NCBI RefSeq assembly: GCF_900182905.1
Contig: NZ_FXUF01000009.1
Span: 62,001-126,000, forward strand
DNA: 64,000 bases
Direction: 5' to 3'
Source: Anoxynatronum buryatiense
GTDB lineage: Bacteria; Bacillota; Clostridia; Peptostreptococcales; Tindalliaceae
The position numbers and the translations under genes are program-made. The notes under the pieces were generated by a model, which had not been told where the DNA came from, ran no database searches, and saw only the letters and a program-made list of their open reading frames with translations. Of this stretch, positions 1 through 64,000 are shown in pieces (within the stretch, counting starts at the first letter, position 1; each line of letters starts with the position of its first letter).

Positions 1-471
1 GCCACTGCAGGTATTCTGATAACGGCAGAAGCCGCCTTCCATCTGTCGCCCATTCTGCGTTTGATGTGTGGGGTCATGATGGCGGCAGGATTTGCCTGGC
101 AGTTCTACGCACTATTCTGGGCATTGCCTTTTCAGGCCACCTACCTTCATGGCGAGCTTCAGTCGCTGGTCATCACTTCAGGCGCTTTTGCCCTATGCCG
201 CCATCCGGGTGTGCTGGGTTTTGGCGTGTTTTACTTTTTTTTCTGGCTTGCTTCGGGAGTTCATTTCATTCTGGTTGCAGGTGTGATCTGGACCATCATG
301 GACATCATCCACGTATCTATTCAGGACCGCTGGCTGTTCCCCCGCAGTTTTCCGGGCTATGGTGCCTATCAGAAACAGACTCCGTTTCTGGTGCCCACCG
401 CCGCCAGTTTAAAACTGTGCATCGATACATTTAGAGAGGGCCGATGGGATGAATCTGGACAGAAAGCTTAA
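1..471 (+). CDS. ICMT/PEMT-like membrane methyltransferase, 5' partial
   Basis: The reading frame is open from base 1, so the start lies upstream of the window. About 156 residues are visible. They form several hydrophobic segments, then the motif CRHPGVLGFG, and finally FPGYGAYQKQTPFLVP near the C-terminus. This layout (RHP..G in a membrane context, then an acidic/aromatic stretch ending in Y..Y....P..P) is typical of the isoprenylcysteine carboxyl methyltransferase / phospholipid methyltransferase fold, which uses S-adenosylmethionine at the membrane. The substrate cannot be read from the sequence. The 3' end overlaps the GH3-family gene by 23 bases, so the two are probably translated together. 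A plain membrane protein of unknown function is the alternative. Confidence 0.6.
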   Translation, partial: ATAGILITAEAAFHLSPILRLMCGVMMAAGFAWQFYALFWALPFQATYLHGELQSLVITSGAFALCRHPGVLGFGVFYFFFWLASGVHFILVAGVIWTIMDIIHVSIQDRWLFPRSFPGYGAYQKQTPFLVPTAASLKLCIDTFREGRWDESGQKA

Positions 472-2047
472 AGAAAAACGCTATGAAGAGATTTGGCAGG
501 AATACTGCGGTTTTCTCGACCTTACCATTGATGAGTTCATGGACATTCAAAAGCGCCTTCTCATGGAGCAAATCGGCCTGTACGGCAACTGTGAGCTGGG
601 GCGCCGAATCATGGGTGACCACCTTCCCGAAACCGTGGAGGCGTTTCGCCGCACAGTTCCGCTGACAACTTATGACAATTATGCAGATCTGCTGCTGGCC
701 AAGGCAGAAAACGCCATGCCCTCCAAGCCGCTGCTGTGGATTCAAACTACCTGGGAAGGCGGCACCAACCCGATTAAACTGGCACCCTACACTGAAAGTA
801 TGATTCAGTGCCATAAGGGCACTTTCATCACCTGCATGATTTTGGCAACCAGTCGAAAACGGGGGGAGTTCAGCCTGCGCAGCGGCGAGAAATTCCTTTA
901 TGGAATGGCACCCCTGCCGTATCTGACAGGAATTGTCCCCCATATGATTTCTGATGAATTAACCGTTCACTTTCTTCCTCCCACAAAAGAGGCTGAAGCC
1001 ATGAGTTTTGGCCAGCGGAACAAAGTGGGGATGAAAATGGGGCTCAGCCAGGGTGTGGATCTTTTCTTTGGCCTTAGCAGTGTCATCATGGTCATCAGCC
1101 GCCTGTTGGCTGAGAAAAAAAACAGCTCTGAGAAAACGGGTTTTTGGGGTCGTTCTCCCCGGGCTACTTTTCGGCTGCTTCGCGGATGGTTGCGCAGCCG
1201 GAAGCAGAAGCGGGGCATCCTTCCCAAAGATCTCTGGCAACTGAAGGGCCTGATTTGCGCCGGTACCGACACTGCCTCTTTCAAACCGCAGATTGAAGCC
1301 TATTGGGGTATCAGGCCCCTTGAAATTTTTGGTGGTACAGAGCCCACCTGTATCGCAAGCGAAACCTGGGCCCGGGACGGTTTGGTTTTCTTTCCTGATG
1401 TCTGTTTTTACGAGTTTATTCCCCGTTCAGAAATGGATCGGGATTTTCAGGACCCCGACTATATCCCCCGCACCTATTTAATGGATGAGCTTCGGGCCGG
1501 CGAGGAGTATGAACTGGTGATCAGCAGCTTAAAGGGTGGCGCATTTGCCCGTTATCGGGTGGGTGATGTTTTTCGGTGCCTGCGTGTGAAGAACCCGGAA
1601 CAGGGTGTCATGCTGCCTCACTTTACTTATGTGGACCGCGACCCCCATGTGATTGATATTTCCGGATTTACCCGCATCTCTGAAAAAACCATCCTGAAGG
1701 CCTTTGAGCTGTCACGGCTTCAGATTGGCGAATGGTTTGCCGTGAAGGATTTTGATGAACAGGATCGTTCCTTTTTTCATTTGTATCTGGAACTTCATGA
1801 AGAAAGCAACAGTTACGCTGTTTCCAGGGAAATTATCAAAGATCATCTGGCCATCTATTTCCGTTATGTTGATGCCGATTATAAGGATTTGAAAGCATTA
1901 CTGGGAATCGACCCACTGGTGGTGACCATTTTGCCCGGGGGTACTATCAAACGTTACAGGCTGAAATTCAATCGTAAACTGAGACGAATGAATCCGTCTC
2001 ATTTTGATGTGATTGAAATAAATAAACTGGCAAATGACAGTCTCTAG
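449..2047 (+). CDS. GH3-family acyl-adenylating / acyl-acid amido synthetase-like protein
   Basis: A 532-residue protein of the GH3 (auxin-responsive promoter) superfamily of ANL-type adenylating enzymes. Visible marks are PLTTYDNYADL at about 71-81, the first nucleotide-binding motif region WIQTTWEGGTNPIKLAPYT at 97-115, FGGTEP at 294-299 (equivalent to the Y/F-G-S/T-E motif) and YRVGD at 369-373. In plants these enzymes adenylate a carboxylic acid and join it to an amino acid; bacterial substrates are mostly unknown. It overlaps the methyltransferase gene upstream and is followed after 15 bases by a c-di-GMP protein, forming a three-gene operon. The serine/threonine-rich loop is TTWEGG rather than the common TSGTTG, so the first motif is divergent. 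The family call is firm; the reaction is not known. Confidence 0.8.
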   Translation: MNLDRKLKEKRYEEIWQEYCGFLDLTIDEFMDIQKRLLMEQIGLYGNCELGRRIMGDHLPETVEAFRRTVPLTTYDNYADLLLAKAENAMPSKPLLWIQTTWEGGTNPIKLAPYTESMIQCHKGTFITCMILATSRKRGEFSLRSGEKFLYGMAPLPYLTGIVPHMISDELTVHFLPPTKEAEAMSFGQRNKVGMKMGLSQGVDLFFGLSSVIMVISRLLAEKKNSSEKTGFWGRSPRATFRLLRGWLRSRKQKRGILPKDLWQLKGLICAGTDTASFKPQIEAYWGIRPLEIFGGTEPTCIASETWARDGLVFFPDVCFYEFIPRSEMDRDFQDPDYIPRTYLMDELRAGEEYELVISSLKGGAFARYRVGDVFRCLRVKNPEQGVMLPHFTYVDRDPHVIDISGFTRISEKTILKAFELSRLQIGEWFAVKDFDEQDRSFFHLYLELHEESNSYAVSREIIKDHLAIYFRYVDADYKDLKALLGIDPLVVTILPGGTIKRYRLKFNRKLRRMNPSHFDVIEINKLANDSL

Positions 2048-2062
2048 AAAGCAGGTGAGTGC

Positions 2063-4636
2063 ATGCCTTTAAGCCAGTTTTTATTCTGGGGAGTGCCTAT
2101 TATTGCATTGGTCAGCTACTGCCTTCTGATGCTGTTTCTTGTGCTGTCCACCAAAGACAGGTACATAAAAACATTTATGCTGGTGCTGGGGGCCCTTATT
2201 CTCTGGACGGCTTCTGCACTGTTCATGCGGATGGACCTGTCTCCCGGCTCTCTTTTCTGGAATCGAATCATGGTGACCGGCATGTTTTTCGTGCCCTTTC
2301 TCATTCATGTATTTGTTTCAGTCTTGGGGGGCCGTCTGCGGAAACTGCCTCTTTTTGTTGCGGGCATTGCCCTGACAGCTGCCTTGGCTGCCAATTTCAG
2401 TGGCATGGTGGTACAGGAAGCAGCCATCATCAGCACCCCCATTTTCATTCATCAGCAGCCCACCCTCTATCGGGAACTCACCTATAAACTGGGACCCCTG
2501 GCCATTCCTGTTTATATCCTCTTTTTCCTGACCATTTTTTCGGTGCTGGTGCAGGCTCGCAAAGCTTCTCAGGCAGGCACAGCTCCCGTTGGCTCCATTC
2601 GACTGGTGGTCACCGGAACCATCATCATGTTTGTCGGCGTTGTCCTCAACCTGGTACCCATGCTTGGCCGCTATCCCCTGGATATTCTGGCCACTTTTAT
2701 CAATGCCCTTTTACTGGTGGTGGCAATCTACAAGTACCGCATGCTGGAGCTGCGTTTCATGATCACCAGAGGGCTGGCTTTTTTTGCTGTTGTCGCCGCT
2801 CTTATCACCGTTTATCTGCAAGGTCTGTTATGGGTTGACCATCGGTTCACCCTCTTTTCCGGCAACCACAGCACCCTCATCACTTTAATGCTCATTATGC
2901 TCATTGCAGCCACCTTCCAGCCGCTGATCATTCTTTCCCGAAAAGTGGTGAGTCTCATCTTTCAAAAAGCGGATTACTCCCGTCGCCAGGCTTTGAAAAA
3001 TTTCAGTCTCACCATTTCAGGTGTTTTAAGCCTTGAAAAAATCTGCGAGTCTCTCACCGACGCAGTTCAATCGGTACTGCGAACGCGCAAAATATTTGTG
3101 ATGACTTATAGTGAAAATTCGCAGACTTATGATGTTTTCCATTCGTCATCCCATATCTATCACCCTGAGCTAACCCTTGAAACCGACCATCCACTACCCG
3201 TTTGGTTTCGAAAAAATGAAACCAGCCTGACCAGCCAGGCCATGAAGTCACTGCCATACTTTAAGTCCATGTGGGATCAGGAGAAACGTCTTTTGGATCA
3301 ACTGGATATTGAGGTCATTGTCCCTGTCAAAAGCCGCAACGAACTCACCGGAATGATCTTACTTTCCAGCAAAGAGGATAACCGCCCCTACCAGCCGGAT
3401 GATCTGGATCTGCTCACTTATCTGGGCACTTCCACCGGGGTGGCCTTTGATAATGCCCGGCTGTATGCAGCTGCTCAGGCAGAAGCGCACACCGACAGCC
3501 TGACCAAGCTTTACAACCACCGGTATTTTTGCCGTTCACTGGCTGAACAGATTGAGCAGGTTGGTTCCGGAGACTTATCGCTGCTGCTCATCGATTTGGA
3601 TTACTTCAAGCTCTACAATGACCTTTATGGTCATTTTGACGGTGACAGAGCACTGCAGCAGATCGCAGCGATTCTTACACGTCTGGTGGGCACCAGGGGC
3701 ATTGTCTCCCGCTATGGCGGTGAGGAGTTCACAGTTTTACTTCCCCATCATCCCACGCAACAGGCCTATGAGATGGCAGAAAGAATTCGCATCGAAATTC
3801 AGCAAACCTTTATGAATTCCGACGACGTGACTCAGCAGTTTTTAACTGCCAGCATTGGCATCTGCACCTACCCCCGATCCGCTCCCAATGGTGATGAACT
3901 GTTGAAGCGCGCTGATTTTGCCATGTATACCGCCAAAAACAAAGGGAAAAATCAAACGGTTATTTATACGCCCGCATCGGCAACAAACCCATCTTCGCCT
4001 TCAAAGAGCCAGCCCGGGGGTAACTTCGACGCCGAACCTTCCTATGCCGCCACCATTTATGCCCTTACTGCTGCCATCGATGCCAAAGACCAGTATACCT
4101 TTGGGCACTCCCAGCGGGTGGCAGAATATGCTGTCACTCTGGGAAAATCACTGAACCTTGACCCTTCTCATTTAATGATTCTAAAAGAAGCAGCCCTGCT
4201 CCACGATATCGGTAAAATTGGAATTCCAGAGCAAATCTTAAATAAAACCGGACCGCTCATTCGCGATGAACTGGAAGTCATCCGAAAACATGTTGAGATG
4301 TCCATTACCATCGTCAAACATCTGCCTTCGCTGACCTATGTGCTCCCGGCTGTTATCGGCCACCACGAACGCTGGGATGGCAAAGGGTATCCCCGGGGAA
4401 CTCAGGGAGAGAACACACCCTTGCTGGCCCGCTGCCTGGCCATAGCCGATACCTTTGATGCCATGACCTCCGACAGGCCTTACCACCGGGGAATGGGCAT
4501 TCATGACGCGTTGCATGAAATTGAACGCAATGCCGGCACGCAGTTTGATCCCGAACTGGTGGTGCTTTTCAGCAAGCTGGTCAAAAATAAAACCATCAGC
4601 ATCAACCAAAATTACCGAAACTCTATGGTGGGCTAA
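2063..4636 (+). CDS. Membrane GAF-GGDEF-HD-GYP cyclic-di-GMP signalling protein
   Basis: An 857-residue protein. Residues 1 to about 265 hold seven to eight hydrophobic segments like the 7TM/histidine-kinase N-terminal sensor. A GAF-like region follows (about 310-470), then a GGDEF domain with YGGEEF at 551-556, and an HD-GYP domain with HDIGKIGIPE from 714 and the GKGYP signature at 773-777. GGEEF is a catalytically competent variant of the diguanylate cyclase signature, and the HD-GYP residues look intact, so the protein may both make and hydrolyse c-di-GMP. It is the last gene of the operon with the GH3 gene and is closed by a hairpin terminator. The start has an AGGTGAG-like ribosome site. 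Confidence 0.9.
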   Translation: MPLSQFLFWGVPIIALVSYCLLMLFLVLSTKDRYIKTFMLVLGALILWTASALFMRMDLSPGSLFWNRIMVTGMFFVPFLIHVFVSVLGGRLRKLPLFVAGIALTAALAANFSGMVVQEAAIISTPIFIHQQPTLYRELTYKLGPLAIPVYILFFLTIFSVLVQARKASQAGTAPVGSIRLVVTGTIIMFVGVVLNLVPMLGRYPLDILATFINALLLVVAIYKYRMLELRFMITRGLAFFAVVAALITVYLQGLLWVDHRFTLFSGNHSTLITLMLIMLIAATFQPLIILSRKVVSLIFQKADYSRRQALKNFSLTISGVLSLEKICESLTDAVQSVLRTRKIFVMTYSENSQTYDVFHSSSHIYHPELTLETDHPLPVWFRKNETSLTSQAMKSLPYFKSMWDQEKRLLDQLDIEVIVPVKSRNELTGMILLSSKEDNRPYQPDDLDLLTYLGTSTGVAFDNARLYAAAQAEAHTDSLTKLYNHRYFCRSLAEQIEQVGSGDLSLLLIDLDYFKLYNDLYGHFDGDRALQQIAAILTRLVGTRGIVSRYGGEEFTVLLPHHPTQQAYEMAERIRIEIQQTFMNSDDVTQQFLTASIGICTYPRSAPNGDELLKRADFAMYTAKNKGKNQTVIYTPASATNPSSPSKSQPGGNFDAEPSYAATIYALTAAIDAKDQYTFGHSQRVAEYAVTLGKSLNLDPSHLMILKEAALLHDIGKIGIPEQILNKTGPLIRDELEVIRKHVEMSITIVKHLPSLTYVLPAVIGHHERWDGKGYPRGTQGENTPLLARCLAIADTFDAMTSDRPYHRGMGIHDALHEIERNAGTQFDPELVVLFSKLVKNKTISINQNYRNSMVG

Positions 4637-4648
4637 TATTCATCATCC

Positions 4649-4684
4649 AAAACAGCACTGTCCCTATGAGAACAGTGCTGTTTT
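4649..4684 (+). terminator. Rho-independent terminator after the GGDEF/HD-GYP gene
   Basis: A perfect 13-base inverted repeat (AAAACAGCACTGT and its complement) with a 10-base loop, ending in a T tract. It closes the operon starting before base 1. Confidence 0.85.
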
Positions 4685-4776
4685 GCTTGTTTCGGTTACT
4701 TTTCCTGCTTATGATGTCGGGTTTAGTGGTATGAGTAAATGGTAAGAAACAGCTAAATGGAAAGGAGTTTTTACCC

Positions 4777-5421
4777 ATGAAGGTCGTTGCGTTTAATGGA
4801 AGTCCAAATCCCAGGGGAAATACCTTCCAGGCACTGGGACTGGTTTTGGAAGAGCTTGAAAGTCAGGGAATCGAAACCCAGATCGTGCAGGTCGGCAGTC
4901 AAATGATTCGGGGATGTACTGCCTGTAATCAGTGTCTCAAAAACCGGGATGAAAAATGCGTGCTTCCCAATGATCCTGTCAATGACTGGATTCAGTTGAT
5001 CAAAGAGGCTGACGGTCTTTTACTGGGTTCACCGGTTCATTATGCAGCCCTGGGTGCCACCATGAAGGCTTTTCTTGATCGGGCCTTTTATGTGGCAGGT
5101 ATGAACCGCAGTCTCTTTCGCCACAAGGTGGGGGCTGCTCTGGTAACAGTTCGGCGTTCAGGAGGGCTGCCTGCCTTTCAGCAGTTGAACAGCTACCTGC
5201 TGTATTCAGAGATGCTGATACCCACTTCCAATTATTGGAATGTGATTCACGGAGCCCGCCCTGGCGAAGTGCATGAAGACGCCGAAGGTGTTCAGATTAT
5301 GCAGGTGCTTGGTCAAAACATGGCATGGCTGCTTAAACTGAAGGATCACGGCAATACCGTGATCGAACCACCGCCACTGGCCCGCAAAGTGATGACCAAT
5401 TTTGTGCGCCCACTGGAATGA
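4777..5421 (+). CDS. NADPH-dependent FMN reductase / iron-sulfur flavoprotein family
   Basis: A 214-residue flavodoxin-fold protein. The N-terminus VVAFNGSPNPRGNT carries the FMN phosphate loop, and the GSPVHYAALGATMKAFLDR region is the conserved flavin-binding helix of this family. A cysteine cluster CTACNQC at about residues 47-53, with one more cysteine near 61, resembles the [4Fe-4S]-binding segment of clostridial iron-sulfur flavoproteins, though spacing is not the classic one. It probably reduces flavin or passes electrons in the cytoplasm. A clear AAAGGAG site precedes the ATG. The rhomboid gene follows 29 bases downstream, so the two may be cotranscribed. Confidence 0.8.
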   Translation: MKVVAFNGSPNPRGNTFQALGLVLEELESQGIETQIVQVGSQMIRGCTACNQCLKNRDEKCVLPNDPVNDWIQLIKEADGLLLGSPVHYAALGATMKAFLDRAFYVAGMNRSLFRHKVGAALVTVRRSGGLPAFQQLNSYLLYSEMLIPTSNYWNVIHGARPGEVHEDAEGVQIMQVLGQNMAWLLKLKDHGNTVIEPPPLARKVMTNFVRPLE

Positions 5422-5450
5422 ATCGACAACACTGCAAAGGATGATGTGCC

Positions 5451-6179
5451 ATGATCCCCCTCCGCGACGATGTTCCCAGCCGCAGTGTCCCCTGGATGAC
5501 CTGGTTGCTGATTGCCATCAACTTGTTGGCTTTTCGTTATCAACTCTCACTGTCACCGGAAGCACTTTCCTCTCTGGTGATGAATTATGGCTTTATACCG
5601 GCAGACTTTAATCGCCTGCTGGTACCCGGCACCGGGTTTCCCGCCGCGCTTCAGGTGGTGCCATTGGTCACCAGCCTGTTTCTCCATGGCAGTTGGCTTC
5701 ATCTCATCAGTAATCTGTGGAGCCTGTGGCTTTTTGGTGATAATGTGGAGGACACCGTGGGACATTTCAGATTTTTTCTCTTTTATCTGACAGGCGGCGT
5801 GGCGGCATCGCTGGTTCATTTTCTGTTTCAGCCCGCTTCCACCCTGCCCACCATTGGTGCTTCCGGCGCCATCGCGGCTGTGATGGGTGCTTATGTGATC
5901 ATGTTTCCTCTGGCCCGCATTACAACACTGGTGCCCATTTTCTTTATCCCGCTGTTTTTTCAGGTTCCAGCACTGTTGTTTATCGGTTTCTGGTTTATTT
6001 CCCAGGTTTTTTCAGGGGTTTTCACACTGTTTGCCCCCATGAATGGCGGCGGTATTGCCTGGTGGGCCCATATCGGCGGATTTCTTTTTGGCGTGCTTGT
6101 CATCCCCTTTATAAGAAGAAAGCGCTGGCAGTACCGGTGCTTTTATGAAGACGGACATTATCACTGCCAGTATGATTAA
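5451..6179 (+). CDS. Rhomboid-family intramembrane serine protease
   Basis: A 242-residue polytopic protein with six or so hydrophobic segments. The rhomboid catalytic dyad is visible: GASG at 136-139 (nucleophile Ser138) and the late-helix histidine in WWAHIGGFLFG (His207). The oxyanion-side HGSWLHLISNLWSL (Asn88) is also present. It should cleave transmembrane substrates within the membrane; the substrate is unknown. The start has an AAAGGA site 9 bases upstream. It lies 29 bases after the flavoprotein gene and ends at a hairpin shared with the convergent gene. Confidence 0.9.
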   Translation: MIPLRDDVPSRSVPWMTWLLIAINLLAFRYQLSLSPEALSSLVMNYGFIPADFNRLLVPGTGFPAALQVVPLVTSLFLHGSWLHLISNLWSLWLFGDNVEDTVGHFRFFLFYLTGGVAASLVHFLFQPASTLPTIGASGAIAAVMGAYVIMFPLARITTLVPIFFIPLFFQVPALLFIGFWFISQVFSGVFTLFAPMNGGGIAWWAHIGGFLFGVLVIPFIRRKRWQYRCFYEDGHYHCQYD

Positions 6180-6198
6180 CCTTTATTCATTTTCATAT

Positions 6199-6231
6199 AA
6201 AAGCACCTGCCGGTTAACAGCAGGTGTTTTT
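6199..6231. terminator. Bidirectional terminator between convergent genes
   Basis: An inverted repeat AAAAGCACCTGC / GCAGGTGTTTTT with a 9-base loop. It has a T tract on + and the corresponding A tract serves the minus strand, fitting a shared terminator for the rhomboid gene and the CC-motif gene. Confidence 0.75.
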
Positions 6232-6233
6232 CG

Positions 6234-6518
6234 TTACATGAGTTTCAGCGTGGGCAGTTCCAGATCTTTCAGAAACATCTTTTTCGTCAGCTTCACTTCC
6301 ACCACATTATCCCGAAAAGTCATGACCGGGCTTACAAAGAGGGTAATGTCGTGATAGGGAAGCTCCATGAACTTCGAGGTATCCTTTGGCTTGTTAAAGA
6401 TCAGATTCGGAATCATTGTTCCCCCACAACAACCCGCCGGCACCATCAGTTCCATGGTTAACTTTCCGCCTTTTTTACGCAGGTACTCATACGTGGCCTC
6501 ATCCATTTTGACATCCAT
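6234..6518 (-). CDS. Small CC-motif (HesB-like, CC/Se family) protein
   Basis: A 94-residue protein. The ATG at 6518 is chosen over an upstream TTG at 6524 because AAAGGGG lies 9 bases before the ATG. The core reads LTMELMVPAGCCGGTMIPN, with a vicinal CC followed by GG. It resembles small HesB/IscA-like proteins whose CC pair is replaced by Cys-Sec in some members (the group called CC/Se motif (seleno)protein). A role in redox or metal/Fe-S handling is likely but unproven. It is a single gene, convergent with the rhomboid gene, and 200 bases downstream of the flavodoxin gene. Confidence 0.6.
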   Translation of the reverse strand: MDVKMDEATYEYLRKKGGKLTMELMVPAGCCGGTMIPNLIFNKPKDTSKFMELPYHDITLFVSPVMTFRDNVVEVKLTKKMFLKDLELPTLKLM

Positions 6519-6720
6519 TATCAAACGCCCCTTTCATCCTATCGAATGACAAAGACCTCATGCCATCCAGTATTAGATGAATATCCATTCATAGTTGTTT
6601 TAAACACAAAAGAAAACCCACTTGTCGGATAGCATGTACGCATTTCCAACAACCGGGTTCTCTGAGGGGCCATTTCATCATTTTGTCTTTGTTTTCATGC
6701 AAGAAAAACTCAGACCAGCA

Positions 6721-7149
6721 TTATCCTGCCAGCCGCTTCCCCAGGGCACGGCAGTTTTCAAGAGCTTCATCATCAGGGTTCAGCCGGGTAATCAGCCCGT
6801 CATCCACCAGTTGGGCTCCAGCTGCCTTCATGCGTTCCTCCCAATCGTGCATCCATTCACCATTACCCCAGTCATAGGAGCCGAACAGTGCCATGGGTTT
6901 CCCCGTTAGTTCGCCACCCACCAGTGTTTCCACAAATGGTTCCATCTCGCCTTCTTCCAGCACTTCGGCACCCATTGATGGGCAACCAAGTGCAGCTGCA
7001 TCGGCCTTCCACACATCTTCAGGGCTTGCATCTGACACATTCAGCAGCACCGCTTCGCCGCCGCCCGCTGTGATACCTTCTGCAACGGCCTGTGCCATTT
7101 GTTCTGTATTGCCTGATCCTGTCCAGTAAACCACTGCCACTTTTTTCAT
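6721..7149 (-). CDS. Short-chain flavodoxin
   Basis: A 142-residue flavodoxin. VVYWTGSGNTEQMA near the N-terminus is the FMN phosphate-binding loop, and GSYDWGNGEWMHDWEERM is the second flavin-stacking loop region with Trp/Tyr. It carries single electrons in the cytoplasm, usually replacing ferredoxin when iron is short. It lies 41 bases behind the DUF3793 gene on the same strand, downstream of a near-perfect Fur box, which fits iron-repressed expression. The acidic composition is normal for flavodoxins. Confidence 0.92.
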   Translation of the reverse strand: MKKVAVVYWTGSGNTEQMAQAVAEGITAGGGEAVLLNVSDASPEDVWKADAAALGCPSMGAEVLEEGEMEPFVETLVGGELTGKPMALFGSYDWGNGEWMHDWEERMKAAGAQLVDDGLITRLNPDDEALENCRALGKRLAG

Positions 7150-7190
7150 ATGTACTGCCTCCTTATATGTGAATGGTTCATGTGTTACCG

Positions 7191-7832
7191 TCAGCAGGCG
7201 GCTTGTATAACGCCGCGGGGGTCCAGCCTTTCCATTTGAAGCCGCATTTGCCTTCTGGCTTCCTGAATCAACCGATATCGCCGGTCTGAAGGCTCAGGGT
7301 CACCATATACTCGCCAGCCCGTCACCTTTGTGAGTTTCAGTGAAGGGTGTCCAATAAATCCCATGACGTCTTTCAATGGATATCCCAAAAATAAACCGAT
7401 TTCATGAGGTAATGTCCCATTTTCCATATTATCAACCAATTGATCAAGCAATTTTTCCAATGTGTCATTCACCACATAACCCCGCTGTAATAAGAAACGT
7501 TGATTGCGGTGGTCATCCACCATGTTCTGCAGACTCTCAAAATGGTAGAAGAGCACTCTGTATCGTCCGTTGACAGTTTCAAAAGTGCGATAACCCACCT
7601 TATCACTCTGGTCAAGAAGTGCGGTAATGCTGCTCAGGTGACGAAGCTGCTCTTCGGCAGTCAATCGAAAACACAGCAACTCAGCAGTTTTAGCCCCTAA
7701 AAGCACTGGTGCAAGTTTATCTGCCATCCATCGCAAAAAAACATGATGATGGCTTAAGCTGGTCTGAGAACACTCTTTTTCTCTGCTTTCATCGCAAACC
7801 TGCCACCAGCACTGGTCTTTTGTCGGCGTCAT
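7191..7832 (-). CDS. DUF3793 family protein
   Basis: A 213-residue protein with the DUF3793 hallmarks: APVLLGAKTAELLCF near the N-terminus, LPHEIGLFLGYPLKDVMGFI in the middle and TGWRVYGDP towards the end. Function is unknown; the family often sits next to flavodoxin genes in Clostridia, as here. The ATG at 7832 is preferred over 7853 because AGGAGG lies 6 bases before it. The promoter region holds a Fur box, so the pair is probably switched on by iron limitation. A role in iron or haem handling is only an inference from context. Confidence 0.8.
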   Translation of the reverse strand: MTPTKDQCWWQVCDESREKECSQTSLSHHHVFLRWMADKLAPVLLGAKTAELLCFRLTAEEQLRHLSSITALLDQSDKVGYRTFETVNGRYRVLFYHFESLQNMVDDHRNQRFLLQRGYVVNDTLEKLLDQLVDNMENGTLPHEIGLFLGYPLKDVMGFIGHPSLKLTKVTGWRVYGDPEPSDRRYRLIQEARRQMRLQMERLDPRGVIQAAC

Positions 7833-7858
7833 AAACACCCTCCTCGCCTGCATATTGT

Positions 7859-7916
7859 GATAACGATTATCATTATCGCAATCAAAACTTTATCATACTC
7901 CTTGCTTCATTGTCAA
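7859..7916 (-). promoter_or_regulatory. Promoter with Fur box for DUF3793-flavodoxin operon
   Basis: On the minus strand, 7877-7859 reads GATAATGATAATCGTTATC, matching the classic 19-base Fur box at 18 of 19 positions; TGATAATCGTTATCA inside it fits the 7-1-7 form with one mismatch. A candidate promoter lies upstream: TTGACA (7916-7911), 16-base spacer, GATAAA (7894-7889). The box would cover the transcription start. Confidence 0.8.
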
Positions 7917-8028
7917 GGCTTTGCTTTTTAAAATAATGGATATTCTGCGAACATGTCATCTTACGTTTGCGAGATAATTTTCATGCTGAGTGATTGATAC
8001 CAGTTTTTTCCTCCTTTGTTGCATTACC

Positions 8029-8057
8029 TTGTGAAGCGGGATCACTTCTGCTATCAT
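8029..8057 (+). promoter_or_regulatory. Candidate sigma-A promoter of hemA
   Basis: TTGTGA (8029-8034), 17-base spacer, TATCAT (8052-8057), about 55 bases before the hemA start. The -35 matches 4 of 6 and the -10 matches 5 of 6 consensus bases. Confidence 0.45.
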
Positions 8058-8111
8058 GGGAAGTGTGTTCATTCACTCTATTTCATCAGAAATTGACAAA
8101 GGATGCTGCCC

Positions 8112-9410
8112 ATGAACCTGATTATCTTCGGCTTACATTACCAGAAAACACCATTAACCATCCGGGAACGGGCTGTTTTTCGTTCCTCAGAGATGGAGCA
8201 TGCGTATGCCCGCCTGCTTCAAAGTCAGTATATTGAAGGCGGTGTGATTTTATCCACCTGTAACCGCAGCCAGCTGATTTGCCATGTCTCGGATCTTTCA
8301 GCCGCTGCCACCACTCTTTTTCAGTTTTACCTGGATTTCTTCCATTTTTCGAAGGATGAGTTGTCTCCCTGCTGTCAGACTCTGACAGGTCGAGAGGCCG
8401 TCAGTCATTTTTTTGAGACTTGTTGTGGCCTCAACTCTCTGGTCTTGGGTGAAGACCAGATTCTTGGACAGGTGAAAGAAGCCTGGTTCAACGCCCGGGA
8501 TTTTCAGGCAACCAATAAAGTGTTGAACCGGTTGTTTCAGGAAGGCATTACTTTGGGAAAAAAAGTGCGTGCTGAGACGAAAATCTCTGAGACCCCCCTC
8601 TCTGTGGCTTCCATCGCCGTTCGAATGGGCCAACAGTTTTTCACCGATCTCTCGGACAAACGGGTACTGGTCATCGGAAGAGGCGAGATGGCCCGGCTGG
8701 CTCTGAATCATCTCGGTGATACGGCAGTTTCAGAGATCTATGTGAGCAGCCGGCAGTCTCTGATTCTCAGCGATCTGGAAAAACGCAGACGGTTGATTCC
8801 CGTTTCTTATGAGGATCGGTACCGTATCGCTGCCGGAGTGGACTGGGTGATCAGCGCCACCGCCGCCCCTCACATTGTTTTTGAGAAAAATGCTTTTCTC
8901 CGGGAATACCGGGGGCATGCCTTGCTGTTGACAGACATCGCACTTCCCCGGGACATCGACCCGGCTCTTTCAAAGGAGCCCACTATTCAGCTGTATGATC
9001 TTGACATGTTGGAAACCGTTGCTCAGGAAGGAATGGAGCACCGATACAGCCAGCTCTCCCTGATTCGACAGCGCCTCAATGAGGCAATGAAACAGTTTGA
9101 GGAGTGGTGGCACTGTCTGCCGGTTTTCCCCCGCATTCAGGCCATTCAGGAATACTCCCACGCACTCACTACTGGAGAGCTGAAGCAACTTTTCCAGCAA
9201 ATGCCTCATTTAACACCTGGTGACCAGGAGCAGATCACCGCTTTTGTGTTCAGCCTGACAAAAAAAATGTGGCGCACCCCCATTCATCAGTTAAAGCAGG
9301 AGGGTCTTGAAGGCCGGGGAGAAGCTGCCGGTGCTCTATTGGATCGCCTGCTGAACAAACCCGAACCACATGAAGAAATATTGCCTGCACTGAAAGGAGA
9401 ATCTCAATGA
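8112..9410 (+). CDS. hemA: Glutamyl-tRNA reductase
   Basis: A 432-residue protein that reduces glutamyl-tRNA(Glu) to glutamate-1-semialdehyde, the first step of the C5 tetrapyrrole pathway. The nucleophilic cysteine is Cys50 in STCNRS, exactly where the family has it. LNSLVLGEDQILGQVKEAW (about 108-125) is the family signature, and VIGRGEMARLAL (about 187-198) is the NADPH-binding Rossmann loop. The ATG at 8112 is chosen over 8103 because AAAGGA lies 8 bases upstream of it. It overlaps hemL by four bases (ATGA), so the enzyme pair that passes the unstable semialdehyde is coupled. No other haem or cobalamin genes follow. Confidence 0.97.
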   Translation: MNLIIFGLHYQKTPLTIRERAVFRSSEMEHAYARLLQSQYIEGGVILSTCNRSQLICHVSDLSAAATTLFQFYLDFFHFSKDELSPCCQTLTGREAVSHFFETCCGLNSLVLGEDQILGQVKEAWFNARDFQATNKVLNRLFQEGITLGKKVRAETKISETPLSVASIAVRMGQQFFTDLSDKRVLVIGRGEMARLALNHLGDTAVSEIYVSSRQSLILSDLEKRRRLIPVSYEDRYRIAAGVDWVISATAAPHIVFEKNAFLREYRGHALLLTDIALPRDIDPALSKEPTIQLYDLDMLETVAQEGMEHRYSQLSLIRQRLNEAMKQFEEWWHCLPVFPRIQAIQEYSHALTTGELKQLFQQMPHLTPGDQEQITAFVFSLTKKMWRTPIHQLKQEGLEGRGEAAGALLDRLLNKPEPHEEILPALKGESQ

Positions 9411-10705
9411 ATCATTCCGCCTCACAACAGCTTTTTCAGGAGGCCAAAACCCTCATGCCTGGCGGCGTAAACAGCCCGGTGCGTGCCTTCTCTGCCGTAG
9501 GTACCGATCCGGTATTTATTCGAGAGGGTAACGGTCCTTTGATCACCGATGTCGACAATAATACCTATCTGGATTATGTCCTTTCCTGGGGTCCCATGAT
9601 TCTGGGCCATGCCGACCCGGATGTGGTGGCGGCCCTGCAGAACGTGATCGGCAAAGGCACCAGCTTTGGAGCGCCCACCGAAGCAGAGAATCAACTGGCC
9701 TCCCTGATGATCGAAGCCGTTCCTTCTCTGGAAAAGGTGCGTATGGTAAACTCTGGTACTGAAGCTGTCATGTCCGCATTAAGACTGGCCCGGGGTTACA
9801 CCAACAGATCTAAAATCGTTAAGTTCAACGGCAATTATCACGGGCATTCCGATGCACTGTTGGTGAAAGCCGGTTCCGGTCTGCTCACCCATGGCATTCC
9901 AGGCAGCCCGGGTGTGCCTGAAGGAGTGGTTCAGTACACCCTGACTGCCCGTTTTAATGATGAAGCCATGATCAGAGACATTTTCGAAACTCATGGAAAC
10001 GATATTGCCGCGGTGATTGTGGAACCGGTGGCGGGAAACATGGGTGTGGTGCCCATGACCCAGTCTTTTGCACACCTGCTGAGATCCTTAACCAGTCAGG
10101 CCGGCAGCCTGCTGGTTTTCGATGAGGTAATGACCGGCTTTCGACTGGCTTTCCAGGGAGCTCAGTCACTTTATGGCATCACTCCAGATTTAAGCTGTTA
10201 CAGTAAGATCATTGGAGGCGGTCTCCCTGTCGGTGCCTTTGGCGGCCGAAAAGACATCATGGATCACATGGCGCCAGAAGGGCCTGTTTATCAGGCTGGT
10301 ACACTTTCCGGCAATCCTCTGGCCATGACTGCCGGCCATGCCACTCTAAAAAAACTGCAGGAACACCCCGGCTATTACGACCAGCTGAATCGACAGGGGA
10401 GCCGGCTTGCTCAGGGCCTGCGGGACCTCATCAAAAAACACAGAACACCTGCCCAGGTAAATCAGAAGGGCTCCATGTTATGCCTTTTCTTCACTGAATT
10501 CACTGAAAGCGAAGTCACCGATTTTGAATCGGCGGCAGCCTGCGATACCCAGCGATTCGCCCGTTTCTTCAGGGGCATGCTTTCACGGGGCATTTATTTG
10601 CCCGCATCCCAGTTCGAAGCCTGGTTTCTCTCAGTACTGCATACCGATTCACAGATTCATCAGACACTGGAAGCTGTTGATGCCACGCTCAGTGAAATCA
10701 ACTGA
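9407..10705 (+). CDS. hemL: Glutamate-1-semialdehyde 2,1-aminomutase
   Basis: A 432-residue PLP enzyme that converts glutamate-1-semialdehyde to 5-aminolevulinate. MPGGVNSPVRAF near the start is characteristic, NSGTEAVMSALRLARG forms the PLP phosphate-binding region, VFDEVMTGFR holds the PLP-ring Asp, and CYSKIIGGGLPVGAFGG carries the Schiff-base lysine (Lys267). Length is normal for the family. It starts in an ATGA overlap with hemA and ends before a strong terminator hairpin. Confidence 0.97.
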   Translation: MNHSASQQLFQEAKTLMPGGVNSPVRAFSAVGTDPVFIREGNGPLITDVDNNTYLDYVLSWGPMILGHADPDVVAALQNVIGKGTSFGAPTEAENQLASLMIEAVPSLEKVRMVNSGTEAVMSALRLARGYTNRSKIVKFNGNYHGHSDALLVKAGSGLLTHGIPGSPGVPEGVVQYTLTARFNDEAMIRDIFETHGNDIAAVIVEPVAGNMGVVPMTQSFAHLLRSLTSQAGSLLVFDEVMTGFRLAFQGAQSLYGITPDLSCYSKIIGGGLPVGAFGGRKDIMDHMAPEGPVYQAGTLSGNPLAMTAGHATLKKLQEHPGYYDQLNRQGSRLAQGLRDLIKKHRTPAQVNQKGSMLCLFFTEFTESEVTDFESAAACDTQRFARFFRGMLSRGIYLPASQFEAWFLSVLHTDSQIHQTLEAVDATLSEIN

Positions 10706-10789
10706 TAACGCACAGCAGGCGGCAAATGTATCGCCATGCATTTCGACGAATATCTCATCTGTTTCTGCATTTCGTTTCCTCAACGCTAA

Positions 10790-10827
10790 AAAAGCTGAAA
10801 GCCCCCAATCAGGGACTTTCAGCTTTT
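10790..10827. terminator. Terminator between hemL and the universal stress protein gene
   Basis: A perfect 12-base inverted repeat (AAAAGCTGAAAG and complement) plus extra CCC/GGG pairs in the loop, followed by a T-rich stretch. The genes converge here, and the A/T flanks would let it work both ways. Confidence 0.85.
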
Positions 10828-10842
10828 GTTTTGTTCATTTGC

Positions 10843-11283
10843 TCAATCGTCGTATCTTACAATCAACATGTCGCACCCTGTATGATGAAGCACTTTTGTG
10901 GAAACACTTCCCAGCATCACCCGGCCAAAACCACTCAGGCCGCGGCTTCCCATTACCAGCAGGTCTGGTTTTTCCCGTTCTGCCACCACCAGTATTTCTT
11001 CTGCCGGTTCACCGTAGGCCAACAGGGTTTCATATTTACCCTCATACGATTCAAACTGCTCTTTTGCTCCATCAAGGATTTTCTTAGCACTGTCTTCAAT
11101 GACCCTGTCAACCTCATCACTCAGCTGAAAATCGCTGCCCGTGTGATAATGAATGGCCCTCAGCTTTTTCACCACTGTTAATATCAATACTTCCGAACCA
11201 AATTTTTCTGCCATGGTTCGGGCTTTCTGCAGGACTTTCAGGGACATTTCCGATCCGTCGACGGCCACCAGAATTTTTTTCAT
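10843..11283 (-). CDS. Universal stress protein (UspA family)
   Basis: A 146-residue protein starting MKKILVAVDGSEMS, the usual UspA beginning with the ATP-binding Asp. The C-terminal GSRGLSGFGRVMLGS fits the G-2X-G-9X-G-S nucleotide-binding pattern, so this is an ATP-binding member. The start at 11283 is chosen over 11319 because GGAGGG lies 7 bases upstream. It is monocistronic and convergent with hemL. Its physiological role is not readable from sequence. Confidence 0.93.
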   Translation of the reverse strand: MKKILVAVDGSEMSLKVLQKARTMAEKFGSEVLILTVVKKLRAIHYHTGSDFQLSDEVDRVIEDSAKKILDGAKEQFESYEGKYETLLAYGEPAEEILVVAEREKPDLLVMGSRGLSGFGRVMLGSVSTKVLHHTGCDMLIVRYDD

Positions 11284-11389
11284 CGTTGATCCCTCCTGCA
11301 ACTCATCTACCTGAAGCATCTTTAGACGGAGACTATCACTGGTTTCCGATTACCAACTCTCATTGGTAGCATACCCATTATGTGGGGTA

Positions 11390-12742
11390 TTATGCCGCCA
11401 GTTCCTTTTTCATTCGATTCATTTCCCGTTTCATCCAGATGGAGGTGAAAATGGTGGAAAGGCCGTCTGCCAAAGGAAAGGCAAGCCAGATTCCCATGAG
11501 ACCCAGGCCACCAACCCGGGGAAGTATGGCCACCAACGGAATGAAGAAAAGCACCTGTCGTGACAGGGTCAGCACCAAGGCAGGAACAGCTTTCCCCAAT
11601 GATTGGAATAGAGCGGCACCAATGATCTGCACTCCCACCACCGGCACCATGGCAATGACCACACGAAGGGCCAACACGCCGTATTCCAGCAATGCCGGAT
11701 CATCGTTAAAAAGACGGATGATGGTTTCAGGAAACAATTGCCCAAAAATGGTACTGAATAAAGCCAGCGCAGTAGTGCCAATGATGGAAAGACGCACCAC
11801 CTCGCTGACGCGATCCATCCTTTTGGCACCGTAATTAAAACCGGCAATGGGCTGCATTCCCTGAACAATGCCAAACATGGGCATGAAGAGGAACATGATC
11901 ACCCGCTGGATGATGCCGTAAACAGCCAACGCAAGCTCACCACCATAAAAACCCAGGGAGTTGTTCAGGACGATGGCCATGAGACTTCCCGCCGCCTGGC
12001 GGGCAAAAGATGATGACCCCACCATCATCATATCCTTTTGAATCTGCCAGTTCAGCTTCATATGCTTCCATTGAACTTTCAGACTGCTATGCTCTCCATA
12101 GAAGTACGCCAGTATATAAACCAGAGAGATAAACTGGGAGATGATGGTGGCCAGTGCCGCGCCCCGAATGCCCATCTGCAAGGGGAAAATAAAGAGGTAA
12201 TCCAGAAATATATTGGCAATGGTACCCACCAGCATGGAAAGCATGGCGGCACGTGCATTCCCTTCTGCACGAATCAGGTTATTGGCAGAAATCACAAAAG
12301 GAAAGTAGAGGCTGCCAACGAGTATCACCTGCAGGTAATCTTTCGCGTAGGGCATCAGCAGATCGGTGGCTCCAAAAATACGCAAAATAGGATCTATGAA
12401 AATCAGTCCCAAGGCGCAGATGATTATGCCCATCAGTACGACGGCGATGTATGAATTGCCCACCACATGAAGGGCCTTTTCCCGGTCTTTTGCCCCCAGA
12501 TATCGGGAAACTGCTGAAGCTGCACCGATCCCAATCATTTGAGCCATGGCCATGATCCCCATCTGAACAGGAAAAGCAATGGTGAGCCCTCCAAGGGCCA
12601 TATACCCCACGCCCTGTCCGATGAAAATACTGTCGACAATGTTGTAAAGGGCATTCACCATCATGGCAATGGTTGCAGGAATCGACAATCGCAGCAGAAT
12701 AGTACTCATTTTTTCATGTTCCATTTGATGACTACGACTCAA
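11390..12742 (-). CDS. MATE family multidrug/cation efflux transporter
   Basis: A 450-residue membrane protein with about twelve hydrophobic segments in two similar halves. PATIAMMVNALYNIVDSIFIGQG at the N-terminus is the standard start of NorM/DinF-like MATE pumps. It exports drugs or metabolites using Na+ or H+. The listed start is a TTG with GAGAGGA about 10 bases upstream; ATGs at 12724 and 12709 are alternatives that would shorten the cytoplasmic N-terminus only. It follows a MarR gene by 41 bases on the same strand and is probably controlled by it. Confidence 0.9.
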   Translation of the reverse strand: MSRSHQMEHEKMSTILLRLSIPATIAMMVNALYNIVDSIFIGQGVGYMALGGLTIAFPVQMGIMAMAQMIGIGAASAVSRYLGAKDREKALHVVGNSYIAVVLMGIIICALGLIFIDPILRIFGATDLLMPYAKDYLQVILVGSLYFPFVISANNLIRAEGNARAAMLSMLVGTIANIFLDYLFIFPLQMGIRGAALATIISQFISLVYILAYFYGEHSSLKVQWKHMKLNWQIQKDMMMVGSSSFARQAAGSLMAIVLNNSLGFYGGELALAVYGIIQRVIMFLFMPMFGIVQGMQPIAGFNYGAKRMDRVSEVVRLSIIGTTALALFSTIFGQLFPETIIRLFNDDPALLEYGVLALRVVIAMVPVVGVQIIGAALFQSLGKAVPALVLTLSRQVLFFIPLVAILPRVGGLGLMGIWLAFPLADGLSTIFTSIWMKREMNRMKKELAA

Positions 12743-12783
12743 ATTAGGTCAGTCCTCTCTCATTAATAAAACCCTGTGATGGC

Positions 12784-13245
12784 CTACTCAGTGGTGTGTG
12801 TCCCTTCACATTCTTTCAGGTTTTTAAGTGTATTGTCCGAAATTCGTTTCAACATGCTGTACAGCTGTAGACGTTCCTCAGGAGAAAGCACCTCCAGCAT
12901 TTTTTCATTCCACTCCATGATTGCCTGGTGAAGTTCTGGCTGAAGCTCACGTGCTTTGTCTGTAAGAAACACATGATAAGCTCTTCTGTCTTCTCTGTTT
13001 TTCGTGCGCCGGACATACCCTGCTGCTTCCAGTTTACTGATGGCGCGGGCGGTGGTGCCCTTGTCAATTAAGAGTTTCGCAGAAAGTGCTTCCTGGCTGA
13101 GACCATCGTGATGATACAAAATCAGCAAAAAAGAGTACTGACCACTGCCTATGTCATGAGCCTTCATTTTTGCCGCCAGATGTGCCTGTCCCAGACGGTT
13201 CAACATGGAGATATATTTTCCCGTGAGCATTTCATCAGGGGTCAT
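12784..13245 (-). CDS. MarR family transcriptional regulator
   Basis: A 153-residue winged-helix protein. LSQEALSAKLLIDKGTTARAI is the recognition-helix region, and RRTKNREDRRAYHVFLTDK is the wing with the conserved D-x-R-R. It binds palindromic DNA and is usually released by a ligand. It is the first gene of a two-gene unit with the MATE pump. Its promoter is flanked by two matching operator-like palindromes, so autoregulation is likely. AAGGGA lies 9 bases before the ATG. Confidence 0.92.
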   Translation of the reverse strand: MTPDEMLTGKYISMLNRLGQAHLAAKMKAHDIGSGQYSFLLILYHHDGLSQEALSAKLLIDKGTTARAISKLEAAGYVRRTKNREDRRAYHVFLTDKARELQPELHQAIMEWNEKMLEVLSPEERLQLYSMLKRISDNTLKNLKECEGTHTTE

Positions 13246-13293
13246 GATGCCACATCCCTTCTTTTTGAAAATTCCTGGTGTTCACATCAATGG

Positions 13294-13354
13294 AAACAGT
13301 TGCATCAGCAACCATTAGTAGTATACGCCTATTTGGTTGTTGATGCAACTGTTT
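13294..13354 (-). promoter_or_regulatory. MarR-operon promoter between two inverted operator arms
   Basis: Two 21-base arms (13294-13314 and 13334-13354) are inverted copies with one mismatch, 19 bases apart. Each arm contains GTTGC/T-TGAT-GCAAC, itself palindromic. On the minus strand the promoter TTGCAT, 17-base spacer, TATACT (-10 at 13328-13323) has its -35 inside the distal arm and its start site just before the proximal arm. This is the geometry of repression by a dimeric regulator. Confidence 0.75.
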
Positions 13355-13366
13355 TTTTCCTTGCAC

Positions 13367-13399
13367 TGAAAAAACCTGCAGATATGACACTGCAGGTTT
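13367..13399 (-). terminator. Terminator after the Gx transporter gene
   Basis: On the minus strand AAACCTGCA pairs with TGCAGGTTT around a 10-base loop and is followed by a run of T. It lies between the Gx gene and the MarR promoter. Confidence 0.65.
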
Positions 13400-13535
13400 G
13401 ACTGTGGCAAAGTACGATGAAGGTAAGGGTTTATGCAGCTGCAGATTTGATTTTGCCAGAATATGATGAGATCACTAATTTTGATAGCAGTAAATCTTAG
13501 AATAGTGAAAAGGACCGGCTGTGACATTCAGTTGC

Positions 13536-14060
13536 TTATGAGGCATCCCGGGTTCTCATGGCTGTTGCATTAACATGAAGGCCTTTTAAAACATACTTAG
13601 CCACCAAGCCCGTCATAATCCCCGTCACAACACCGGCCACCAGCAACACCGGGAAGTACAGCACAAGACTTCTTGTCTGCACCACCGTTGCTGCCATGGC
13701 CAACTGCCCAACATTATGAAAGACAGCCCCGGCAACACTGATTCCCAGAATACTAATTCCCTGAACTCTTTTCAGGAGCAGCATCACCACCAGGCTCAGC
13801 AGCCCTCCTGCAAAACTGTACATGGCGCCTCCAAGACCAGCAAAGAGCAATCCGCTGAGCACCACTTTCAGCACCATCAGGCCGAAGGCATGGCGGTTAC
13901 TCATCATGTAAATGGCATAAAGCAGCACCGTGTTTCCCAGTCCCAGCTTAATACCCGGCATGGTGGCCGTCAGGGGAATAAAGCGTTCAAAATACCCCAG
14001 CACCAAAGCCACCGCCGTCAACAAGCTCATTCTGGCAATGGTTTGTGTATTCATTTTCAT
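13536..14060 (-). CDS. Gx transporter family membrane protein
   Basis: A 174-residue protein with five to six hydrophobic segments, matching the family long annotated as heptaprenyl diphosphate synthase component I and now called Gx transporter. PGIKLGLGNTVLLYAIY is the characteristic segment, resembling the substrate-binding S subunits of ECF transporters. It overlaps the NusG-II gene by four bases (ATGA). The same pair occurs with flavin-based extracytosolic electron transfer loci in other Firmicutes, where it is thought to help supply flavin or quinone-type partners. The substrate is unproven. An isoprenoid synthase role is unlikely, as no catalytic motif is visible. Confidence 0.8.
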   Translation of the reverse strand: MKMNTQTIARMSLLTAVALVLGYFERFIPLTATMPGIKLGLGNTVLLYAIYMMSNRHAFGLMVLKVVLSGLLFAGLGGAMYSFAGGLLSLVVMLLLKRVQGISILGISVAGAVFHNVGQLAMAATVVQTRSLVLYFPVLLVAGVVTGIMTGLVAKYVLKGLHVNATAMRTRDAS

Positions 14061-14437
14061 TCATCTTCACCTTCATCTTTCACCAGTTCGATGGCAATTT
14101 CATTGGGAAGGCAAATGATCCAGCCACCCAAAATACGGGTTTCCAGATTCTCCAGAGTCACTTCTCCCTGATGAATGCAGTCCTGACTGTCACAGTTGGA
14201 CGCATGCATCACGACGCCTTCCTCCCATACCCTGATTTCATTGTGTTTGCCGTTTCTGTCTATGATTACCGTCTGGGGTTCACTAAGAGGGATTCGCTGG
14301 TATTCCTCCTGCCCGGCATAAATCACTGCATAATGTTCATCGACATCACGGTCGTTCAGCATTAAGCGTCCCACCGCCAGCGCCGCAAGGGCCACCAACA
14401 GCACCATAACAACCAGCTGTACATCTTTGGTCTTCAT
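14057..14437 (-). CDS. NusG domain II-containing exported/membrane protein
   Basis: A 126-residue protein with one N-terminal membrane segment (VVMVLLVALAALAVG) and an outside domain. The pattern SNCDSQDCIHQG then IICLPNEIAIEL is diagnostic of the NusG domain II family found outside the cytoplasm in Firmicutes; it is not the transcription factor NusG. The ATG at 14437 has a GAAGGA only 3 bases away, so the spacing is short; a TTG at 14464 is the alternative but lacks a ribosome site. It is translationally coupled to the Gx transporter gene. Confidence 0.8.
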   Translation of the reverse strand: MKTKDVQLVVMVLLVALAALAVGRLMLNDRDVDEHYAVIYAGQEEYQRIPLSEPQTVIIDRNGKHNEIRVWEEGVVMHASNCDSQDCIHQGEVTLENLETRILGGWIICLPNEIAIELVKDEGEDE

Positions 14438-14636
14438 TAATCCTTCACTGCTCCTGTCTTTCAATCAATTTGTTTTGAGTTGATGTGACGCTATGAAAGC
14501 AGACTTCTTTTTAATATGATTATTCTGCAGGTACTAACCTCCATCAGGTTATCAGATTGTGAACAAAATCGCAAGTGCTCTCACTGGCGAAAGTTCGACG
14601 AAATTGATCAATACATTTGCATATGCCTGCCCATTT

Positions 14637-15536
14637 CTACGCTTCCCTTAAACGGCTTAACCGTTTTTCAAGCAATCCGGTGGTGGTATACACCCCGATG
14701 AAGACCAGTAGTCCGCCGGTTAATTGCACCAGTGTCACAGGAACACCCAGCATGAGATTGATCCCTGCAGTAAATACGGGGATCAAATTCAAAAAGATGC
14801 CTGCCTTCCCGGCATTGATCTCCCGGAGAGCCACATTCCAGAAAATAAAGGAACCCACGGAGGGAAACAGAAAAATGTAAACAATACCAAGAATTGCCAT
14901 GGGCGGCAACTGATACAAGGTTGAAAACTGAGGTGCGGCAAAGGGAGTTAAGATCACAATGGCCATAAGGGCAGACAGGGCTGTGGCCGTGATGGGAGGC
15001 ACCTGGGCCAGTCGTTTTCCAATGATGGAGTAGATGGTCCATACGGTAATGGCCCCCAGCATCATCACATCTCCCCGATTAATTTGCATGGCAATGAGCT
15101 GCGCAAGACTTCCCCCAGTGATGATCACCAGCACACCGGTGAACGACACAAAGATCCCCAGGCTCTGAATGCGTGTCAGTTTTTCCCGCAGCAACACCGC
15201 TGATACTATCACCAGCAGCGCCGGGTTCAAGGCACTGACCACTGCCGCATTGGTGGATGAAGTATACGTAAGCGCCGTATATAGAATCATATTATAAGCA
15301 ATGATGCCGGACACAGCCATGCCAGCCAGTACCCGCCAGGATTTCACCGCCATTTTCCAGTCTGGTTTCTCCATTTTCTGGGCAATGACCAGCAGCAGTG
15401 CTGTTGCCGGTACCCAGCGAACGTAGGTGAGCAACAGGGGACTCATCTCCCCCACCACATATTTTCCAAACACATAGTTGCCTGACCAGAACAAATTGCA
15501 AAATATAAGCAGGAGCCATGCTTTCCGTTGATTCAT
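14637..15536 (-). CDS. DMT superfamily (EamA) transporter
   Basis: A 299-residue protein with ten predicted membrane segments in two EamA repeats. NLFWSGNYVFGKYVVGEMSP begins the first and the segment after GDVMMLGAITVWTIYSIIGK begins the second. STNAAVVSALNPALLVIVSA is a typical half-repeat end. Such proteins export amino acids or metabolites; the substrate is unknown. The ATG at 15536 has an AGGAGAA site; the longer reading to 15599 has none. It lies 104 bases downstream of the response regulator on the same strand. Confidence 0.88.
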   Translation of the reverse strand: MNQRKAWLLLIFCNLFWSGNYVFGKYVVGEMSPLLLTYVRWVPATALLLVIAQKMEKPDWKMAVKSWRVLAGMAVSGIIAYNMILYTALTYTSSTNAAVVSALNPALLVIVSAVLLREKLTRIQSLGIFVSFTGVLVIITGGSLAQLIAMQINRGDVMMLGAITVWTIYSIIGKRLAQVPPITATALSALMAIVILTPFAAPQFSTLYQLPPMAILGIVYIFLFPSVGSFIFWNVALREINAGKAGIFLNLIPVFTAGINLMLGVPVTLVQLTGGLLVFIGVYTTTGLLEKRLSRLREA

Positions 15537-15640
15537 AATGTGATTCTCCTTGTCAAAAGTCTTATGTACCAGTATGCATTTTTTTGATAAAAAATGCAAG
15601 GGTTCAACGACTTTCTTTCAAAGACCGGGGGGCAACTCAA

Positions 15641-16393
15641 TTAGAGATATGGATGACCATGCAACTGCCGGTACTCTGTGGGCGCCATCCCGTAAGTATT
15701 CTTGAAAATCCGGCTAAAATAATGTTGAGAACGGTAACCCACCTCCACTGCCACTTCATAAATCGAAGTGCTGGGATGTCCTGTTGCCAATATTTCAGCT
15801 GCTTTTTTCAGGCGAATGTCCATGAGATACTCTGTAAAGGAATGCCCCATTTCCTGCTTCATCAGTTTGCTGATGTGGCACTTGCTCACATTAAAATGAT
15901 CAGCCAACCGGGTAAGGCTCAGTTGATTATCCTCGTAATGACTGTCGATATAGGCCTTAATACTGCGCACTAAACAGGAATAGTGTTGTTCAGCAGCTTC
16001 AGGGGCTGCCAACACCTGTGTTCCCAGTTTTTCAGAAAGCTGGTCGAAGAGACGGTCAAAATCCTTTTGACGTACCGGTTTTAGAAAAAAGTCAAACACA
16101 CGAAGTTTGATGGCCCGATGGGCATATTCAAAATCATCATGTCCGGTGATGACCACAACAACAGCTCCGGGGGCAGTGTGTCTTATTCGATCAATGGCTT
16201 CCAGCCCGTCCATTCCCGGCATGCACACATCCATCAAAATCACATGAGGCTCGCACGCCTTCGCCACCTTCAATGCCTCTTCCCCATCATGGGCTTCTCC
16301 CACCACCGAAAAAGGTCCTCCATACATCGATACCCACTGAGAGAGGCCGCGTCTGATTTTAGGTTCGTCATCGACTATGAGTACACGATACAT
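15641..16393 (-). CDS. YesN-like response regulator with AraC DNA-binding domain
   Basis: A 250-residue protein. Residues 1-120 are a receiver domain (VLIVDDEPKIRRGL with the acidic pair, ILMDVCMPGMDG with the phosphoacceptor Asp, and the Lys in FFLKPVRQ). Residues about 150-250 are an AraC-type double helix-turn-helix (ISKLMKQEMGHSFTEYL and VAVEVGYRSQHYFSRIFK). The start at 16393 has AAGGGGA 6 bases upstream and sits one base after the kinase stop codon, so the pair is coupled. Being downstream of a metal-type ABC operon, it probably controls uptake genes. Confidence 0.93.
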   Translation of the reverse strand: MYRVLIVDDEPKIRRGLSQWVSMYGGPFSVVGEAHDGEEALKVAKACEPHVILMDVCMPGMDGLEAIDRIRHTAPGAVVVVITGHDDFEYAHRAIKLRVFDFFLKPVRQKDFDRLFDQLSEKLGTQVLAAPEAAEQHYSCLVRSIKAYIDSHYEDNQLSLTRLADHFNVSKCHISKLMKQEMGHSFTEYLMDIRLKKAAEILATGHPSTSIYEVAVEVGYRSQHYFSRIFKNTYGMAPTEYRQLHGHPYL

Positions 16394-16394
16394 G

Positions 16395-17993
16395 TCAAAT
16401 CCCCTTTCTGATTTCTGGAAGAGTCGCCACCACACGGGTTTGCCCATTTTCAGAGACGATTCTTATTCCATAGACCTCCCCGTATTCCAGCCGAATTCGA
16501 TGATTCACGTTATAGAGTCCCATGCCTTTGATTCGGTGATCCCGCTGGTTTGATTGAAGCATTTGATTCAACAGGGCCACTGTTTCAGGATCTGTCTGGG
16601 CATCATTGGTGACTGACAATTCAATTCCCGCAGCTGTTTTGACAGCGTTGACCATCACTTCACCGCCCATTTCTTTTTTGGCAACCCCATGAATAACTGC
16701 ATTCTCAATGAGTGGTTGAAGCAATACCCGAATCACCAGGCAGTCCAACAACGATTCGTCGTAATGAATGGTATAGTTCAGGCGATCTTCGTACCTGACC
16801 TTTAAGATTTGAAGATAACTGTCAGCGTGTTCCATTTCCTGATCCATGGTAATTTTTGATTTTCCGCCGCTGAGTCCAATGCGAAAGTAACTGCTGAGGG
16901 CATCGATCAGCGCCACCACTTCTTCGGTATTTTCCTCCATTTCAATCCACTTGATGGTATCCAGTGTATTATAGAGAAAGTGAGGTTTAATTTGTTCCTG
17001 CATAATTCTCAGGCGCATCTCTTTTTCCTGGTAGTTCATTTTATCCAGGGTGGAGACCATTCCGTTGAAGTTACCAATCAGTCTTCCGATTTCATCCTGT
17101 CGGCGTGTTTCAAGTCGTACCGTCAGATCTCCTTTTTCCACCTGTTTCATACGTTCTTCCAATTGTTCAATGGGTTGAATAATCGTTTTGAACCCTAACG
17201 TCGTCAAAAAACTCATGATAATGGAAACCAGAATCCCAAAAATAATCAGGGAATTTCGAATGCGATGGTTCAGCCCGTTCATGTTGTCCTGACAAATGAA
17301 ATACTTTAGAGACCAACCTCTGGCAGCCTGGATCTCTGTCTGGAAAACCTGGCATTCATCCACACATCTCTTTAGATTTTCCTCCTCTTCACCTAACAGC
17401 AGTGGCTCGCCTCTGATCATCAGCTCACCCACGCCATCGTACACCTTTATTTTACCAATAATGCGCAGAATGCTCTCCATGGAAATTTCAGCAAACAAAA
17501 ACTCGATGTCCCGATTGACACCTCCCACCCGGTAAAGTAGTGTCACGGTTCGTTTTCCTTCACTAAAATTCAACCTGCTTAGTTTAAACCGGGCACTCTC
17601 CAACAGTGCCTCCCGATAGTGAGATTCCTGGGCAATGGATTTGCCTATACCATCTTGCCCCACTTGATATCCACCGTATTTGACGATTCCCATATCCAGA
17701 TAATGATCGTTTTTTTGAACATACGTCTCATTGATATAATCACGTGCTTCAATGCCGGACATTTCAGAGTTAATGATATGATCGGCCATCATCTGCATCT
17801 CAATTTTTCGCTGTTCAATCCAGTGGGAGATCTGGTTCGCCCGGGCGTCCACCAACTGACTGGTTTGCTGATGGGTGATTTGACTCACATCTGCTTTTAT
17901 TTTTTGGTTCATGACATAGAGATATCCTGTTAACAGGATGGCAAAAGTTAACAGGATGACAGTGATCATTTGTGCTTTGATGGAATACCTCAT
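16395..17993 (-). CDS. YesM-like sensor histidine kinase
   Basis: A 532-residue membrane kinase. One membrane segment near residues 10-30 and another near 245-265 enclose a 210-residue extracytoplasmic sensor that looks Cache-like. A HAMP region follows (PIEQLEERMKQVEKGDLTV), then the His_kinase domain with EQIKPHFLYNTLDTIKWIE carrying the phosphorylated His, and an HATPase domain with LQPLIENAVIHGV and KGMGLYNVNHRI. The start is uncertain: 17993 gives a proper N-terminus before the first membrane helix, while 18056 adds 21 residues without a ribosome site. It follows nikE closely, which links it to the importer. Confidence 0.92.
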   Translation of the reverse strand: MRYSIKAQMITVILLTFAILLTGYLYVMNQKIKADVSQITHQQTSQLVDARANQISHWIEQRKIEMQMMADHIINSEMSGIEARDYINETYVQKNDHYLDMGIVKYGGYQVGQDGIGKSIAQESHYREALLESARFKLSRLNFSEGKRTVTLLYRVGGVNRDIEFLFAEISMESILRIIGKIKVYDGVGELMIRGEPLLLGEEEENLKRCVDECQVFQTEIQAARGWSLKYFICQDNMNGLNHRIRNSLIIFGILVSIIMSFLTTLGFKTIIQPIEQLEERMKQVEKGDLTVRLETRRQDEIGRLIGNFNGMVSTLDKMNYQEKEMRLRIMQEQIKPHFLYNTLDTIKWIEMEENTEEVVALIDALSSYFRIGLSGGKSKITMDQEMEHADSYLQILKVRYEDRLNYTIHYDESLLDCLVIRVLLQPLIENAVIHGVAKKEMGGEVMVNAVKTAAGIELSVTNDAQTDPETVALLNQMLQSNQRDHRIKGMGLYNVNHRIRLEYGEVYGIRIVSENGQTRVVATLPEIRKGI

Positions 17994-18066
17994 GGGGAAT
18001 GCCTGCTTTCTTAATGGAGAATGAGGTTGGGTAATAGTGGAAAGGATGCAGGGCATGGCCGGCAGT

Positions 18067-18870
18067 TTAAGATATTTTTTGGATGTGATTGTTCCATGTA
18101 ACTCCTGTTACCTTCATGGCCGCTTCAAGAAGGGTGCGGGCATACGGGTGCGCCACCTGATCCAAGGCCTTCATATCTCCCACTTCTTCAATAATCTCTC
18201 CCTCTTTCATAAACAGCACCCGGTCACACAGGTAAGTGACTGCCAGCAAGTCATGGGTGATGAAAAAATAGGAGAGTTTCATCTCTTTTCTCAGCTTGAC
18301 AAGCAAGTCAAGGATCTGCAGTTGAATCGTGACATCCAGAGAGCTGATGGCTTCGTCCAGTATCACCAGGTCTGGCTGATTGGCAATGGCCCGGGCAATG
18401 CAGACTCTTTGCAGTTGCCCCCCACTTAGTTCATGGGGGTAGCGGTCCATGAATTTTTCAGATAAGCCCACCGTTTCCAACAGACGTATGTTATGTGACT
18501 GAAAGTCCTTTGATGCCATTTTATTGGCAATTTTCAAGGGTTCCTCCAAAATGCTCTTCACCCGGTAACGCCGGTTCACACTGGTGCCATAGTCTTGAAA
18601 CACCACGCTCATTTGTTGTCTCACCTGCTGATAACCAGTGCTGTTTACCAAATGATTCCGAAAATAAACGGTGCCGCTGTCTGGCTTCTCAATGCCCATC
18701 AACAAGCGCCCCAGGGTGCTTTTGCCACTGCCGCTTTCTCCCACCAGCCCCACGCATTCACCCTGCTGAATGGTTAAGGAGACTCCTTTGAGAACTGTTG
18801 TCTGTTCCGGTTTCAACCATCTACCCGGCTTTCGATAACTTTTTGATACCTGATCTGCCCTTAATAGCAT
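18067..18870 (-). CDS. nikE: Nickel/peptide-type ABC transporter ATP-binding protein, NikE-like
   Basis: A 267-residue ATPase with Walker A GESGSGKST, signature LSGGQLQR, Walker B LVILDEAISSLD and the switch His in FFITHD. The family is the Dpp/Opp/Nik group, and order and partners suggest the NikE position. The ATG at 18870 is chosen over the GTG at 18879 because GGAGG, which overlaps the end of nikD, lies 8 bases upstream. The signature alone cannot tell nickel from peptide transport; the NikA-like binding protein decides. Confidence 0.88.
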   Translation of the reverse strand: MLLRADQVSKSYRKPGRWLKPEQTTVLKGVSLTIQQGECVGLVGESGSGKSTLGRLLMGIEKPDSGTVYFRNHLVNSTGYQQVRQQMSVVFQDYGTSVNRRYRVKSILEEPLKIANKMASKDFQSHNIRLLETVGLSEKFMDRYPHELSGGQLQRVCIARAIANQPDLVILDEAISSLDVTIQLQILDLLVKLRKEMKLSYFFITHDLLAVTYLCDRVLFMKEGEIIEEVGDMKALDQVAHPYARTLLEAAMKVTGVTWNNHIQKIS

Positions 18871-18875
18871 GAGTG

Positions 18876-19694
18876 TCACCTCCGTTTCACATATCGATAA
18901 AACTGATTTACCAGCGCCTGGCGTGTTTCCACTAGTTGTTGAGCTTTCGGATGCTGAGGATGATGTAATACCTCTTCTACCTGGCCCCGCTCCACAATGC
19001 TGCCTTCGTTCATGACCACCAGCTGGTCAGACAGGCGTGCCACCACGTTCAGGTCGTGGGAGACAAACACCAGGGCAGTTTTTCTCATTTTTTTGAGACT
19101 CTCAAAGAGTTCCACCACCGTTGCCACATTCACCGCATCCACTGCGGTGGTGGGTTCATCGGCAATGATTACGGCCGGCTCCATGACCAGCGCAATTGCG
19201 ATCATGACGCGTTGCAGCATACCGCCGCTGACTTGATGGGGATACTTTTGAATGACTTCCATCGGTTGATGAATGTTTAGCTTTTCAAGGGATGCGGCCG
19301 AAAGAATCAATGCCTCTTTTTCTGATATCCCCTTATGAAGGGTGATGGATTCTGTCATCTGTTTACCAATTGGTTCAAGGGGATCAAAGGCAGTCATTGG
19401 GTGTTGGAGAATCATGGCAATTTCGCTTCCCCTCACTTTTCGCAGGGTTGTATCTTCTGCGAGAAGCAAATCCCTGCCCAAAAAACTGACTTTTCCTGTC
19501 ACATGAAAGGGCGGACGCAGTAATCCTAAGATGGCCTTACAGGTAATGCTTTTACCACTGCCGCTTTCTCCCACAATTCCCAGGCATTGGTTCTTTTCTA
19601 TTTGAAATGAAACATTCTGAACCAACATGTCTCTCTGACCATTTTTTTCAAAAGAAACACTCAGGTCTTCCACCTGCAATATTGTTTCAGCCAT
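18876..19694 (-). CDS. nikD: Nickel/peptide-type ABC transporter ATP-binding protein, NikD-like
   Basis: A 272-residue ATPase with Walker A GESGSGKSI, signature VSGGMLQRV, Walker B AVIIADEPTTAVD and FVSHDLN. The signature lacks the usual LSGGQ and reads VSGGM, as in NikD/DppD-type subunits. The start at 19694 has GGAGG 6 bases upstream; the longer frame to 19775 would run into nikC. It is one base from the end of nikC and pairs with nikE as the ATPase heterodimer at the inner face of the membrane. Confidence 0.88.
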   Translation of the reverse strand: MAETILQVEDLSVSFEKNGQRDMLVQNVSFQIEKNQCLGIVGESGSGKSITCKAILGLLRPPFHVTGKVSFLGRDLLLAEDTTLRKVRGSEIAMILQHPMTAFDPLEPIGKQMTESITLHKGISEKEALILSAASLEKLNIHQPMEVIQKYPHQVSGGMLQRVMIAIALVMEPAVIIADEPTTAVDAVNVATVVELFESLKKMRKTALVFVSHDLNVVARLSDQLVVMNEGSIVERGQVEEVLHHPQHPKAQQLVETRQALVNQFYRYVKRR

Positions 19695-19695
19695 G

Positions 19696-20514
19696 TTACC
19701 CCTCCTTCGGGTCAAGGGCATCCCTGAGACTGTCACCCAGCATATTGAAGGATGAAACCACCAATACCAACGCAATACCAGGCCCCAGCATCTGAGTCGG
19801 ATGTGTCATCAGCGCATTTTTGGCTTCGCTGAGCATTGCTCCCCATTCCGGTGCCGGTGGCTGTATTCCCAGCCCCAGAAAAGAAAGTGTCGAAATACTG
19901 ATCATCACCCAGCCCATGTCCAGCGATGCCAGCATGACTATTTCTGACAGAACTGCTGGAATCAGGTGATTGATGATGATAAAACTTTGACTGGCACCCA
20001 CTGCCTTGGCGTAATTAACGTAATTCTGGTGTGTATGGCGTTTGACGCAGGATCGAATCATACGGGCGTACCAGGCCCATTTGATTGCAATGGTGGCGAT
20101 CACCACATTTCTCATGCCCACGCCCAGCATGCCCACCACCGCCAGCACCATCACCTGACTGGGGAAAGACAGCATGACATCCACTGCCCGCATAATGATT
20201 TCATCCAACCAACCCTTGCTGTAACCGGCAATCATGCCCACCAGCCCTCCCAATGTAATGGTGCATACTGTTGTGAGCAGCGAAAGAAAAATGGTGGGTC
20301 GAATACCATGCAGAAGCCGCGATAATTGGCAGCGCCCTAAATGATCTGTTCCCAGGGGAAATTCTCTGTCGGGGGATGCATATTTTTGAATGATGCGTGT
20401 TTCCATCGGATCGTTGGGAGCCACCACAGGAGCGAAGATTCCCAATAGCACTGTGATGAAAATAATGGTCATCGATACCAAAGCAACCTTGTCTTTCAGC
20501 AGTTTACGGATCAT
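19696..20514 (-). CDS. nikC: Nickel/peptide-type ABC transporter permease, NikC-like
   Basis: A 272-residue permease with an N-terminal helix, FPLGTDHLGRCQLSRLLHG (the DppC/NikC signature) and about six membrane segments. NYAKAVGASQSFIIINHLIP is the cytoplasmic EAA loop that contacts the ATPases. It partners with the NikB-like permease. It starts just behind nikB, whose last codons supply an AGGTG ribosome site. Confidence 0.9.
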   Translation of the reverse strand: MIRKLLKDKVALVSMTIIFITVLLGIFAPVVAPNDPMETRIIQKYASPDREFPLGTDHLGRCQLSRLLHGIRPTIFLSLLTTVCTITLGGLVGMIAGYSKGWLDEIIMRAVDVMLSFPSQVMVLAVVGMLGVGMRNVVIATIAIKWAWYARMIRSCVKRHTHQNYVNYAKAVGASQSFIIINHLIPAVLSEIVMLASLDMGWVMISISTLSFLGLGIQPPAPEWGAMLSEAKNALMTHPTQMLGPGIALVLVVSSFNMLGDSLRDALDPKEG

Positions 20515-20515
20515 T

Positions 20516-21451
20516 TTATTTCACCTCTTGCAGTCTGGGATCCAGCATGGCCTGTGTGATATCTGCCAATAAATTACACAGGATAAACAGCACCCCCATC
20601 ATTAGTATGTATGCCTGTATCACAGGATAATCCCGGTTAAAAATGGCAGAAATGCATAAGCGGCCGATACCAGGCCATGAAAATATATTCTCTACCACCA
20701 CTGTCCCTGAAATCAGTTGCGCCACACTCATTCCCAGTGCAGCAATGGATTCATGCAGCGAATTTTTAAGCACATGCCGGCCGATGATGCTTTTTTCTTT
20801 CAGCCCCCGGGTTCTGGCATAATACACGTAATTCTCTGTCAGGTTTTCCAGCATGCTGTTACGGATCAGCCGCATATAGGTGGCAATATAAGTAAGACTC
20901 AGGGTGACAGCCGGTAAAATAATGGCCCCTGACTGCTGATTTCCACCTGTCGGCAGTATTTTCAACTTAACGGCAAACAGCCAGATCAGTAAAATTCCCA
21001 TCCAGTAATTGGGTACCGCAGTGGCCACAAAAATGAAGATCCGCATGGCTCTGTCTATCAGCCGGTCTTTATACACAGCGCATATGATCCCCAGTGGAAT
21101 ACTGACACCCACAACAATCATAAAGCTCATTCCCGCCAGTTTTAAAGTGGCCGGCAGACTTCTGAGAATTTCGCCGGAAACAGACCGATTTTTGTTGATA
21201 TAGGATTGCCCAAAATCAAAACGAGCGATCTGTTTCAGCCACGAGGCATATCTGGTGAAGAAAGGCTGATCAAGCCCCAGCTCCTCTCGCATGATGGCGA
21301 TGGCTTCATCGGTGGGGATAATTTCATTGACCCGCAAAGCCACTTCCACCGGGTCTGATGGAATTAAATGAATCAGTCCAAAGGAAATAAACGTGACAAC
21401 CAATAGCATGGGGATGGCCAGCAAGATTCTCCTGGCAATATATTGTTTCAA
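20516..21451 (-). CDS. nikB: Nickel/peptide-type ABC transporter permease, NikB-like
   Basis: A 311-residue permease starting with KQYIARRILLAIPMLLVVTF, the usual DppB/NikB first helix, then SFGLIHLIPSDPVEVALR. The EAA loop is YYARTRGLKEKSIIGRHVLK and FSWPGIGRL is another family mark. The start is a TTG with GAGGAGA 7 bases upstream. It lies 107 bases behind nikA with a hairpin in between, which is common where the binding protein is made in excess. Confidence 0.9.
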   Translation of the reverse strand: MKQYIARRILLAIPMLLVVTFISFGLIHLIPSDPVEVALRVNEIIPTDEAIAIMREELGLDQPFFTRYASWLKQIARFDFGQSYINKNRSVSGEILRSLPATLKLAGMSFMIVVGVSIPLGIICAVYKDRLIDRAMRIFIFVATAVPNYWMGILLIWLFAVKLKILPTGGNQQSGAIILPAVTLSLTYIATYMRLIRNSMLENLTENYVYYARTRGLKEKSIIGRHVLKNSLHESIAALGMSVAQLISGTVVVENIFSWPGIGRLCISAIFNRDYPVIQAYILMMGVLFILCNLLADITQAMLDPRLQEVK

Positions 21452-21503
21452 GACAGATTCTCCTCTCTAACGTCATTTCTCATGGATGCCATTCATAGCA
21501 AAG

Positions 21504-21535
21504 GGAAGGTTCTTCCCCATGGAACAGAACCTTCC
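21504..21535 (-). other. Hairpin between nikA and nikB
   Basis: A perfect 10-base inverted repeat GGAAGGTTCT / AGAACCTTCC with a 12-base loop and only a short, broken T stretch after it. It probably stabilises the nikA message or attenuates read-through rather than ending the operon. Confidence 0.6.
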
Positions 21536-21558
21536 GCTTTGCTTTCCTGACAGCGTCG

Positions 21559-23193
21559 TTATCGGAGACGCATCTGCTCAAGGGGTACTTCGAACTGTGA
21601 TGGGTTGAACGTAACATTTTCAACACCATTACGGAAGATGGCCCGGTTTCTTTCATATGTCAGTGGTACATAAATCGCTTCTTCGTGAAGGTAGGTGAGG
21701 ATTTCATTGTATAATTGCTGCCGATCACCTTCGTCGGTGGCTATAAAAGCCTTGAAGATATTGTCGTGCAGTTCCTGCACTTTTTCCAGTCCCTGTTGTG
21801 CCGCATAATCGCCATAAACAGCGGGCATGCGCATCCCTCCCAGAAATGAATGGGGGTCATAGGGAGTTCCCCAGGAAATATTGAAGGTAATGCTGAAGTC
21901 TCCGGCTTTCATGCGGTCCCGGTAAGATTGTTCTTCTTCACCGGTGATGGACAGTTGAATTCCAATTTTCTTCAGTTCACCCTGCATGTATTCTGAGATG
22001 GTTTTTTCTGTGACGCTGTCAATGTTATAATGCAGCTGAACTTCCATGGGTTTTCCGTCTTTTTCCCGTATTCCGGTGGCAGTATTCATGGACCACCCTG
22101 CATTTTCAAGGAGTTCATTAGCTTTGTCCAGCGAATAAGTATAATCTTCCAGACTAACATCACAATAAGGTACGGTGGGTGCCAGTAGTCGTGCAGCTGG
22201 TGCTTCCAGCCCATGGAAAATGGCTTCCGAGATTTCTTCCCGATTCACTGCCGCATTAATGGCCTGTCGAACCAATCGGTCGGATAAGATCGCATCAGTG
22301 GAATTCATAATCATCATTCTTGTGGCCAGCGGATCTGAAAGGACACCACTGAACCCGGGCATTTCTTCGAAACGCAGATAGGTTTCAGCATCCACCATGT
22401 TGGTACCGTAAATAATATCAATTTCACCTGTTTCCAGTGCCAGCGCCCGAATTTGGTTGTCTGGAATAACCCGGGCAACAATCCGCTGAATTTCAGGTTT
22501 TTCACCCCAATAAGTGTCATTGATTTCAAAGACAGCGTACTCATCGATATGATTTTCTGCCAACACGTATTTACCTGTACCGATCATGCCGTCAACCCCA
22601 TCTTTGGTGGTACCGTCGATGAAGCAGTTGGGAGAAATAAATCTGAAGGGGCGTGTGACTGCCAGCTCAGTGAGCAGTGGATAATAGGGCTCTGACAGCG
22701 TGATTCGAAACGTCATGTCATCAACCGCTTCAAAGTTCTCCATCAATCGAATGCTTTCCAGCCATCCATGGCGTTCAATATTATCGTAAATCGCTTGAAA
22801 ATTTGCATAAGCCACATGCGCATCAAAGGGGTGTCCGTCTGAGAATGTCACTTCTTCCCGAATGTCAAAGGTATATGTTCGACCGTCTTCCGAAATGTGC
22901 CAGTCTTTTGCCAGCCAGGGCTGGATGCCTTCTTCGGTGATCATCACCAGTCCCTCAAAAATCAAGTTCTGAGCAAAAAGCTCACCACTGTATAGATGAG
23001 GATTCAAATCACGAATGTCTCGAAAATTGACATAAACCAGCTCTTGCAGTTCTTCTCCACCTGTCACTTCATTGTTTCCTGTCCCTTGCTGACTTTCGGC
23101 GGTATTACCGGAGGCACCGGTGCATCCGGCCAACAGGGCCATGACCAGCAGGCCCACCAGGATAACCATCGTTTTACGCTTTAAAAATTTCAC
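21559..23193 (-). CDS. nikA: NikA-like metal/metal-chelate ABC transporter binding lipoprotein
   Basis: A 544-residue SBP family 5 protein with a lipoprotein signal (basic MKFLKRK, hydrophobic stretch, lipobox LLAGC). From memory it tracks E. coli NikA closely: LNPHLYSGELFAQNLIFEGL, RPFRFISPNCF (the conserved Arg near the ligand), GTGKYVLAE, YWGEKPEI and WGTPYDPHSFLGGMRMP. Ordinary peptide binders lack this combination. The GTG start has AAGGG 9 bases upstream. It heads the operon nikABCDE-kinase-regulator. Because a Fur-like box overlaps the promoter, the ligand may be an iron or nickel chelate rather than free nickel. Confidence 0.85.
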   Translation of the reverse strand: MKFLKRKTMVILVGLLVMALLAGCTGASGNTAESQQGTGNNEVTGGEELQELVYVNFRDIRDLNPHLYSGELFAQNLIFEGLVMITEEGIQPWLAKDWHISEDGRTYTFDIREEVTFSDGHPFDAHVAYANFQAIYDNIERHGWLESIRLMENFEAVDDMTFRITLSEPYYPLLTELAVTRPFRFISPNCFIDGTTKDGVDGMIGTGKYVLAENHIDEYAVFEINDTYWGEKPEIQRIVARVIPDNQIRALALETGEIDIIYGTNMVDAETYLRFEEMPGFSGVLSDPLATRMMIMNSTDAILSDRLVRQAINAAVNREEISEAIFHGLEAPAARLLAPTVPYCDVSLEDYTYSLDKANELLENAGWSMNTATGIREKDGKPMEVQLHYNIDSVTEKTISEYMQGELKKIGIQLSITGEEEQSYRDRMKAGDFSITFNISWGTPYDPHSFLGGMRMPAVYGDYAAQQGLEKVQELHDNIFKAFIATDEGDRQQLYNEILTYLHEEAIYVPLTYERNRAIFRNGVENVTFNPSQFEVPLEQMRLR

Positions 23194-23276
23194 CTATAAG
23201 CACCCTTTCTATGATTCAATCAAGTATTCTCTCTTTGATGGTTTTCAAGATCAGTTTGTGGTTATCCTGCGCAGTT

Positions 23277-23318
23277 GATAACAATAATCATTATAATTGC
23301 ACCTCGCGTCATTGTCCA
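23277..23318 (-). promoter_or_regulatory. nik operon promoter with overlapping Fur/PerR-like box
   Basis: On the minus strand TGGACA (23318-23313), a 17-base spacer and a perfect TATAAT (23295-23290) form a strong sigma-A promoter. The + strand reading GATAACAATAATCATTATA (23277-23295) matches the 19-base Fur box at 16 of 19 positions and covers the -10. The same stretch also resembles a PerR box, so the regulator is one of the Fur family. A 9-base inverted repeat (23307-23315 / 23322-23330) overlies the -35. Confidence 0.7.
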
Positions 23319-23353
23319 TGCACAATGACGGTTTTTTGTGTCTCTTTTCACAC

Positions 23354-23374
23354 AAAAAAACGGTGCCTCACCCG
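23354..23374 (-). terminator. Probable trp operon terminator
   Basis: On the minus strand a short GC-rich stem (CGGGTG/CACCG with a small loop) is followed by seven T, about 70 bases after the trpA stop. The stem is short, so read-through into the nik promoter region cannot be excluded. Confidence 0.5.
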
Positions 23375-23444
23375 ATTGCTGTGATGCACAGTTTTAAAAT
23401 CATTATAAGTTGCCTGAAACATTGTTCGATTTTTTTTCGAATTT

Positions 23445-24245
23445 CTATGTCTTGTCCAGCGCTCTGCGCAGCTCCCGAACAAAATTGAGGGCAGGCCGAA
23501 TGCCTTCATCTTCAAGAAAACCCTTTTCCAGGGCTGCCACCAGGGCACTGCCCACAATGAAGCCGTCTGCCAGGCGGCGGATCTGTTGAATCATTTCCGG
23601 CGAAGAAATGCCAAATCCCAGCGCGGTGGGGCAGGCACTGTGGCGGCTTACTTCTTCCATGAACGGAATCAGATTCTCAGACAAATCCTGACGGGCACCG
23701 GTGACTCCCAATGAGGCAATGCAGTAGAGAAAGCCCTGGGCTTCGCCTGCGATCTGCTGAATGCGATGCTTTGAAGTGGGGGCCACCAGCCGGATTTCAG
23801 TCACCGGCAGCGGTGTCAGCGGCTTTCCATGGTAATAACGGGATTCCCGGGGAAGATCCGGGATGATGAGACCGTCCAGTCCGGCATTTGCCGCCTGTTG
23901 CCCGAAGGCTTCCCACCCGTATTGAAACAGGGTGTTCACATAAACCAGCCCCACCAGCGGGAGTTCCGTTCGACGCCGTGCTTCTTTTATCAGCTGAAAA
24001 TAAGCATTGGGCGTCATGCCCGCTTCCAGCGCCCGCTGAGCTGCCCGCTGCAAGACGGGGCCGTCGGCCAGGGGGTCTGAGTAGGGCATTCCCAGTTCGA
24101 TAGTATCAGCACCGGCAGCCTCCAGGCCCGTGATCATTTCCAGCGTGACACTGGCACTGGGGTCACCCGCGGTGACAAAGGGAATCAGGGCTTTTCTGCC
24201 GGCCTCTTTAAGGGATGTAAAGCGGTGTGCGATGCGGTTGTTCAT
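23445..24245 (-). CDS. trpA: Tryptophan synthase alpha chain
   Basis: A 266-residue TIM barrel that cleaves indole-3-glycerol phosphate to indole. [10 protein letters not shown] near the start, [18 protein letters not shown] (catalytic Glu and Asp) and GFGISSPEM (phosphate-binding Gly loop) are all present. It is the last gene of the trp operon; its first 38 bases overlap trpB, and AAGGGGG lies 8 bases before the ATG. It channels indole to TrpB in an alpha2beta2 complex. Confidence 0.97.
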
Positions 24246-25464
24246 GGATGCAGCCCCCTTTCTGGACGGCTGTCGTCGCCGTCATCACAGTATGCATGTC
24301 TTTGTCTCCCCGCCCGGAAAGATTGATAATCATGATGGCCTCCCGCGGCATTCCAGGTGCCTGGCGCAGAGCATAAGCAATGGCGTGGGCGCTTTCAAGA
24401 GCGGGAATAATCCCTTCTTTTTCTGACATCAGGCAAAAGGCAGCCAGTGCTTCCTCATCGGTGACAGACTCGTAGCGAACCCGCCCGCTGCCTGCCAAAT
24501 GAGCGTGTTCCGGTCCGATACCGGGATAATCCAAACCGGCGGAGATGGAATGAACTGGTGCGATGCCGCCACATTCATCCTGCATCAAATAGGTGAGCAT
24601 GCCATGAATCACCCCCACACTGCCTCCATTGATGGCCGCCGCGTGATGGGGGGTGTGCAGCCCCAATCCTGCTGCTTCCACCCCCACCAGTGCCACTTTT
24701 TCATCCGGCACAAAGGCATGAAAGATTCCCATGGCATTGCTGCCGCCACCCACACAAGCCACCACCATCTCCGGCAGGCGGCCTGCCTGTCGAAGAATCT
24801 GCTCCCGGGTTTCTTCTCCAATGACTTTCTGAAATTCCCGCACCATGTATGGGTAGGGGTGTGGCCCCACCACCGAACCGATAATATAGCAGGTATCCTC
24901 CACCCGGGCCACCCAGGTGCGGATGGCCTCACTGGTGGCATCTTTCAGGGTTCCGGTGCCGGCATCCACGCCGGTAACCTTTGCACCCAGCAGTTTCATT
25001 TTTTCCACGTTCACGGCCTGGCGGCGAATATCTTCGGTGCCCATGAACACTTCGCAGTTGAGACCCATTTTGGCGCAAATGGTGGCGGTGGCCACTCCAT
25101 GCTGTCCTGCACCGGTTTCTGCGATGATGTTTTTTTTGCCCATGCGCCGGGCCAGCAGGGCCTGTCCTATGACATTGTTGATTTTATGGGAACCGGTATG
25201 GTTCAGGTCTTCCCGTTTCAGAAAGATCCGGGCACCTTTCAGGTGCCGTGTTAAGTTATCGGCCTCGTACAGCGGGGTTTCCCGCCCGGCATACTGGCGT
25301 AGCAGCGTTTGGTATTCTGCCATGAAATCCGGGTCAGTCAGCGCTTCCGCCAATCCTGCTTCCAGTTCATGCAGTGCATTCATCAGCGTTTCAGGGACAT
25401 ATCTGCCGCCAAATTCGCCAAAATAACCATCAAACAATTCTTGGGGTGATTTTTCATTCATCAT
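24208..25464 (-). CDS. trpB: Tryptophan synthase beta chain
   Basis: A 418-residue PLP enzyme that joins indole and serine to make tryptophan. [11 protein letters not shown] near the start, HTGSHKINN with the PLP lysine, [13 protein letters not shown] and [12 protein letters not shown] (phosphate loop) are clear. It is the TrpB1 type that pairs with TrpA. The C-terminus is slightly longer than usual (ending [12 protein letters not shown]) because it runs 38 bases into trpA. It overlaps trpF by 11 bases. Confidence 0.97.
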
Positions 25465-26080
25465 GGGTATTCCTCACTTTCCTGATAAAGATACCTATCT
25501 GCCGGGGTGATTTTTCACCCCGAATCTCAACACCGCTGCTGACATCCACCACCGTGGGTGCCACTTCCTCCAGGGCCTGTCTCACGTTATCCGGCCGAAG
25601 GCCGCCTGCCAAAATCAGCGGTTTTGGCAGCGGTACACCGACAAGCCATTGCCAGGGAAAGCTTTTGCCAGTGCCTCCGGCCCCCCCGATTCCTGCTGCA
25701 TCCACCAGGTAACCATCCACTTCGTACCGGTGCAGGTTTTTCAGATCATCCAGTGAAGTTATTGGAAAGGCCTTCCAGACCAGCCATCCTTCCCTGCGGA
25801 GTCGGGCGCAGGTCTCGGCAGATTCACTGCCATGGAGCTGCAGGATTTTCAGGCCGGCCTGGCGGCCGGCAGCATCCATGGCTGCCACCGTTTCGTTCAT
25901 GAACACCCCCACCGGCACCGTTTCTGAAGGCAATTGAGCAATCAGCTCTCTGGCCGTTGCCACACTCACCCTTCGCCGGCTGGGGGCAAAAACAAAACCC
26001 GCATATTCCGGTTTCATTTCCCTTATCACCGGCAGCACTTTTTCGTTCATTAGTCCGCAGATTTTAACGGCTGTCCCCAT
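25454..26080 (-). CDS. trpF: Phosphoribosylanthranilate isomerase
   Basis: A 208-residue TIM barrel. VKICGLM at the N-terminus holds the catalytic Cys, FAPSRRRV the conserved phosphate-side segment, LQLHGSES the middle strand, and [10 protein letters not shown] plus VDVSSGVE the phosphate-binding C-terminal loops with the catalytic Asp. It is a stand-alone TrpF, not fused to TrpC. There are 108 bases between trpC and trpF, the longest gap in the operon, with no ORF or strong hairpin seen; GGAG lies before the ATG. Confidence 0.96.
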
Positions 26081-26188
26081 TTGCTTTTTCTCCTTCCATG
26101 GTTTTCACACGATTATTCATTGATGACTTCCTACACCGTTTCTTACTGCCAGCTTCCTGCACAACAGTTATTTTTCCGCCAGTTTTCA

Positions 26189-26986
26189 TCATCCCGTTTC
26201 CACCAGCAGCTTCAGGGCATTCCCGGGATCTGCCGCCGTCACCAGGGCCTCTCCCACTAATATTCCCTGAATATTCATCTCATTGAGTTCTGCCACGGTA
26301 TCAGGGGTTGAAATGCCGCTTTCACTGATACAGATAAACTCACCCGGAATAAGGGGCCTCAGCTGACGGGTGGTTTCCAGGCTTATCTGGAAGGTTTTCA
26401 GGTTCCGATTGTTGATGCCGATGAAGTCCCGTTCCCGCTGCAACGGCAGTGCCAGTACCCGTTCCACTTCTTCCCTGTTGTGGACTTCCATCAGACACTG
26501 AAGTCCCAAAGCCTCTGCCTGACGGTGCATGGCAGCCAGTTGATCCCCGGGCAGTGCGGCGGCAATGAGCAGCACCACATCTGCCTGGAGCAGGCGGCTT
26601 TCATAAAGCTGGTATGGCGTTATCAGAAAATCTTTGCGCAGTACGGGACATTTCACCCGGCGGCGTACCTGCACCAGATCTTCGTCACTCCCCTTGAAGT
26701 ACTCAGGTTCTGTGAGTACTGAAATCACCGCTGCCCCCGCTTGTTCATACCAATCTGCCTGCTTTTCCGGGTCTAGTGTCATGTTTAAAGGGCCTTTGGA
26801 GGGAGAAGCCCGTTTGATTTCTGCAATCACCGCCATGGCGGCTTGTTGATCAAAAGCCCGGGAAAGACTTCGGGGAGAGAATGCCGGCGTCTGATCTTCC
26901 AGCGCTTTCATCAGCTGATGAAGCGGTTTGGCTGCTTCTGCTGCTGTCACCCGACGACGCGTATGTGCCAGAATTTGATCTAACAT
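26189..26986 (-). CDS. trpC: Indole-3-glycerol phosphate synthase
   Basis: A 265-residue TIM barrel. AVIAEIKRASPSKG carries the catalytic Lys and the Ser of the phosphate site, VLTEPEYFKGS and VLRKDFLITPYQ (second catalytic Lys) follow, then GINNRNLKTF and SESGISTPD. It closes the indole ring from CdRP. It overlaps trpD by seven bases and is a single-domain TrpC. Confidence 0.97.
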   Translation of the reverse strand: MLDQILAHTRRRVTAAEAAKPLHQLMKALEDQTPAFSPRSLSRAFDQQAAMAVIAEIKRASPSKGPLNMTLDPEKQADWYEQAGAAVISVLTEPEYFKGSDEDLVQVRRRVKCPVLRKDFLITPYQLYESRLLQADVVLLIAAALPGDQLAAMHRQAEALGLQCLMEVHNREEVERVLALPLQRERDFIGINNRNLKTFQISLETTRQLRPLIPGEFICISESGISTPDTVAELNEMNIQGILVGEALVTAADPGNALKLLVETG

Positions 26987-28026
26987 GACGCCGCCTCCCG
27001 GAACCCTCCCGGTGCTGCCTCATAACTCCTTAAAGCCGCCAGTTTGGCAGCAGCACTCCCATTTTGAATCAGTTTTTTTGCCTGAAGCACACCGGTTGCC
27101 AAGGTGGCGGCTTTGCCTGCCACATAGAGGGCGGCTCCGGCATTGAGGGCAATGAGATCTGCCGCTTCCGGCCGCTGGTTTGAAAAAGCCCCTTCGATCA
27201 CCCGGGCATTGAAGGCTGCATCTCCCCCGATCAGCACTTCAGCATCACACCGTTTCAGCCCCACCGCTTCCGGTTCAAGGCTGCCTGCTGTCAGGGTTTC
27301 CGGTGTGACTTCACATAGGTAGCTGGTGCCTGTCAGCGTCAGCTCATCCATCCCATCACTGCCATGAACCACCAGCCCCCGTTGAATCCCCAATTGCTGT
27401 AATACCTGAGCCATGGGAGTCACCAGTCGCCGGTCATAGACCCCCAGCACCTGATAGGCAGGCTTTCCGGGATTTGCCAGGGGTCCCAGCAAATTGAAAA
27501 TGGTGCGGAACCCCAGGGTTTTCCGTACGCCTGCCACCTGCTTCATACTCTGATGATAGTCCGGGGCAAAGAGAAAGGTCATCCCCACTGTCTCCAGCGC
27601 CTGGCGGGCAGCTTCAGGCTGGTGGTGAATGGCAATGCCCAGGGCCTCCAGCACATCAGCACTGCCACATCGACTGGATACAGCGCGGTTGCCATGCTTC
27701 ATCACCTTCACGCCCCCGGCAGCAGCCACCAGGGCGGCAGCCGTGGACACATTGAAGGTAGTCCCTCCGTCACCACCGGTACCGCAGGTATCCAAGGCAT
27801 CAGAAAAGCTGACCGGCAGAGGCAAGGCTCTGGCTCGCAGCACCCGGGCAGCGGCGGTCAGTTCTGCCACCGTTTCCCCTTTCATGCGCAGTGCGGTTAA
27901 AAAAGCAGCTGTTGACACCGGATCTGCCTCTCCGGTCATGATGATCTCCATGGCTTCCGTCATGGCGGTCTCTGGCAAAGGCTGGTGGTTCAACAGGTGT
28001 GCAGTGTGATTTTTAAGTTGATTCAT
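26980..28026 (-). CDS. trpD: Anthranilate phosphoribosyltransferase
   Basis: A 348-residue enzyme that transfers phosphoribosyl from PRPP to anthranilate. DTCGTGGDGGTTFNVSTA is the PRPP-binding glycine loop, VMKHGNRAVSSRCGSADVLE the second signature and FNLLGPLANPGKP the third. It is not fused to TrpG. It overlaps trpG by 14 bases and trpC by seven, so translation is tightly coupled. Confidence 0.97.
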   Translation of the reverse strand: MNQLKNHTAHLLNHQPLPETAMTEAMEIIMTGEADPVSTAAFLTALRMKGETVAELTAAARVLRARALPLPVSFSDALDTCGTGGDGGTTFNVSTAAALVAAAGGVKVMKHGNRAVSSRCGSADVLEALGIAIHHQPEAARQALETVGMTFLFAPDYHQSMKQVAGVRKTLGFRTIFNLLGPLANPGKPAYQVLGVYDRRLVTPMAQVLQQLGIQRGLVVHGSDGMDELTLTGTSYLCEVTPETLTAGSLEPEAVGLKRCDAEVLIGGDAAFNARVIEGAFSNQRPEAADLIALNAGAALYVAGKAATLATGVLQAKKLIQNGSAAAKLAALRSYEAAPGGFREAASC

Positions 28027-28621
28027 GTGATGCTCCTTCCTGCCGGCTCATGTGCTCCGGCTGGTTAATGAATTGCCTCAAAATGGCTTTCCCATGTTCT
28101 GAGGCGATGGATTCGGGGTGGAACTGAAGCCCGGTGATGGGAAACCGCCGGTGCTGCACTGCCATGATTTCTCCAGTCTCTGTTTCAGCCGTTACCTGCA
28201 ACTCCGGGGGCATTTTTTCCGGATCTGCCACCAGAGAATGGTACCTGGCGGCAATGAAAGGACTGGGCAGCCCTGCCAGCAGCCCGGTCTGCTGATGAAC
28301 AATTTGAGAAGTTTTTCCGTGCACCCGTTGCCTGGCAAGGACAATTTTTCCTCCGAAAGCTTCACAGATGGCCTGATGGCCCAGGCAAATCCCCAGAGTG
28401 GGAATTTTGGGGCCCAGTCGCCGGATAGCCTCAATGGAAATGCCCGCTTCTCCGGGAAACCCCGGGCCGGGAGAAATGATGAAATGGGAGGGATTCATGG
28501 CTTCCAGCTCTTCCACCTTCACCTCATTATTTCGAATCACCCTGATTTCCGGCGAAATTTCACCCAAGTACTGATACAGGTTATAGGTAAAGGAATCGTA
28601 ATTATCAATGAGAATCATCAT
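28013..28621 (-). CDS. trpG: Anthranilate synthase glutamine amidotransferase subunit
   Basis: A 202-residue class I amidotransferase. LIDNYDSFTYNLYQYLGE at the start, GICLGHQAICEAFGG with the nucleophilic Cys, and LQFHPESI with the catalytic His and Glu are intact. It releases ammonia for TrpE. The ATG at 28621 has GGAGG 8 bases upstream; the longer frame to 28828 is only trpE read in another frame. It overlaps trpE by 17 bases. Such subunits sometimes also serve PabB. Confidence 0.96.
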   Translation of the reverse strand: MMILIDNYDSFTYNLYQYLGEISPEIRVIRNNEVKVEELEAMNPSHFIISPGPGFPGEAGISIEAIRRLGPKIPTLGICLGHQAICEAFGGKIVLARQRVHGKTSQIVHQQTGLLAGLPSPFIAARYHSLVADPEKMPPELQVTAETETGEIMAVQHRRFPITGLQFHPESIASEHGKAILRQFINQPEHMSRQEGASHEST

Positions 28622-30164
28622 AGGCTCGTCCTCCTTGGGGGCACAGTATTTCCAACAGGCTGGCGGCTTTTCGCCGGCTCTCCTCATATTCCGATGCAGG
28701 AATAGAATCTTCCACAATCCCTGCCCCCGCCTGCACATGGGCTTTCCCCTCATGAAACACCACGCTGCGAATGGTGATGCAGGTATCCATACTGCCGTTA
28801 TAGCCCACATACCCCACAGCGCCCCCATAGGGTCCTCTGCGTTTGGTCTCCAGTTGATCGATGATTTCCATGGCCCGGATTTTGGGTGCTCCTGAAAGAG
28901 TGCCGGCGGGTAAACAGGAGATCAGGGCGTCAAATGCACTGTTACCCGGTGCCAGTTCTCCCTGCACCTGACTGACCAGATGCATCACATGGGAAAACTT
29001 TTTGACCACCATGTAAGGAGCCACTGTTACGCTGCCAAAGGCGGCCACCCTCCCCACATCATTGCGGGCCAGGTCCACCAGCATCAAATGCTCTGCCCGT
29101 TCTTTATCATCTGCCAGCATTTCTGCCGCATACGCGTCGTCTTCCTCCGGTGTTTTCCCCCGGGGCCGGGTCCCGGCAATGGGGCATGTTTCCACCCGGC
29201 GCTGTCGGGTTTGCACCAGCATTTCCGGCGATGCACCGGTGAGCTGAAAATCACCGTAGTCGAGGAAAAACAGGTAGGGTGAAGGGTTTTGGCTGCGCAG
29301 GGCCCGGTAGGTATCCAGCGGGTCTGGCGCCGGTTGAATGGTATATCGCTGAGACAGCACCACCTGAAAGATATCTCCCTGACGAATGTACTCCTTGGCA
29401 ACTTTTACCTTTTGACTGAAGCTCTCCATTGTTTCGGTGCTGGTTAGTTGAGGCGTCCCAACCGCGTTTTTTTCTCCCCATCGGCTCTCTGAACCCTCTG
29501 ATACCCCGGTTTTGATGATCAGCGGCTGCCTCACCCGTTCTTCCATTTGCTCCATCCGCGCCAGACCAGCTTCATAAATCACTTTCAGACGCGGCAGTTG
29601 CACCGGTTTTTCCGGAATCAGCACATTCACCATGAGTATAATGATCTGCCGGGCATGGTCATAGGCGGCCAGTTCATCCACCAGCAGGAAGCAGGCTTCC
29701 GGCAATCCCAGGTCATCCTCTGTTTCATCCGGCAGCCGTTCATACTGGCGTATGGTGTCATAGGCCATGAACCCCACGGCTCCTCCGGTGAAATCCGGTC
29801 CTTCCTCTGAGGTCTCACTGCAGAGGCGGGTGGGTTGAAGAAGTTGTTGCAGTTTTTCCAGTACCCGACCCTGTCCCTGTTGACCCTCAGCGCCGCTCTT
29901 CCTCATTACATCCGCGTTCGGCACCGTCTTTAACTGCCATTCCAGTCCCCGACTGCTCAGCCGGGCGGTTGGACAGCTTCCCATGTAGGAATACCGCCCC
30001 CGTTGCACACCATCGGCCACACTTTCCAGAAGAAAAGATCCTCCCGGCTGTTTCAGTTTCTGATACAGGCTAATGGGCGTTTCCATATCTCCCCCAACTT
30101 CTTTTTTCAGACAAATGCGTTTTTGTTGCGCTGCCATTTGCTGAAAGGTTTCCCATGTGATCAT
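28605..30164 (-). CDS. trpE: Anthranilate synthase component I
   Basis: A 519-residue chorismate-using enzyme. GSFLLESV near the N-terminus holds the Ser that takes part in tryptophan feedback inhibition, so allosteric control looks kept. The catalytic half has YIRQGDIFQVVLSQRY, AGTRPRG, DLARNDVGRVA and AGTLSGAPKIRAMEII. The ATG at 30164 has GGAGG 8 bases upstream; the frame stays open to 30521, but that part is the T-box leader. It is the first gene of the trp operon. Confidence 0.96.
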   Translation of the reverse strand: MITWETFQQMAAQQKRICLKKEVGGDMETPISLYQKLKQPGGSFLLESVADGVQRGRYSYMGSCPTARLSSRGLEWQLKTVPNADVMRKSGAEGQQGQGRVLEKLQQLLQPTRLCSETSEEGPDFTGGAVGFMAYDTIRQYERLPDETEDDLGLPEACFLLVDELAAYDHARQIIILMVNVLIPEKPVQLPRLKVIYEAGLARMEQMEERVRQPLIIKTGVSEGSESRWGEKNAVGTPQLTSTETMESFSQKVKVAKEYIRQGDIFQVVLSQRYTIQPAPDPLDTYRALRSQNPSPYLFFLDYGDFQLTGASPEMLVQTRQRRVETCPIAGTRPRGKTPEEDDAYAAEMLADDKERAEHLMLVDLARNDVGRVAAFGSVTVAPYMVVKKFSHVMHLVSQVQGELAPGNSAFDALISCLPAGTLSGAPKIRAMEIIDQLETKRRGPYGGAVGYVGYNGSMDTCITIRSVVFHEGKAHVQAGAGIVEDSIPASEYEESRRKAASLLEILCPQGGRAYDDSH

Positions 30165-30229
30165 TTGTTGCACCTCCTGCTTTGTCTGTTGATCCATTCC
30201 GTCATGACAGCTCACTGTTGCTGCCACGC

Positions 30230-30267
30230 AAAAAACACACCATCCCCTTGTTGCAGGGACGATGTGT
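30230..30267 (-). terminator. Second T-box leader terminator
   Basis: On the minus strand ACACATCGTCCC pairs with GGGGATGGTGTGT around a short loop, and six T follow. It lies just after the second T-box sequence, 66 bases before the trpE start. Confidence 0.85.
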
Positions 30268-30334
30268 TTGACAACCACCGCGGTGCCACCCATTTTAGAT
30301 GCCGAAGGTCTCACCTGTGGCTTTTCCGGGAAAT

Positions 30335-30369
30335 AAAAAACGCACTTCATCCCGGATAGGACGAAATGC
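30335..30369 (-). terminator. First T-box leader terminator
   Basis: On the minus strand GCATTTCGTCC pairs with GGGATGAAGTGC (one wobble/bulge) and six T follow. It competes with the antiterminator formed by the first T-box sequence. Confidence 0.85.
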
Positions 30370-30634
30370 ATTGATTCCGTGTTGCCACCTATGTTAGACA
30401 GCTTCAGCCATCTCACTCTTGCAGGTACGGAAGCCTTGGCTTCGATACCCTGCCCTGATAACGTGGGGCTGACGGCGACCGCTACTTTCCGTTGATTTTG
30501 CGGCGCTTCTCCGGGAACCATTCAACAGGCTGTTCTGCACCGGGCTTTCACCTTTCCCGATTCGCTGTGGCGTCCAGTTGCTGTTTACTTTTTCCCTTCA
30601 CCGAATTTATGGTGTGAAGTATGAAATTTGTACC

Positions 30635-30663
30635 ATCATACCCGGTTTCTTTTTCATTGTCAA
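30635..30663 (-). promoter_or_regulatory. Sigma-A promoter of the trp operon
   Basis: TTGACA (30663-30658), 17-base spacer and TATGAT (30640-30635) on the minus strand, placing the start near 30628, directly ahead of the T-box leader. Confidence 0.8.
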
Positions 30664-30749
30664 GTCCATTGATGTATTTTTCTCAAGTTTCTAAAGGTCT
30701 CTTGATGTGTTTGGGGTTATTTTGTGCTTCAGGTGATGATGAAGAAAAT

Positions 30750-30781
30750 AAGCTGAACACCCCCTTGATGATGTTCAGCTT
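30750..30781 (-). terminator. Terminator after the two-domain VOC gene
   Basis: A perfect 10-base inverted repeat AAGCTGAACA / TGTTCAGCTT with a 12-base loop; on the minus strand it is followed by ATTTTCTTC. The T stretch is modest. Confidence 0.6.
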
Positions 30782-30812
30782 GATGTTTATTTATTGGTTC
30801 AGATATTTTTCT

Positions 30813-31706
30813 TTACTCTCCCCAATAGGCTTTCTCCAGCTCCGCAAGGTCAAACTTTTTCATTTGTAAAAAAGCTTTCGTCACACGCTGCAGCGTTTCC
30901 GGGTCGGATGTTGCCATCATGTCATTCATAGCCGTGGGAACAATTTGCCAGGAAACACCAAACTGATCCTTCAGCCAGCCGCATTGCTCTGCCGAGGGGT
31001 CTGCCGACAGGACTTCCCAATAGTAATCAATTTCTTCCTGGGTGTCGCAATTGACAATAAATGAAATGCCTTCACTGAAATTAAATTCATGATCATAGGC
31101 ACTGTCCATAATGGAAAAAGACTGGCCTTCCAGTAGAAATTCTGCAAAATTCAGCATCTCAGGCTTGTTGGGAGGGAAACCGTCTCCGTACCTTGACACG
31201 GCCTTGACCTCAGCCCTTCGAAACATTTGTGTGTAATACTTTATCGCTTCTTCAGCCCGACCACAGTTTTCACCCACAAACATCAGAGAAGGTCTGATTT
31301 TAGCATTGACAGGTGCGTCTCCCACATACATCAATTGCCAGGAAACACCAAATTTGTCCTCCACCCATCCATAAAGCTGGCTGAAGGGGTAGGTGTCCAG
31401 AGGCATCATCACCTGTCCGCCTTCAATAAAGGCTTCCCAATACCGATTGACTTCCGCTTTGCTGGTGCAGGATACCATGAAAGACACCGATGGGTTCACT
31501 TTAAAGAAAGGCCCTGCTGAAATCATCATCAGGTTATGGTCTTCAATGGCCAGAGTCACGGAGTCAACATCACCGGAGGGTGTTTCCGGGATTTTGGTTT
31601 GACTCAGTAGTCTGCTGTTTTCAAAAACCTTCAGGTAGAATTCTCCCACTTCAACGGCTTCTTTGTCAAACCATAAGTGAGTCATGATCTTGTTAATTCC
31701 TTCCAT
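30813..31706 (-). CDS. Two-domain VOC (PhnB-like) superfamily protein
   Basis: A 297-residue protein made of two similar halves, each with the PhnB-like glyoxalase/VOC fold: IMTHLWFDKEAVEVGEFYLK and FGVSWQLMYV in the first, PSLMFVGENCGRAEEAIKYY and FGVSWQIVP in the second. The family is often annotated as 3-demethylubiquinone-9 3-methyltransferase-like, which is misleading; no function is established. The ATG at 31706 has GGAGG 7 bases upstream. It lies 66 bases behind another VOC gene of the same type, suggesting a local duplication. Confidence 0.85.
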   Translation of the reverse strand: MEGINKIMTHLWFDKEAVEVGEFYLKVFENSRLLSQTKIPETPSGDVDSVTLAIEDHNLMMISAGPFFKVNPSVSFMVSCTSKAEVNRYWEAFIEGGQVMMPLDTYPFSQLYGWVEDKFGVSWQLMYVGDAPVNAKIRPSLMFVGENCGRAEEAIKYYTQMFRRAEVKAVSRYGDGFPPNKPEMLNFAEFLLEGQSFSIMDSAYDHEFNFSEGISFIVNCDTQEEIDYYWEVLSADPSAEQCGWLKDQFGVSWQIVPTAMNDMMATSDPETLQRVTKAFLQMKKFDLAELEKAYWGE

Positions 31707-31772
31707 CTCTTCACCTCCACCATTCTCCCGGTAACCATCTTCATTTTTCTGGAGCATGTTATTGGATGCTCA

Positions 31773-32207
31773 CTACTGGCCAGTTTCTCCAGAATCCAGG
31801 TCCAACTGCCAGGGAATGCCAAAACGGTCAGTGATGGACGCGTAGGCTTTTGACCAGAAGGTTTCCTGCAGTTCCATTTCGACACTGCCGCCTTCTTTTA
31901 ACCGGTCATAAAGCCGCTGGATTTCCGTGATGTCTTCACTGACAACTGTCAGACTCACGTTGTTGCCCATCTTTAAGGGTGCTCCCATTCCCGGCAGGCA
32001 GTCTGAAAACATAACCAAGGTACCGTTAATGTTCAGTTGTGTATGCAGTACCAGGTTTTTTGCCTCTTCAGGGATGGTGATCCCCTCCTCTGGCGGCATT
32101 TGGCCAAATGTCATCACGTCTTGCATCTGGGTGTTAAAAACGTCTGCATAAAACTCAACGACTTCCCTGCAATTGCCATCAAAATTAAGGTATACACTCA
32201 ATGCCAT
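31773..32207 (-). CDS. Single-domain VOC (PhnB-like) protein
   Basis: A 144-residue protein: LSVYLNFDGNCREVVEFYAD at the start, LPGMGAPLKMGNNVSLTV in the middle and ITDRFGIPWQLDL at the end, all typical of PhnB-like VOC proteins. The ATG at 32207 has AAAGGGG 8 bases upstream; the TTG at 32213 is less well placed. The reaction and any metal are unknown. It shares a strand and probably a transcript with the two-domain VOC gene. Confidence 0.85.
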   Translation of the reverse strand: MALSVYLNFDGNCREVVEFYADVFNTQMQDVMTFGQMPPEEGITIPEEAKNLVLHTQLNINGTLVMFSDCLPGMGAPLKMGNNVSLTVVSEDITEIQRLYDRLKEGGSVEMELQETFWSKAYASITDRFGIPWQLDLDSGETGQ

Positions 32208-32351
32208 TATCAAAACCCCTTTCTTGTTTTATTTAATTTTATCATCTCATCTTCTTGCATGTTTCTTATGGATTGCTTTTTTTGAAATCATTGCTGCTAT
32301 TCTTGTGTCACGGTGTCTTCATGCTTCTTTTTCAAGTACGCACAGCCGGCT

Positions 32352-33176
32352 CTATTTCTGACATTCCTCACAGTAATAAATACTGCCACCCAAATAGGCT
32401 TCCTTCTTAATTTTGGTACCACAAACCAGACAGGGCTTGTTGGCTGTATTTTTGCTCATTCTGGTCTTATAACCTCCTGAATTGCCAAATAAATCTTTTT
32501 CTGTGTCTCTACCACCCTTGGCAGTCATTTCTGTCAGGGTGCTTATCACAGCCTCATACAACCTCTCTATTTCCTTTTCAGTAAATGTACTGCCTTTCCT
32601 TTTGGGATGTATGCCTGCATGAAAGAGTATGTCCTGCAAAACGCCGTTGCCTAATCCCGGAATTTTTTGCTCTGTAGCCAGCAGGGCTTTGGCGCTTCGT
32701 TTTTTCGCTTCGGGCGCGGAAATAAGACCGTCAAAATAGGCTTTGGTGAAGGCATCTGTCATGGGTGATAGTTTTTCCTGTGCCTGCTGGTAGTACTTAT
32801 TTTCAAGCTCACCTTCCCTAAAACACAGTAGCCCGCCATACATTTGGACGGATGCGCTGATGGCTGTGGCATCCTCAAATTCGATGAGAAGCTGATGCTT
32901 TTGAGGTCGCATCTCTTCTTTCCCGTGAAATCGGAGATGAATGCCTTCACTCAACAGAATCACCGTATCCTCTCCTCTTATTTCAACAAAGCTTCCGACG
33001 GCGATGGCTTGATCCACCTTCTTGCCTGCCAGCAGTTCATGATATTTTTCCGGTTCGCCATGATACCATGTAAGTTTATGGGGAGACTGGGCTGCTACTA
33101 CATGACGAATTCTTTTTCCTTTCACCGTTTCATTGATCTGTTGGGCCAGTACAATTGCCTCAGGTATTTCAATCAT
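32352..33176 (-). CDS. Fpg/Nei-like DNA glycosylase family protein with altered N-terminus
   Basis: A 274-residue protein of the formamidopyrimidine-DNA glycosylase / endonuclease VIII family. The helix-two-turn-helix region shows KIPGLGNGVLQDILFHAGIHP, and the zinc finger is Cys249-x2-Cys252-x16-Cys269-x2-Cys272. The N-terminus is MIEIPEA: the catalytic Pro2 of classical members is Ile, while Glu3 is kept. In the zinc finger, GGSIYYC stands where most members have G-R-S/T, so the DNA-contacting Arg seems missing. The start at 33176 has GGAGG 8 bases upstream, so the unusual N-terminus is real. Glycosylase/lyase activity by the usual Schiff-base route is doubtful. Confidence 0.85.
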   Translation of the reverse strand: MIEIPEAIVLAQQINETVKGKRIRHVVAAQSPHKLTWYHGEPEKYHELLAGKKVDQAIAVGSFVEIRGEDTVILLSEGIHLRFHGKEEMRPQKHQLLIEFEDATAISASVQMYGGLLCFREGELENKYYQQAQEKLSPMTDAFTKAYFDGLISAPEAKKRSAKALLATEQKIPGLGNGVLQDILFHAGIHPKRKGSTFTEKEIERLYEAVISTLTEMTAKGGRDTEKDLFGNSGGYKTRMSKNTANKPCLVCGTKIKKEAYLGGSIYYCEECQK

Positions 33177-33634
33177 TTTCAGATCCTCCTTTTCCACACA
33201 TTCACCCATTCAAACCATTATCTCCTGGATCATTTCAAATAGCTTCCATTCAATTTCCGTTTCTTCATTAAAACCGTCTGTCCCCGTCAAGAGACCATGC
33301 ATCGAGTCTCTTATTGGCAATATGATCTACATCAGTCCGTAAGCGTCTCTGTATATTTATTTTATCCCACTCGTTGATATATTGACAGAGTTGCCCTCTC
33401 AAAAAATCGACTCAAAGACCAGTATTGATAAAATAGCCAAACCTGAAGGCATCATTTACATTTCTTCTGCCGCTCTGGCATAGGCTTTTCGATGATGTGA
33501 TTCAGATCAGCCGGATCATGTAGAAAAAATTTTTTCTGCGCCATTAAAAACCAGCAACAAAATCTTCTGAAATGCGTCTCCATGAATGGAACGATATATT
33601 TTTTATTTATTTTGTAAAGAAAGAGGGAGTAACC
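33177..33634. other. Intergenic region between divergent genes, no gene seen
   Basis: 458 AT-rich bases separate the Fpg-like gene (-) and the Fn3 protein gene (+). Stops occur in all frames and no convincing promoter, riboswitch or terminator was recognised, though promoters for both genes must lie here. Confidence 0.6.
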
Positions 33635-36600
33635 ATGAAAAGGCGATTGTCAATGGTATTATCAATGTTTATGTTGGTGGGGTTCATTTGGGGTGGAGGC
33701 CCGGGGGTAACAGTGTGGGCCAACGATCCACCGGGCATCCCCATAGGCCTGACGGCTACGGCCACATCTCATTCCACAATTAATGTCACCTGGACACCCG
33801 TTGGTGATGCCCAAGGTTATGAACTGTACCAGGGTGAACAGTCTATCGGAGAAATGACCGCCAGCAGCTTTGAACACATTGGCTTAACGCCAAATACCAG
33901 CTATACCTACAAAGTGCGCAGCTTCAAAGATGTGGAGGAGATGGACGGCGAAACTCCCATCACCACCAGGATTTACTCAGGTTTTTCCAGTTCTGTAAGT
34001 GCCCTGACACCACCCGCTCCCGTCAGCATACCAGCAGCGCCTGCCAGTTTAACAGCCGTCGCTTTGGATGCTGCCAGAATACGCCTCACCTGGACTGCGG
34101 GCGCAGGTACTGTTGATGGTTTTTATGTTGAGCAAATGCCGGTAGGAGGTTCCTGGCAGCAAGTGCAAACCATCACCAACCCCAGCACAACCACTTTTGA
34201 AAGTACCGGATTAACGGCAAACACCACCTACTACTACCGGGTGAGGGCCTATAACAGCGGAGGTCTTTCTCCTTATTCCAACCAAGTGACCATTGCAACG
34301 CCAGCATTGGTTGTGGTGCCTTCAAAGCCAACGAATCTCACCATTAGTCAGGTAACAGCAAATCAAATGACGCTGACATGGAAAGATAATTCCGGTAATG
34401 AAACCGGGTTTAAAATTGAGCGAAAAACCGGCAACGGCACCTATGCCGAAATAGCCACCGTTGGTGCCAACGCTGTCACTTTTACCAACACCGGTCTTAA
34501 CGGCAGTACCACTTACAGCTACCGGGTAAGGTCTTATAACGCTGCCGGCAACTCCGATTATTCCAACGAAGCAACCGCAGCCACTTTATCTGTCATACCC
34601 GCCAAGCCCACCAATCTGTCTGTTTCACCGATGAGTAATAATCAGGTGACTTTAACCTGGAAGGATAATGCCACCAACGAAACTGGGTTCAAGATTGAAC
34701 GAAAAACCGGTAACGGCAGTTTTTCAGAAATTGCCACTGTAGCTGCAAATGTGGTCACTTTTACGAATACCGGGCTCAGCAATAATACCGCTTACACCTA
34801 TCGGGTACGGGCTTACAATGCTGCCGGCAATTCCGATTATTCCAACGAAGCCACTGTCGCTCCCCTTGCTGTGGCGCCTGCAAAGCCCACGAATCTGGAG
34901 GCCTCTCAGGTGGGTGATAACCAGGTAAAGCTGGTGTGGAAAGATAATGCCACCAATGAAACCGGTTATAAAATTGAACGCAAAACCGGCAGCGGCAACT
35001 ATTCAGAAATTGCCACTGTTTCAGCCAATATCACCAATTATACCAATACCGGGCTCAGCAACAACACCACCTATACCTATCGGGTACGGGCTTACAATGC
35101 CGTTGGAAACTCTGATTATTCCAACGAAGCCGCTGTTACCATCGCTTCAGTGCCGGCCAAGCCGGACGAGTTGAAAATTACTTCCACCAGCACTGATCGC
35201 CTGACCATCACCTGGAAAGATAACTCCAGCAATGAAAAAGGCTTTCGCATTGAGAGGAAGACTGGCTCAGGCAATTTTTCTGAAATCGCCACTGTTTCGG
35301 CCAATGCTACCAGTTACACCAATACCGGTTTAAGCAATAACACCACCTATACCTACCGGGTAAGAGCGTATAATGATGCCGGTAATTCCAATTATTCAAA
35401 CGAAGTGTCGGGAAAAACCGGTGTGGCACTGACCAAGCCAGAAAACCTTGAAGCAAGCGAAGTCAGCACCGACCGGGTAACCCTCGCCTGGAAAGACAAA
35501 TCCGACAACGAAAAAGGCTTCATCATTGAACGAAAAACGGGTAGTGGCAGCTATAGCGAAGTTGCCACAGTAAAATCCAACACCACCAGCTACACCGATA
35601 CTCGACTGAGCAATAACACCACTTACACCTATCGAGTCCAGGCATACAATGATGATGGCCGTTCTGAGTACTCAAACGAGTTGAAGGTGACCACCGGACT
35701 AACGCCCGAAAAACCGACAGCTCTATCAGTCACCCTTGTCGCTGCTAACAGTATTAAAATTGAGTGGAAAGATAACTCAGACAATGAAACCGGCTTCAAA
35801 ATCGAACGAAAAATTGGAAATGGCAGCTATAGCGAAGTTGCCACAGTTAAATCCAATACCACCACCTATACCAACACAGGGCTTCAAAATCGCACTGAAT
35901 ATACCTATCGTGTCAGAGCCTATAATGAAACCGGTAATTCAGCGTTTTCAAACGAAATAAGCGCCGTAACCGGTTTGGTGCCGGAAGCTCCGGACCAGTT
36001 GACCGTGACCAGCGAGGAAACCTACCAGATCTCTCTTGCTTGGCGTGACCGGTCCAGCAACGAAGATGGGTTCATCCTGGAACGTAAAACCAGCACAGGA
36101 AGCTTTACCAAAGTAGCCACTTTGTCGGCAAACACAACTGTTTATATCGATCGAAACCTGACCGGCGGACAGAGCTACACCTACCGGATCAAGGCCTACA
36201 ACAACAGCGGTGAATCTCCAGTTTCCAACGAAGTGGTTGCCAGAACCAAGTTGGAAACAATCGTTCCACCCATCACAGAAGTTGTCACCCGCCTTGCCAT
36301 CGGCAGTAGCCAGTACCAGGTAAACGGACAGCTGCGACAGATGGACGCTGTCCCTGTTATTTATGAATCACGCACACTGCTGCCCATTCGTTATGTGGCA
36401 GAAGCTGTTGGTGCCACCGTGCAGTGGGATGCCATGACGGAAAAGGTAACAGTCATGCTGGACAATACAGTGGTGGAACTGTGGATCGGCAACAATATCG
36501 CAAAAGTCAACGGTGTTTCCACTCAAATCGATGCCAACAACAGTCAGGTAAAGCCCCTTATTTTACCGCCGGGCAGAACCATGATTCCCCTTGCCTTTGT

Positions 36601-36676
36601 ATCAAGAAGCCTGGGCTGCAATGTTCAGTGGAATGACCTGACCCAGGAGGTAACCGTCACTTACGCTGGCAGATAA
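33635..36676 (+). CDS. Secreted protein with nine Fn3 domains and a copper-amine-oxidase-N-like C-terminus
   Basis: A 1013-residue exported protein. A signal peptide (MKRRLSM, hydrophobic core, cut near VWA-ND) is followed by nine fibronectin type III domains of about 92 residues up to about residue 880. Domains 3-9 share WKDNS.NE.GF.IERKTG and YTYRVRAYN. The last 130 residues (RTLLPIRYVAEAVGATVQWD, then RTMIPLAFVSRSLG) form the copper amine oxidase N-terminal-like repeat, a wall-associated module in Firmicutes. No LPXTG or catalytic domain is seen, so it is probably a surface adhesin or scaffold. GGGAG precedes the ATG. Confidence 0.9.
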   Translation: MKRRLSMVLSMFMLVGFIWGGGPGVTVWANDPPGIPIGLTATATSHSTINVTWTPVGDAQGYELYQGEQSIGEMTASSFEHIGLTPNTSYTYKVRSFKDVEEMDGETPITTRIYSGFSSSVSALTPPAPVSIPAAPASLTAVALDAARIRLTWTAGAGTVDGFYVEQMPVGGSWQQVQTITNPSTTTFESTGLTANTTYYYRVRAYNSGGLSPYSNQVTIATPALVVVPSKPTNLTISQVTANQMTLTWKDNSGNETGFKIERKTGNGTYAEIATVGANAVTFTNTGLNGSTTYSYRVRSYNAAGNSDYSNEATAATLSVIPAKPTNLSVSPMSNNQVTLTWKDNATNETGFKIERKTGNGSFSEIATVAANVVTFTNTGLSNNTAYTYRVRAYNAAGNSDYSNEATVAPLAVAPAKPTNLEASQVGDNQVKLVWKDNATNETGYKIERKTGSGNYSEIATVSANITNYTNTGLSNNTTYTYRVRAYNAVGNSDYSNEAAVTIASVPAKPDELKITSTSTDRLTITWKDNSSNEKGFRIERKTGSGNFSEIATVSANATSYTNTGLSNNTTYTYRVRAYNDAGNSNYSNEVSGKTGVALTKPENLEASEVSTDRVTLAWKDKSDNEKGFIIERKTGSGSYSEVATVKSNTTSYTDTRLSNNTTYTYRVQAYNDDGRSEYSNELKVTTGLTPEKPTALSVTLVAANSIKIEWKDNSDNETGFKIERKIGNGSYSEVATVKSNTTTYTNTGLQNRTEYTYRVRAYNETGNSAFSNEISAVTGLVPEAPDQLTVTSEETYQISLAWRDRSSNEDGFILERKTSTGSFTKVATLSANTTVYIDRNLTGGQSYTYRIKAYNNSGESPVSNEVVARTKLETIVPPITEVVTRLAIGSSQYQVNGQLRQMDAVPVIYESRTLLPIRYVAEAVGATVQWDAMTEKVTVMLDNTVVELWIGNNIAKVNGVSTQIDANNSQVKPLILPPGRTMIPLAFVSRSLGCNVQWNDLTQEVTVTYAGR
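34312..36245 (+). repeat. Tandem Fn3-coding repeats, about 276 bases each
   Basis: Seven consecutive units encode Fn3 domains 3-9. Units 3-6 are especially alike at DNA level: short blocks such as ATCGGGTACGGGCTTACAAT recur between neighbours. This indicates recent duplication or gene conversion inside the gene. Confidence 0.8.
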
Positions 36677-36693
36677 CTGCAGCACTGTTGAAA

Positions 36694-36728
36694 AAAAGGT
36701 CATTGCGTAAAATCCGCAATGACCTTTT
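36694..36728. terminator. Bidirectional terminator between the Fn3 gene and thiD
   Basis: A perfect 14-base inverted repeat AAAAGGTCATTGCG / CGCAATGACCTTTT with a 7-base loop, flanked by A and T tracts, between convergent genes. Confidence 0.85.
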
Positions 36729-36738
36729 CATTTTTTCT

Positions 36739-37530
36739 TTAGAAGGGAAGATAAAAAGGGTGATAATGATGGAGCGGCCCTACTCCCCCACCAATGGATA
36801 ATCCCTGGCGAATACCTTCGGACACATACGCCTTGGCCTTTCTCACCGCCTGCTCCAGAGAATCTCCCCGAGACAGATAAACGGTAATGGCAGAAGAAAG
36901 GGTGCAGCCGGTGCCATGGGTATTTTTCCCTGGTATTCTGTCACAGGTGATGCGTCTCATTTCATTGCCGTCGTACAAAATATCCACTGCCTCCCCGGTG
37001 TAATGACCGCCTTTCACCAGAACCGCCTTCGGACCCAGCCTGAAAATCCGCTGAGCCGCCGCTTCCATTTCTTCAAGGGTTTGTATGCTGCTCCCGATCA
37101 TAACCTCTGCCTCGGGGAGATTGGGTGTGACCAACGCTGCCAGAGGCAGCAGTTTTTCAAACAGGGCCTTCTCTGCCTGGGGTTGAAGCAATCGATGATT
37201 GCTTTTGGACACCATGACCGGGTCCAGCACCACGTTGACTGGGCGCCACTTAATCAGCATTTCCTCAATGGCCTCAACAATGGCTGCACTGGAGACCATG
37301 CCTATTTTTGTCCCGTGCACCTGTATATCGGCATACACTGCATCCATTTGCGCCTTCACCATTTCAGGACTGATATTCTCCACCCCTGTAACACCCTGGG
37401 TGTTTTGGGCGGTAACAGCTGTAATCACACTCATTCCGTAGGTTTGCAGAGCTCCGAAAGTTTTCAGGTCGGCCTGAACGCCGGCACCGCCACTGGAATC
37501 TGAGCCGGCGATGGTTAACAGGTTTTTCAT
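36739..37530 (-). CDS. thiD: Hydroxymethylpyrimidine/phosphomethylpyrimidine kinase
   Basis: A 263-residue ribokinase-fold enzyme that phosphorylates HMP twice to HMP-PP. IAGSDSSGGAGVQADLKTF at the start is the family signature, VLDPVMVSKSNHRLL and VLVKGGHYTG follow, and the anion hole is KNTHGTGCTLSSAI with the catalytic Asp equivalent replaced in context by the usual GTGC motif. It is the last gene of the riboswitch-controlled thiamine operon. GGAG lies 8 bases before the ATG. Confidence 0.96.
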   Translation of the reverse strand: MKNLLTIAGSDSSGGAGVQADLKTFGALQTYGMSVITAVTAQNTQGVTGVENISPEMVKAQMDAVYADIQVHGTKIGMVSSAAIVEAIEEMLIKWRPVNVVLDPVMVSKSNHRLLQPQAEKALFEKLLPLAALVTPNLPEAEVMIGSSIQTLEEMEAAAQRIFRLGPKAVLVKGGHYTGEAVDILYDGNEMRRITCDRIPGKNTHGTGCTLSSAITVYLSRGDSLEQAVRKAKAYVSEGIRQGLSIGGGVGPLHHYHPFYLPF

Positions 37531-37594
37531 CTCATCATCTCCTTCAAACGACGTGATTGATCCGGCTTAAACTGGTGAATCACACTTGTTTGCC

Positions 37595-38275
37595 TTAATC
37601 ACCGGCCTTCCCCAGCGCTTCCATCAGATGCATCACCTGATAAAAATCGTCATAGGCTCTGGCAGAAATGCCTTCCCGGCGGCAGAAATCCAGCAGTTGC
37701 TTTCGTGCAAAAACAATATCCACTTTTCTCACCGGACAATAGTCAGAAACACCGTCGCCAATATAGATGGTTTTTCGACCTTCTACGGAAAACCGACGAA
37801 TCAACTGGCATTTGCACACCCCACAGTGACCACAATCCGGTTCATGGTGGGGTGTCTCAATGTCAATCTCTGGGTTGAAAACAATTCGATTGGCATACAC
37901 AGGGAGTGAAATGCCTGCTTTTTTCAACAGATGATGAATGTACAGCTCATAGCCGTCACTGAGAATGTATAATCGATGGCCTGCTGCCTTCATAACTTTG
38001 ACAAATTCACCGAATCCTTTTTCCAGAGGGACACTTTCTGCAATCTTCAAAATGGCCTCCGGATCGTTACTTCGAAATGTGCGGAATGTCTGCCGTGCAC
38101 ACTCTGTTGTTGAAATCTCCCGATTCTCCCAGCGTTGATTGATGGCTTGCCAGCCTTCACCAGCCAGCGCTTTCACCATGGCATGACACACGTCTGCTGT
38201 CGTAATGGTGCCATCAAAGTCAAGAAAGATATCATAGACATCATCACTTGTATGAGCGCAGGTTAAGTTGTCCAT
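37595..38275 (-). CDS. MtnX-like HAD-IB phosphatase in the thiamine operon
   Basis: A 226-residue HAD hydrolase. DIFLDFDGTITTADVC holds the nucleophile and acid/base Asp of motif I, LYILSDGYELYI is motif II, and YIGDGVSDYCPV is motif IV. A CGHCGVCKCQL segment adds four cysteines that might bind metal. The family (MtnX-like, HAD-IB) acts on small phosphate esters. It overlaps thiE by 13 bases inside the thiamine salvage operon, so a thiamine phosphate or a precursor phosphate is a reasonable substrate; no direct evidence. Confidence 0.82.
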   Translation of the reverse strand: MDNLTCAHTSDDVYDIFLDFDGTITTADVCHAMVKALAGEGWQAINQRWENREISTTECARQTFRTFRSNDPEAILKIAESVPLEKGFGEFVKVMKAAGHRLYILSDGYELYIHHLLKKAGISLPVYANRIVFNPEIDIETPHHEPDCGHCGVCKCQLIRRFSVEGRKTIYIGDGVSDYCPVRKVDIVFARKQLLDFCRREGISARAYDDFYQVMHLMEALGKAGD

Positions 38276-38886
38276 TGAAGCGTCAGCTCCTTCGCGGCTT
38301 TCTCAGGTTCAGCATGTCCCAAGACAGCCGAAATCAACGAAACACCTGCCACACCTGTTGCTTTCACCTGTGACAGGTTGGCTGCTGAAATGCCGCCAAT
38401 GCCCACGACGGGAATACCCACGCTCTTCACCACTTCTTCCAGTGTCTTCAGTCCAATGGCTGTCCCCGCGTCTTTTTTGCTGTCTGTGGGAAAAACGGCA
38501 CCGGCGCCGATGTAGTCTGCTCCCATGCGCTCACCATATGCGGCCGATGACGGGCTTCCCGCAGAATATCCCAACAGCTTCCTGTTTCCCAGCCATTTCC
38601 GGGCCACTTCCACCGGTAAATCCCCTTCACCTATGTGTAACCCGTCGGCATCTGCTGCCAGTGCTATATCCAGCCGGTCATTCACAATCACTGGTACCCC
38701 AAAGGGGGCTGCGATTTTTTTCAGGGTACAGGTGATGTCATAAAATTCCCTGGACCCCACCTCCTTTTCCCGCACCTGCAGCAGTGTTACCCCTCCTTTC
38801 AGCGCCTGTTGAACCTTTTCATAAAAATGGGTTTCTCCCGTAAGTGTTCGATCGGTGACCAGGTACAACCGATAATCAATTTTCAT
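38263..38886 (-). CDS. thiE: Thiamine-phosphate synthase
   Basis: A 207-residue TIM barrel joining HMP-PP and thiazole phosphate. LYLVTDR at the start, LLQVREKE, VIVNDRLDIALAADADGLHIGEGDLP, YIGAGAVFPTDSK and VVGIGGISAAN are the ordered family motifs. It lies between the SSS transporter and the HAD gene, overlapping both slightly (4 and 13 bases). Confidence 0.96.
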   Translation of the reverse strand: MKIDYRLYLVTDRTLTGETHFYEKVQQALKGGVTLLQVREKEVGSREFYDITCTLKKIAAPFGVPVIVNDRLDIALAADADGLHIGEGDLPVEVARKWLGNRKLLGYSAGSPSSAAYGERMGADYIGAGAVFPTDSKKDAGTAIGLKTLEEVVKSVGIPVVGIGGISAANLSQVKATGVAGVSLISAVLGHAEPEKAAKELTLQWTT

Positions 38887-40298
38887 TGAATGTCGCCTCC
38901 CTCGTGATAGGATCCTTCACCTTTTCTCCTCCCAAGACTTAACCCCAGAAACACAACGATCACCGATGTTACCATGGGCATGATAAAACTCAGCAACAGC
39001 TGGTTCGCCATGAAAAAGGGGATTCCTGTGGCAATGCCTGCCACAGAGGCCACAAGGGCTGTCATGTCTGTCATTTTTTCGTTGTACAGCCCATAAAACA
39101 GGGGAAAGGCAACCCCGGCACACAGCATGTCCGCCAGCAGGAAAAGGAAAAGCACGCTGTAGCCTCTGGAGGCGATCACCGCCACCGGCAGTATAATGAA
39201 AAAGGCAGCCCAGCGGGCCATTTTAATGAGAGATGCTGTTTCCCATGTTTTCGACACATGCTGACTACTCAATGCCAATGTGGCCGCCAAGGCATTCAGC
39301 AGCGTATCCACCGTACTCATCACCAGTACCACTGCCAGCATTAACACCACCAGCATCAGCCCCGGCGGAAAAAGTGCGTACACCAGAGAAAACATGGCGG
39401 CAGACGGATTGTCAGCAAAACCCATACCCACAGCCACCATCCCCAGATAACCTGTCATCAGCATCACGGGTACTGCGATGCCAATGCAAATGATCAGTGA
39501 GCGACGGATGGCCCGCGTGTTTCGGGCGGCGTACATACGCTGCCAATACCCCTGATGAAATAAGTTGGCCACCATTACGGCTATGCATAAGGTGAGCCCA
39601 AATTCAATCCCACCGGCGTTGTTGAGGCGAAATAGCTGAGGCGCACCCAGCGCACTTGCCTGAGCCATGGCCCCAATACCTCCCAGAGAGTTCACCACAC
39701 CAGTTCCCACGATAATAAGCAATAACCCCATGAGTCCCATCTGGATCATGTCAGTGAACATGGAAGCCCGCAACCCGCCATAGGCAGTGTAAATCATTGT
39801 TCCCGCTCCCACTACCAGTGCTGTGGTCATCAGGGGAATACCGGCCGCTTCCTGAATCACCAGCGCAATGGCTGTGAGTTCTGCCACAAGATGTACCAGC
39901 ATGTAAAAAACGGACAAACCTGTTGTTAATCCCTGCATCCAGGGACCATACCGCTGTTGCGCAAAATCACTGAGGGTGCTTCCCTCCGGCAAATAGGCCC
40001 TTATGCGGGGACCCAGCCACATAAGAATCAGATAAAGACCTGCCAATCCCAGAGAATAACCGATAATACTGCTAAACCCTCCGATGGCACCAGCCTCAGG
40101 CGGTGTAAACAGGATAAAGACGCCTAAAAATGAAGCCAGAAAAGTGGAGAGCAGCATGCCCGTATCAGCTGTTCCTCTGGCCGTTAAAAAATCGTCTGGT
40201 GACGGCTTTTGTCCCCGGCTGTGCACCACGCCCACCATGGTAAACACAAGTACCACCAGCACCAACAAGCTTACGATCAACCATTCTGAAAATATCAT
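38883..40298 (-). CDS. Sodium:solute symporter (SSS) family transporter, probable thiamine-precursor uptake
   Basis: A 471-residue protein with twelve to thirteen membrane segments. SPDDFLTARGTADTGMLLST at the start and TAYGGLRASMFTDMIQMGLM in the middle are typical of the PanF/PutP-like SSS family, which moves solutes with Na+. It sits between thiM and thiE in a TPP-riboswitch operon, so hydroxymethylpyrimidine, hydroxyethylthiazole or thiamine is the likely cargo. A predicted SSS thiamine-related transporter (ThiV) has been proposed in other bacteria; whether this is the same lineage is not known. GGAGG lies 8 bases before the ATG. Confidence 0.85.
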   Translation of the reverse strand: MIFSEWLIVSLLVLVVLVFTMVGVVHSRGQKPSPDDFLTARGTADTGMLLSTFLASFLGVFILFTPPEAGAIGGFSSIIGYSLGLAGLYLILMWLGPRIRAYLPEGSTLSDFAQQRYGPWMQGLTTGLSVFYMLVHLVAELTAIALVIQEAAGIPLMTTALVVGAGTMIYTAYGGLRASMFTDMIQMGLMGLLLIIVGTGVVNSLGGIGAMAQASALGAPQLFRLNNAGGIEFGLTLCIAVMVANLFHQGYWQRMYAARNTRAIRRSLIICIGIAVPVMLMTGYLGMVAVGMGFADNPSAAMFSLVYALFPPGLMLVVLMLAVVLVMSTVDTLLNALAATLALSSQHVSKTWETASLIKMARWAAFFIILPVAVIASRGYSVLFLFLLADMLCAGVAFPLFYGLYNEKMTDMTALVASVAGIATGIPFFMANQLLLSFIMPMVTSVIVVFLGLSLGRRKGEGSYHEGGDIQ

Positions 40299-40365
40299 CT
40301 GCTGTTCCTCCTACACGTTGTGACTGCCTGTCGACAACGATGTGATGCACCATCGATGTCATTCA

Positions 40366-41190
40366 TCATTGTATTGAATCAGTTTGTGAAGGTGTGATCC
40401 ACTTCACTTTACCGGATGCTGTCATGATTTCTTCTGTCAGCCGATGAATTTCATCAATCAGCTTCACTTTGAAGGTGCCCGGCAAGTCACCATCTGCACT
40501 GGCCGCGGCCTGTTCTCCTGCCAATGAAATCGCCAGCAATCCCGCCACGGTTCCTTCAAAAGACGACGCTGCTGCTCCACAGAAACCGGCAATAACAGCC
40601 CCGGCCATACACCCGGCTCCGGTGATTTTAGTGAGCATCTGAGTGCCGTTTTGAATCACTGCCACCCGGGTACCATCGGTCACCACATCCTGCTCTCCCG
40701 TCGCCGCTACCACACACTGCCAGTCTCTGGCAAGGGATACGCAAGCTTCAACGGCGTCTTTCCCATCATCAACAGAATCAACACCCCGCACTTCTGTTTT
40801 GATCCCTGCCAGTGATTTGATCTCTCCCAAATTTCCTTTCACCACATGGATTGGATATTGGCTCCTTAATTCTTCAATGTAATCAATGCGGCTTGGAATC
40901 GCTCCACAACCCACCGGATCAAGTATCACGGGAATCTCTTTTTCTGCCGCTCCCCGCAGCGCCTCTTTGATGGCCAGCCGTTGCTCCGGTGTCAGGGTAC
41001 CAATATTACAGTAGACGGCTGCCGACAGCTTGCTGAATGCGTAGGCTTCCTGCTCCACTTCACACATGGCTGGAGAAGCGCCACAGGCCAGCAGCACGTT
41101 GGCGCAGTCATTAATGGTCACATAGTTGGTGATCACCTGCACCAGCGGTGTCTTGCGTCGGGTTTCGGATAAAATACCATTTAATTTCAT
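40366..41190 (-). CDS. thiM: Hydroxyethylthiazole kinase
   Basis: A 274-residue trimeric kinase that salvages thiazole. LVQVITNYVTINDCANVLLACGASP fits the start (only family-typical parts cited), VILDPVGCGA and VKGNLGEI follow, and KITGAGCMAGAVIAGF holds the catalytic Cys/anion-hole motif. The ATG at 41190 is chosen over 41199, which sits directly against the GGAGG. It is the first gene behind the TPP riboswitch; with thiD and thiE it makes thiamine phosphate from imported HMP and thiazole. No de novo genes are present here. Confidence 0.95.
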   Translation of the reverse strand: MKLNGILSETRRKTPLVQVITNYVTINDCANVLLACGASPAMCEVEQEAYAFSKLSAAVYCNIGTLTPEQRLAIKEALRGAAEKEIPVILDPVGCGAIPSRIDYIEELRSQYPIHVVKGNLGEIKSLAGIKTEVRGVDSVDDGKDAVEACVSLARDWQCVVAATGEQDVVTDGTRVAVIQNGTQMLTKITGAGCMAGAVIAGFCGAAASSFEGTVAGLLAISLAGEQAAASADGDLPGTFKVKLIDEIHRLTEEIMTASGKVKWITPSQTDSIQ

Positions 41191-41258
41191 TTTGGACATT
41201 CCTCCTGTTTTTAGATTGCAGCGTTCACTTAACCCCTAGGCACCACCGCCAGCAACGC

Positions 41259-41286
41259 AAAAAACTTCCCCATCAAAGAGGAAGTT
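41259..41286 (-). terminator. TPP riboswitch expression-platform terminator
   Basis: On the minus strand AACTTCC pairs with GGAAGTT around a 10-base loop, followed by six T. It lies between the TPP aptamer and thiM and would stop transcription when TPP is bound. Confidence 0.75.
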
Positions 41287-41375
41287 CAGAAGTTCATCGA
41301 GCACCTGTTCCACAGAACCATCCGCCAAGCACCTGCATCAGGGCTATGGGGAGAATTTTCGGAGTGATCGAATCG

Positions 41376-41461
41376 ACAGCTTCCTACGGTGGGATGATCC
41401 ACATCAGGTTCAAGGGTAATGAAGAAGTTCATTTCTCAGCCTTTTCAGGCACCCCTGCTGT
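41376..41461 (-). promoter_or_regulatory. TPP (THI element) riboswitch aptamer
   Basis: On the minus strand the conserved blocks appear in order: AGGGGTGCC, GGCTGAGAAATGA, ACCCTTGAACCTGAT, GGATCATCCC and CGTAGGAAGC. This is a canonical TPP-sensing aptamer for the thiamine salvage operon, repressing on high thiamine pyrophosphate. Confidence 0.95.
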
Positions 41462-41484
41462 AACGCTATGCATTTGTCTGCTTC

Positions 41485-41513
41485 ATTGTAGCACTTTGAA
41501 GAAATTCTGTCAA
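41485..41513 (-). promoter_or_regulatory. Sigma-A promoter of the thiamine operon
   Basis: TTGACA (41513-41508), 17-base spacer and TACAAT (41490-41485) on the minus strand, 24 bases ahead of the aptamer. Confidence 0.8.
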
Positions 41514-41577
41514 AGAGCTGCTTTTCGATTTGACGCCTTTGCAGATGAAGCTTCAATATAGATGAAGTTTCAATCAA

Positions 41578-42615
41578 TTATCCATGAGTACAGCAACTTT
41601 TCCGCACCACCAGTGTGGGATTCAGTGTCTGCTGTGATGCCTGCAGCTTTCCACCCTTCAGCCTTTCCATGAGCATGGAGGCCGCCAATGTGGAAATGGC
41701 TTCACGCGGCTGATGAATGGTAGTGAGTTCTGGCGATGTCATGAATCCTTCACGGATATCATCATAACCCATGACACTGTAATCCCGGGGAATCACCAGC
41801 CCCTGCTCCTGAAGGCCTTTGATGAATCCCAGGGCGGCTTGATCCGCATGAAAAAACACGCCGCTGGTTTCTTTTAACAAGCCTGCCACTTTGCCCGCCA
41901 GTTGTTTGCCGGCCTCCCAGGTCAGTTCTTTCAGTGTCAGTACATGGGATTTCGCCACGCTGCTCCCGTGAATTTGCAGCCCTGCCTGAAAGCCTGCCAG
42001 ACGATCCGTAAATTCTTTTTCGCCGGCATAGTGTGCCACGGTGACACAGGCCAGCCGCCGGTGTCCCAAAGACGCCAGATATTCACCCGCCAGAAATCCA
42101 CCCCTATAATTGTCATGATGCACCCAAAGAGTGGATGTTTCTTCTTCCGCCCAGGCAGGTACCAGATGATAAAAAATGGAGGGAACGCCTTCCTCTTCCA
42201 GCGCTGTCACGGTTTCACGACTCATGGTTGAAGAGGCAATGAGCAGCCCGTCCACTTTGCCCTGACGTACCAACCGCAGGGCATGGTTCTCTTGTTCCTG
42301 GCGGCTGCCGTCATAGGCAACAATGCAGTCCATTTGATTTTTTCCCAGCATGACCCTGATTTGTTGCAGGAGTTCGTCCAAAAAAAGACTGGTTTCACTC
42401 ACCTGGCAAAAGGGCACGATAACACCAATGGTGTCTGTTCGGTTGCTGCAGAGTCCCCGGGCATTTTGATTGGGCACATAGTGCATTTCTGCAGCGATCT
42501 GCCGGACGCGTTTTCGGGTTTCTTCCGATACCAGGGGACTGTTATTCAGGCATCTGGACACCGTTGGATGACTGACTCCAGCTCTTTTGGCAATGTCCTT
42601 AATGGTGACCTTCAT
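41578..42615 (-). CDS. LacI family transcriptional regulator
   Basis: A 345-residue regulator. TIKDIAKRAGVSHPTVSRCL (residues 4-23) is the helix-turn-helix, the hinge helix lies near 50-60, and the rest is a periplasmic-binding-protein-like ligand domain (TDTIGVIVPFC, VMGYDDIREGFMTSPELTTI). It overlaps the MFS gene by four bases (ATGA) and is translated after it, so it probably controls the transporter and itself. The effector is unknown; a sugar or similar small molecule is usual. A perfect palindrome lies upstream of the pair. Confidence 0.93.
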   Translation of the reverse strand: MKVTIKDIAKRAGVSHPTVSRCLNNSPLVSEETRKRVRQIAAEMHYVPNQNARGLCSNRTDTIGVIVPFCQVSETSLFLDELLQQIRVMLGKNQMDCIVAYDGSRQEQENHALRLVRQGKVDGLLIASSTMSRETVTALEEEGVPSIFYHLVPAWAEEETSTLWVHHDNYRGGFLAGEYLASLGHRRLACVTVAHYAGEKEFTDRLAGFQAGLQIHGSSVAKSHVLTLKELTWEAGKQLAGKVAGLLKETSGVFFHADQAALGFIKGLQEQGLVIPRDYSVMGYDDIREGFMTSPELTTIHQPREAISTLAASMLMERLKGGKLQASQQTLNPTLVVRKSCCTHG

Positions 42616-43919
42616 GCCCTTTCACCTCCGCAAGCCGCCTCTTCACCACTGGATTCAGTACAAATGACAGGTAACGGCACCTGTTGTAACTGTTCGGATA
42701 GATGAACACCATTCACTGCCAGTCTCACATCTTTCCCAGTCATCGAGCTGACCTGCCCCTTTGTCTGCTGGCGTCTCCACAATAGGATCACTGTCGAAAG
42801 CAGCCAGCTGACCACCGCTCCTGCCAGCAAAATCACCGGTAACCCGGTGACGCCTGTCTGTTCGATGGTATTGCCGGTGATTCGGGGAGCCAGTACGCTT
42901 CCCAGAGCCAGAAATGTAAAGACCACAGATGTGGCGCTTCCCACTGATTGGGGAAAGGCATCTGAAATCAGCACCACAATCACTGGAAAAACGCCTGCCA
43001 ACAGCAGTCCCATCAGCGGCAGCATGAACAGTGTCATCACCGGCGAAGGAAAAAGAACCCATACAGCCGTCACCAGCACATAGCCCGTCAGAACGCCTGT
43101 CAGGTAGCGTTCGTAACCCATTTTGTCGGCTAATCGTCCGGAAAAACCCCGCCCGATGGTGAACGTCATCCAAAAAACGGCGGGAATTAAGCTGTAGGGA
43201 ACCCACTGCTGGTTGCCTGCCTGAAACCAGTATTCACTAATCCATGAACCCACCGTCTGCTCGGTCAGGGGATATGCAAATGCCAGCAGCCCAATAAGCA
43301 GCAGCAGGCCACTGAACCCTTTTGAATGTTTACTGCCGCCAGTGACCGTTTCAGGAAAATGGATTCGCAGTAATAGTCCCTGCATTATGATCACCATCAC
43401 CAGGCAGACACCATAGGCCAACCGCCAGTTTCCCAGTCTTACTGTCCATGTGGCCAGCAGTGGTGCCACCACAGCTCCCAGGCCAAAAAATAAATTTAGA
43501 TAACCCACTTCTTTCCCTTTTCCACGGGTGGCAAGGGTGGCCATGGTCACACTGGCTCCCGTCTGATAGAGACCGAAGCCGCTGCCGGTGACAGTTAAAC
43601 CCGCCAGAAACCAGTGAAATTCCGTGGCAAATATCATCATGGCAAATCCTGTTGCCCACAGGATCCCTCCCAGTATCAACGTTTTCTTCCGATTCAGCCG
43701 GTCCATGATAAAGATTCCGGCAAACATGGAAATCAGCAGTCCGGCAGAAAGACCCGCCATAGCGCTGCCAGCCTGCTGAAAGCTAATTTGAAATGCATGC
43801 CGTATCTCGGGTAATAGTGCTGCCAATTGACTTCCTGAAACACCCATAATGAAAAATGACAGAAAGAGGAACAATTTCAGTGGTGTGTAAGAGCCGGCGG
43901 TTGCTGCACGATTCATCAT
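42612..43919 (-). CDS. Major facilitator superfamily transporter
   Basis: A 435-residue protein with twelve hydrophobic segments. LNRKKTLILGGILWATGFA is the cytoplasmic loop 2-3 motif and SGRLADKMGYERYLTG its counterpart in the second half. It resembles FucP/NarK-like sugar or glycerate transporters but the substrate is not readable. The ATG at 43919 has GGGAG 7 bases upstream. The C-terminal tail of about 45 residues after the last helix is polar. It is cotranscribed with the LacI gene. Confidence 0.88.
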   Translation of the reverse strand: MMNRAATAGSYTPLKLFLFLSFFIMGVSGSQLAALLPEIRHAFQISFQQAGSAMAGLSAGLLISMFAGIFIMDRLNRKKTLILGGILWATGFAMMIFATEFHWFLAGLTVTGSGFGLYQTGASVTMATLATRGKGKEVGYLNLFFGLGAVVAPLLATWTVRLGNWRLAYGVCLVMVIIMQGLLLRIHFPETVTGGSKHSKGFSGLLLLIGLLAFAYPLTEQTVGSWISEYWFQAGNQQWVPYSLIPAVFWMTFTIGRGFSGRLADKMGYERYLTGVLTGYVLVTAVWVLFPSPVMTLFMLPLMGLLLAGVFPVIVVLISDAFPQSVGSATSVVFTFLALGSVLAPRITGNTIEQTGVTGLPVILLAGAVVSWLLSTVILLWRRQQTKGQVSSMTGKDVRLAVNGVHLSEQLQQVPLPVICTESSGEEAACGGERA

Positions 43920-44007
43920 CAATCAACTCCCTTCATACTACCATAAACCTTTGAAATCCTGACATTCCTCAGGACTACCACTCACCCTATTGAGGAATGC
44001 AGTCGAT

Positions 44008-44021
44008 TGCACACGTGTGCA
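44008..44021. promoter_or_regulatory. Candidate LacI operator
   Basis: A perfect 14-base palindrome TGCACACGTGTGCA, with a central CG as in LacI-family operators, 88 bases upstream of the MFS-LacI pair. Confidence 0.55.
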
Positions 44022-44028
44022 TTTCTTC

Positions 44029-44058
44029 AAAAAAAAGATTGCACCTAACGTGCAATCT
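44029..44058 (-). terminator. Terminator after the propeller-GGDEF gene
   Basis: On the minus strand AGATTGCAC pairs with GTGCAATCT around a 5-base loop and is followed by a run of eight T. It shares the TTGCAC half-site with the nearby palindrome, but the T run makes a terminator more likely than an operator. Confidence 0.7.
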
Positions 44059-44159
44059 CATTATACCGATTTCACTCATTCATGTCAATCATTCATTTTT
44101 TTCTGCCAGTCTTGCCACCTTAACAGTCTTACTTGATCTCCGATGATTTCTTCGTGGCT

Positions 44160-47100
44160 TCAGTCATGAGTATGCGACGATTCCCAACTGACACAAATCC
44201 GGTTTCTGCCCTGCTCTTTTGCCAGGTAAAGAGTTCGATCCGCTTCTTGCAGCAGTTTTTCCGCTGTCATCTCTTTGTCGGGGATGATGGAGACCACACC
44301 CAGGCTGGTGGTCATTTCAAAGGAGTGGCCCAGATATTCTCCCATTGCCTCGCTTTTTTCAACCGCTTCTTTAATGTTCTGTGCCACCCGAAGGGCACCC
44401 TCCTGCCCGGTATCGTATAGCACCACCACATATTCATCCCCTCCAAAACGGGCAATGAAGTCGGTTGTTCGGGGGAGCACCGCTGTTGCAGCCTTGCCGA
44501 CAGTGACCAACACTTTGTCTCCCACCACATGACCGAAGCGGTCATTAATTTCCTTAAAATGATCAATATCGAACATTAACAACGAAAAGGGAACCTGGCT
44601 GCGTTTTGCCAGTTGCAAATGTTCTTCCATCATGGTGTTGAAGTAACGTCGGTTGAACAGCCCGGTGAGGGGGTCACGGGTGGAAAGATGCTCCAACTGC
44701 CGGTTGGCTTCTTCCAGCTTCAGGTTCATGGCAGCCAGTGTTTCATTTCGCCTGCCCACCAGGCGACTTTCCCGAATTTGCATCAGAAAGGCAAAGAGTG
44801 CAATGATCAAAACGCCGTATCCCACATAAGCCAAACTGCTTCGGTACCAGGGTGTTGCAATGACAAAACTCACCATTGCAGGTTCAGTAACAGCTCCCCG
44901 AACGGTTTCTGCCTTGACAAGCAGGCGGTATTCTCCCGGTGGGAGATTGGAATAAGTGGCATAATCACGGTTTCCGGAATGAATCCAGTCTTGATCAAAG
45001 CCTTCCAGATAGTGGGAAAACCTTACTTTATCAGGTGCATCATAATCCAGTGCCGCAAAACGGAAGCTGAGAAAGGTATCCTGAGGGCCAAAATGCAGGG
45101 TTTCATCGTTGAAAAACATGCGTTCAGGCTGATAGGGATTCTGAAAAAGATCAATACCTGTAATATATACCGGAGGAATCACAGTGGGTCCCTGATCTTT
45201 CATCCCTGAAATGACTGTAATGCCATGAACACCTCCAAAATAAAGGTCGCCGTTTTCATCTTTATAATGAGCACTGTTGAACTCCCAGCCGCCAATGCCG
45301 TCATCTGGTGTCAGAGCCAAAAAATCTTCTGTTTCAGGATCAAAAACAGAAATGCCGCTGTGAGTGGCGATCCACAACCGCCCGTCATCTCCCACAAGCA
45401 TTCCCGTTACCACATTGCTGGACAATCCATCTTCTTCAATGTAGGTGGTAAAGGTGTCGGTGGATTCATTGTATCGGGCAATCCCGCCGCCCACTGTACC
45501 CACCCAGATCTGTCCCTGGTCATCCTCCAGAATGGTTCGAATGGTGTTGCTGGCCAGTTGAGTTTTATCACCTGACAGTCGCCGGTGCGTTCGAAAACGG
45601 TCACTGCCCGGCTCAAGTACGTTGAGTCCATTGTTGGTTCCCACCCAAACACGGTTGTTGCCGTCAACATGAATCGCATAGATCAGATTGTCAGACAGGG
45701 AACTGTCAGCCTGGCCGGTATGTTCAAAATGCGTCAGGTTACCCGTAGTGAAATGATATCTGAAAACACCATGGGTATAAGTGCCAATCCACAGGTAGTT
45801 CTCCTGTTGCGCCAGTGCGTAGACAATCACATCTTCCGGAAGCTCTGTCAGCAGCGAAAATGTATCTGTTTCAGAATGATAGATCACTACGCCGGCACCC
45901 GTTCCCAGCAACAACTGACCCTCGTCGGTACAGTGAAGTGCCACCACGCTGTCCGAAGGCAGTGATTCGGGGTTATCAGGGTCATGCCTGTACTTAACCA
46001 TAGTATCTGTTTCCGTGTCGTAGCGTTCCACCCCACTGTTGTAAACTGAAATCCAAAGCCGATTTAATTGGTCTTTCACCACGGTGTTTATTTTGCCTGC
46101 ACTCAGACTCTGGCTGTTTTCAGGGTCATTGCTAAGCCGCACATAATTGGTTTTGCGTGGATTTACCTTGCTGAGGCCTCCGCCGTTGGTACCAATCCAG
46201 AGAATGCCGGAGTGATCTTCCAGCAGAGAATAGACCACCGAGTGAGGCAGTATATGGCCTTCGCCTTCGCCTGAAAAGTGATAGGATCTTCCGTCGGGCA
46301 GCTCTGCGTAAAGACCGCCGCCCCAAGTACCCACCCAGCGGGTGCCGTCACGGGTGGTTGTCATCGCATATACCCGGTTGTCTTCATAGGTGATGGTCTC
46401 GACATCACTTGTCTCCAGATTCACCATTGCCACGCCGCCGTCCCACAAGCCCAGCGTCAGCATGCCTGGAATCTCTTCATGGATGGTCATCACATAAGAA
46501 GTAGGCAAATCCAATTCAAGGGTTTCAATGTTATCTGTTACAGGATTATAGTAGAGCAATCCCTCATAACTGCCCACCAGAAGCCGATTGCCCGTATCAA
46601 CGTGAAGTGCCCGTACCACATCGCCTGGAACATCGTATTGTTTCAACGTGCCTGTCTGAGGGTCAATTCGGTTCAGGCCCTTCATGGTGCCCACCCACAT
46701 ATCCCCCTGATGATCCGGGTGAATGGCAATGACCACAGGATTGGACAAGCCATCGTCTTCCACCGTATAGTTGATAAAGGTATTTTCGTCAATAAGCAGC
46801 CGTGAGATCCCCTGGTAGGTGCCGATCCACAGTTCATGGAGTACTTCGTCGTAATACATGGTTTGAATCAGATTGTGCACCAGCCCTTCATCATCAAAGG
46901 GATTATGGCGAGTGACATACATGTACCGTCCGTCAAAACGGTTCAGCCCACCCTGTGTGCCAAACCAGAGGAAACCATTGCGGTCTTCAATCATCGAAGA
47001 CACTGAAAGATTTGAAAGACCGTCATCCCGATTTAAGTACTCAAATGATGGCAAGGTGGATTCTTCCCAGAAGGCCTGCACTGATCCCACTGTCATACCC

Positions 47101-47180
47101 GCCAGAAAAATACAACAGACAATCAAAATGGCTGCCAAGCGTATAGTATGGATCAATGAACAGCTGTCTGATTTTTTCAA
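44160..47180 (-). CDS. Two-component-type beta-propeller sensor with diguanylate cyclase domain
   Basis: A 1006-residue protein. After an N-terminal signal/anchor come about fourteen propeller strands of the two-component regulator propeller type (for example FLWFGTQGGLNRFDG, LWIGTYQGISRLL, IWVGTVGGGIARYN), then a Y_Y_Y domain (YATYSNLPPGEYRLLVKAE), one membrane helix near 785-805, a coiled coil and a GGDEF domain. The signature is GGDEY (913-917) with an RTTD inhibitory I-site before it, so c-di-GMP synthesis is likely. The start is a TTG with GGAGGG just upstream, overlapping the stop of the EAL gene as TTGA. The propeller probably senses something outside the cell. Confidence 0.9.
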   Translation of the reverse strand: MKKSDSCSLIHTIRLAAILIVCCIFLAGMTVGSVQAFWEESTLPSFEYLNRDDGLSNLSVSSMIEDRNGFLWFGTQGGLNRFDGRYMYVTRHNPFDDEGLVHNLIQTMYYDEVLHELWIGTYQGISRLLIDENTFINYTVEDDGLSNPVVIAIHPDHQGDMWVGTMKGLNRIDPQTGTLKQYDVPGDVVRALHVDTGNRLLVGSYEGLLYYNPVTDNIETLELDLPTSYVMTIHEEIPGMLTLGLWDGGVAMVNLETSDVETITYEDNRVYAMTTTRDGTRWVGTWGGGLYAELPDGRSYHFSGEGEGHILPHSVVYSLLEDHSGILWIGTNGGGLSKVNPRKTNYVRLSNDPENSQSLSAGKINTVVKDQLNRLWISVYNSGVERYDTETDTMVKYRHDPDNPESLPSDSVVALHCTDEGQLLLGTGAGVVIYHSETDTFSLLTELPEDVIVYALAQQENYLWIGTYTHGVFRYHFTTGNLTHFEHTGQADSSLSDNLIYAIHVDGNNRVWVGTNNGLNVLEPGSDRFRTHRRLSGDKTQLASNTIRTILEDDQGQIWVGTVGGGIARYNESTDTFTTYIEEDGLSSNVVTGMLVGDDGRLWIATHSGISVFDPETEDFLALTPDDGIGGWEFNSAHYKDENGDLYFGGVHGITVISGMKDQGPTVIPPVYITGIDLFQNPYQPERMFFNDETLHFGPQDTFLSFRFAALDYDAPDKVRFSHYLEGFDQDWIHSGNRDYATYSNLPPGEYRLLVKAETVRGAVTEPAMVSFVIATPWYRSSLAYVGYGVLIIALFAFLMQIRESRLVGRRNETLAAMNLKLEEANRQLEHLSTRDPLTGLFNRRYFNTMMEEHLQLAKRSQVPFSLLMFDIDHFKEINDRFGHVVGDKVLVTVGKAATAVLPRTTDFIARFGGDEYVVVLYDTGQEGALRVAQNIKEAVEKSEAMGEYLGHSFEMTTSLGVVSIIPDKEMTAEKLLQEADRTLYLAKEQGRNRICVSWESSHTHD

Positions 47181-49513
47181 GATGAACCCTCCTCTCCCGG
47201 GCATATTTTGTCACTGGATAAAACTGTTCGTTGATTCATACCCGATTTCGAAAGAAATACGCCGGTAAGGTCACTTGAAGGCATGGGGCGGTAATAGTAA
47301 TAGCCCTGCAGCAAATCACAGCCATACTGATCAAGCATATCTGCCTGCGCCTTGGTTTCCACCCCTTCGGCCACCACTTTTTTATCAAGGGCATGAGCCA
47401 GGTGAACCAGCGTTTGCACAATTGCCTGATGCTTATCACTTTTTTCAAGATCACAAATAAAGGATTTATCGATCTTCAGTTCCTGTACCGGCATGGTCTG
47501 CAGGCGATTCATGGAAGAAAACCCAGTTCCAAAATCATCCAGCGATATCTCCAATCCCAATGCTTTGATCTGTTCCAGGTTCACCATGGTTTCTTTGGGA
47601 TTCATCATAGCAATACTTTCGGTGATCTCCAGCTTCAGGGTGGTGCGTGAGATCCCGGGCTGTTGCAGCTGTTTCTTCAAACGATTTAAAAAGAGCGGAT
47701 GTTGCAGCTGTTTGATGGAGATGTTCACCGATACCGGTACCAGTTCAATGCCCATGTGCCACCAATGCTCCAAATGGGTGTTTACCTGATTCAGCAGCCA
47801 CCAGCCTATGTCCAGGATTTGTCCTGTTTCTTCGGCAATGGGGATAAACTGCCCCGGCGGTATCATTCCTTTCGAGGGATGCCGCCACCGTAACAAAGCT
47901 TCAACGCCTTTGATAGCCCCTGTATGAGCTTCCACCTGCGGTTGATAATAGACTTCAAACTCCTGTAATTCCAGTGCCTGGCGAAGTCCTGCACCAGTCT
48001 CCAGTTTGTAGCGAATATGTTCATGAAGGTCACGGGAGTAATAGGCTGCTGCATTTCTTCCCCGCTTTTTTGCCAGGTACATGGCAGCATCTGCATGAGC
48101 AAATAATGTCTGAGGATTCTGTGCATCAGCAGGGTAGAAAGCGATTCCAACTGAAGTGCTTAGGTAAAGATCCAGTTCGTTAATTTTCATAGGTTGATTC
48201 ATGGCACTCAGCAGCTGATCCACAAATTGGTGAAGCCCTTGCCGCTCTTTCATCTGTTTCATGCAAATCATGTACTCATCCCCCCCCAGCCGGGCGATCA
48301 TGGCATTGTTTGGGCGAAGATCTTTCAGTCGGGCTGCCACTTCCACCAGAACAAGATCACCCACTTCATGACCGTACATGTCATTAATCAGTTTGAAGTC
48401 ATCAAGATCCATCAGCAGAAACGCCACCTCTGACTGTTCCAAATCCCCTTCCTCGATGGCTTGCTGGAGATAATCATTGAATGCACGCAGATTGGGAAGT
48501 CCTGTCAGTTCATCGTGATATGCCATGTGTTTCAGACGTTCTTCACTGATCCGCAGCAACCGGTCCTGCTGGTGCAACTGATCCAGCTGGTCTCCCAGCA
48601 CCTCTTCCATGGCGCGAATTTGCTGATATGATGCTCTCAGTTCGGTCATCTGGCGCCGAATAACGCCATAACGTACGGTCATGAGCAATACCGCCAACCC
48701 CAGGCCGCCCAGCAGCATTCTCTGATACTGCTGCTGCCGTTGTCGGGCCAGACTGTCTGCTGAGGGTTTATGAAAATACTTTTGATAGATGCGTTCATAG
48801 GTACCATTTGCCTGCAGGGTTGCCAGCCGTTCGTTGATCAGCGAAACCAGTTCAGGCCGTTCTTTTGAGATTCCAAAGTGGTAATCTCTGGGATATAAAT
48901 CAGTTGCATGGGCCACCACCCGGCCCTGAAGCCTGTTTTGAATGAGGAAGTGACGAAGTGCCTGCTCTTCGGCAAAAATCAAATCTATTTGACCGGCCAG
49001 AAGTGCCTGCACAGCCACATTCAGATTGCGGTAAACTTGATGAGGCTCGACTCCCAGCCGTTCTTTGAGAAGTACTTCATCTGAATAGCTCTGTCCGACA
49101 CCGATCCGATAATCGGCCAGCAACTCCATGGAAAACCCCGAGAGTTCAGCGGTACCAAAGAAGCCATTTGTAACACCGGCAATGGGATTCGAGAACAGCA
49201 TTACTTCGCTGCGCGCCTCTGTTTTTGCAAGCGAACTGATCACATCTGCCCTTCCACTTTCAATGTGTTCCAGGACATTGATCCAGTTCATTCCCTGAAC
49301 TTGAAGATGGTAATCTGTGCCTGCCATGATGTATTCCAAAAGCTCCACATCAAAGCCATCCAGTCCGGCCCCAGACGCATAAGAATAGGGCGGATACGTA
49401 TCGTCCGCATAATAACGAACGACCGTCGCTTCCGCCCGGTTTGTAATGGTCATGCCGATTAAAATGATCGCAAGGGTTGCCAGTAACACTTTTTTTATTA
49501 TCAACCGCTTCAT
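47177..49513 (-). CDS. SBP-3 sensor GGDEF-EAL protein
   Basis: A 778-residue protein. A signal peptide/helix is followed by a family 3 solute-binding sensor (about 31-250; YYADDTYPPYSYASGAGLDG, then IDLIFAEEQAL), a membrane helix at about 267-282, a coiled coil, a GGDEF domain with GGDEY at 410-414 and an EAL domain with EALLRW at 538-543 and LDDFGTGFSSM. No RxxD I-site stands before GGDEY. The EAL metal and Lys residues look intact, so phosphodiesterase activity is likely and cyclase activity possible. The binding domain resembles amino-acid sensors. It is the upstream partner of the propeller gene, overlapping it by four bases. Confidence 0.92.
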   Translation of the reverse strand: MKRLIIKKVLLATLAIILIGMTITNRAEATVVRYYADDTYPPYSYASGAGLDGFDVELLEYIMAGTDYHLQVQGMNWINVLEHIESGRADVISSLAKTEARSEVMLFSNPIAGVTNGFFGTAELSGFSMELLADYRIGVGQSYSDEVLLKERLGVEPHQVYRNLNVAVQALLAGQIDLIFAEEQALRHFLIQNRLQGRVVAHATDLYPRDYHFGISKERPELVSLINERLATLQANGTYERIYQKYFHKPSADSLARQRQQQYQRMLLGGLGLAVLLMTVRYGVIRRQMTELRASYQQIRAMEEVLGDQLDQLHQQDRLLRISEERLKHMAYHDELTGLPNLRAFNDYLQQAIEEGDLEQSEVAFLLMDLDDFKLINDMYGHEVGDLVLVEVAARLKDLRPNNAMIARLGGDEYMICMKQMKERQGLHQFVDQLLSAMNQPMKINELDLYLSTSVGIAFYPADAQNPQTLFAHADAAMYLAKKRGRNAAAYYSRDLHEHIRYKLETGAGLRQALELQEFEVYYQPQVEAHTGAIKGVEALLRWRHPSKGMIPPGQFIPIAEETGQILDIGWWLLNQVNTHLEHWWHMGIELVPVSVNISIKQLQHPLFLNRLKKQLQQPGISRTTLKLEITESIAMMNPKETMVNLEQIKALGLEISLDDFGTGFSSMNRLQTMPVQELKIDKSFICDLEKSDKHQAIVQTLVHLAHALDKKVVAEGVETKAQADMLDQYGCDLLQGYYYYRPMPSSDLTGVFLSKSGMNQRTVLSSDKICPGEEGSS

Positions 49514-49659
49514 TGGAGACTCCTTTGGAAGCCGGCGTTTACCCAGATGCTTTCAAGCAGGTCAGCTGCCGTACCAAAGCCATTTTATCAAAAAAACCGG
49601 CCCCTCTGCAACTTATTTCTTTTATCTTATCCTGACAAAATCAGCCGTTCTTATCATAT

Positions 49660-51414
49660 TTATGTCAACCTGAACTGTCCCACAGCCGTCTGAAGTTCCT
49701 GGGCAAGCACCGCCAGTTCATGGCTGGAGGAAGCAATTTCCTGCATGGAAGCAGTCTGCTGCTGTGCCGCTGCCGATACGTTCTGCACTTCAGATGCCAC
49801 ACTTTCTGCCGACTTGCGGATGATTTCCGCTGCCTGGGAAACGTTGCGACTCCCTGAAGTTACCTGTCCAGTGACTTCATTCACCTCCCCAACGGCTTCA
49901 TTCATCTGCTGAATCAACGTGACAATGGATTTGAAGGCAGCTTCAGCATCCTGTACCACTTCCATACCTGAGGCTACCTGCAGCGTTCCGGTTTCCATGA
50001 CTTCATTAGCCCGACTGATGTTATTGTCGTTATCCATAATGAGGTGATTGATTTCTTCAGTGGCCTGCTGAGATTCCTCTGCAAGCTTTCGCACTTCATC
50101 TGCCACCACAGCAAATCCTTTTCCCTGTTCGCCGGCTCTTGCTGCCTCAATGGCTGCATTAAGTGCCAGTAAATTGGTTTGTTCTGCAATGCTTCGAATA
50201 ACGCCGATGATCTCGTTCATCTTTCGGCTGCTTTCAGTGATCTGTATCAGGCCACCTTTTACCTGGTGATGGCTGGTTTGAATTTCCTGCATCTGAAGAC
50301 TTACCCGATTCATTTCCTGTTGGCCTTTTTCAGATTCACCCCTCACAGAGTGGCTTAATGATTCAATGCCTCCAATATGCTGCGCCACCTGCTCCATGCC
50401 TTGTGTGATGTGGCTGATTTCCTGTGTAACCGCCAATATGGATTTCATTTGGCTGTCAGCACTTACTGCCACATGTGTGGCAGACCCAGCCACATTCTGT
50501 GAAGCTTCAGCAGATTGTCCCGTGGTAGCTGTCAGTTGTTCAGAAGCGGCAGCCACTCTTTGAGAGGATGTGACAATTCCTGCAATCAACTGGCGAAAAA
50601 CATCAATGGTCTGTTGCAATACCAGCGCCAGCGAACCGATCTCATCCTTCCTTTTCAGTAAAGATGGTGCAACATCAACGGAAAAGTCACCTCTCCCAAT
50701 ATAACTTGCCTGATTTTCCAGCTGTTTTAATGGTGTCAGCATGAGTTTGGAAGTGCCCAGCATAAGAATGGCGATCCCCAGCAGGGAAAGGATACTCATG
50801 ATGAAGATCATGCGCATGCGTATGCCCGCCACCATTTCACCCACCAAAGACGCGGGATAATCTCCTCCCAGCACACCCACCACCTGACCAGCTTCATTGA
50901 AAACCGGTATTTTGCTGGTCACCAACGCACCCCACTCTTCAGTCTCGTAAATCTCAATCATCACTTCCTGGCCGCTGAAAACCAGCTGTGCATCTTCAAT
51001 TTCGTCAGGTTCCACTTCATCGCCAAATGCACTGAAATCATCACTGGCAGGGTCACCACCATCGACTATGTATACCAGGGTGCCATCTGTCAAAAACGCT
51101 TCTGTATATAGATATTGGAGACCCGTAGCGATTTTAACCTGTTCCAGGTAACGACGTAACGGTTCATAATAGGAGTGTTGTGCAGAAGCCATCTGCACCA
51201 TCTCCTGAAAAGCGTCACCATTAATCTGAACAGCAGTCGCCCGGAGAATGCCCAGCTGTTCTGACATAAGCTGTTCTGTCAGATTCTTTCTGTATGTATC
51301 CACCACCGCCATGACAACGGCTGCATTCAGCAGCACCAGTATTGCTGTCAGCAGCCAGAATACCCGGCCTTTCAACGATCCTCTTTTTTGATTGACTTTA
51401 ATGCCGCTTCCCAT
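49660..51414 (-). CDS. Methyl-accepting chemotaxis protein with extracellular Cache-type sensor
   Basis: A 584-residue chemoreceptor. A membrane helix near 17-38, an extracellular region with [20 protein letters not shown] and [12 protein letters not shown] (Cache-like), a second helix near 200-222, a HAMP region ([20 protein letters not shown]) and a signalling domain whose hairpin tip reads [20 protein letters not shown]. The tip is complete, so it should couple to CheA/CheW. GGAGG lies 6 bases before the ATG. No chemotaxis genes adjoin it. Confidence 0.95.
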
Positions 51415-51733
51415 AGTCTTCCTCCTTCAGGTGTGTGTTTCTGTTGTTCGCGTCATTTTCGCGGAAATTCCCCATTGATTGGAATATTCTTGCAATTATC
51501 ATGCCATTTGAGCGTCTCTTGGATCTTTACGCTCAAACCCTCTCCATAACAAAAGCCAAGATGTCATCCACTGGCTGATTTCTGCTGTTTGAGTCTGATT
51601 TTTGAGACCAATGGCGTTCTTTCATCCTCTTGTCAATGGATTTCAACTTCTTATCATCCATGTCTCAAAAAAAAGAAAACACCGAAGGCGTTTTCCAAAT
51701 AATGAGAATAAATATCGTTTGTCCGTTTACTTC
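51415..51733. other. Intergenic region, promoter side of the chemoreceptor
   Basis: About 320 bases between a chemoreceptor start and the end of the next minus-strand gene. It contains the terminator at 51667-51695; no ORF, riboswitch or convincing promoter was recognised in the rest. Confidence 0.6.
51667..51695 (-). terminator. Terminator after the small secreted protein gene
   Basis: On the minus strand GAAAACGCC pairs with GGTGTTTTC around TTC, followed by eight T. Confidence 0.85.
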
Positions 51734-52144
51734 TTACTGATCTTCAAGGTCAGTATCGAGGATGGTTCTGATCTCCTCCACTTTTTCGGCAGTCAAAGGT
51801 TTTGTGCGATGTTTTGCCTCAACAGATGCCATCATCCCTTCGCCGTTTTCCCAAAACCAGAAGCTGCTATGGTGAATGACGCTGCTGCCATCAATCAGAT
51901 AAACCGCCACATCTGGATACCGGAGGGTTTCGGGTTCTCCTTCGGGTTCTCCTTCAGCCATGCAACCACGGTAAAAAGCCTGGTATTCAGCGACCCGCTC
52001 ATCTTCAATACGTCCCATCAAAACCGCCTTACCTTCCTCTCCCTGACGGTACAGTTCAAGCTGAACAGGTTGTTCTTCTGTTGTCATATGGAGAAAAACG
52101 GCAATCAACATAATCATCCCAACGAGAATCAGTGACTTCTTCAT
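51734..52144 (-). CDS. Small secreted or membrane-anchored protein, unknown
   Basis: A 136-residue protein that I do not recognise. An N-terminal hydrophobic segment (MKKSLILVGMIMLIAVFLHM) should export or anchor it; there is no lipobox Cys. The outer part is acidic, with a GEPEGEPE stretch encoded by a short direct DNA repeat (GGTTCTCCTTC twice near 51934-51956) and a C-terminal helix rich in Glu. DVAVYLIDGSSVIHH looks like a beta-strand pair. It overlaps the upstream pyrophosphohydrolase gene by four bases (ATGA), so the two are cotranslated. No function can be assigned. Confidence 0.6.
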   Translation of the reverse strand: MKKSLILVGMIMLIAVFLHMTTEEQPVQLELYRQGEEGKAVLMGRIEDERVAEYQAFYRGCMAEGEPEGEPETLRYPDVAVYLIDGSSVIHHSSFWFWENGEGMMASVEAKHRTKPLTAEKVEEIRTILDTDLEDQ

Positions 52145-52488
52145 ACCTGATCATCCTCAGTTGCTTCCTCTGCTTCCACCACTGCTTTTAGTAGCAGGCG
52201 TCTCTGAAAGGCCCCGCGTCGTTCGCTCTTCATCAGGCGCAACTCTTCAAACTCAGTTCGGGAAACACATCGAAAATCCAAAATGGCATAAATAACCTCC
52301 ACCAGATCCACCAGCTCATCAATGCTGTGTGTTTCATGGTATTCGGCCGCTTCCTCATCCAGTTTTTCATGCAGTTTTTCAAGATATTCACCGGGGTCAA
52401 GGATTTCTGTCACCGCTTTTTTACCTGAAGCTTCAATAATTTCTGGTATTCTGTCTCGAATGAGTTTCTGGTATTCAATGGATTTCAT
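52141..52488 (-). CDS. MazG-like nucleoside triphosphate pyrophosphohydrolase
   Basis: A 115-residue protein of the all-alpha NTP pyrophosphatase group, close to phosphoribosyl-ATP pyrophosphohydrolase-like proteins. KLIRDRIPEIIEASGKKAV at the start is typical; the acidic helices KLDEEAAEYHETHSIDELVD supply the E-x2/3-E...D metal-binding pattern. It probably hydrolyses a non-canonical or damaged NTP. The start at 52488 is the second of two tandem ATGs, 5 bases after GGAGG; the reading to 52527 has no ribosome site. Confidence 0.82.
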   Translation of the reverse strand: MKSIEYQKLIRDRIPEIIEASGKKAVTEILDPGEYLEKLHEKLDEEAAEYHETHSIDELVDLVEVIYAILDFRCVSRTEFEELRLMKSERRGAFQRRLLLKAVVEAEEATEDDQV

Positions 52489-52689
52489 CATATCCTCCTG
52501 TAACAACGTGATTTCATTAATCAACAAACATCTTAACGGCTGAGTTAACTTTCATTTTCTATATTATACCATTAGCATTGACATATTTCGACTGTCGCTG
52601 AACATGAAACAAACCGGCACGTCTGCTGATTCAACAGTCGATACCGGGCTATGATTATTTTCTGGTGAACTTAAGAGATACCGGTGTTG

Positions 52690-54426
52690 TTACTTCAGTT
52701 TGAACTGATCCAACCCTGCTTCGATGGCTGCAGCCAGATCTGCCAACACTTTGCTTGACTGAGCAATTTCGGCCATGGCTGCAGTCTGTTCTTCAACAGA
52801 TGCAGAGGCTTCCTGTGTACCGGCAGCATTTTCCTCTGAAATGGCCGAAAGATTGGCAATCACACCAATGATTTCGTCTTTTTTAGCTTCCATTTGTCGG
52901 GTGGACTGGTTAAGATCTGCCAGTGCCTGGCCCATCTGCTGAATAGCATGATCAATTCCCTGAAAACGCTGGTCTGTTTCTTCCACGCGCTGGGTCTGTA
53001 AGCCAACAATGCTCTCCACTTTTTCCATGGTGGTCACTGCATGGGCAGTTCTCCCAGTTAAATCTGAAATAACGGTGTCAATTTCGCCTGCAAATTGATT
53101 GGACTGTTCTGCCAGTTTCCGAATTTCATCTGCCACTACGGCAAATCCACGGCCCGCCTCACCGGCACGGGCAGATTCAATGGCTGCGTTCAGAGCCAGC
53201 AAGTTGGTTTGTTCTGCAATGTTTTTAATCATGGTACTGGCATTCTGAATTTTTTGTGCGCTTTGATGGGTTTCGGTGATGATTTCTGTCACCTCAGCAG
53301 CAGCTTTGCCGCTTTCAGCCGTTTTATCCACCACCTCTTTCAGCGATGCCATTCCTTCATTCTTTAATTGATTGACCTGTTCCACCGTGGTGTTCAGCGT
53401 CTTCACCAGATGCTGATCTGCTTCTATTAGCTGTCCCAGCTCGTTGATGTTGTTGGCTCCCGCCTCAGTGTCCCGAGCCTGATCAGCTGCACCATTGGCA
53501 ATTTCTTCAATGGTTCGGGCCACTTCTTCTGAAGCCATTGCCGATTGGGTGCTGGTATCTTTTAATGACTGGGCTGAGTTGGCCACCTGGTTTGTTGCTG
53601 CCCCAATTTCAGACATGGTTGTCTGCAACTGGCGGGTAACTGCATCAAATGCACCAGCCAGTTGACCAATTTCATCTTGTCGCTGCAGAATGTCTCTCGG
53701 TACTTCTTCTGTCAAATTAAGCTCCCCTACCAGTGCCGCATGTTCTGCCAGACGACGAATGGGAGATGCCAGCCTGCCGGCAAAAAGAAATGTGAGAACT
53801 GCCGCCGCCAACAGGATGACAGCCGCTCCCGACAAGAGGATCAGCAGCATTCTGGTAACAAACACATTGATCATGGAAGCAACTTCATCCTCTGAAACTC
53901 CCAGAAAGAGAATGCCAATGATTTGTCCGCTGGTATCAGTAATGGGTTCGTAGGCAGTCAGATAGTTTCTTCCCAGAATACCAGCTTCTCCCAGATAGCG
54001 CTGACCTGCCGATACAGGCTGATAGGCTGCGCTCTCTTTTCCAAGATATGTGCCTGTTACCCGTTCCCCCTGCTCATTGCGGATGGTGGTGGCAATGCGT
54101 TTGTAATCATCATCTTCTCTGACAAATATAGTGGCGGCAAGTCCCAAATCTTTTTCAAGGGTATCCACAAAGCTGTTTCCCTCCAGCTGCATACCCTCTT
54201 GAGTCATCAGCTGGTTTCCAGTAAGTGAAAGATTTCCCAGATAGTGCTGTTGATAGACCAACGATGCATTGATGTCTCCTTCAAGTTTTTCCCGCAACAG
54301 GGAACGCCCCAGTGCTTCGTTGCTCCCTTTGGATAAAAGATATGATCCTACACTCATTGTGGCTACTGTCATCAACAGAATTACCAATACCAGTGCCACC
54401 ATTTGACCTTTCATGCTTTTTTTCAT
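52690..54426 (-). CDS. Methyl-accepting chemotaxis protein with Cache sensor
   Basis: A 578-residue chemoreceptor. A membrane helix near 10-32, an extracellular Cache domain ([20 protein letters not shown], then [20 protein letters not shown]), a second helix near 190-215, a HAMP region ([19 protein letters not shown]) and a signalling domain with tip [20 protein letters not shown]. This Cache type binds small organic acids or similar ligands in other receptors. The ATG at 54426 is chosen; a GTG at 54438 touches the ribosome site directly. The start region has a sigma-D-like -10 element. Confidence 0.95.
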
Positions 54427-54503
54427 ATGCCATGTCACTCCCCTTTTATGAACGGTGCCATTTCATCAAAATGAAACATTATCTATTTAACACTTGTATA
54501 AGT

Positions 54504-54512
54504 ATTATCGGC
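54504..54512 (-). promoter_or_regulatory. Possible sigma-D (flagellar) -10 element
   Basis: GCCGATAAT on the minus strand, 78 bases before the chemoreceptor start, matches the sigma-D -10 consensus GCCGATAT in seven of eight bases. No TAAA was found at the right distance, so support is partial. The rest of 54427-54753 shows no gene. Confidence 0.3.
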
Positions 54513-54705
54513 CATTCTGCTTCTCATCAACATGATTTGTCAATGGTAACTTTTATTCCAAGTCAAATATTGTCATTTTCTCACCCGGACTGATTTTCCT
54601 CTTTTCAAGTTAATTATCTGTTATCCTGAGTGCTTTCATTCATTTGCACTGAATGGTCCTGTTAATGAAAGAAATGTTCTTGGTAGTCATCTTATTACAA
54701 TACGT

Positions 54706-54734
54706 AAAAAAATCCGCCTTTTGGGGGCGGATTT
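54706..54734 (-). terminator. Terminator after the ornithine-racemase-like gene
   Basis: On the minus strand AAATCCGCC pairs with GGCGGATTT around a 7-base loop and is followed by a T run. Confidence 0.85.
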
Positions 54735-54753
54735 GAGGTTCAAGTAAACTTAA

Positions 54754-55818
54754 TCAGGTGATAATGATTTTTTTAACATATGGAGATGTCATCAAACTGA
54801 GGCAGCCACCATAAGTTGGTAAAAATGTCAGATAGCTGCCAATCTGTAATAAATCAGAGCAATCTTCCACGTCAAGTATCAAATGGTCACTGCTGGCTCC
54901 CAGAATCTGAATGCCCTTTTGCAGGGGGCATATCTCGTCAGGATGAATATCCTGACGACCCAGTGCACAAATGGCCCTCATGCGATTGCCCCGGTCTTCA
55001 AATACCGGCCGGTTGCCAAAAGCATCCAGCCCTATGATCCCTTCGGGGATTGAGGGCTTGCGGCGCAGTTCCACAATTTCCGTCAGCAGAAGAAAAGCGT
55101 CCTGTTGAAGCCCCGGTATCGGCTCATCATTCAGCCCAATACCCATTGCAAGGGATGACCCTAATCTCAGCTGGTTGATTTCCACCGGTATTTCGCCGGT
55201 TTCCAGCAGGCTTAACGTGCCGCCGTTGCCACCGGACAACACAGGCAAGTGTCTTTTCAGCAGCTTTTCCAGTTCTGTTTTGATGTTCACCAGTTGCGTC
55301 AGGTTTTTCCGGCTGGGGCGTACACCGCCATAGCAGGTGAGGTTGGTGCCAATACCCGTCAGTTGTACTCCAGGAAGCCCATCCATCATGGATGCCGCTT
55401 CCTGGATTTCTTTCATTGCATAGAGCCCCTCACGCAAATCCCCCACATCAACCATCAAAATCAGCTGAATCGATTTATCAAGAGCCTTCGCCTGGTTTGA
55501 AAGCGCTTTGGCTGTCTCAGGTTCAGAGATCAACACCATGTCCGCTGTCTGCACAACCGTTGCCGCTTCGCTGATCATGGGAATGCGGAGCAGCATCTTA
55601 GGAAGAGAAAAACCGGAAAGGCGCTTCAAATTATCGATGCGGGAATCTGCCAGCAAGTCAACGCCTCCAGCCACATAAGCGGTGGCAATCTCCGGGTTTC
55701 CTCCAAAAAGCTTGGTGACCCCCGCCACCTGGATTCCCTGCTGGTGGCACCGTTCCACAGTTGTCCGGGTATTGGTTTCAATTTTATTAAGATCAATTCT
55801 GATTTCGGGATATGCCAA
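54754..55818 (-). CDS. orr: Alanine/ornithine racemase family PLP enzyme
   Basis: A 354-residue PLP enzyme of the fold III alanine racemase-like family. YPEIRIDLNKIETNTRTTVE at the start, VAGVTKLFGGNPEIATAY with the PLP lysine, LLADSRIDNL, GIGTNLTCYGGVRP and VLSGGNGGTLSLLE are typical of clostridial ornithine racemase and YhfX relatives. It would interconvert L- and D-ornithine, feeding oxidative ornithine breakdown; other basic amino acids are possible. The start is a TTG, 7 bases after GGAGG; the ATG just upstream is out of frame. It stands alone here, without other ornithine-pathway genes. Confidence 0.8.
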   Translation of the reverse strand: MAYPEIRIDLNKIETNTRTTVERCHQQGIQVAGVTKLFGGNPEIATAYVAGGVDLLADSRIDNLKRLSGFSLPKMLLRIPMISEAATVVQTADMVLISEPETAKALSNQAKALDKSIQLILMVDVGDLREGLYAMKEIQEAASMMDGLPGVQLTGIGTNLTCYGGVRPSRKNLTQLVNIKTELEKLLKRHLPVLSGGNGGTLSLLETGEIPVEINQLRLGSSLAMGIGLNDEPIPGLQQDAFLLLTEIVELRRKPSIPEGIIGLDAFGNRPVFEDRGNRMRAICALGRQDIHPDEICPLQKGIQILGASSDHLILDVEDCSDLLQIGSYLTFLPTYGGCLSLMTSPYVKKIIIT

Positions 55819-55913
55819 GCCATTTCCTCCCTTGTGTTGTGGCGCGCCCATCCCCGCGGCCATGCTCCCTTTTTTCTGACAGTCTGAATGATAAAGGCCG
55901 CCATGTTCACCTT

Positions 55914-57413
55914 TTAAATGATGGTATCCAACACACAGCTGAAAGTAACACAGCTCCCGGTTCCCACCTTGCTGGAAGCCTGAATGCTGCCTCCCATAAG
56001 CTCCACCAGTCCTTTGGATATGGCCAGCCCCAATCCGGTACCGCCATAAACCCGGTTATCTGAACTGTCGGACTGCACAAACCGTTCAAAAATGGCTTCC
56101 AGTTGATCCGGCGGAATACCAATACCGGTGTCAGAAATGGATACTATCAACTTCACGCTGTGCTGCTTCTCACCAGGTTCCACCGAAGCTTCCAGGCGGA
56201 CCGATCCACTGGTGGTAAATTTCACAGCATTTCCCACCAGATTGGCAGTGATCTGACGAAGCCTGAAAGCGTCTCCCACCAGATACTCAGGAATCAATGG
56301 GTCGATATGACTTTTCAATATCAGGCCTTTTTCTGTTGCTGTTCCCTGGAAGAGTCCCAGCGCATCAGAAAACAGTTGGCGCACGTAGAAAGGTTTATTC
56401 GACAATTGGACTTTGTGGGCTTCAATCCGTGAAAAATCAAGGATATCATTCAGAACCGCCAGCAATGCCCCTGAAGATCTTTTGGTAAGCGCCAGCAATT
56501 CCTCCTGTTCTTCATTGAGATCTGTTGTTTCAAGTAATTGAAGCATTCCCATAAACCCATTCATGGGCGTTCTGATTTCATGAGACATATTGGCAAGAAA
56601 CTGACTTTTGGCCACATTGGCGGCTTCTGCTTCTTTTTTTGCCTTTTCCAGTTCGGCCATGGCTCTTTTTTTATCCGTCACATCCTGTATGGTGACAATC
56701 ACACCTGCCAGCTTCCCTGCTTCATCCATCATGGGACTGAAGGATTGATATGACCAGATATCCTCGCCGGTATGAGGATGTCTGAAATGAAGTTCCACAT
56801 CACTGATGCGAACCCGTTCCAAAGCCCGGCGAAGATATACCATCACACCATTTTCAAGCGTTTCCGGAAAAACCGTCCAGGGATGCTTTCCCAAAACCTC
56901 GTGAGCACTGACCGCGGTTTGTTCCTCCATATAGGGATTATACACCCGGTAGCGCAGTTCGGTATCGTAGACGATAATCCCTTCATTCACATACTGAATA
57001 ATCTGCCGGTTAAAGGCCAGCGCTTCTTCCAGTGATTTTTCATTCCTTTTAACATCTGTCACATCCTGAAAGAGAGTAATGAATTCCCCCTGAGCAGGTG
57101 AATATACGGTCATGTGAAGCCATCGTTCCAAGGCCACAGAGTATTCGGTAAATTCATGGCTTCTCCCTGAAAGCGCCACCTGGCCAAAGGTTTTAATCCA
57201 GTCAAACCGTCTGCGAGATTCTCTGGGAAAAACGTCGCTTTCCAGCTTACCAACGACAGCATCGGCCCGAAGCCCTGTCATGGTTTCATAGGCTGGATTG
57301 ACTTCGAGAAAACGGTAATCCACAGGCTGTCCCTTTTCATCGCAAATAATGTGGTGCCTGGCATACCCCATGGGCAGATGTTCAATGATGGAGTGATTTA
57401 AATCGACATACAT
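55914..57413 (-). CDS. PAS-PAS sensor histidine kinase
   Basis: A 499-residue cytoplasmic kinase without membrane segments. PAS 1 covers about 8-120 and PAS 2 about 130-250 with the PAC-like GVIVTIQDVTDKKRA. HisKA has MSHEIRTPMNGFMGML (phosphorylated His278), and HATPase shows ITANLVGNAVKFT, ISDTGIGIPPDQL and GGTGLGLAISKGLVELMGG. There is no receiver domain although the kinase core is the hybrid type, and no partner regulator is adjacent. The ATG has GGGGGAGG 4 bases upstream. It follows a GAF-domain gene by 60 bases, probably its partner or input. Confidence 0.93.
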   Translation of the reverse strand: MYVDLNHSIIEHLPMGYARHHIICDEKGQPVDYRFLEVNPAYETMTGLRADAVVGKLESDVFPRESRRRFDWIKTFGQVALSGRSHEFTEYSVALERWLHMTVYSPAQGEFITLFQDVTDVKRNEKSLEEALAFNRQIIQYVNEGIIVYDTELRYRVYNPYMEEQTAVSAHEVLGKHPWTVFPETLENGVMVYLRRALERVRISDVELHFRHPHTGEDIWSYQSFSPMMDEAGKLAGVIVTIQDVTDKKRAMAELEKAKKEAEAANVAKSQFLANMSHEIRTPMNGFMGMLQLLETTDLNEEQEELLALTKRSSGALLAVLNDILDFSRIEAHKVQLSNKPFYVRQLFSDALGLFQGTATEKGLILKSHIDPLIPEYLVGDAFRLRQITANLVGNAVKFTTSGSVRLEASVEPGEKQHSVKLIVSISDTGIGIPPDQLEAIFERFVQSDSSDNRVYGGTGLGLAISKGLVELMGGSIQASSKVGTGSCVTFSCVLDTII

Positions 57414-57473
57414 GCTGCCTCCCCCGCTTTCCCAGAATATTTCCCATATCTGTTGTGTCTGGTGATGACTTTT

Positions 57474-58073
57474 TCACGATTCATTCGATCTATCGACTCC
57501 GGCATTAGCCAGCACACGTCCAACGCCCTGGCTGAACAGCACGACCTGGCGCTCCGAGGCCAGTTCCTGCCCTTTGGGCATGGCCAGCACGAAGTTCCCC
57601 ATCAGCTGGCCGTTGTGAAGAAAGCTCATGCTGTAAATGTTGCCGATTCCCAGCATTTTTTCAATGGTAAAACCAATGAACTCTGGAATATGATAGGACG
57701 AAGCTTCGTGGATAGAATCCAGACGGAGCAGCCGGCCATTTTGAAGTTCTTCATAAACGCCTTCTGCCAGAATCCATTCATGGCCAATCATTGGATGCCC
57801 CAGCTGGTGAATCACTGCTTCCACTTTCTGGGGTATGCCTTCGATGCCCCGGGTCACCAGCGACATTTTTGCAGGACTATATTCCGAAAGTACCAGAAAC
57901 AGGGCCCCTGTCAATCGCTTTAAATCCCGCGCCAAACAGAACCACTGAAAGTTTTCAGGTTCCCAGTTTGTATAGTATTCAAGCACCTGATTCAATTCTG
58001 CGTCTGTCGCGGAGGTTGTCAGGTTGATTTGGTGCCACTTGACAGCATCATGATTGGATTCAACGTGTGCCAT
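57474..58073 (-). CDS. GAF-like domain protein upstream of the PAS kinase
   Basis: A 199-residue soluble protein. The second half (MLGIGNIYSMSFLHNGQLMG, then FVLAMPKGQELAS) looks like a GAF domain core, with the closing helix RQVVLFSQGVGRVLAN. The first 90 residues are not recognised, though LKRLTGALFLVLSEY may begin the GAF fold. There is no catalytic signature. It lies between the TetR gene and the kinase on the same strand; a stand-alone sensor that feeds the kinase is a plausible inference. Confidence 0.6.
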   Translation of the reverse strand: MAHVESNHDAVKWHQINLTTSATDAELNQVLEYYTNWEPENFQWFCLARDLKRLTGALFLVLSEYSPAKMSLVTRGIEGIPQKVEAVIHQLGHPMIGHEWILAEGVYEELQNGRLLRLDSIHEASSYHIPEFIGFTIEKMLGIGNIYSMSFLHNGQLMGNFVLAMPKGQELASERQVVLFSQGVGRVLANAGVDRSNES

Positions 58074-58121
58074 GGCGAAAACCTTCGCTTTCTCCGGTTT
58101 CCATGCTCAAAAAGTGGACAA

Positions 58122-58727
58122 CTATTTTTCTTCAGGAGTCTCCAGTGTTCTAAACAAACGCGATAGATATCGGTGCATGTCAGCCACCAAGTCATACTCA
58201 CCGTCATGCAGTGCCCAGTGGTAGACCACCCCTCTGGCTGCAATAAAAAGATAATCCACCATTTCCTCCGGCGACAGATCTGCGGCCAGTTCCCCGGTTT
58301 GCTGCCCCCGGGTGATGATTTCTGCCAGATACACCTGCAGGTATCGTCCTTTTACCCGAAACAGATTGTTCTGAACCTCATAAAGCTTTTTGACAAATCC
58401 CAGCCCCTGATCCACTGTATAGTGAGCGTAAGCATCAAAGTAGGTGAGTATTTGGGCGCGAATCCCAGATGCCGCGAGTTCAGTGATCTGCGGTGTCACC
58501 GTTTCCCTGAAATAATCATCAATGTCTGTGAAAATCTTTTCCAGCACTGCATACTTTGTCGGAAAGTAGTAATAGTATGTTCCCACAGAAATACCTGCTT
58601 CACGACAAATATCTGTCACTGTGATTTCCTGAAATCCCTTCTGCTCAAATAGACGTGTGGCTGTTTCAAGGATTTTCTTCTTTGTTTCAATCGCTTGCTT
58701 TTGCCGGTTTGTCAAATCCTTTCCCAT
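58122..58727 (-). CDS. TetR family transcriptional regulator
   Basis: A 201-residue regulator. ILETATRLFEQKGFQEITVTD leads into the helix-turn-helix ICREAGISVGTYYYYFPTKYAVLEKI, in the standard place at residues 20-60 (only parts are quoted). The C-terminal ligand domain is not assigned. The ATG at 58727 has GGAGAG 5 bases upstream. It is divergent from the exported flavoprotein gene across 341 bases, and a palindrome lies at that gene's transcription start, so it probably represses it. Confidence 0.92.
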   Translation of the reverse strand: MGKDLTNRQKQAIETKKKILETATRLFEQKGFQEITVTDICREAGISVGTYYYYFPTKYAVLEKIFTDIDDYFRETVTPQITELAASGIRAQILTYFDAYAHYTVDQGLGFVKKLYEVQNNLFRVKGRYLQVYLAEIITRGQQTGELAADLSPEEMVDYLFIAARGVVYHWALHDGEYDLVADMHRYLSRLFRTLETPEEK

Positions 58728-58978
58728 CAAATCTCTCCAGTCTTATGGGTTCTGTTTCCGTTTTTTCTCAGTTATTGCAGCAAGAAACTTTTTTTAACCT
58801 TCATTTTCTCGGCTATTATGGTTCATTATATCAATTCATTCAGACAATGAAAAGTAGTGGCAGTCACCCGATTATCAGATCTTTGACACGGTATCTCTCA
58901 GTTGCATCCATCTTAGTTCATTAGACAACCTCAATGTGTCGCTTTTGATGACATTTCTTTTAACTCATGTTTAGTCTG

Positions 58979-59036
58979 TTGACAATGTCTTAACAATATC
59001 GTAGAATGGTCTAGGTCATTGAGTACATTCAGTGAC
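58979..59036 (+). promoter_or_regulatory. Promoter of the exported flavoprotein with TetR-type operator
   Basis: TTGACA (58979-58984), 17-base spacer and TAGAAT (59002-59007) make a strong sigma-A promoter. At the expected start site, GTCATTGA (59015-59022) and TCAGTGAC (59029-59036) form an inverted repeat with one mismatch and a 6-base centre. This fits an operator for the divergent TetR gene. The remaining 58728-58978 shows no gene. Confidence 0.65.
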
Positions 59037-59068
59037 TACATTCTAAAAAGTCTGAAAGGGGTAATTTG

Positions 59069-60895
59069 ATGAATCGCTTGACACATTTGAAGAAAGGTTT
59101 GGCTTTGTTGCTTGCATTAATCATGGTTTTGGGACTGGCAGCCTGCCAGCCAACTGCCACGGAAGCACCGGAGGCACCAGTGGACGAATCTGCTGATGCA
59201 TTGTTCCAGGCAGGTACCTACACAGCGACTGTTGACGGACACAACGGTGATCTCACTGTTGAAGTCACTGTCACCGCTGACGAGATTGTCAGCATTGAAA
59301 CAACCGACCACAAAGAGAGTGCCGGCATCACTGATCTTGTTTTCGAAAGAATTCCTGCTGCGATTCTCTCCCAGCAAAACCTGGCAGTTGACGCTGTTTC
59401 CGGCGCAACCGTTACCAGTGACGCTCTGATTGCAGCTATTATCAATGCATTAGAGCAGGCCGGCGCAGATATTGCTGCCCTGCAAAGCGGTGCTGGCAGT
59501 GCTGCAGCTGCTGGTGAAGCCATTTCCTACGATGCTGATGTCGTGGTCATTGGTGGTGGTGGTGCTGGTCTGGCCGCGGCTGTCACTGCACATCAAAATG
59601 GTGCCAGTGTTATTATCATCGAAAAAATGCCCCGCCTGGGTGGTAACACCATTCTTTCCGGTGGTGCTTTCAACGCTGTTGATCCTGGCAGACAGGTGCC
59701 TCAGGGAATCGAAGATTCCATTGACAAGCATTTTCAGCAAACCTTCGACGGCGGCGACCAGGTGGGTAATCCTGAACTGGTTCGTGTGCTGGTGGAAAAT
59801 GCCTACCCGGCCATCGAATGGCTGGAAAGCCTGGGCATGAAGTTCAATGACGAGGTGTTTACGGTTCTCGGCGGCCTGTGGCCCCGTGCACACAAACCTT
59901 CCACACCACTGGGCACCGGCTTCATCGACACTTATTCCAATTACATCAATGCTAACGACGGTATTGAAGTACTGCTGGATACTGAAGCCACCGAACTGAT
60001 TGTGGAAAACGGTCGTGTCACCGGTGTTATCGCCAAGCATTTCAACGATGATGTGACACTGAACGCCTCCAAAGGTGTTGTCATGGCTTCCGGCGGATTT
60101 GGCGTGAACTCAGAAATGCGTGACCGCTTCAACGAAGACTGGCCCGCACTGACCAACCTGAAAAGCACCAATCATCCCGGTGCCACCGGCGATGGGCTTG
60201 TTATGGCTGAAGCCATCGGAGCCAGCCTCATCGGCATGCATAACATTCAGCTGCTTCCATTGGGCGACCCCAATAGCGGAAGTCTCAGCGGCAACATTGA
60301 ACACGGTGTTGAAAACCGTATTTTCGTGAACAAAGAAGGGAATCGTTTTGTTGATGAGGGTGCCCGGCGCGATGTGATGACCCTGGCCCTGATGGAGCAA
60401 ACAGATGCCTACCTGTATATCGTACTGGATAGCAGTGATTATCCGGATCCCGACACCACCACTAATAACTTCAACGAAACCATTAATGAACTGATTGATC
60501 AGGGACGTGCCTTCAAAGGCGACACCCTGGAAGAACTGGCAGCCGCCATTAACGTGGATCCTGCCAACCTGGTTCAGGCAGTTGAATCCTTCAATGAAGC
60601 TGTTGAAAACGGCGGTCCCGACGAATTTGGCCGCACCCTTTTTGCCAGAAAAATTGAACAGGCACCTTTCTATGCAGGTCCCCGCGTACCCACCGTTCAC
60701 CATACCATGGGTGGTATTGAAATCAACACCCTGGCACAGGTACTGGATACCGACGGCAATGTGATTCCCGGTTTCTATGCTGCCGGAGAAGTCACTGGCG
60801 GCATTCACGGTGCCAACCGACTTGGCGGCAACGCCCTGGCTGATATTGCCGTCTTTGGCAGAATCGCCGGTGAAAACATTGCCAACGAGCAGTAA
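59069..60895 (+). CDS. Exported FMN_bind / FAD fumarate-reductase-like flavoprotein
   Basis: A 608-residue lipoprotein (lipobox LGLAAC). Residues about 45-135 are an FMN_bind domain with DAVSGATVTS, the ApbE flavinylation motif (covalent FMN on Thr). The rest is a flavocytochrome c/fumarate reductase-type FAD domain: DVVVIGGGGAGLAAAVTA, VHHTMGGIEIN and EVTGGIHGANRLGGNALAD. His and Arg of the last two motifs match the fumarate reductase active site. Where fumarate reductases have a His in an HPT motif, this protein has NIQLLPLGDP, so the electron acceptor may be another enoate. No haem motif is present. AAAGGGG lies 7 bases before the ATG. Confidence 0.9.
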   Translation: MNRLTHLKKGLALLLALIMVLGLAACQPTATEAPEAPVDESADALFQAGTYTATVDGHNGDLTVEVTVTADEIVSIETTDHKESAGITDLVFERIPAAILSQQNLAVDAVSGATVTSDALIAAIINALEQAGADIAALQSGAGSAAAAGEAISYDADVVVIGGGGAGLAAAVTAHQNGASVIIIEKMPRLGGNTILSGGAFNAVDPGRQVPQGIEDSIDKHFQQTFDGGDQVGNPELVRVLVENAYPAIEWLESLGMKFNDEVFTVLGGLWPRAHKPSTPLGTGFIDTYSNYINANDGIEVLLDTEATELIVENGRVTGVIAKHFNDDVTLNASKGVVMASGGFGVNSEMRDRFNEDWPALTNLKSTNHPGATGDGLVMAEAIGASLIGMHNIQLLPLGDPNSGSLSGNIEHGVENRIFVNKEGNRFVDEGARRDVMTLALMEQTDAYLYIVLDSSDYPDPDTTTNNFNETINELIDQGRAFKGDTLEELAAAINVDPANLVQAVESFNEAVENGGPDEFGRTLFARKIEQAPFYAGPRVPTVHHTMGGIEINTLAQVLDTDGNVIPGFYAAGEVTGGIHGANRLGGNALADIAVFGRIAGENIANEQ

Positions 60896-60939
60896 TCACC
60901 ATTTTGCTTAGATCCTCCTTTCTTATATTTCGGTAAGAT

Positions 60940-60990
60940 AACAGCACAAAACCGGAAGCCGCCGCAAGGCACTTCCGGTTTTGTGCTGTT
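60940..60990. terminator. Strong bidirectional terminator
   Basis: A perfect 19-base inverted repeat (AACAGCACAAAACCGGAAG and complement) with a 13-base loop between the convergent flavoprotein and FMN_bind genes. Confidence 0.9.
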
Positions 60991-61009
60991 GTTGATTATA
61001 CTGATGGAT

Positions 61010-61984
61010 TCACTGGCCGGATCGGTTCACCGGCATGGCATAATCGTATATTTTCCATGAGTCCTCATTCTCACGGTGCCCCACCAGGAAATTGCGAAGG
61101 TATCGCCCGGTGCCCCACTGGGGACCACCGGTATCATCGGAAAGCACCTGTTCATAATCCACATTGATCACTTCAAAGTCGACCAGCTGGTAGTCTTTTA
61201 CCAGATCCATCACACCGTCATAGTAATAGTCATTGCAGGCTCCATTGGCCAGCAACCCCTCATTGTATTCTTTGGCACTCAGGGTATCCACATGGTACAG
61301 TGTGACCGCTTTCATGTAACGGCCTTCATCCAGTGCCAGCTTCCGTTCATTTTCGATACTGATGGCGTGTGGCTCAATATCAGCCAGGAGGGTATATTTT
61401 TCGTCAAAGTCAAAGGTGATGGAGCTGATGAAGTCACGCACCACCACTTCTTCTGCAACCGATTTGGGTGGTCGAACCAGTTCCAGTTCCCGGTCTTCTA
61501 CTTCCACCCGATGTGGCCCTTCGTACTGGTATTCATTTTGGTATTCTTTTGAAATATGAGCCACCGGTGGTGATTTTAAAGCCGTTTCAATGGCTTGAAG
61601 AATCACCTTACTGCTGTTGGTGGCTCCCGACACCAGATCCACCTGGGTGGTTTGGAATGCCATGACCTGACCAGGAATCACATTGGCCGCTTCTCCACGA
61701 TCATGCTGATGACTAAACTCCAAACCAGTAATACGGTGGTTTTCCACCGTTACCCGAGCGGTGGCGGAGATCCATGTGATGGTTTTCTCCCCTTCATAAA
61801 TACCGTCTTCCAGGGTTTTTAAGTCAACACCCGTCAGCTCAATGGCCGCCACTTCCTGGCGATACTGACGAAGCTGGAACCACCGTTCCCCCCAGATGAC
61901 ACCCGATGCCAGAAGTACCATCAGCAGAATACCAATGATAAGCCCCCTTTTTTTCTTGAGTTTGGAAACATTTATCGTTTTCAT
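61010..61984 (-). CDS. Membrane-anchored FMN_bind protein with extra C-terminal domain
   Basis: A 324-residue protein with a basic N-terminus, one membrane helix (about 15-32) and an external FMN_bind domain (about 55-135) carrying DLVSGATNSS, the flavinylation motif with the Asp three residues ahead. The C-terminal 170 residues (IENERKLALDEGRYMKAVTL, then WKIYDYAMPVN) look like an NTF2-like/DUF4829-type domain; this assignment is weak. Covalent FMN outside the membrane would let it pass electrons. It is in an operon with a small membrane protein and converges with the exported flavoprotein. AAGGG lies 8 bases before the ATG. Confidence 0.8.
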   Translation of the reverse strand: MKTINVSKLKKKRGLIIGILLMVLLASGVIWGERWFQLRQYRQEVAAIELTGVDLKTLEDGIYEGEKTITWISATARVTVENHRITGLEFSHQHDRGEAANVIPGQVMAFQTTQVDLVSGATNSSKVILQAIETALKSPPVAHISKEYQNEYQYEGPHRVEVEDRELELVRPPKSVAEEVVVRDFISSITFDFDEKYTLLADIEPHAISIENERKLALDEGRYMKAVTLYHVDTLSAKEYNEGLLANGACNDYYYDGVMDLVKDYQLVDFEVINVDYEQVLSDDTGGPQWGTGRYLRNFLVGHRENEDSWKIYDYAMPVNRSGQ

Positions 61985-62013
61985 TCAACCTACCCTTTCT
62001 GCCTGGCAAGCCA

Positions 62014-62475
62014 TTAAGCACCTGCCGTCTGTCGTTGCCGCAGCTTTCGGGAATAAAACAGGAAGATGGGCAGGGGGATTGCGATCCAGCCCAGGCTTTT
62101 AACAAGGGAATTTTTGGCCCGCACTACCTGCCGCTCTGTTTCGGCAATGACCATGGCATCGTACTTTTCCCGAATTTCTTCCTCACTCAGCTGAACCACC
62201 GCTTCACCGTCTTCTTTCAGTTCCCGTTCGATTCCCCACCGTCGGTAATCTTCATAGCTCTGGTAGTAGGGAGCCGGCGCCACAATGTCTGCCACTGCCA
62301 TAAACGCCGCCACACTGCCGCCGATGGTCATCATTAATGTTGCAAACAAGACCACATAGATGTACACATTTCGAATCATGTCTTCGCCTCCCTGATGTGA
62401 ACCGCTTCTCGCACCGGCAATTACCAGTACGACAATCGCCAACAGTGCCAGTGGAATCAGTAAAGAAATTGCCAT
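62014..62475 (-). CDS. Small membrane protein, unknown (DUF5671-like)
   Basis: A 153-residue protein with three or four hydrophobic segments: one at the start (LLIPLALLAIVVLVIAGA), one or two in the middle (VYIYVVLFATLMMTIGGSVA) and one near the end. A charged loop of 60 residues lies between. The central VYIYVVLFATLMM..G pattern resembles DUF5671-type membrane proteins, but the match is loose. It starts 29 bases ahead of the FMN_bind gene and is probably cotranscribed with it. GGAGG lies 9 bases before the ATG. No function can be assigned. Confidence 0.6.
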   Translation of the reverse strand: MAISLLIPLALLAIVVLVIAGARSGSHQGGEDMIRNVYIYVVLFATLMMTIGGSVAAFMAVADIVAPAPYYQSYEDYRRWGIERELKEDGEAVVQLSEEEIREKYDAMVIAETERQVVRAKNSLVKSLGWIAIPLPIFLFYSRKLRQRQTAGA

Positions 62476-62532
62476 CTGCTTTCGCCTCCTTTATGTTGAC
62501 AATGATACAGACGGTTCACCGAAAGATTTGTT

Positions 62533-63375
62533 TCACGGAAGGAACTCGGCTGCAGCTGCTTTCAGTTTCTTGATTTCTTCCTGATGCGCCGGAAGCTCAT
62601 TGGGCGTTTCCAGATTAAAGGGCAAATGCCGCAGGCGGGGATGGGTCATCACCTTCACCAGTGCCTCCAGTCCCAGACTCCCTTCACCAATGGTGGCGTG
62701 ACGGTCTTTTCTGGAGTTAAATGGCACCAGACTGTCGTTGAGATGAAAGGCCTTCAGTCGCTCCAGGCCCATGAGACTGTCTGCATGATCCAGCACCTTA
62801 TCCAGATCAGTGACAATATCGTACCCGGCTGAGTAGAGGTGACAGCTATCCAGGCAGATGCCCAGCCGCCGGTTGTTTTTCACCCCGTCAATGATCATCT
62901 TCAGTTCTTCGAAGGCACTTCCCACTTCAGACCCTTTTCCCGACATGCCTTCCAACAGTATCCAGTTATCTGTTTCTGGCGTCAACAGTTCATTGAGGGC
63001 TTCCACGATCAGGGCGATACCAGTTTCTGCCCCCTGCCCCACGTGAGAACCGGGATGAAAAACATACACGCTTTCCGGTAACTGTTTCAGACGTTCCAAA
63101 TCATCCTGGAAAATCATTCGGGAAAAGGCCCGGGTTTCCGGTTTGTCGGAGCACAGATTCATGGTATAGGCCCCATGGGCAACCAACGGCCCAAACCGGT
63201 GGATATTCATGATTTTTTGCAGCTGCTCCACATCTGTTTTATCAATCGCCTTCGCTTTCCCGCCCCGGGGATTTCGGGTGAAGAACTGGAAGGTGCTGGC
63301 ACCTATGGAAACCGCATCCAACCCGGCCTGGTAAAACCCTTTTGAAATGGAAAGGTGACATCCGATGGTGATCAT
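62533..63375 (-). CDS. nfo: Endonuclease IV (AP endonuclease)
   Basis: A 280-residue TIM-barrel enzyme that cuts DNA at abasic sites with three zinc ions. GCHLSISKGFYQAGLDAVSI at the start, GPLVAHGAYTMNLC, YVFHPGSHVG, ILLEGMSGKGSEVG, GICLDSCHLYSAGYD, FHLNDSLVPFNSRKDRHATI and FNLETPNE supply the His, Glu and Asp metal ligands. Length is normal. It is the only clearly classical DNA repair gene in the window. Confidence 0.96.
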   Translation of the reverse strand: MITIGCHLSISKGFYQAGLDAVSIGASTFQFFTRNPRGGKAKAIDKTDVEQLQKIMNIHRFGPLVAHGAYTMNLCSDKPETRAFSRMIFQDDLERLKQLPESVYVFHPGSHVGQGAETGIALIVEALNELLTPETDNWILLEGMSGKGSEVGSAFEELKMIIDGVKNNRRLGICLDSCHLYSAGYDIVTDLDKVLDHADSLMGLERLKAFHLNDSLVPFNSRKDRHATIGEGSLGLEALVKVMTHPRLRHLPFNLETPNELPAHQEEIKKLKAAAAEFLP

Positions 63376-63427
63376 AGTACTCCTCCTGCCAGTATACTTA
63401 CTGTCTCCACGTATATTCGATGCTACT

Positions 63428-64000
63428 CTAAATACGTTCTTTGATGAAGGTGCCTTCGTCCAGATCCTGGAATGCCTGATCCAGTTCTTCTCTGGTATTC
63501 ATGACGATGGGGCCTCCCCAGGCTATGGGTTCATTGAGCCGCGGGCCCGAAAGAAGAATGAATCGCAACGGTTTCTCACCTGTGGTGACTTTCATCTGTC
63601 TGCCGTTCTCAAAAAGCAGGGTATTCCTGGCACCTGTGATTTCGCCGGAATCCGGATCAAAACACCCTTCCCCTGAAAAAATATAGGTGTAAAGGGTGTT
63701 ATCGGGCTCTGTATCCAACACCCAGGTGCTTTGTGGAGGCATGGTCACATCAATGAACCGGGGCTTGATGTATCTGCCTTCAAAGGCTCCGCTGGTTCCC
63801 CGGTAATCACCGGCAATGACACGCACGTCACATCCCTGGTCTTCCAACAGGGGTACGTTTTTTGACAGAATATCCCCATAGGCGGGAGTGGTCATTTTGT
63901 CCTTTGCCGGGAGATTCAGCCAGATCTGCACTCCCACCATGCGCCCCGGCGGCTGGGGCATTTCCTGATGAATAATACCACTGCCGGCAGTCATCCACTG
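63428..64000 (-). CDS. Pirin family protein, N-terminus cut off by the window edge
   Basis: 191 residues are visible and the frame stays open to base 64000, so the start lies outside. The visible part begins QWMTAGSGIIHQEMP, a pirin signature with metal-binding His and Glu, and continues with MVGVQIWLNLPAKDKMTTP and a bicupin C-terminal half ending in LRFILLSGPRLNEPIAWGGP. Pirins bind iron; some act as quercetinases, some as redox sensors. It is 52 bases upstream of nfo on the same strand. Confidence 0.92.
   Translation of the reverse strand, partial: QWMTAGSGIIHQEMPQPPGRMVGVQIWLNLPAKDKMTTPAYGDILSKNVPLLEDQGCDVRVIAGDYRGTSGAFEGRYIKPRFIDVTMPPQSTWVLDTEPDNTLYTYIFSGEGCFDPDSGEITGARNTLLFENGRQMKVTTGEKPLRFILLSGPRLNEPIAWGGPIVMNTREELDQAFQDLDEGTFIKERI

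Follow-up and report, generated by a model that had tools for sequence, protein, structure and literature searches.

The protein P0001, encoded at 59069..60895 on the + strand of the window (the whole stretch of 64,000 nucleotides from Anoxynatronum buryatiense that was analysed), is a lipoprotein flavin reductase of the flavocytochrome c subfamily. With moderate confidence we read it as a TetR-controlled terminal reductase that serves respiration as a regulated electron sink, the acceptor being a 2-enoate but not fumarate; it would be fed by an RNF or NQR-like complex rather than by quinol, with the neighbours P0002 and P0003 outside the conserved system. The model proposes that ApbE, for which the genome has two genes, attaches FMN to the N-terminal domain of P0001 and that electrons go from this FMN to the FAD within the same protein. 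The substrate, an alpha,beta-unsaturated monocarboxylate but not fumarate, would then be reduced at its double bond by a hydride from FAD N5 and a proton from Arg434, while the far end of the substrate would lie in a mainly hydrophobic pocket of Phe264, Val266, Leu396 and Val414 with one acid, Glu411. The TetR protein would keep the P0001 gene repressed as long as neither the acceptor nor its product is present, and the most likely supply would be an RNF or NQR-like complex acting via small FMN_bind carriers, encoded elsewhere in the genome.

P0001 has 608 aa. A signal peptide precedes the lipobox LAAC (residues 23-26, by motif reading), and Pfam finds an FMN_bind domain at residues 57-129 (55 bits against a cut-off of 22) and an FAD_binding_2 domain at residues 157-590 (273 bits). 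The flavinylation motif DAVSGATVT at 108 fits [S/T]GA[S/T], and the score against NCBIfam TIGR01813 is 412.8 bits (curated cut-off 285.45); by score and motif together the protein belongs to the TIGR01813 subfamily with FMN_bind. The first-pass annotation had described an exported flavin reductase at 59069, and its coordinates and reading frames are right. P0001 is probably exported and fixed by a lipid anchor at the outside of the cell membrane.

The tree was made with two characterised reference enzymes and rooted at the midpoint. P0001 lies in a clade of 18 tree rows with support 97/97, the QLLP clade, and support of 100/99 separates the wider group holding this clade from the UrdA/Fcc3 group, so that P0001 does not group with UrdA. 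Two loci are not in the tree: L027, which is a 19th clade member (FastTree 0.998, QLLP motif), and L074, which is near-identical to L073 and was included both in the locus counts and in the scan for the operator. Neighbour counts refer to 19 clade loci, the window and L027 included; the Alkaliphilus transvaalensis locus L012, which appears again as L123 (G225), was counted once. L016 (43%) and other weaker matches were not placed in the clade, and G364 (46%) was put outside by the tree. The clade is found in Alkaliphilus, Natronincola, Anaerovirgula and Lachnospiraceae such as Hungatella, and five members have a LysM domain. A literature search, judged by titles and the starts of abstracts, gave no paper which we recognised as treating it. 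On its sequences the QLLP clade is a supported, uncharacterised group outside the UrdA/Fcc3 group.

Divergent from P0001 lies a gene for a TetR-family regulator (58122..58730, - strand; PF00440, 53.4 bits), and a homologue of it adjoins the reductase in 12 of the 19 clade loci, window included. This regulator is the neighbour that the clade conserves, and the first-pass annotation did not mention it. In the remaining seven loci no such homologue adjoins the reductase; among these, L013 carries another TetR_N protein immediately upstream, and L027 has no TetR, P0002 or P0003 homologue within its 13 kb. A consensus scan gave a promoter-like site for P0001 at 58979..59007 on the + strand (TTGACA-17-TAGAAT, 11/12 consensus matches), which is not evidence by itself because the region has 6 such sites and 4.6 are expected in shuffles. 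Just 3' of it, at 59015..59043, is an operator-like site made up of an imperfect palindrome (59015-59036) overlapping a segment (59028-59043) which fits TTCRRTGAAYNNRTTC with 1 mismatch. This pattern occurs with 0-1 mismatch between both genes in all 11 divergent TetR-reductase loci, and per locus at most 1 in 200 random sequences matched for dinucleotide composition was as good; it should be noted that the pattern was read off the same loci on which it was then scored. With a neighbouring TetR gene and a conserved palindromic site at the promoter, P0001 is probably under TetR control. A genome of the same genus, G001, has a truncated reductase (residues 475-608, 80%) adjoining a truncated TetR (residues 92-196, 60%); this remnant pair lies away from P0003, is not among the 19 loci and could be an assembly fault. 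Upstream of the TetR gene in L009, L011, L074 and L122 is a membrane gene with a GATE domain (PF07670 confirmed in the last three; the L009 copy is 64% identical to that of L011), and ABC transporter genes lie upstream of the L014 reductase. These genes give no common clue to the substrate.

Candidate electron donors are encoded elsewhere in the genome. At L104 are RNF genes, of which rnfC, D and E score above cut-off and rnfG falls slightly short, and L107 holds an NqrB-C-D-E-F-like set whose B, D and E members exceed a cut-off for Rnf or Nqr and whose C and F members do not; no direct link between these genes and P0001 was found. One family search for UbiA in the one assembly (99.8% complete) gave 0 matches, while all 14 control genomes match, and electrons therefore probably come from an RNF or NQR-like complex and not from quinol. 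Imported quinones may still act as carriers, and the genome contains reading frames of cytochrome-like type (CxxCH). Fer4_5 has 3 matches at two places in the genome, none coinciding with any FMN_bind match. A wider model, which we hold only tentatively, is a quinone-free chain of flavins alone, from NADH or ferredoxin through the RNF or NQR-like complex, by way of its outward FMN, and small membrane FMN_bind carriers, P0002 being one, to about ten interchangeable and separately regulated FMN_bind reductases, among which P0001 would reduce a new class of 2-enoate acceptors.

The first-pass annotation suggested a short chain outside the membrane, in which P0002, with P0003, would be a dedicated membrane FMN donor facing P0001. 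Its description of the two proteins holds. P0002 (61010..61984, - strand) has one N-terminal hydrophobic helix, an FMN_bind domain at 75-137 (32.1 bits in Pfam, cut-off 22), the flavinylation motif DLVSGATNS and a rare C-terminal domain without a Pfam match; P0003 (62014..62475, - strand), separated from P0002 by 29 bp, is a small membrane protein of 153 aa with hydrophobic segments and no Pfam family above its cut-off. A shared terminator had also been claimed: a perfect inverted repeat at 60940..60990, with fully complementary 19-bp arms (60940-60958 and 60972-60990), is indeed present and is a probable two-way terminator, but the simple terminator scan did not list it because its 13-base loop exceeds the allowed length; the scan gave a weaker overlapping stem only and 3 sites in total (shuffle mean 4.5).

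The chain itself is improbable. It can be said for it that P0001 and P0002 are adjoining genes which both carry FMN_bind and a flavinylation motif, that elsewhere in the same genome (L084) an FMN_bind membrane protein of 128 aa, which matches P0002 residues 12-137 at 38%, directly adjoins another reductase, and that at L130 a membrane protein with FMN_bind, similar to NapH, is encoded convergently to the clade reductase. However, relatives of P0002 or P0003 lie near the reductase in none of the 18 other clade loci, some of them shortened by contig ends, an absence which the first-pass annotation had itself named as refuting its proposal, and P0001 is convergent with the pair, on the other strand. 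P0003 rather goes with the AP_endonuc_2 gene beside it (window 62533-63375): it is 71% conserved next to an AP_endonuc_2 gene in two genomes of the same genus, with no reductase or P0002 near. Full-length P0002 was not found in any of the 6 other family genomes or of 8 ortholog-bearing genomes, where matches end by residue 160, and among 391 genomes of the class its C-terminal domain was found beyond its own genome only in G034 (44%, there a separate lipoprotein) and, weakly, in G343; a single-sequence AlphaFold model of P0002 has a mean pLDDT of 43.4. P0002 and P0003 are thus not conserved partners, P0002 probably standing beside P0001 by an accident of gene order, and P0002 could be an electron donor to P0001 in A. 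buryatiense alone.

The preferred reading, with a non-fumarate 2-enoate as acceptor, draws on the substrate pocket. The first-pass annotation had the fumarate-reductase His and Arg retained, and the alignment agrees: P0001 and 18/18 aligned clade rows share the catalytic Arg434, His544 and Arg584, and with Gly587 the whole carboxylate-binding set of P0001 is retained. P0001 has every residue by which UrdA holds the carboxylate of its substrate and protonates C2. Counting these 18 rows, L027 left out, Leu396 and Val414 are present in all, and Glu411 and Phe264 in 17 each (L130 has Gly at 411, L128 His at 264); L027 also reads QLLPLGDP...GNIEHSVESR. The roles of Asp388, Arg411, His520, Arg560 and Tyr373 in UrdA are taken from PMC7921117, where Asp388 binds the imidazole and Tyr373 and Phe391 are among the residues which mark UrdA off.

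P0001 is unlikely to be a urocanate reductase whose pocket has diverged, even though UrdA is the nearest solved structure both by sequence (PDB search) and by fold, where Foldseek with the AlphaFold model gave 6t85 as top match (E 5.2e-47, 37% identity). An acid, Glu411, stands at the Asp388 site; with hutH, hutU and hutI the genome can make urocanate; and none of the own-genome relatives that were compared combines Tyr373 with Asp388. Against this stand the place of P0001 in the tree, the change of Tyr373, Phe245 and Phe391 to Leu396, Val266 and Val414, and the competition for cytosolic urocanate that would come from HutU; the gut UrdAs described in PMC7921117 carry Asp, Asn or Gln at 388, not Glu. 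The analogy to UrdA is only partial because Tyr373 and Phe391 are replaced.

An enzyme reducing fumarate outside the cell, comparable to the flavinylated one of Listeria that PMC8238504 mentions, would have the same catalytic residues, TIGR01813 score and FMN_bind domain, but is very unlikely. The first-pass annotation took QLLPLG at the HPT motif as an argument against fumarate and was borne out: His365 of Fcc3 is Leu396, GNIEHGVENR stands in place of the Fcc3 TEAVR helix with its Glu378/Arg381 proton path, and a distinct reductase of HPT/TEAVR type is encoded elsewhere in the genome (L083 6809-8296). P0001 is probably something other than a fumarate reductase. It is just as hard to believe in an oxidase or dehydrogenase working in the reverse direction, or in a non-carboxylate substrate such as an enone. 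Ketosteroid dehydrogenases are among the more distant fold relatives, but Arg434, His544, Arg584 and Gly587 are all kept and the Foldseek identity to those enzymes is at most 24%, against 37% for UrdA. Judged from the pocket residues, the substrate may be an acrylate with an aryl or heteroaryl group, or some other 2-enoate bearing a hydrogen-bond donor.

As the clade is found in several genera, to name its acceptor would be to assign a function across several genomes together. The operator-like site offers a genetic handle, a molecule which releases the TetR protein being a strong candidate for substrate or product, and, with UbiA apparently lacking, the route of electrons to P0001 becomes a sharp, testable question.

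UrdA from Shewanella oneidensis (PDB 6t85-6t88) has in common with P0001 the FAD/clamp fold, the carboxylate-binding residues, the proton-donor Arg, the acid at 388 and a clamp-helix spacing of 21 residues (20 in Fcc3, by hand count on alignments); PMC7921117 also gives it an N-terminal FMN_bind domain. P0001 differs in the three pocket residues, in its separate clade and in being a clostridial lipoprotein encoded next to a TetR gene. Flavocytochrome c3 fumarate reductase (PDB 1d4c, 1qjd) shares the fold and the catalytic Arg and His, but in P0001 FMN_bind replaces the haem domain, the HPT His is absent and the clamp helix is one residue longer and of other sequence. The flavinylated fumarate reductase-like class of PMC8238504 comprises 3070 proteins with an FMN-binding domain, and the substrates of many superfamily members are unknown; domain architecture and export are as in P0001, while the QLLP subclade has its own pocket, TetR and operator-like site. 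The NapH-like and NQR/RNF-like systems of the same paper are candidate donors, and the genome has RNF and an NQR-like set, which are not encoded beside P0001. PMC8238504 defines NQR/RNF-like systems by an NqrB-NqrF fusion, whereas the set found here consists of separate B, C, D, E and F genes.

The flavin reductase P0001 (59069..60895, +) is of ordinary domain architecture, belongs to a well-defined subclade and has a clear regulator, and the partner proposed for it is not conserved. When the sequence was read again the genes described in the first-pass annotation were found to exist at their coordinates. P0001 is a lipoprotein of 608 aa with an FMN_bind (57-129) and a FAD_binding_2 (157-590) domain, and passes the threshold set for the flavocytochrome c subfamily. 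The nearest solved structures in a PDB search are the urocanate reductase UrdA (6t85, E 1.2e-90) and the fumarate reductase Fcc3 (1d4c, E 5.5e-85); a Foldseek search with the AlphaFold model of P0001 (mean pLDDT 83.4, built from a 16-row alignment) also gave UrdA as top match.

In a midpoint-rooted tree of 37 FAD domains, which holds just two characterised enzymes and drew a program warning on long branches, the subclade of P0001 has a support of 97/97 and the wider group around it splits from the UrdA/Fcc3 group at 100/99; for these reasons its sister group is uncertain. Members of this QLLP clade, so called from the motif at the HPT position, occur in Alkaliphilus, Natronincola, Anaerovirgula, Hungatella and others. 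P0001 is matched at E <= 1e-140 in 12 of 391 genomes of the class, its own included, one of which (G364) places outside the clade. Five clade reductases carry a wall-binding LysM domain (L124:4372-6357, L125:8153-10132, L126:7336-9288, L129:8690-10624, L130:356-2305), and a simple pattern found no lipobox in these five. At L124 the LysM copy and a lipobox copy flank a TetR gene, one on each side.

We examined 19 QLLP loci (the window, L009-L015, L027, L073, L074, L122 and L124-L130). A homologue of the TetR gene at 58122..58730 (-) adjoins the reductase in 12 of them, divergently in 11 (the window, L009, L010, L011, L012, L015, L073, L074, L122, L124 and L125) and codirectionally in L128. No homologous neighbour was found in L013, L014, L027, L126, L127, L129 and L130, of which L014, L126 and L130 are short stretches; in L013 a different TetR_N protein lies directly upstream. 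All 11 divergent pairs have an operator-like site of the TTCRRTGAAYNNRTTC type between the genes, with no mismatch in nine loci and one mismatch in the window and L010, and in six (L009, L011, L012, L015, L073, L074) TATAAT lies directly upstream of it. Among 200 random sequences matched in dinucleotide composition, no more than one did equally well at any locus, the pattern being derived from the same 11 loci on which it was scored. A GATE-domain membrane protein, 52-64% alike between copies, recurs near TetR/reductase pairs (L009:5708-7039, L011:5657-6988, L074:5975-7252, L122:5482-6813) and near another reductase of the own genome (L085:5002-6378); it is possibly a transporter of the acceptor or product.

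The first-pass annotation had tentatively joined P0001 with the membrane FMN_bind protein P0002 (61010..61984, -) and the small membrane protein P0003 (62014..62475, -), which are convergent to it beyond a perfect 19-bp inverted repeat that is missing from the terminator-scan listing. This pairing did not hold elsewhere: no relative of P0002 or P0003 was found in L027, nor by tblastn in 17 other QLLP loci, where the matches were the reductases' own FMN domains and a NapH-like FMN_bind protein in L130. The latter, a membrane protein, lies with an FMN_bind/Oxidored_molyb protein convergent to the clade reductase (L130:2340-5831). In G001 and G002, of the same genus, P0003 (71%) neighbours the AP_endonuc_2 gene (71-73%; 62533-63375 in the window), which we take to be endonuclease IV-like, with an alanine-racemase-like gene (58%) some kilobases away. 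The window's histidine-kinase gene is matched in both as well (in G001 65% across half its length), and other genes occupy the place of P0002, reductase and TetR in the intervening stretch. On contig 82 (6.9 kb) of G001, away from P0003, a truncated reductase (residues 475-608, 80%) adjoins a truncated TetR (residues 92-196, 60%) at L079:3780-4539; decay of the genes or a faulty assembly could account for this. In G003 some 60 kb separate P0003 from the reductase, and in G004 P0003 is on a separate contig. Neither the 6 other family genomes nor the 8 ortholog-bearing genomes gave a full-length P0002, the matches ending by residue 160. The missing relatives, the company P0003 keeps elsewhere and the absence of full-length P0002 all point to a local arrangement. 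The C-terminal domain of P0002 (61013-61564) has no Pfam family and occurs very rarely, in 3 of the 391 genomes of the class, its own among them; in another genome it is a separate lipoprotein (L097:6254-6844, 44%).

P0002 could nevertheless act as an electron carrier in its own organism, where at L084 a 128-aa FMN_bind membrane protein directly adjoins a different reductase. In this cluster (L084:5014-13841, C5 of the own genome) a two-FMN_bind reductase, the 128-aa protein and an FMN_red-domain protein stand in a row. TetR is divergent there, and upstream lie an RnfC-type gene and the third RnfD of the genome. A search of the own genome gave 23 FMN_bind matches, and ten of these proteins have open frames >560 aa; by gene order and Pfam all ten adjoin a regulator gene (TetR or MerR in eight, two of them having one MerR in common, LysR in one, a response regulator in one). 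There are two ApbE genes and an RNF set with rnfC, rnfD and rnfE over the cut-off and rnfG at 97.5 bits against 102. Of an NqrB-C-D-E-F-like set, positions B, D and E score over the cut-off of an Rnf or Nqr model and C and F under it; NqrA was not seen within the 14-kb stretch around it. No UbiA-family protein (prenyltransferase) was found in the own genome, whereas all 14 control genomes were positive; cytochrome-like CxxCH reading frames are seen by eye all the same (L105, L135). Taken together these results favour a quinone-independent route via flavinylated carriers such as PMC8238504 describes, a candidate supply for P0001; the same paper also gives quinol as likely donor in some NapH-like systems.

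Active-site residues were assigned by alignment with UrdA and Fcc3. Arg434, His544, Arg584 and Gly587 correspond to UrdA Arg411, His520, Arg560 and Gly563, described in PMC7921117 as carboxylate-binding, with Arg411 the likely proton donor. The HPT-motif His is indeed missing, as had been noted at first reading: the position of Fcc3 His365 is Leu396. UrdA Asp388, Phe243, Phe245 and Phe391 become Glu411, Phe264, Val266 and Val414. In 18 aligned clade rows Leu396, Val266 and Val414 are kept throughout; Glu411 and Phe264 are each kept in 17, the exceptions being Gly in L130 and His in L128, respectively. The stretch that runs from position 373 to the strand after the clamp helix measures 21 residues in P0001, as in UrdA, and 20 in Fcc3, as counted by hand on PDB-search alignments that are least certain in that helix. 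Residues and spacing together suggest that the pocket would take a monocarboxylic 2-enoate, the other end of which would be largely apolar with one hydrogen-bond donor. The hut cluster of the own genome (L132:9572-18268, C2) consists of hutH, hutU and hutI together with a gene related to histidine racemases, which scores under that model's cut-off. Urocanate is a candidate substrate of low probability for P0001: with these hut genes the organism is able to make it, but the pocket and the position in the tree speak against a plain UrdA.
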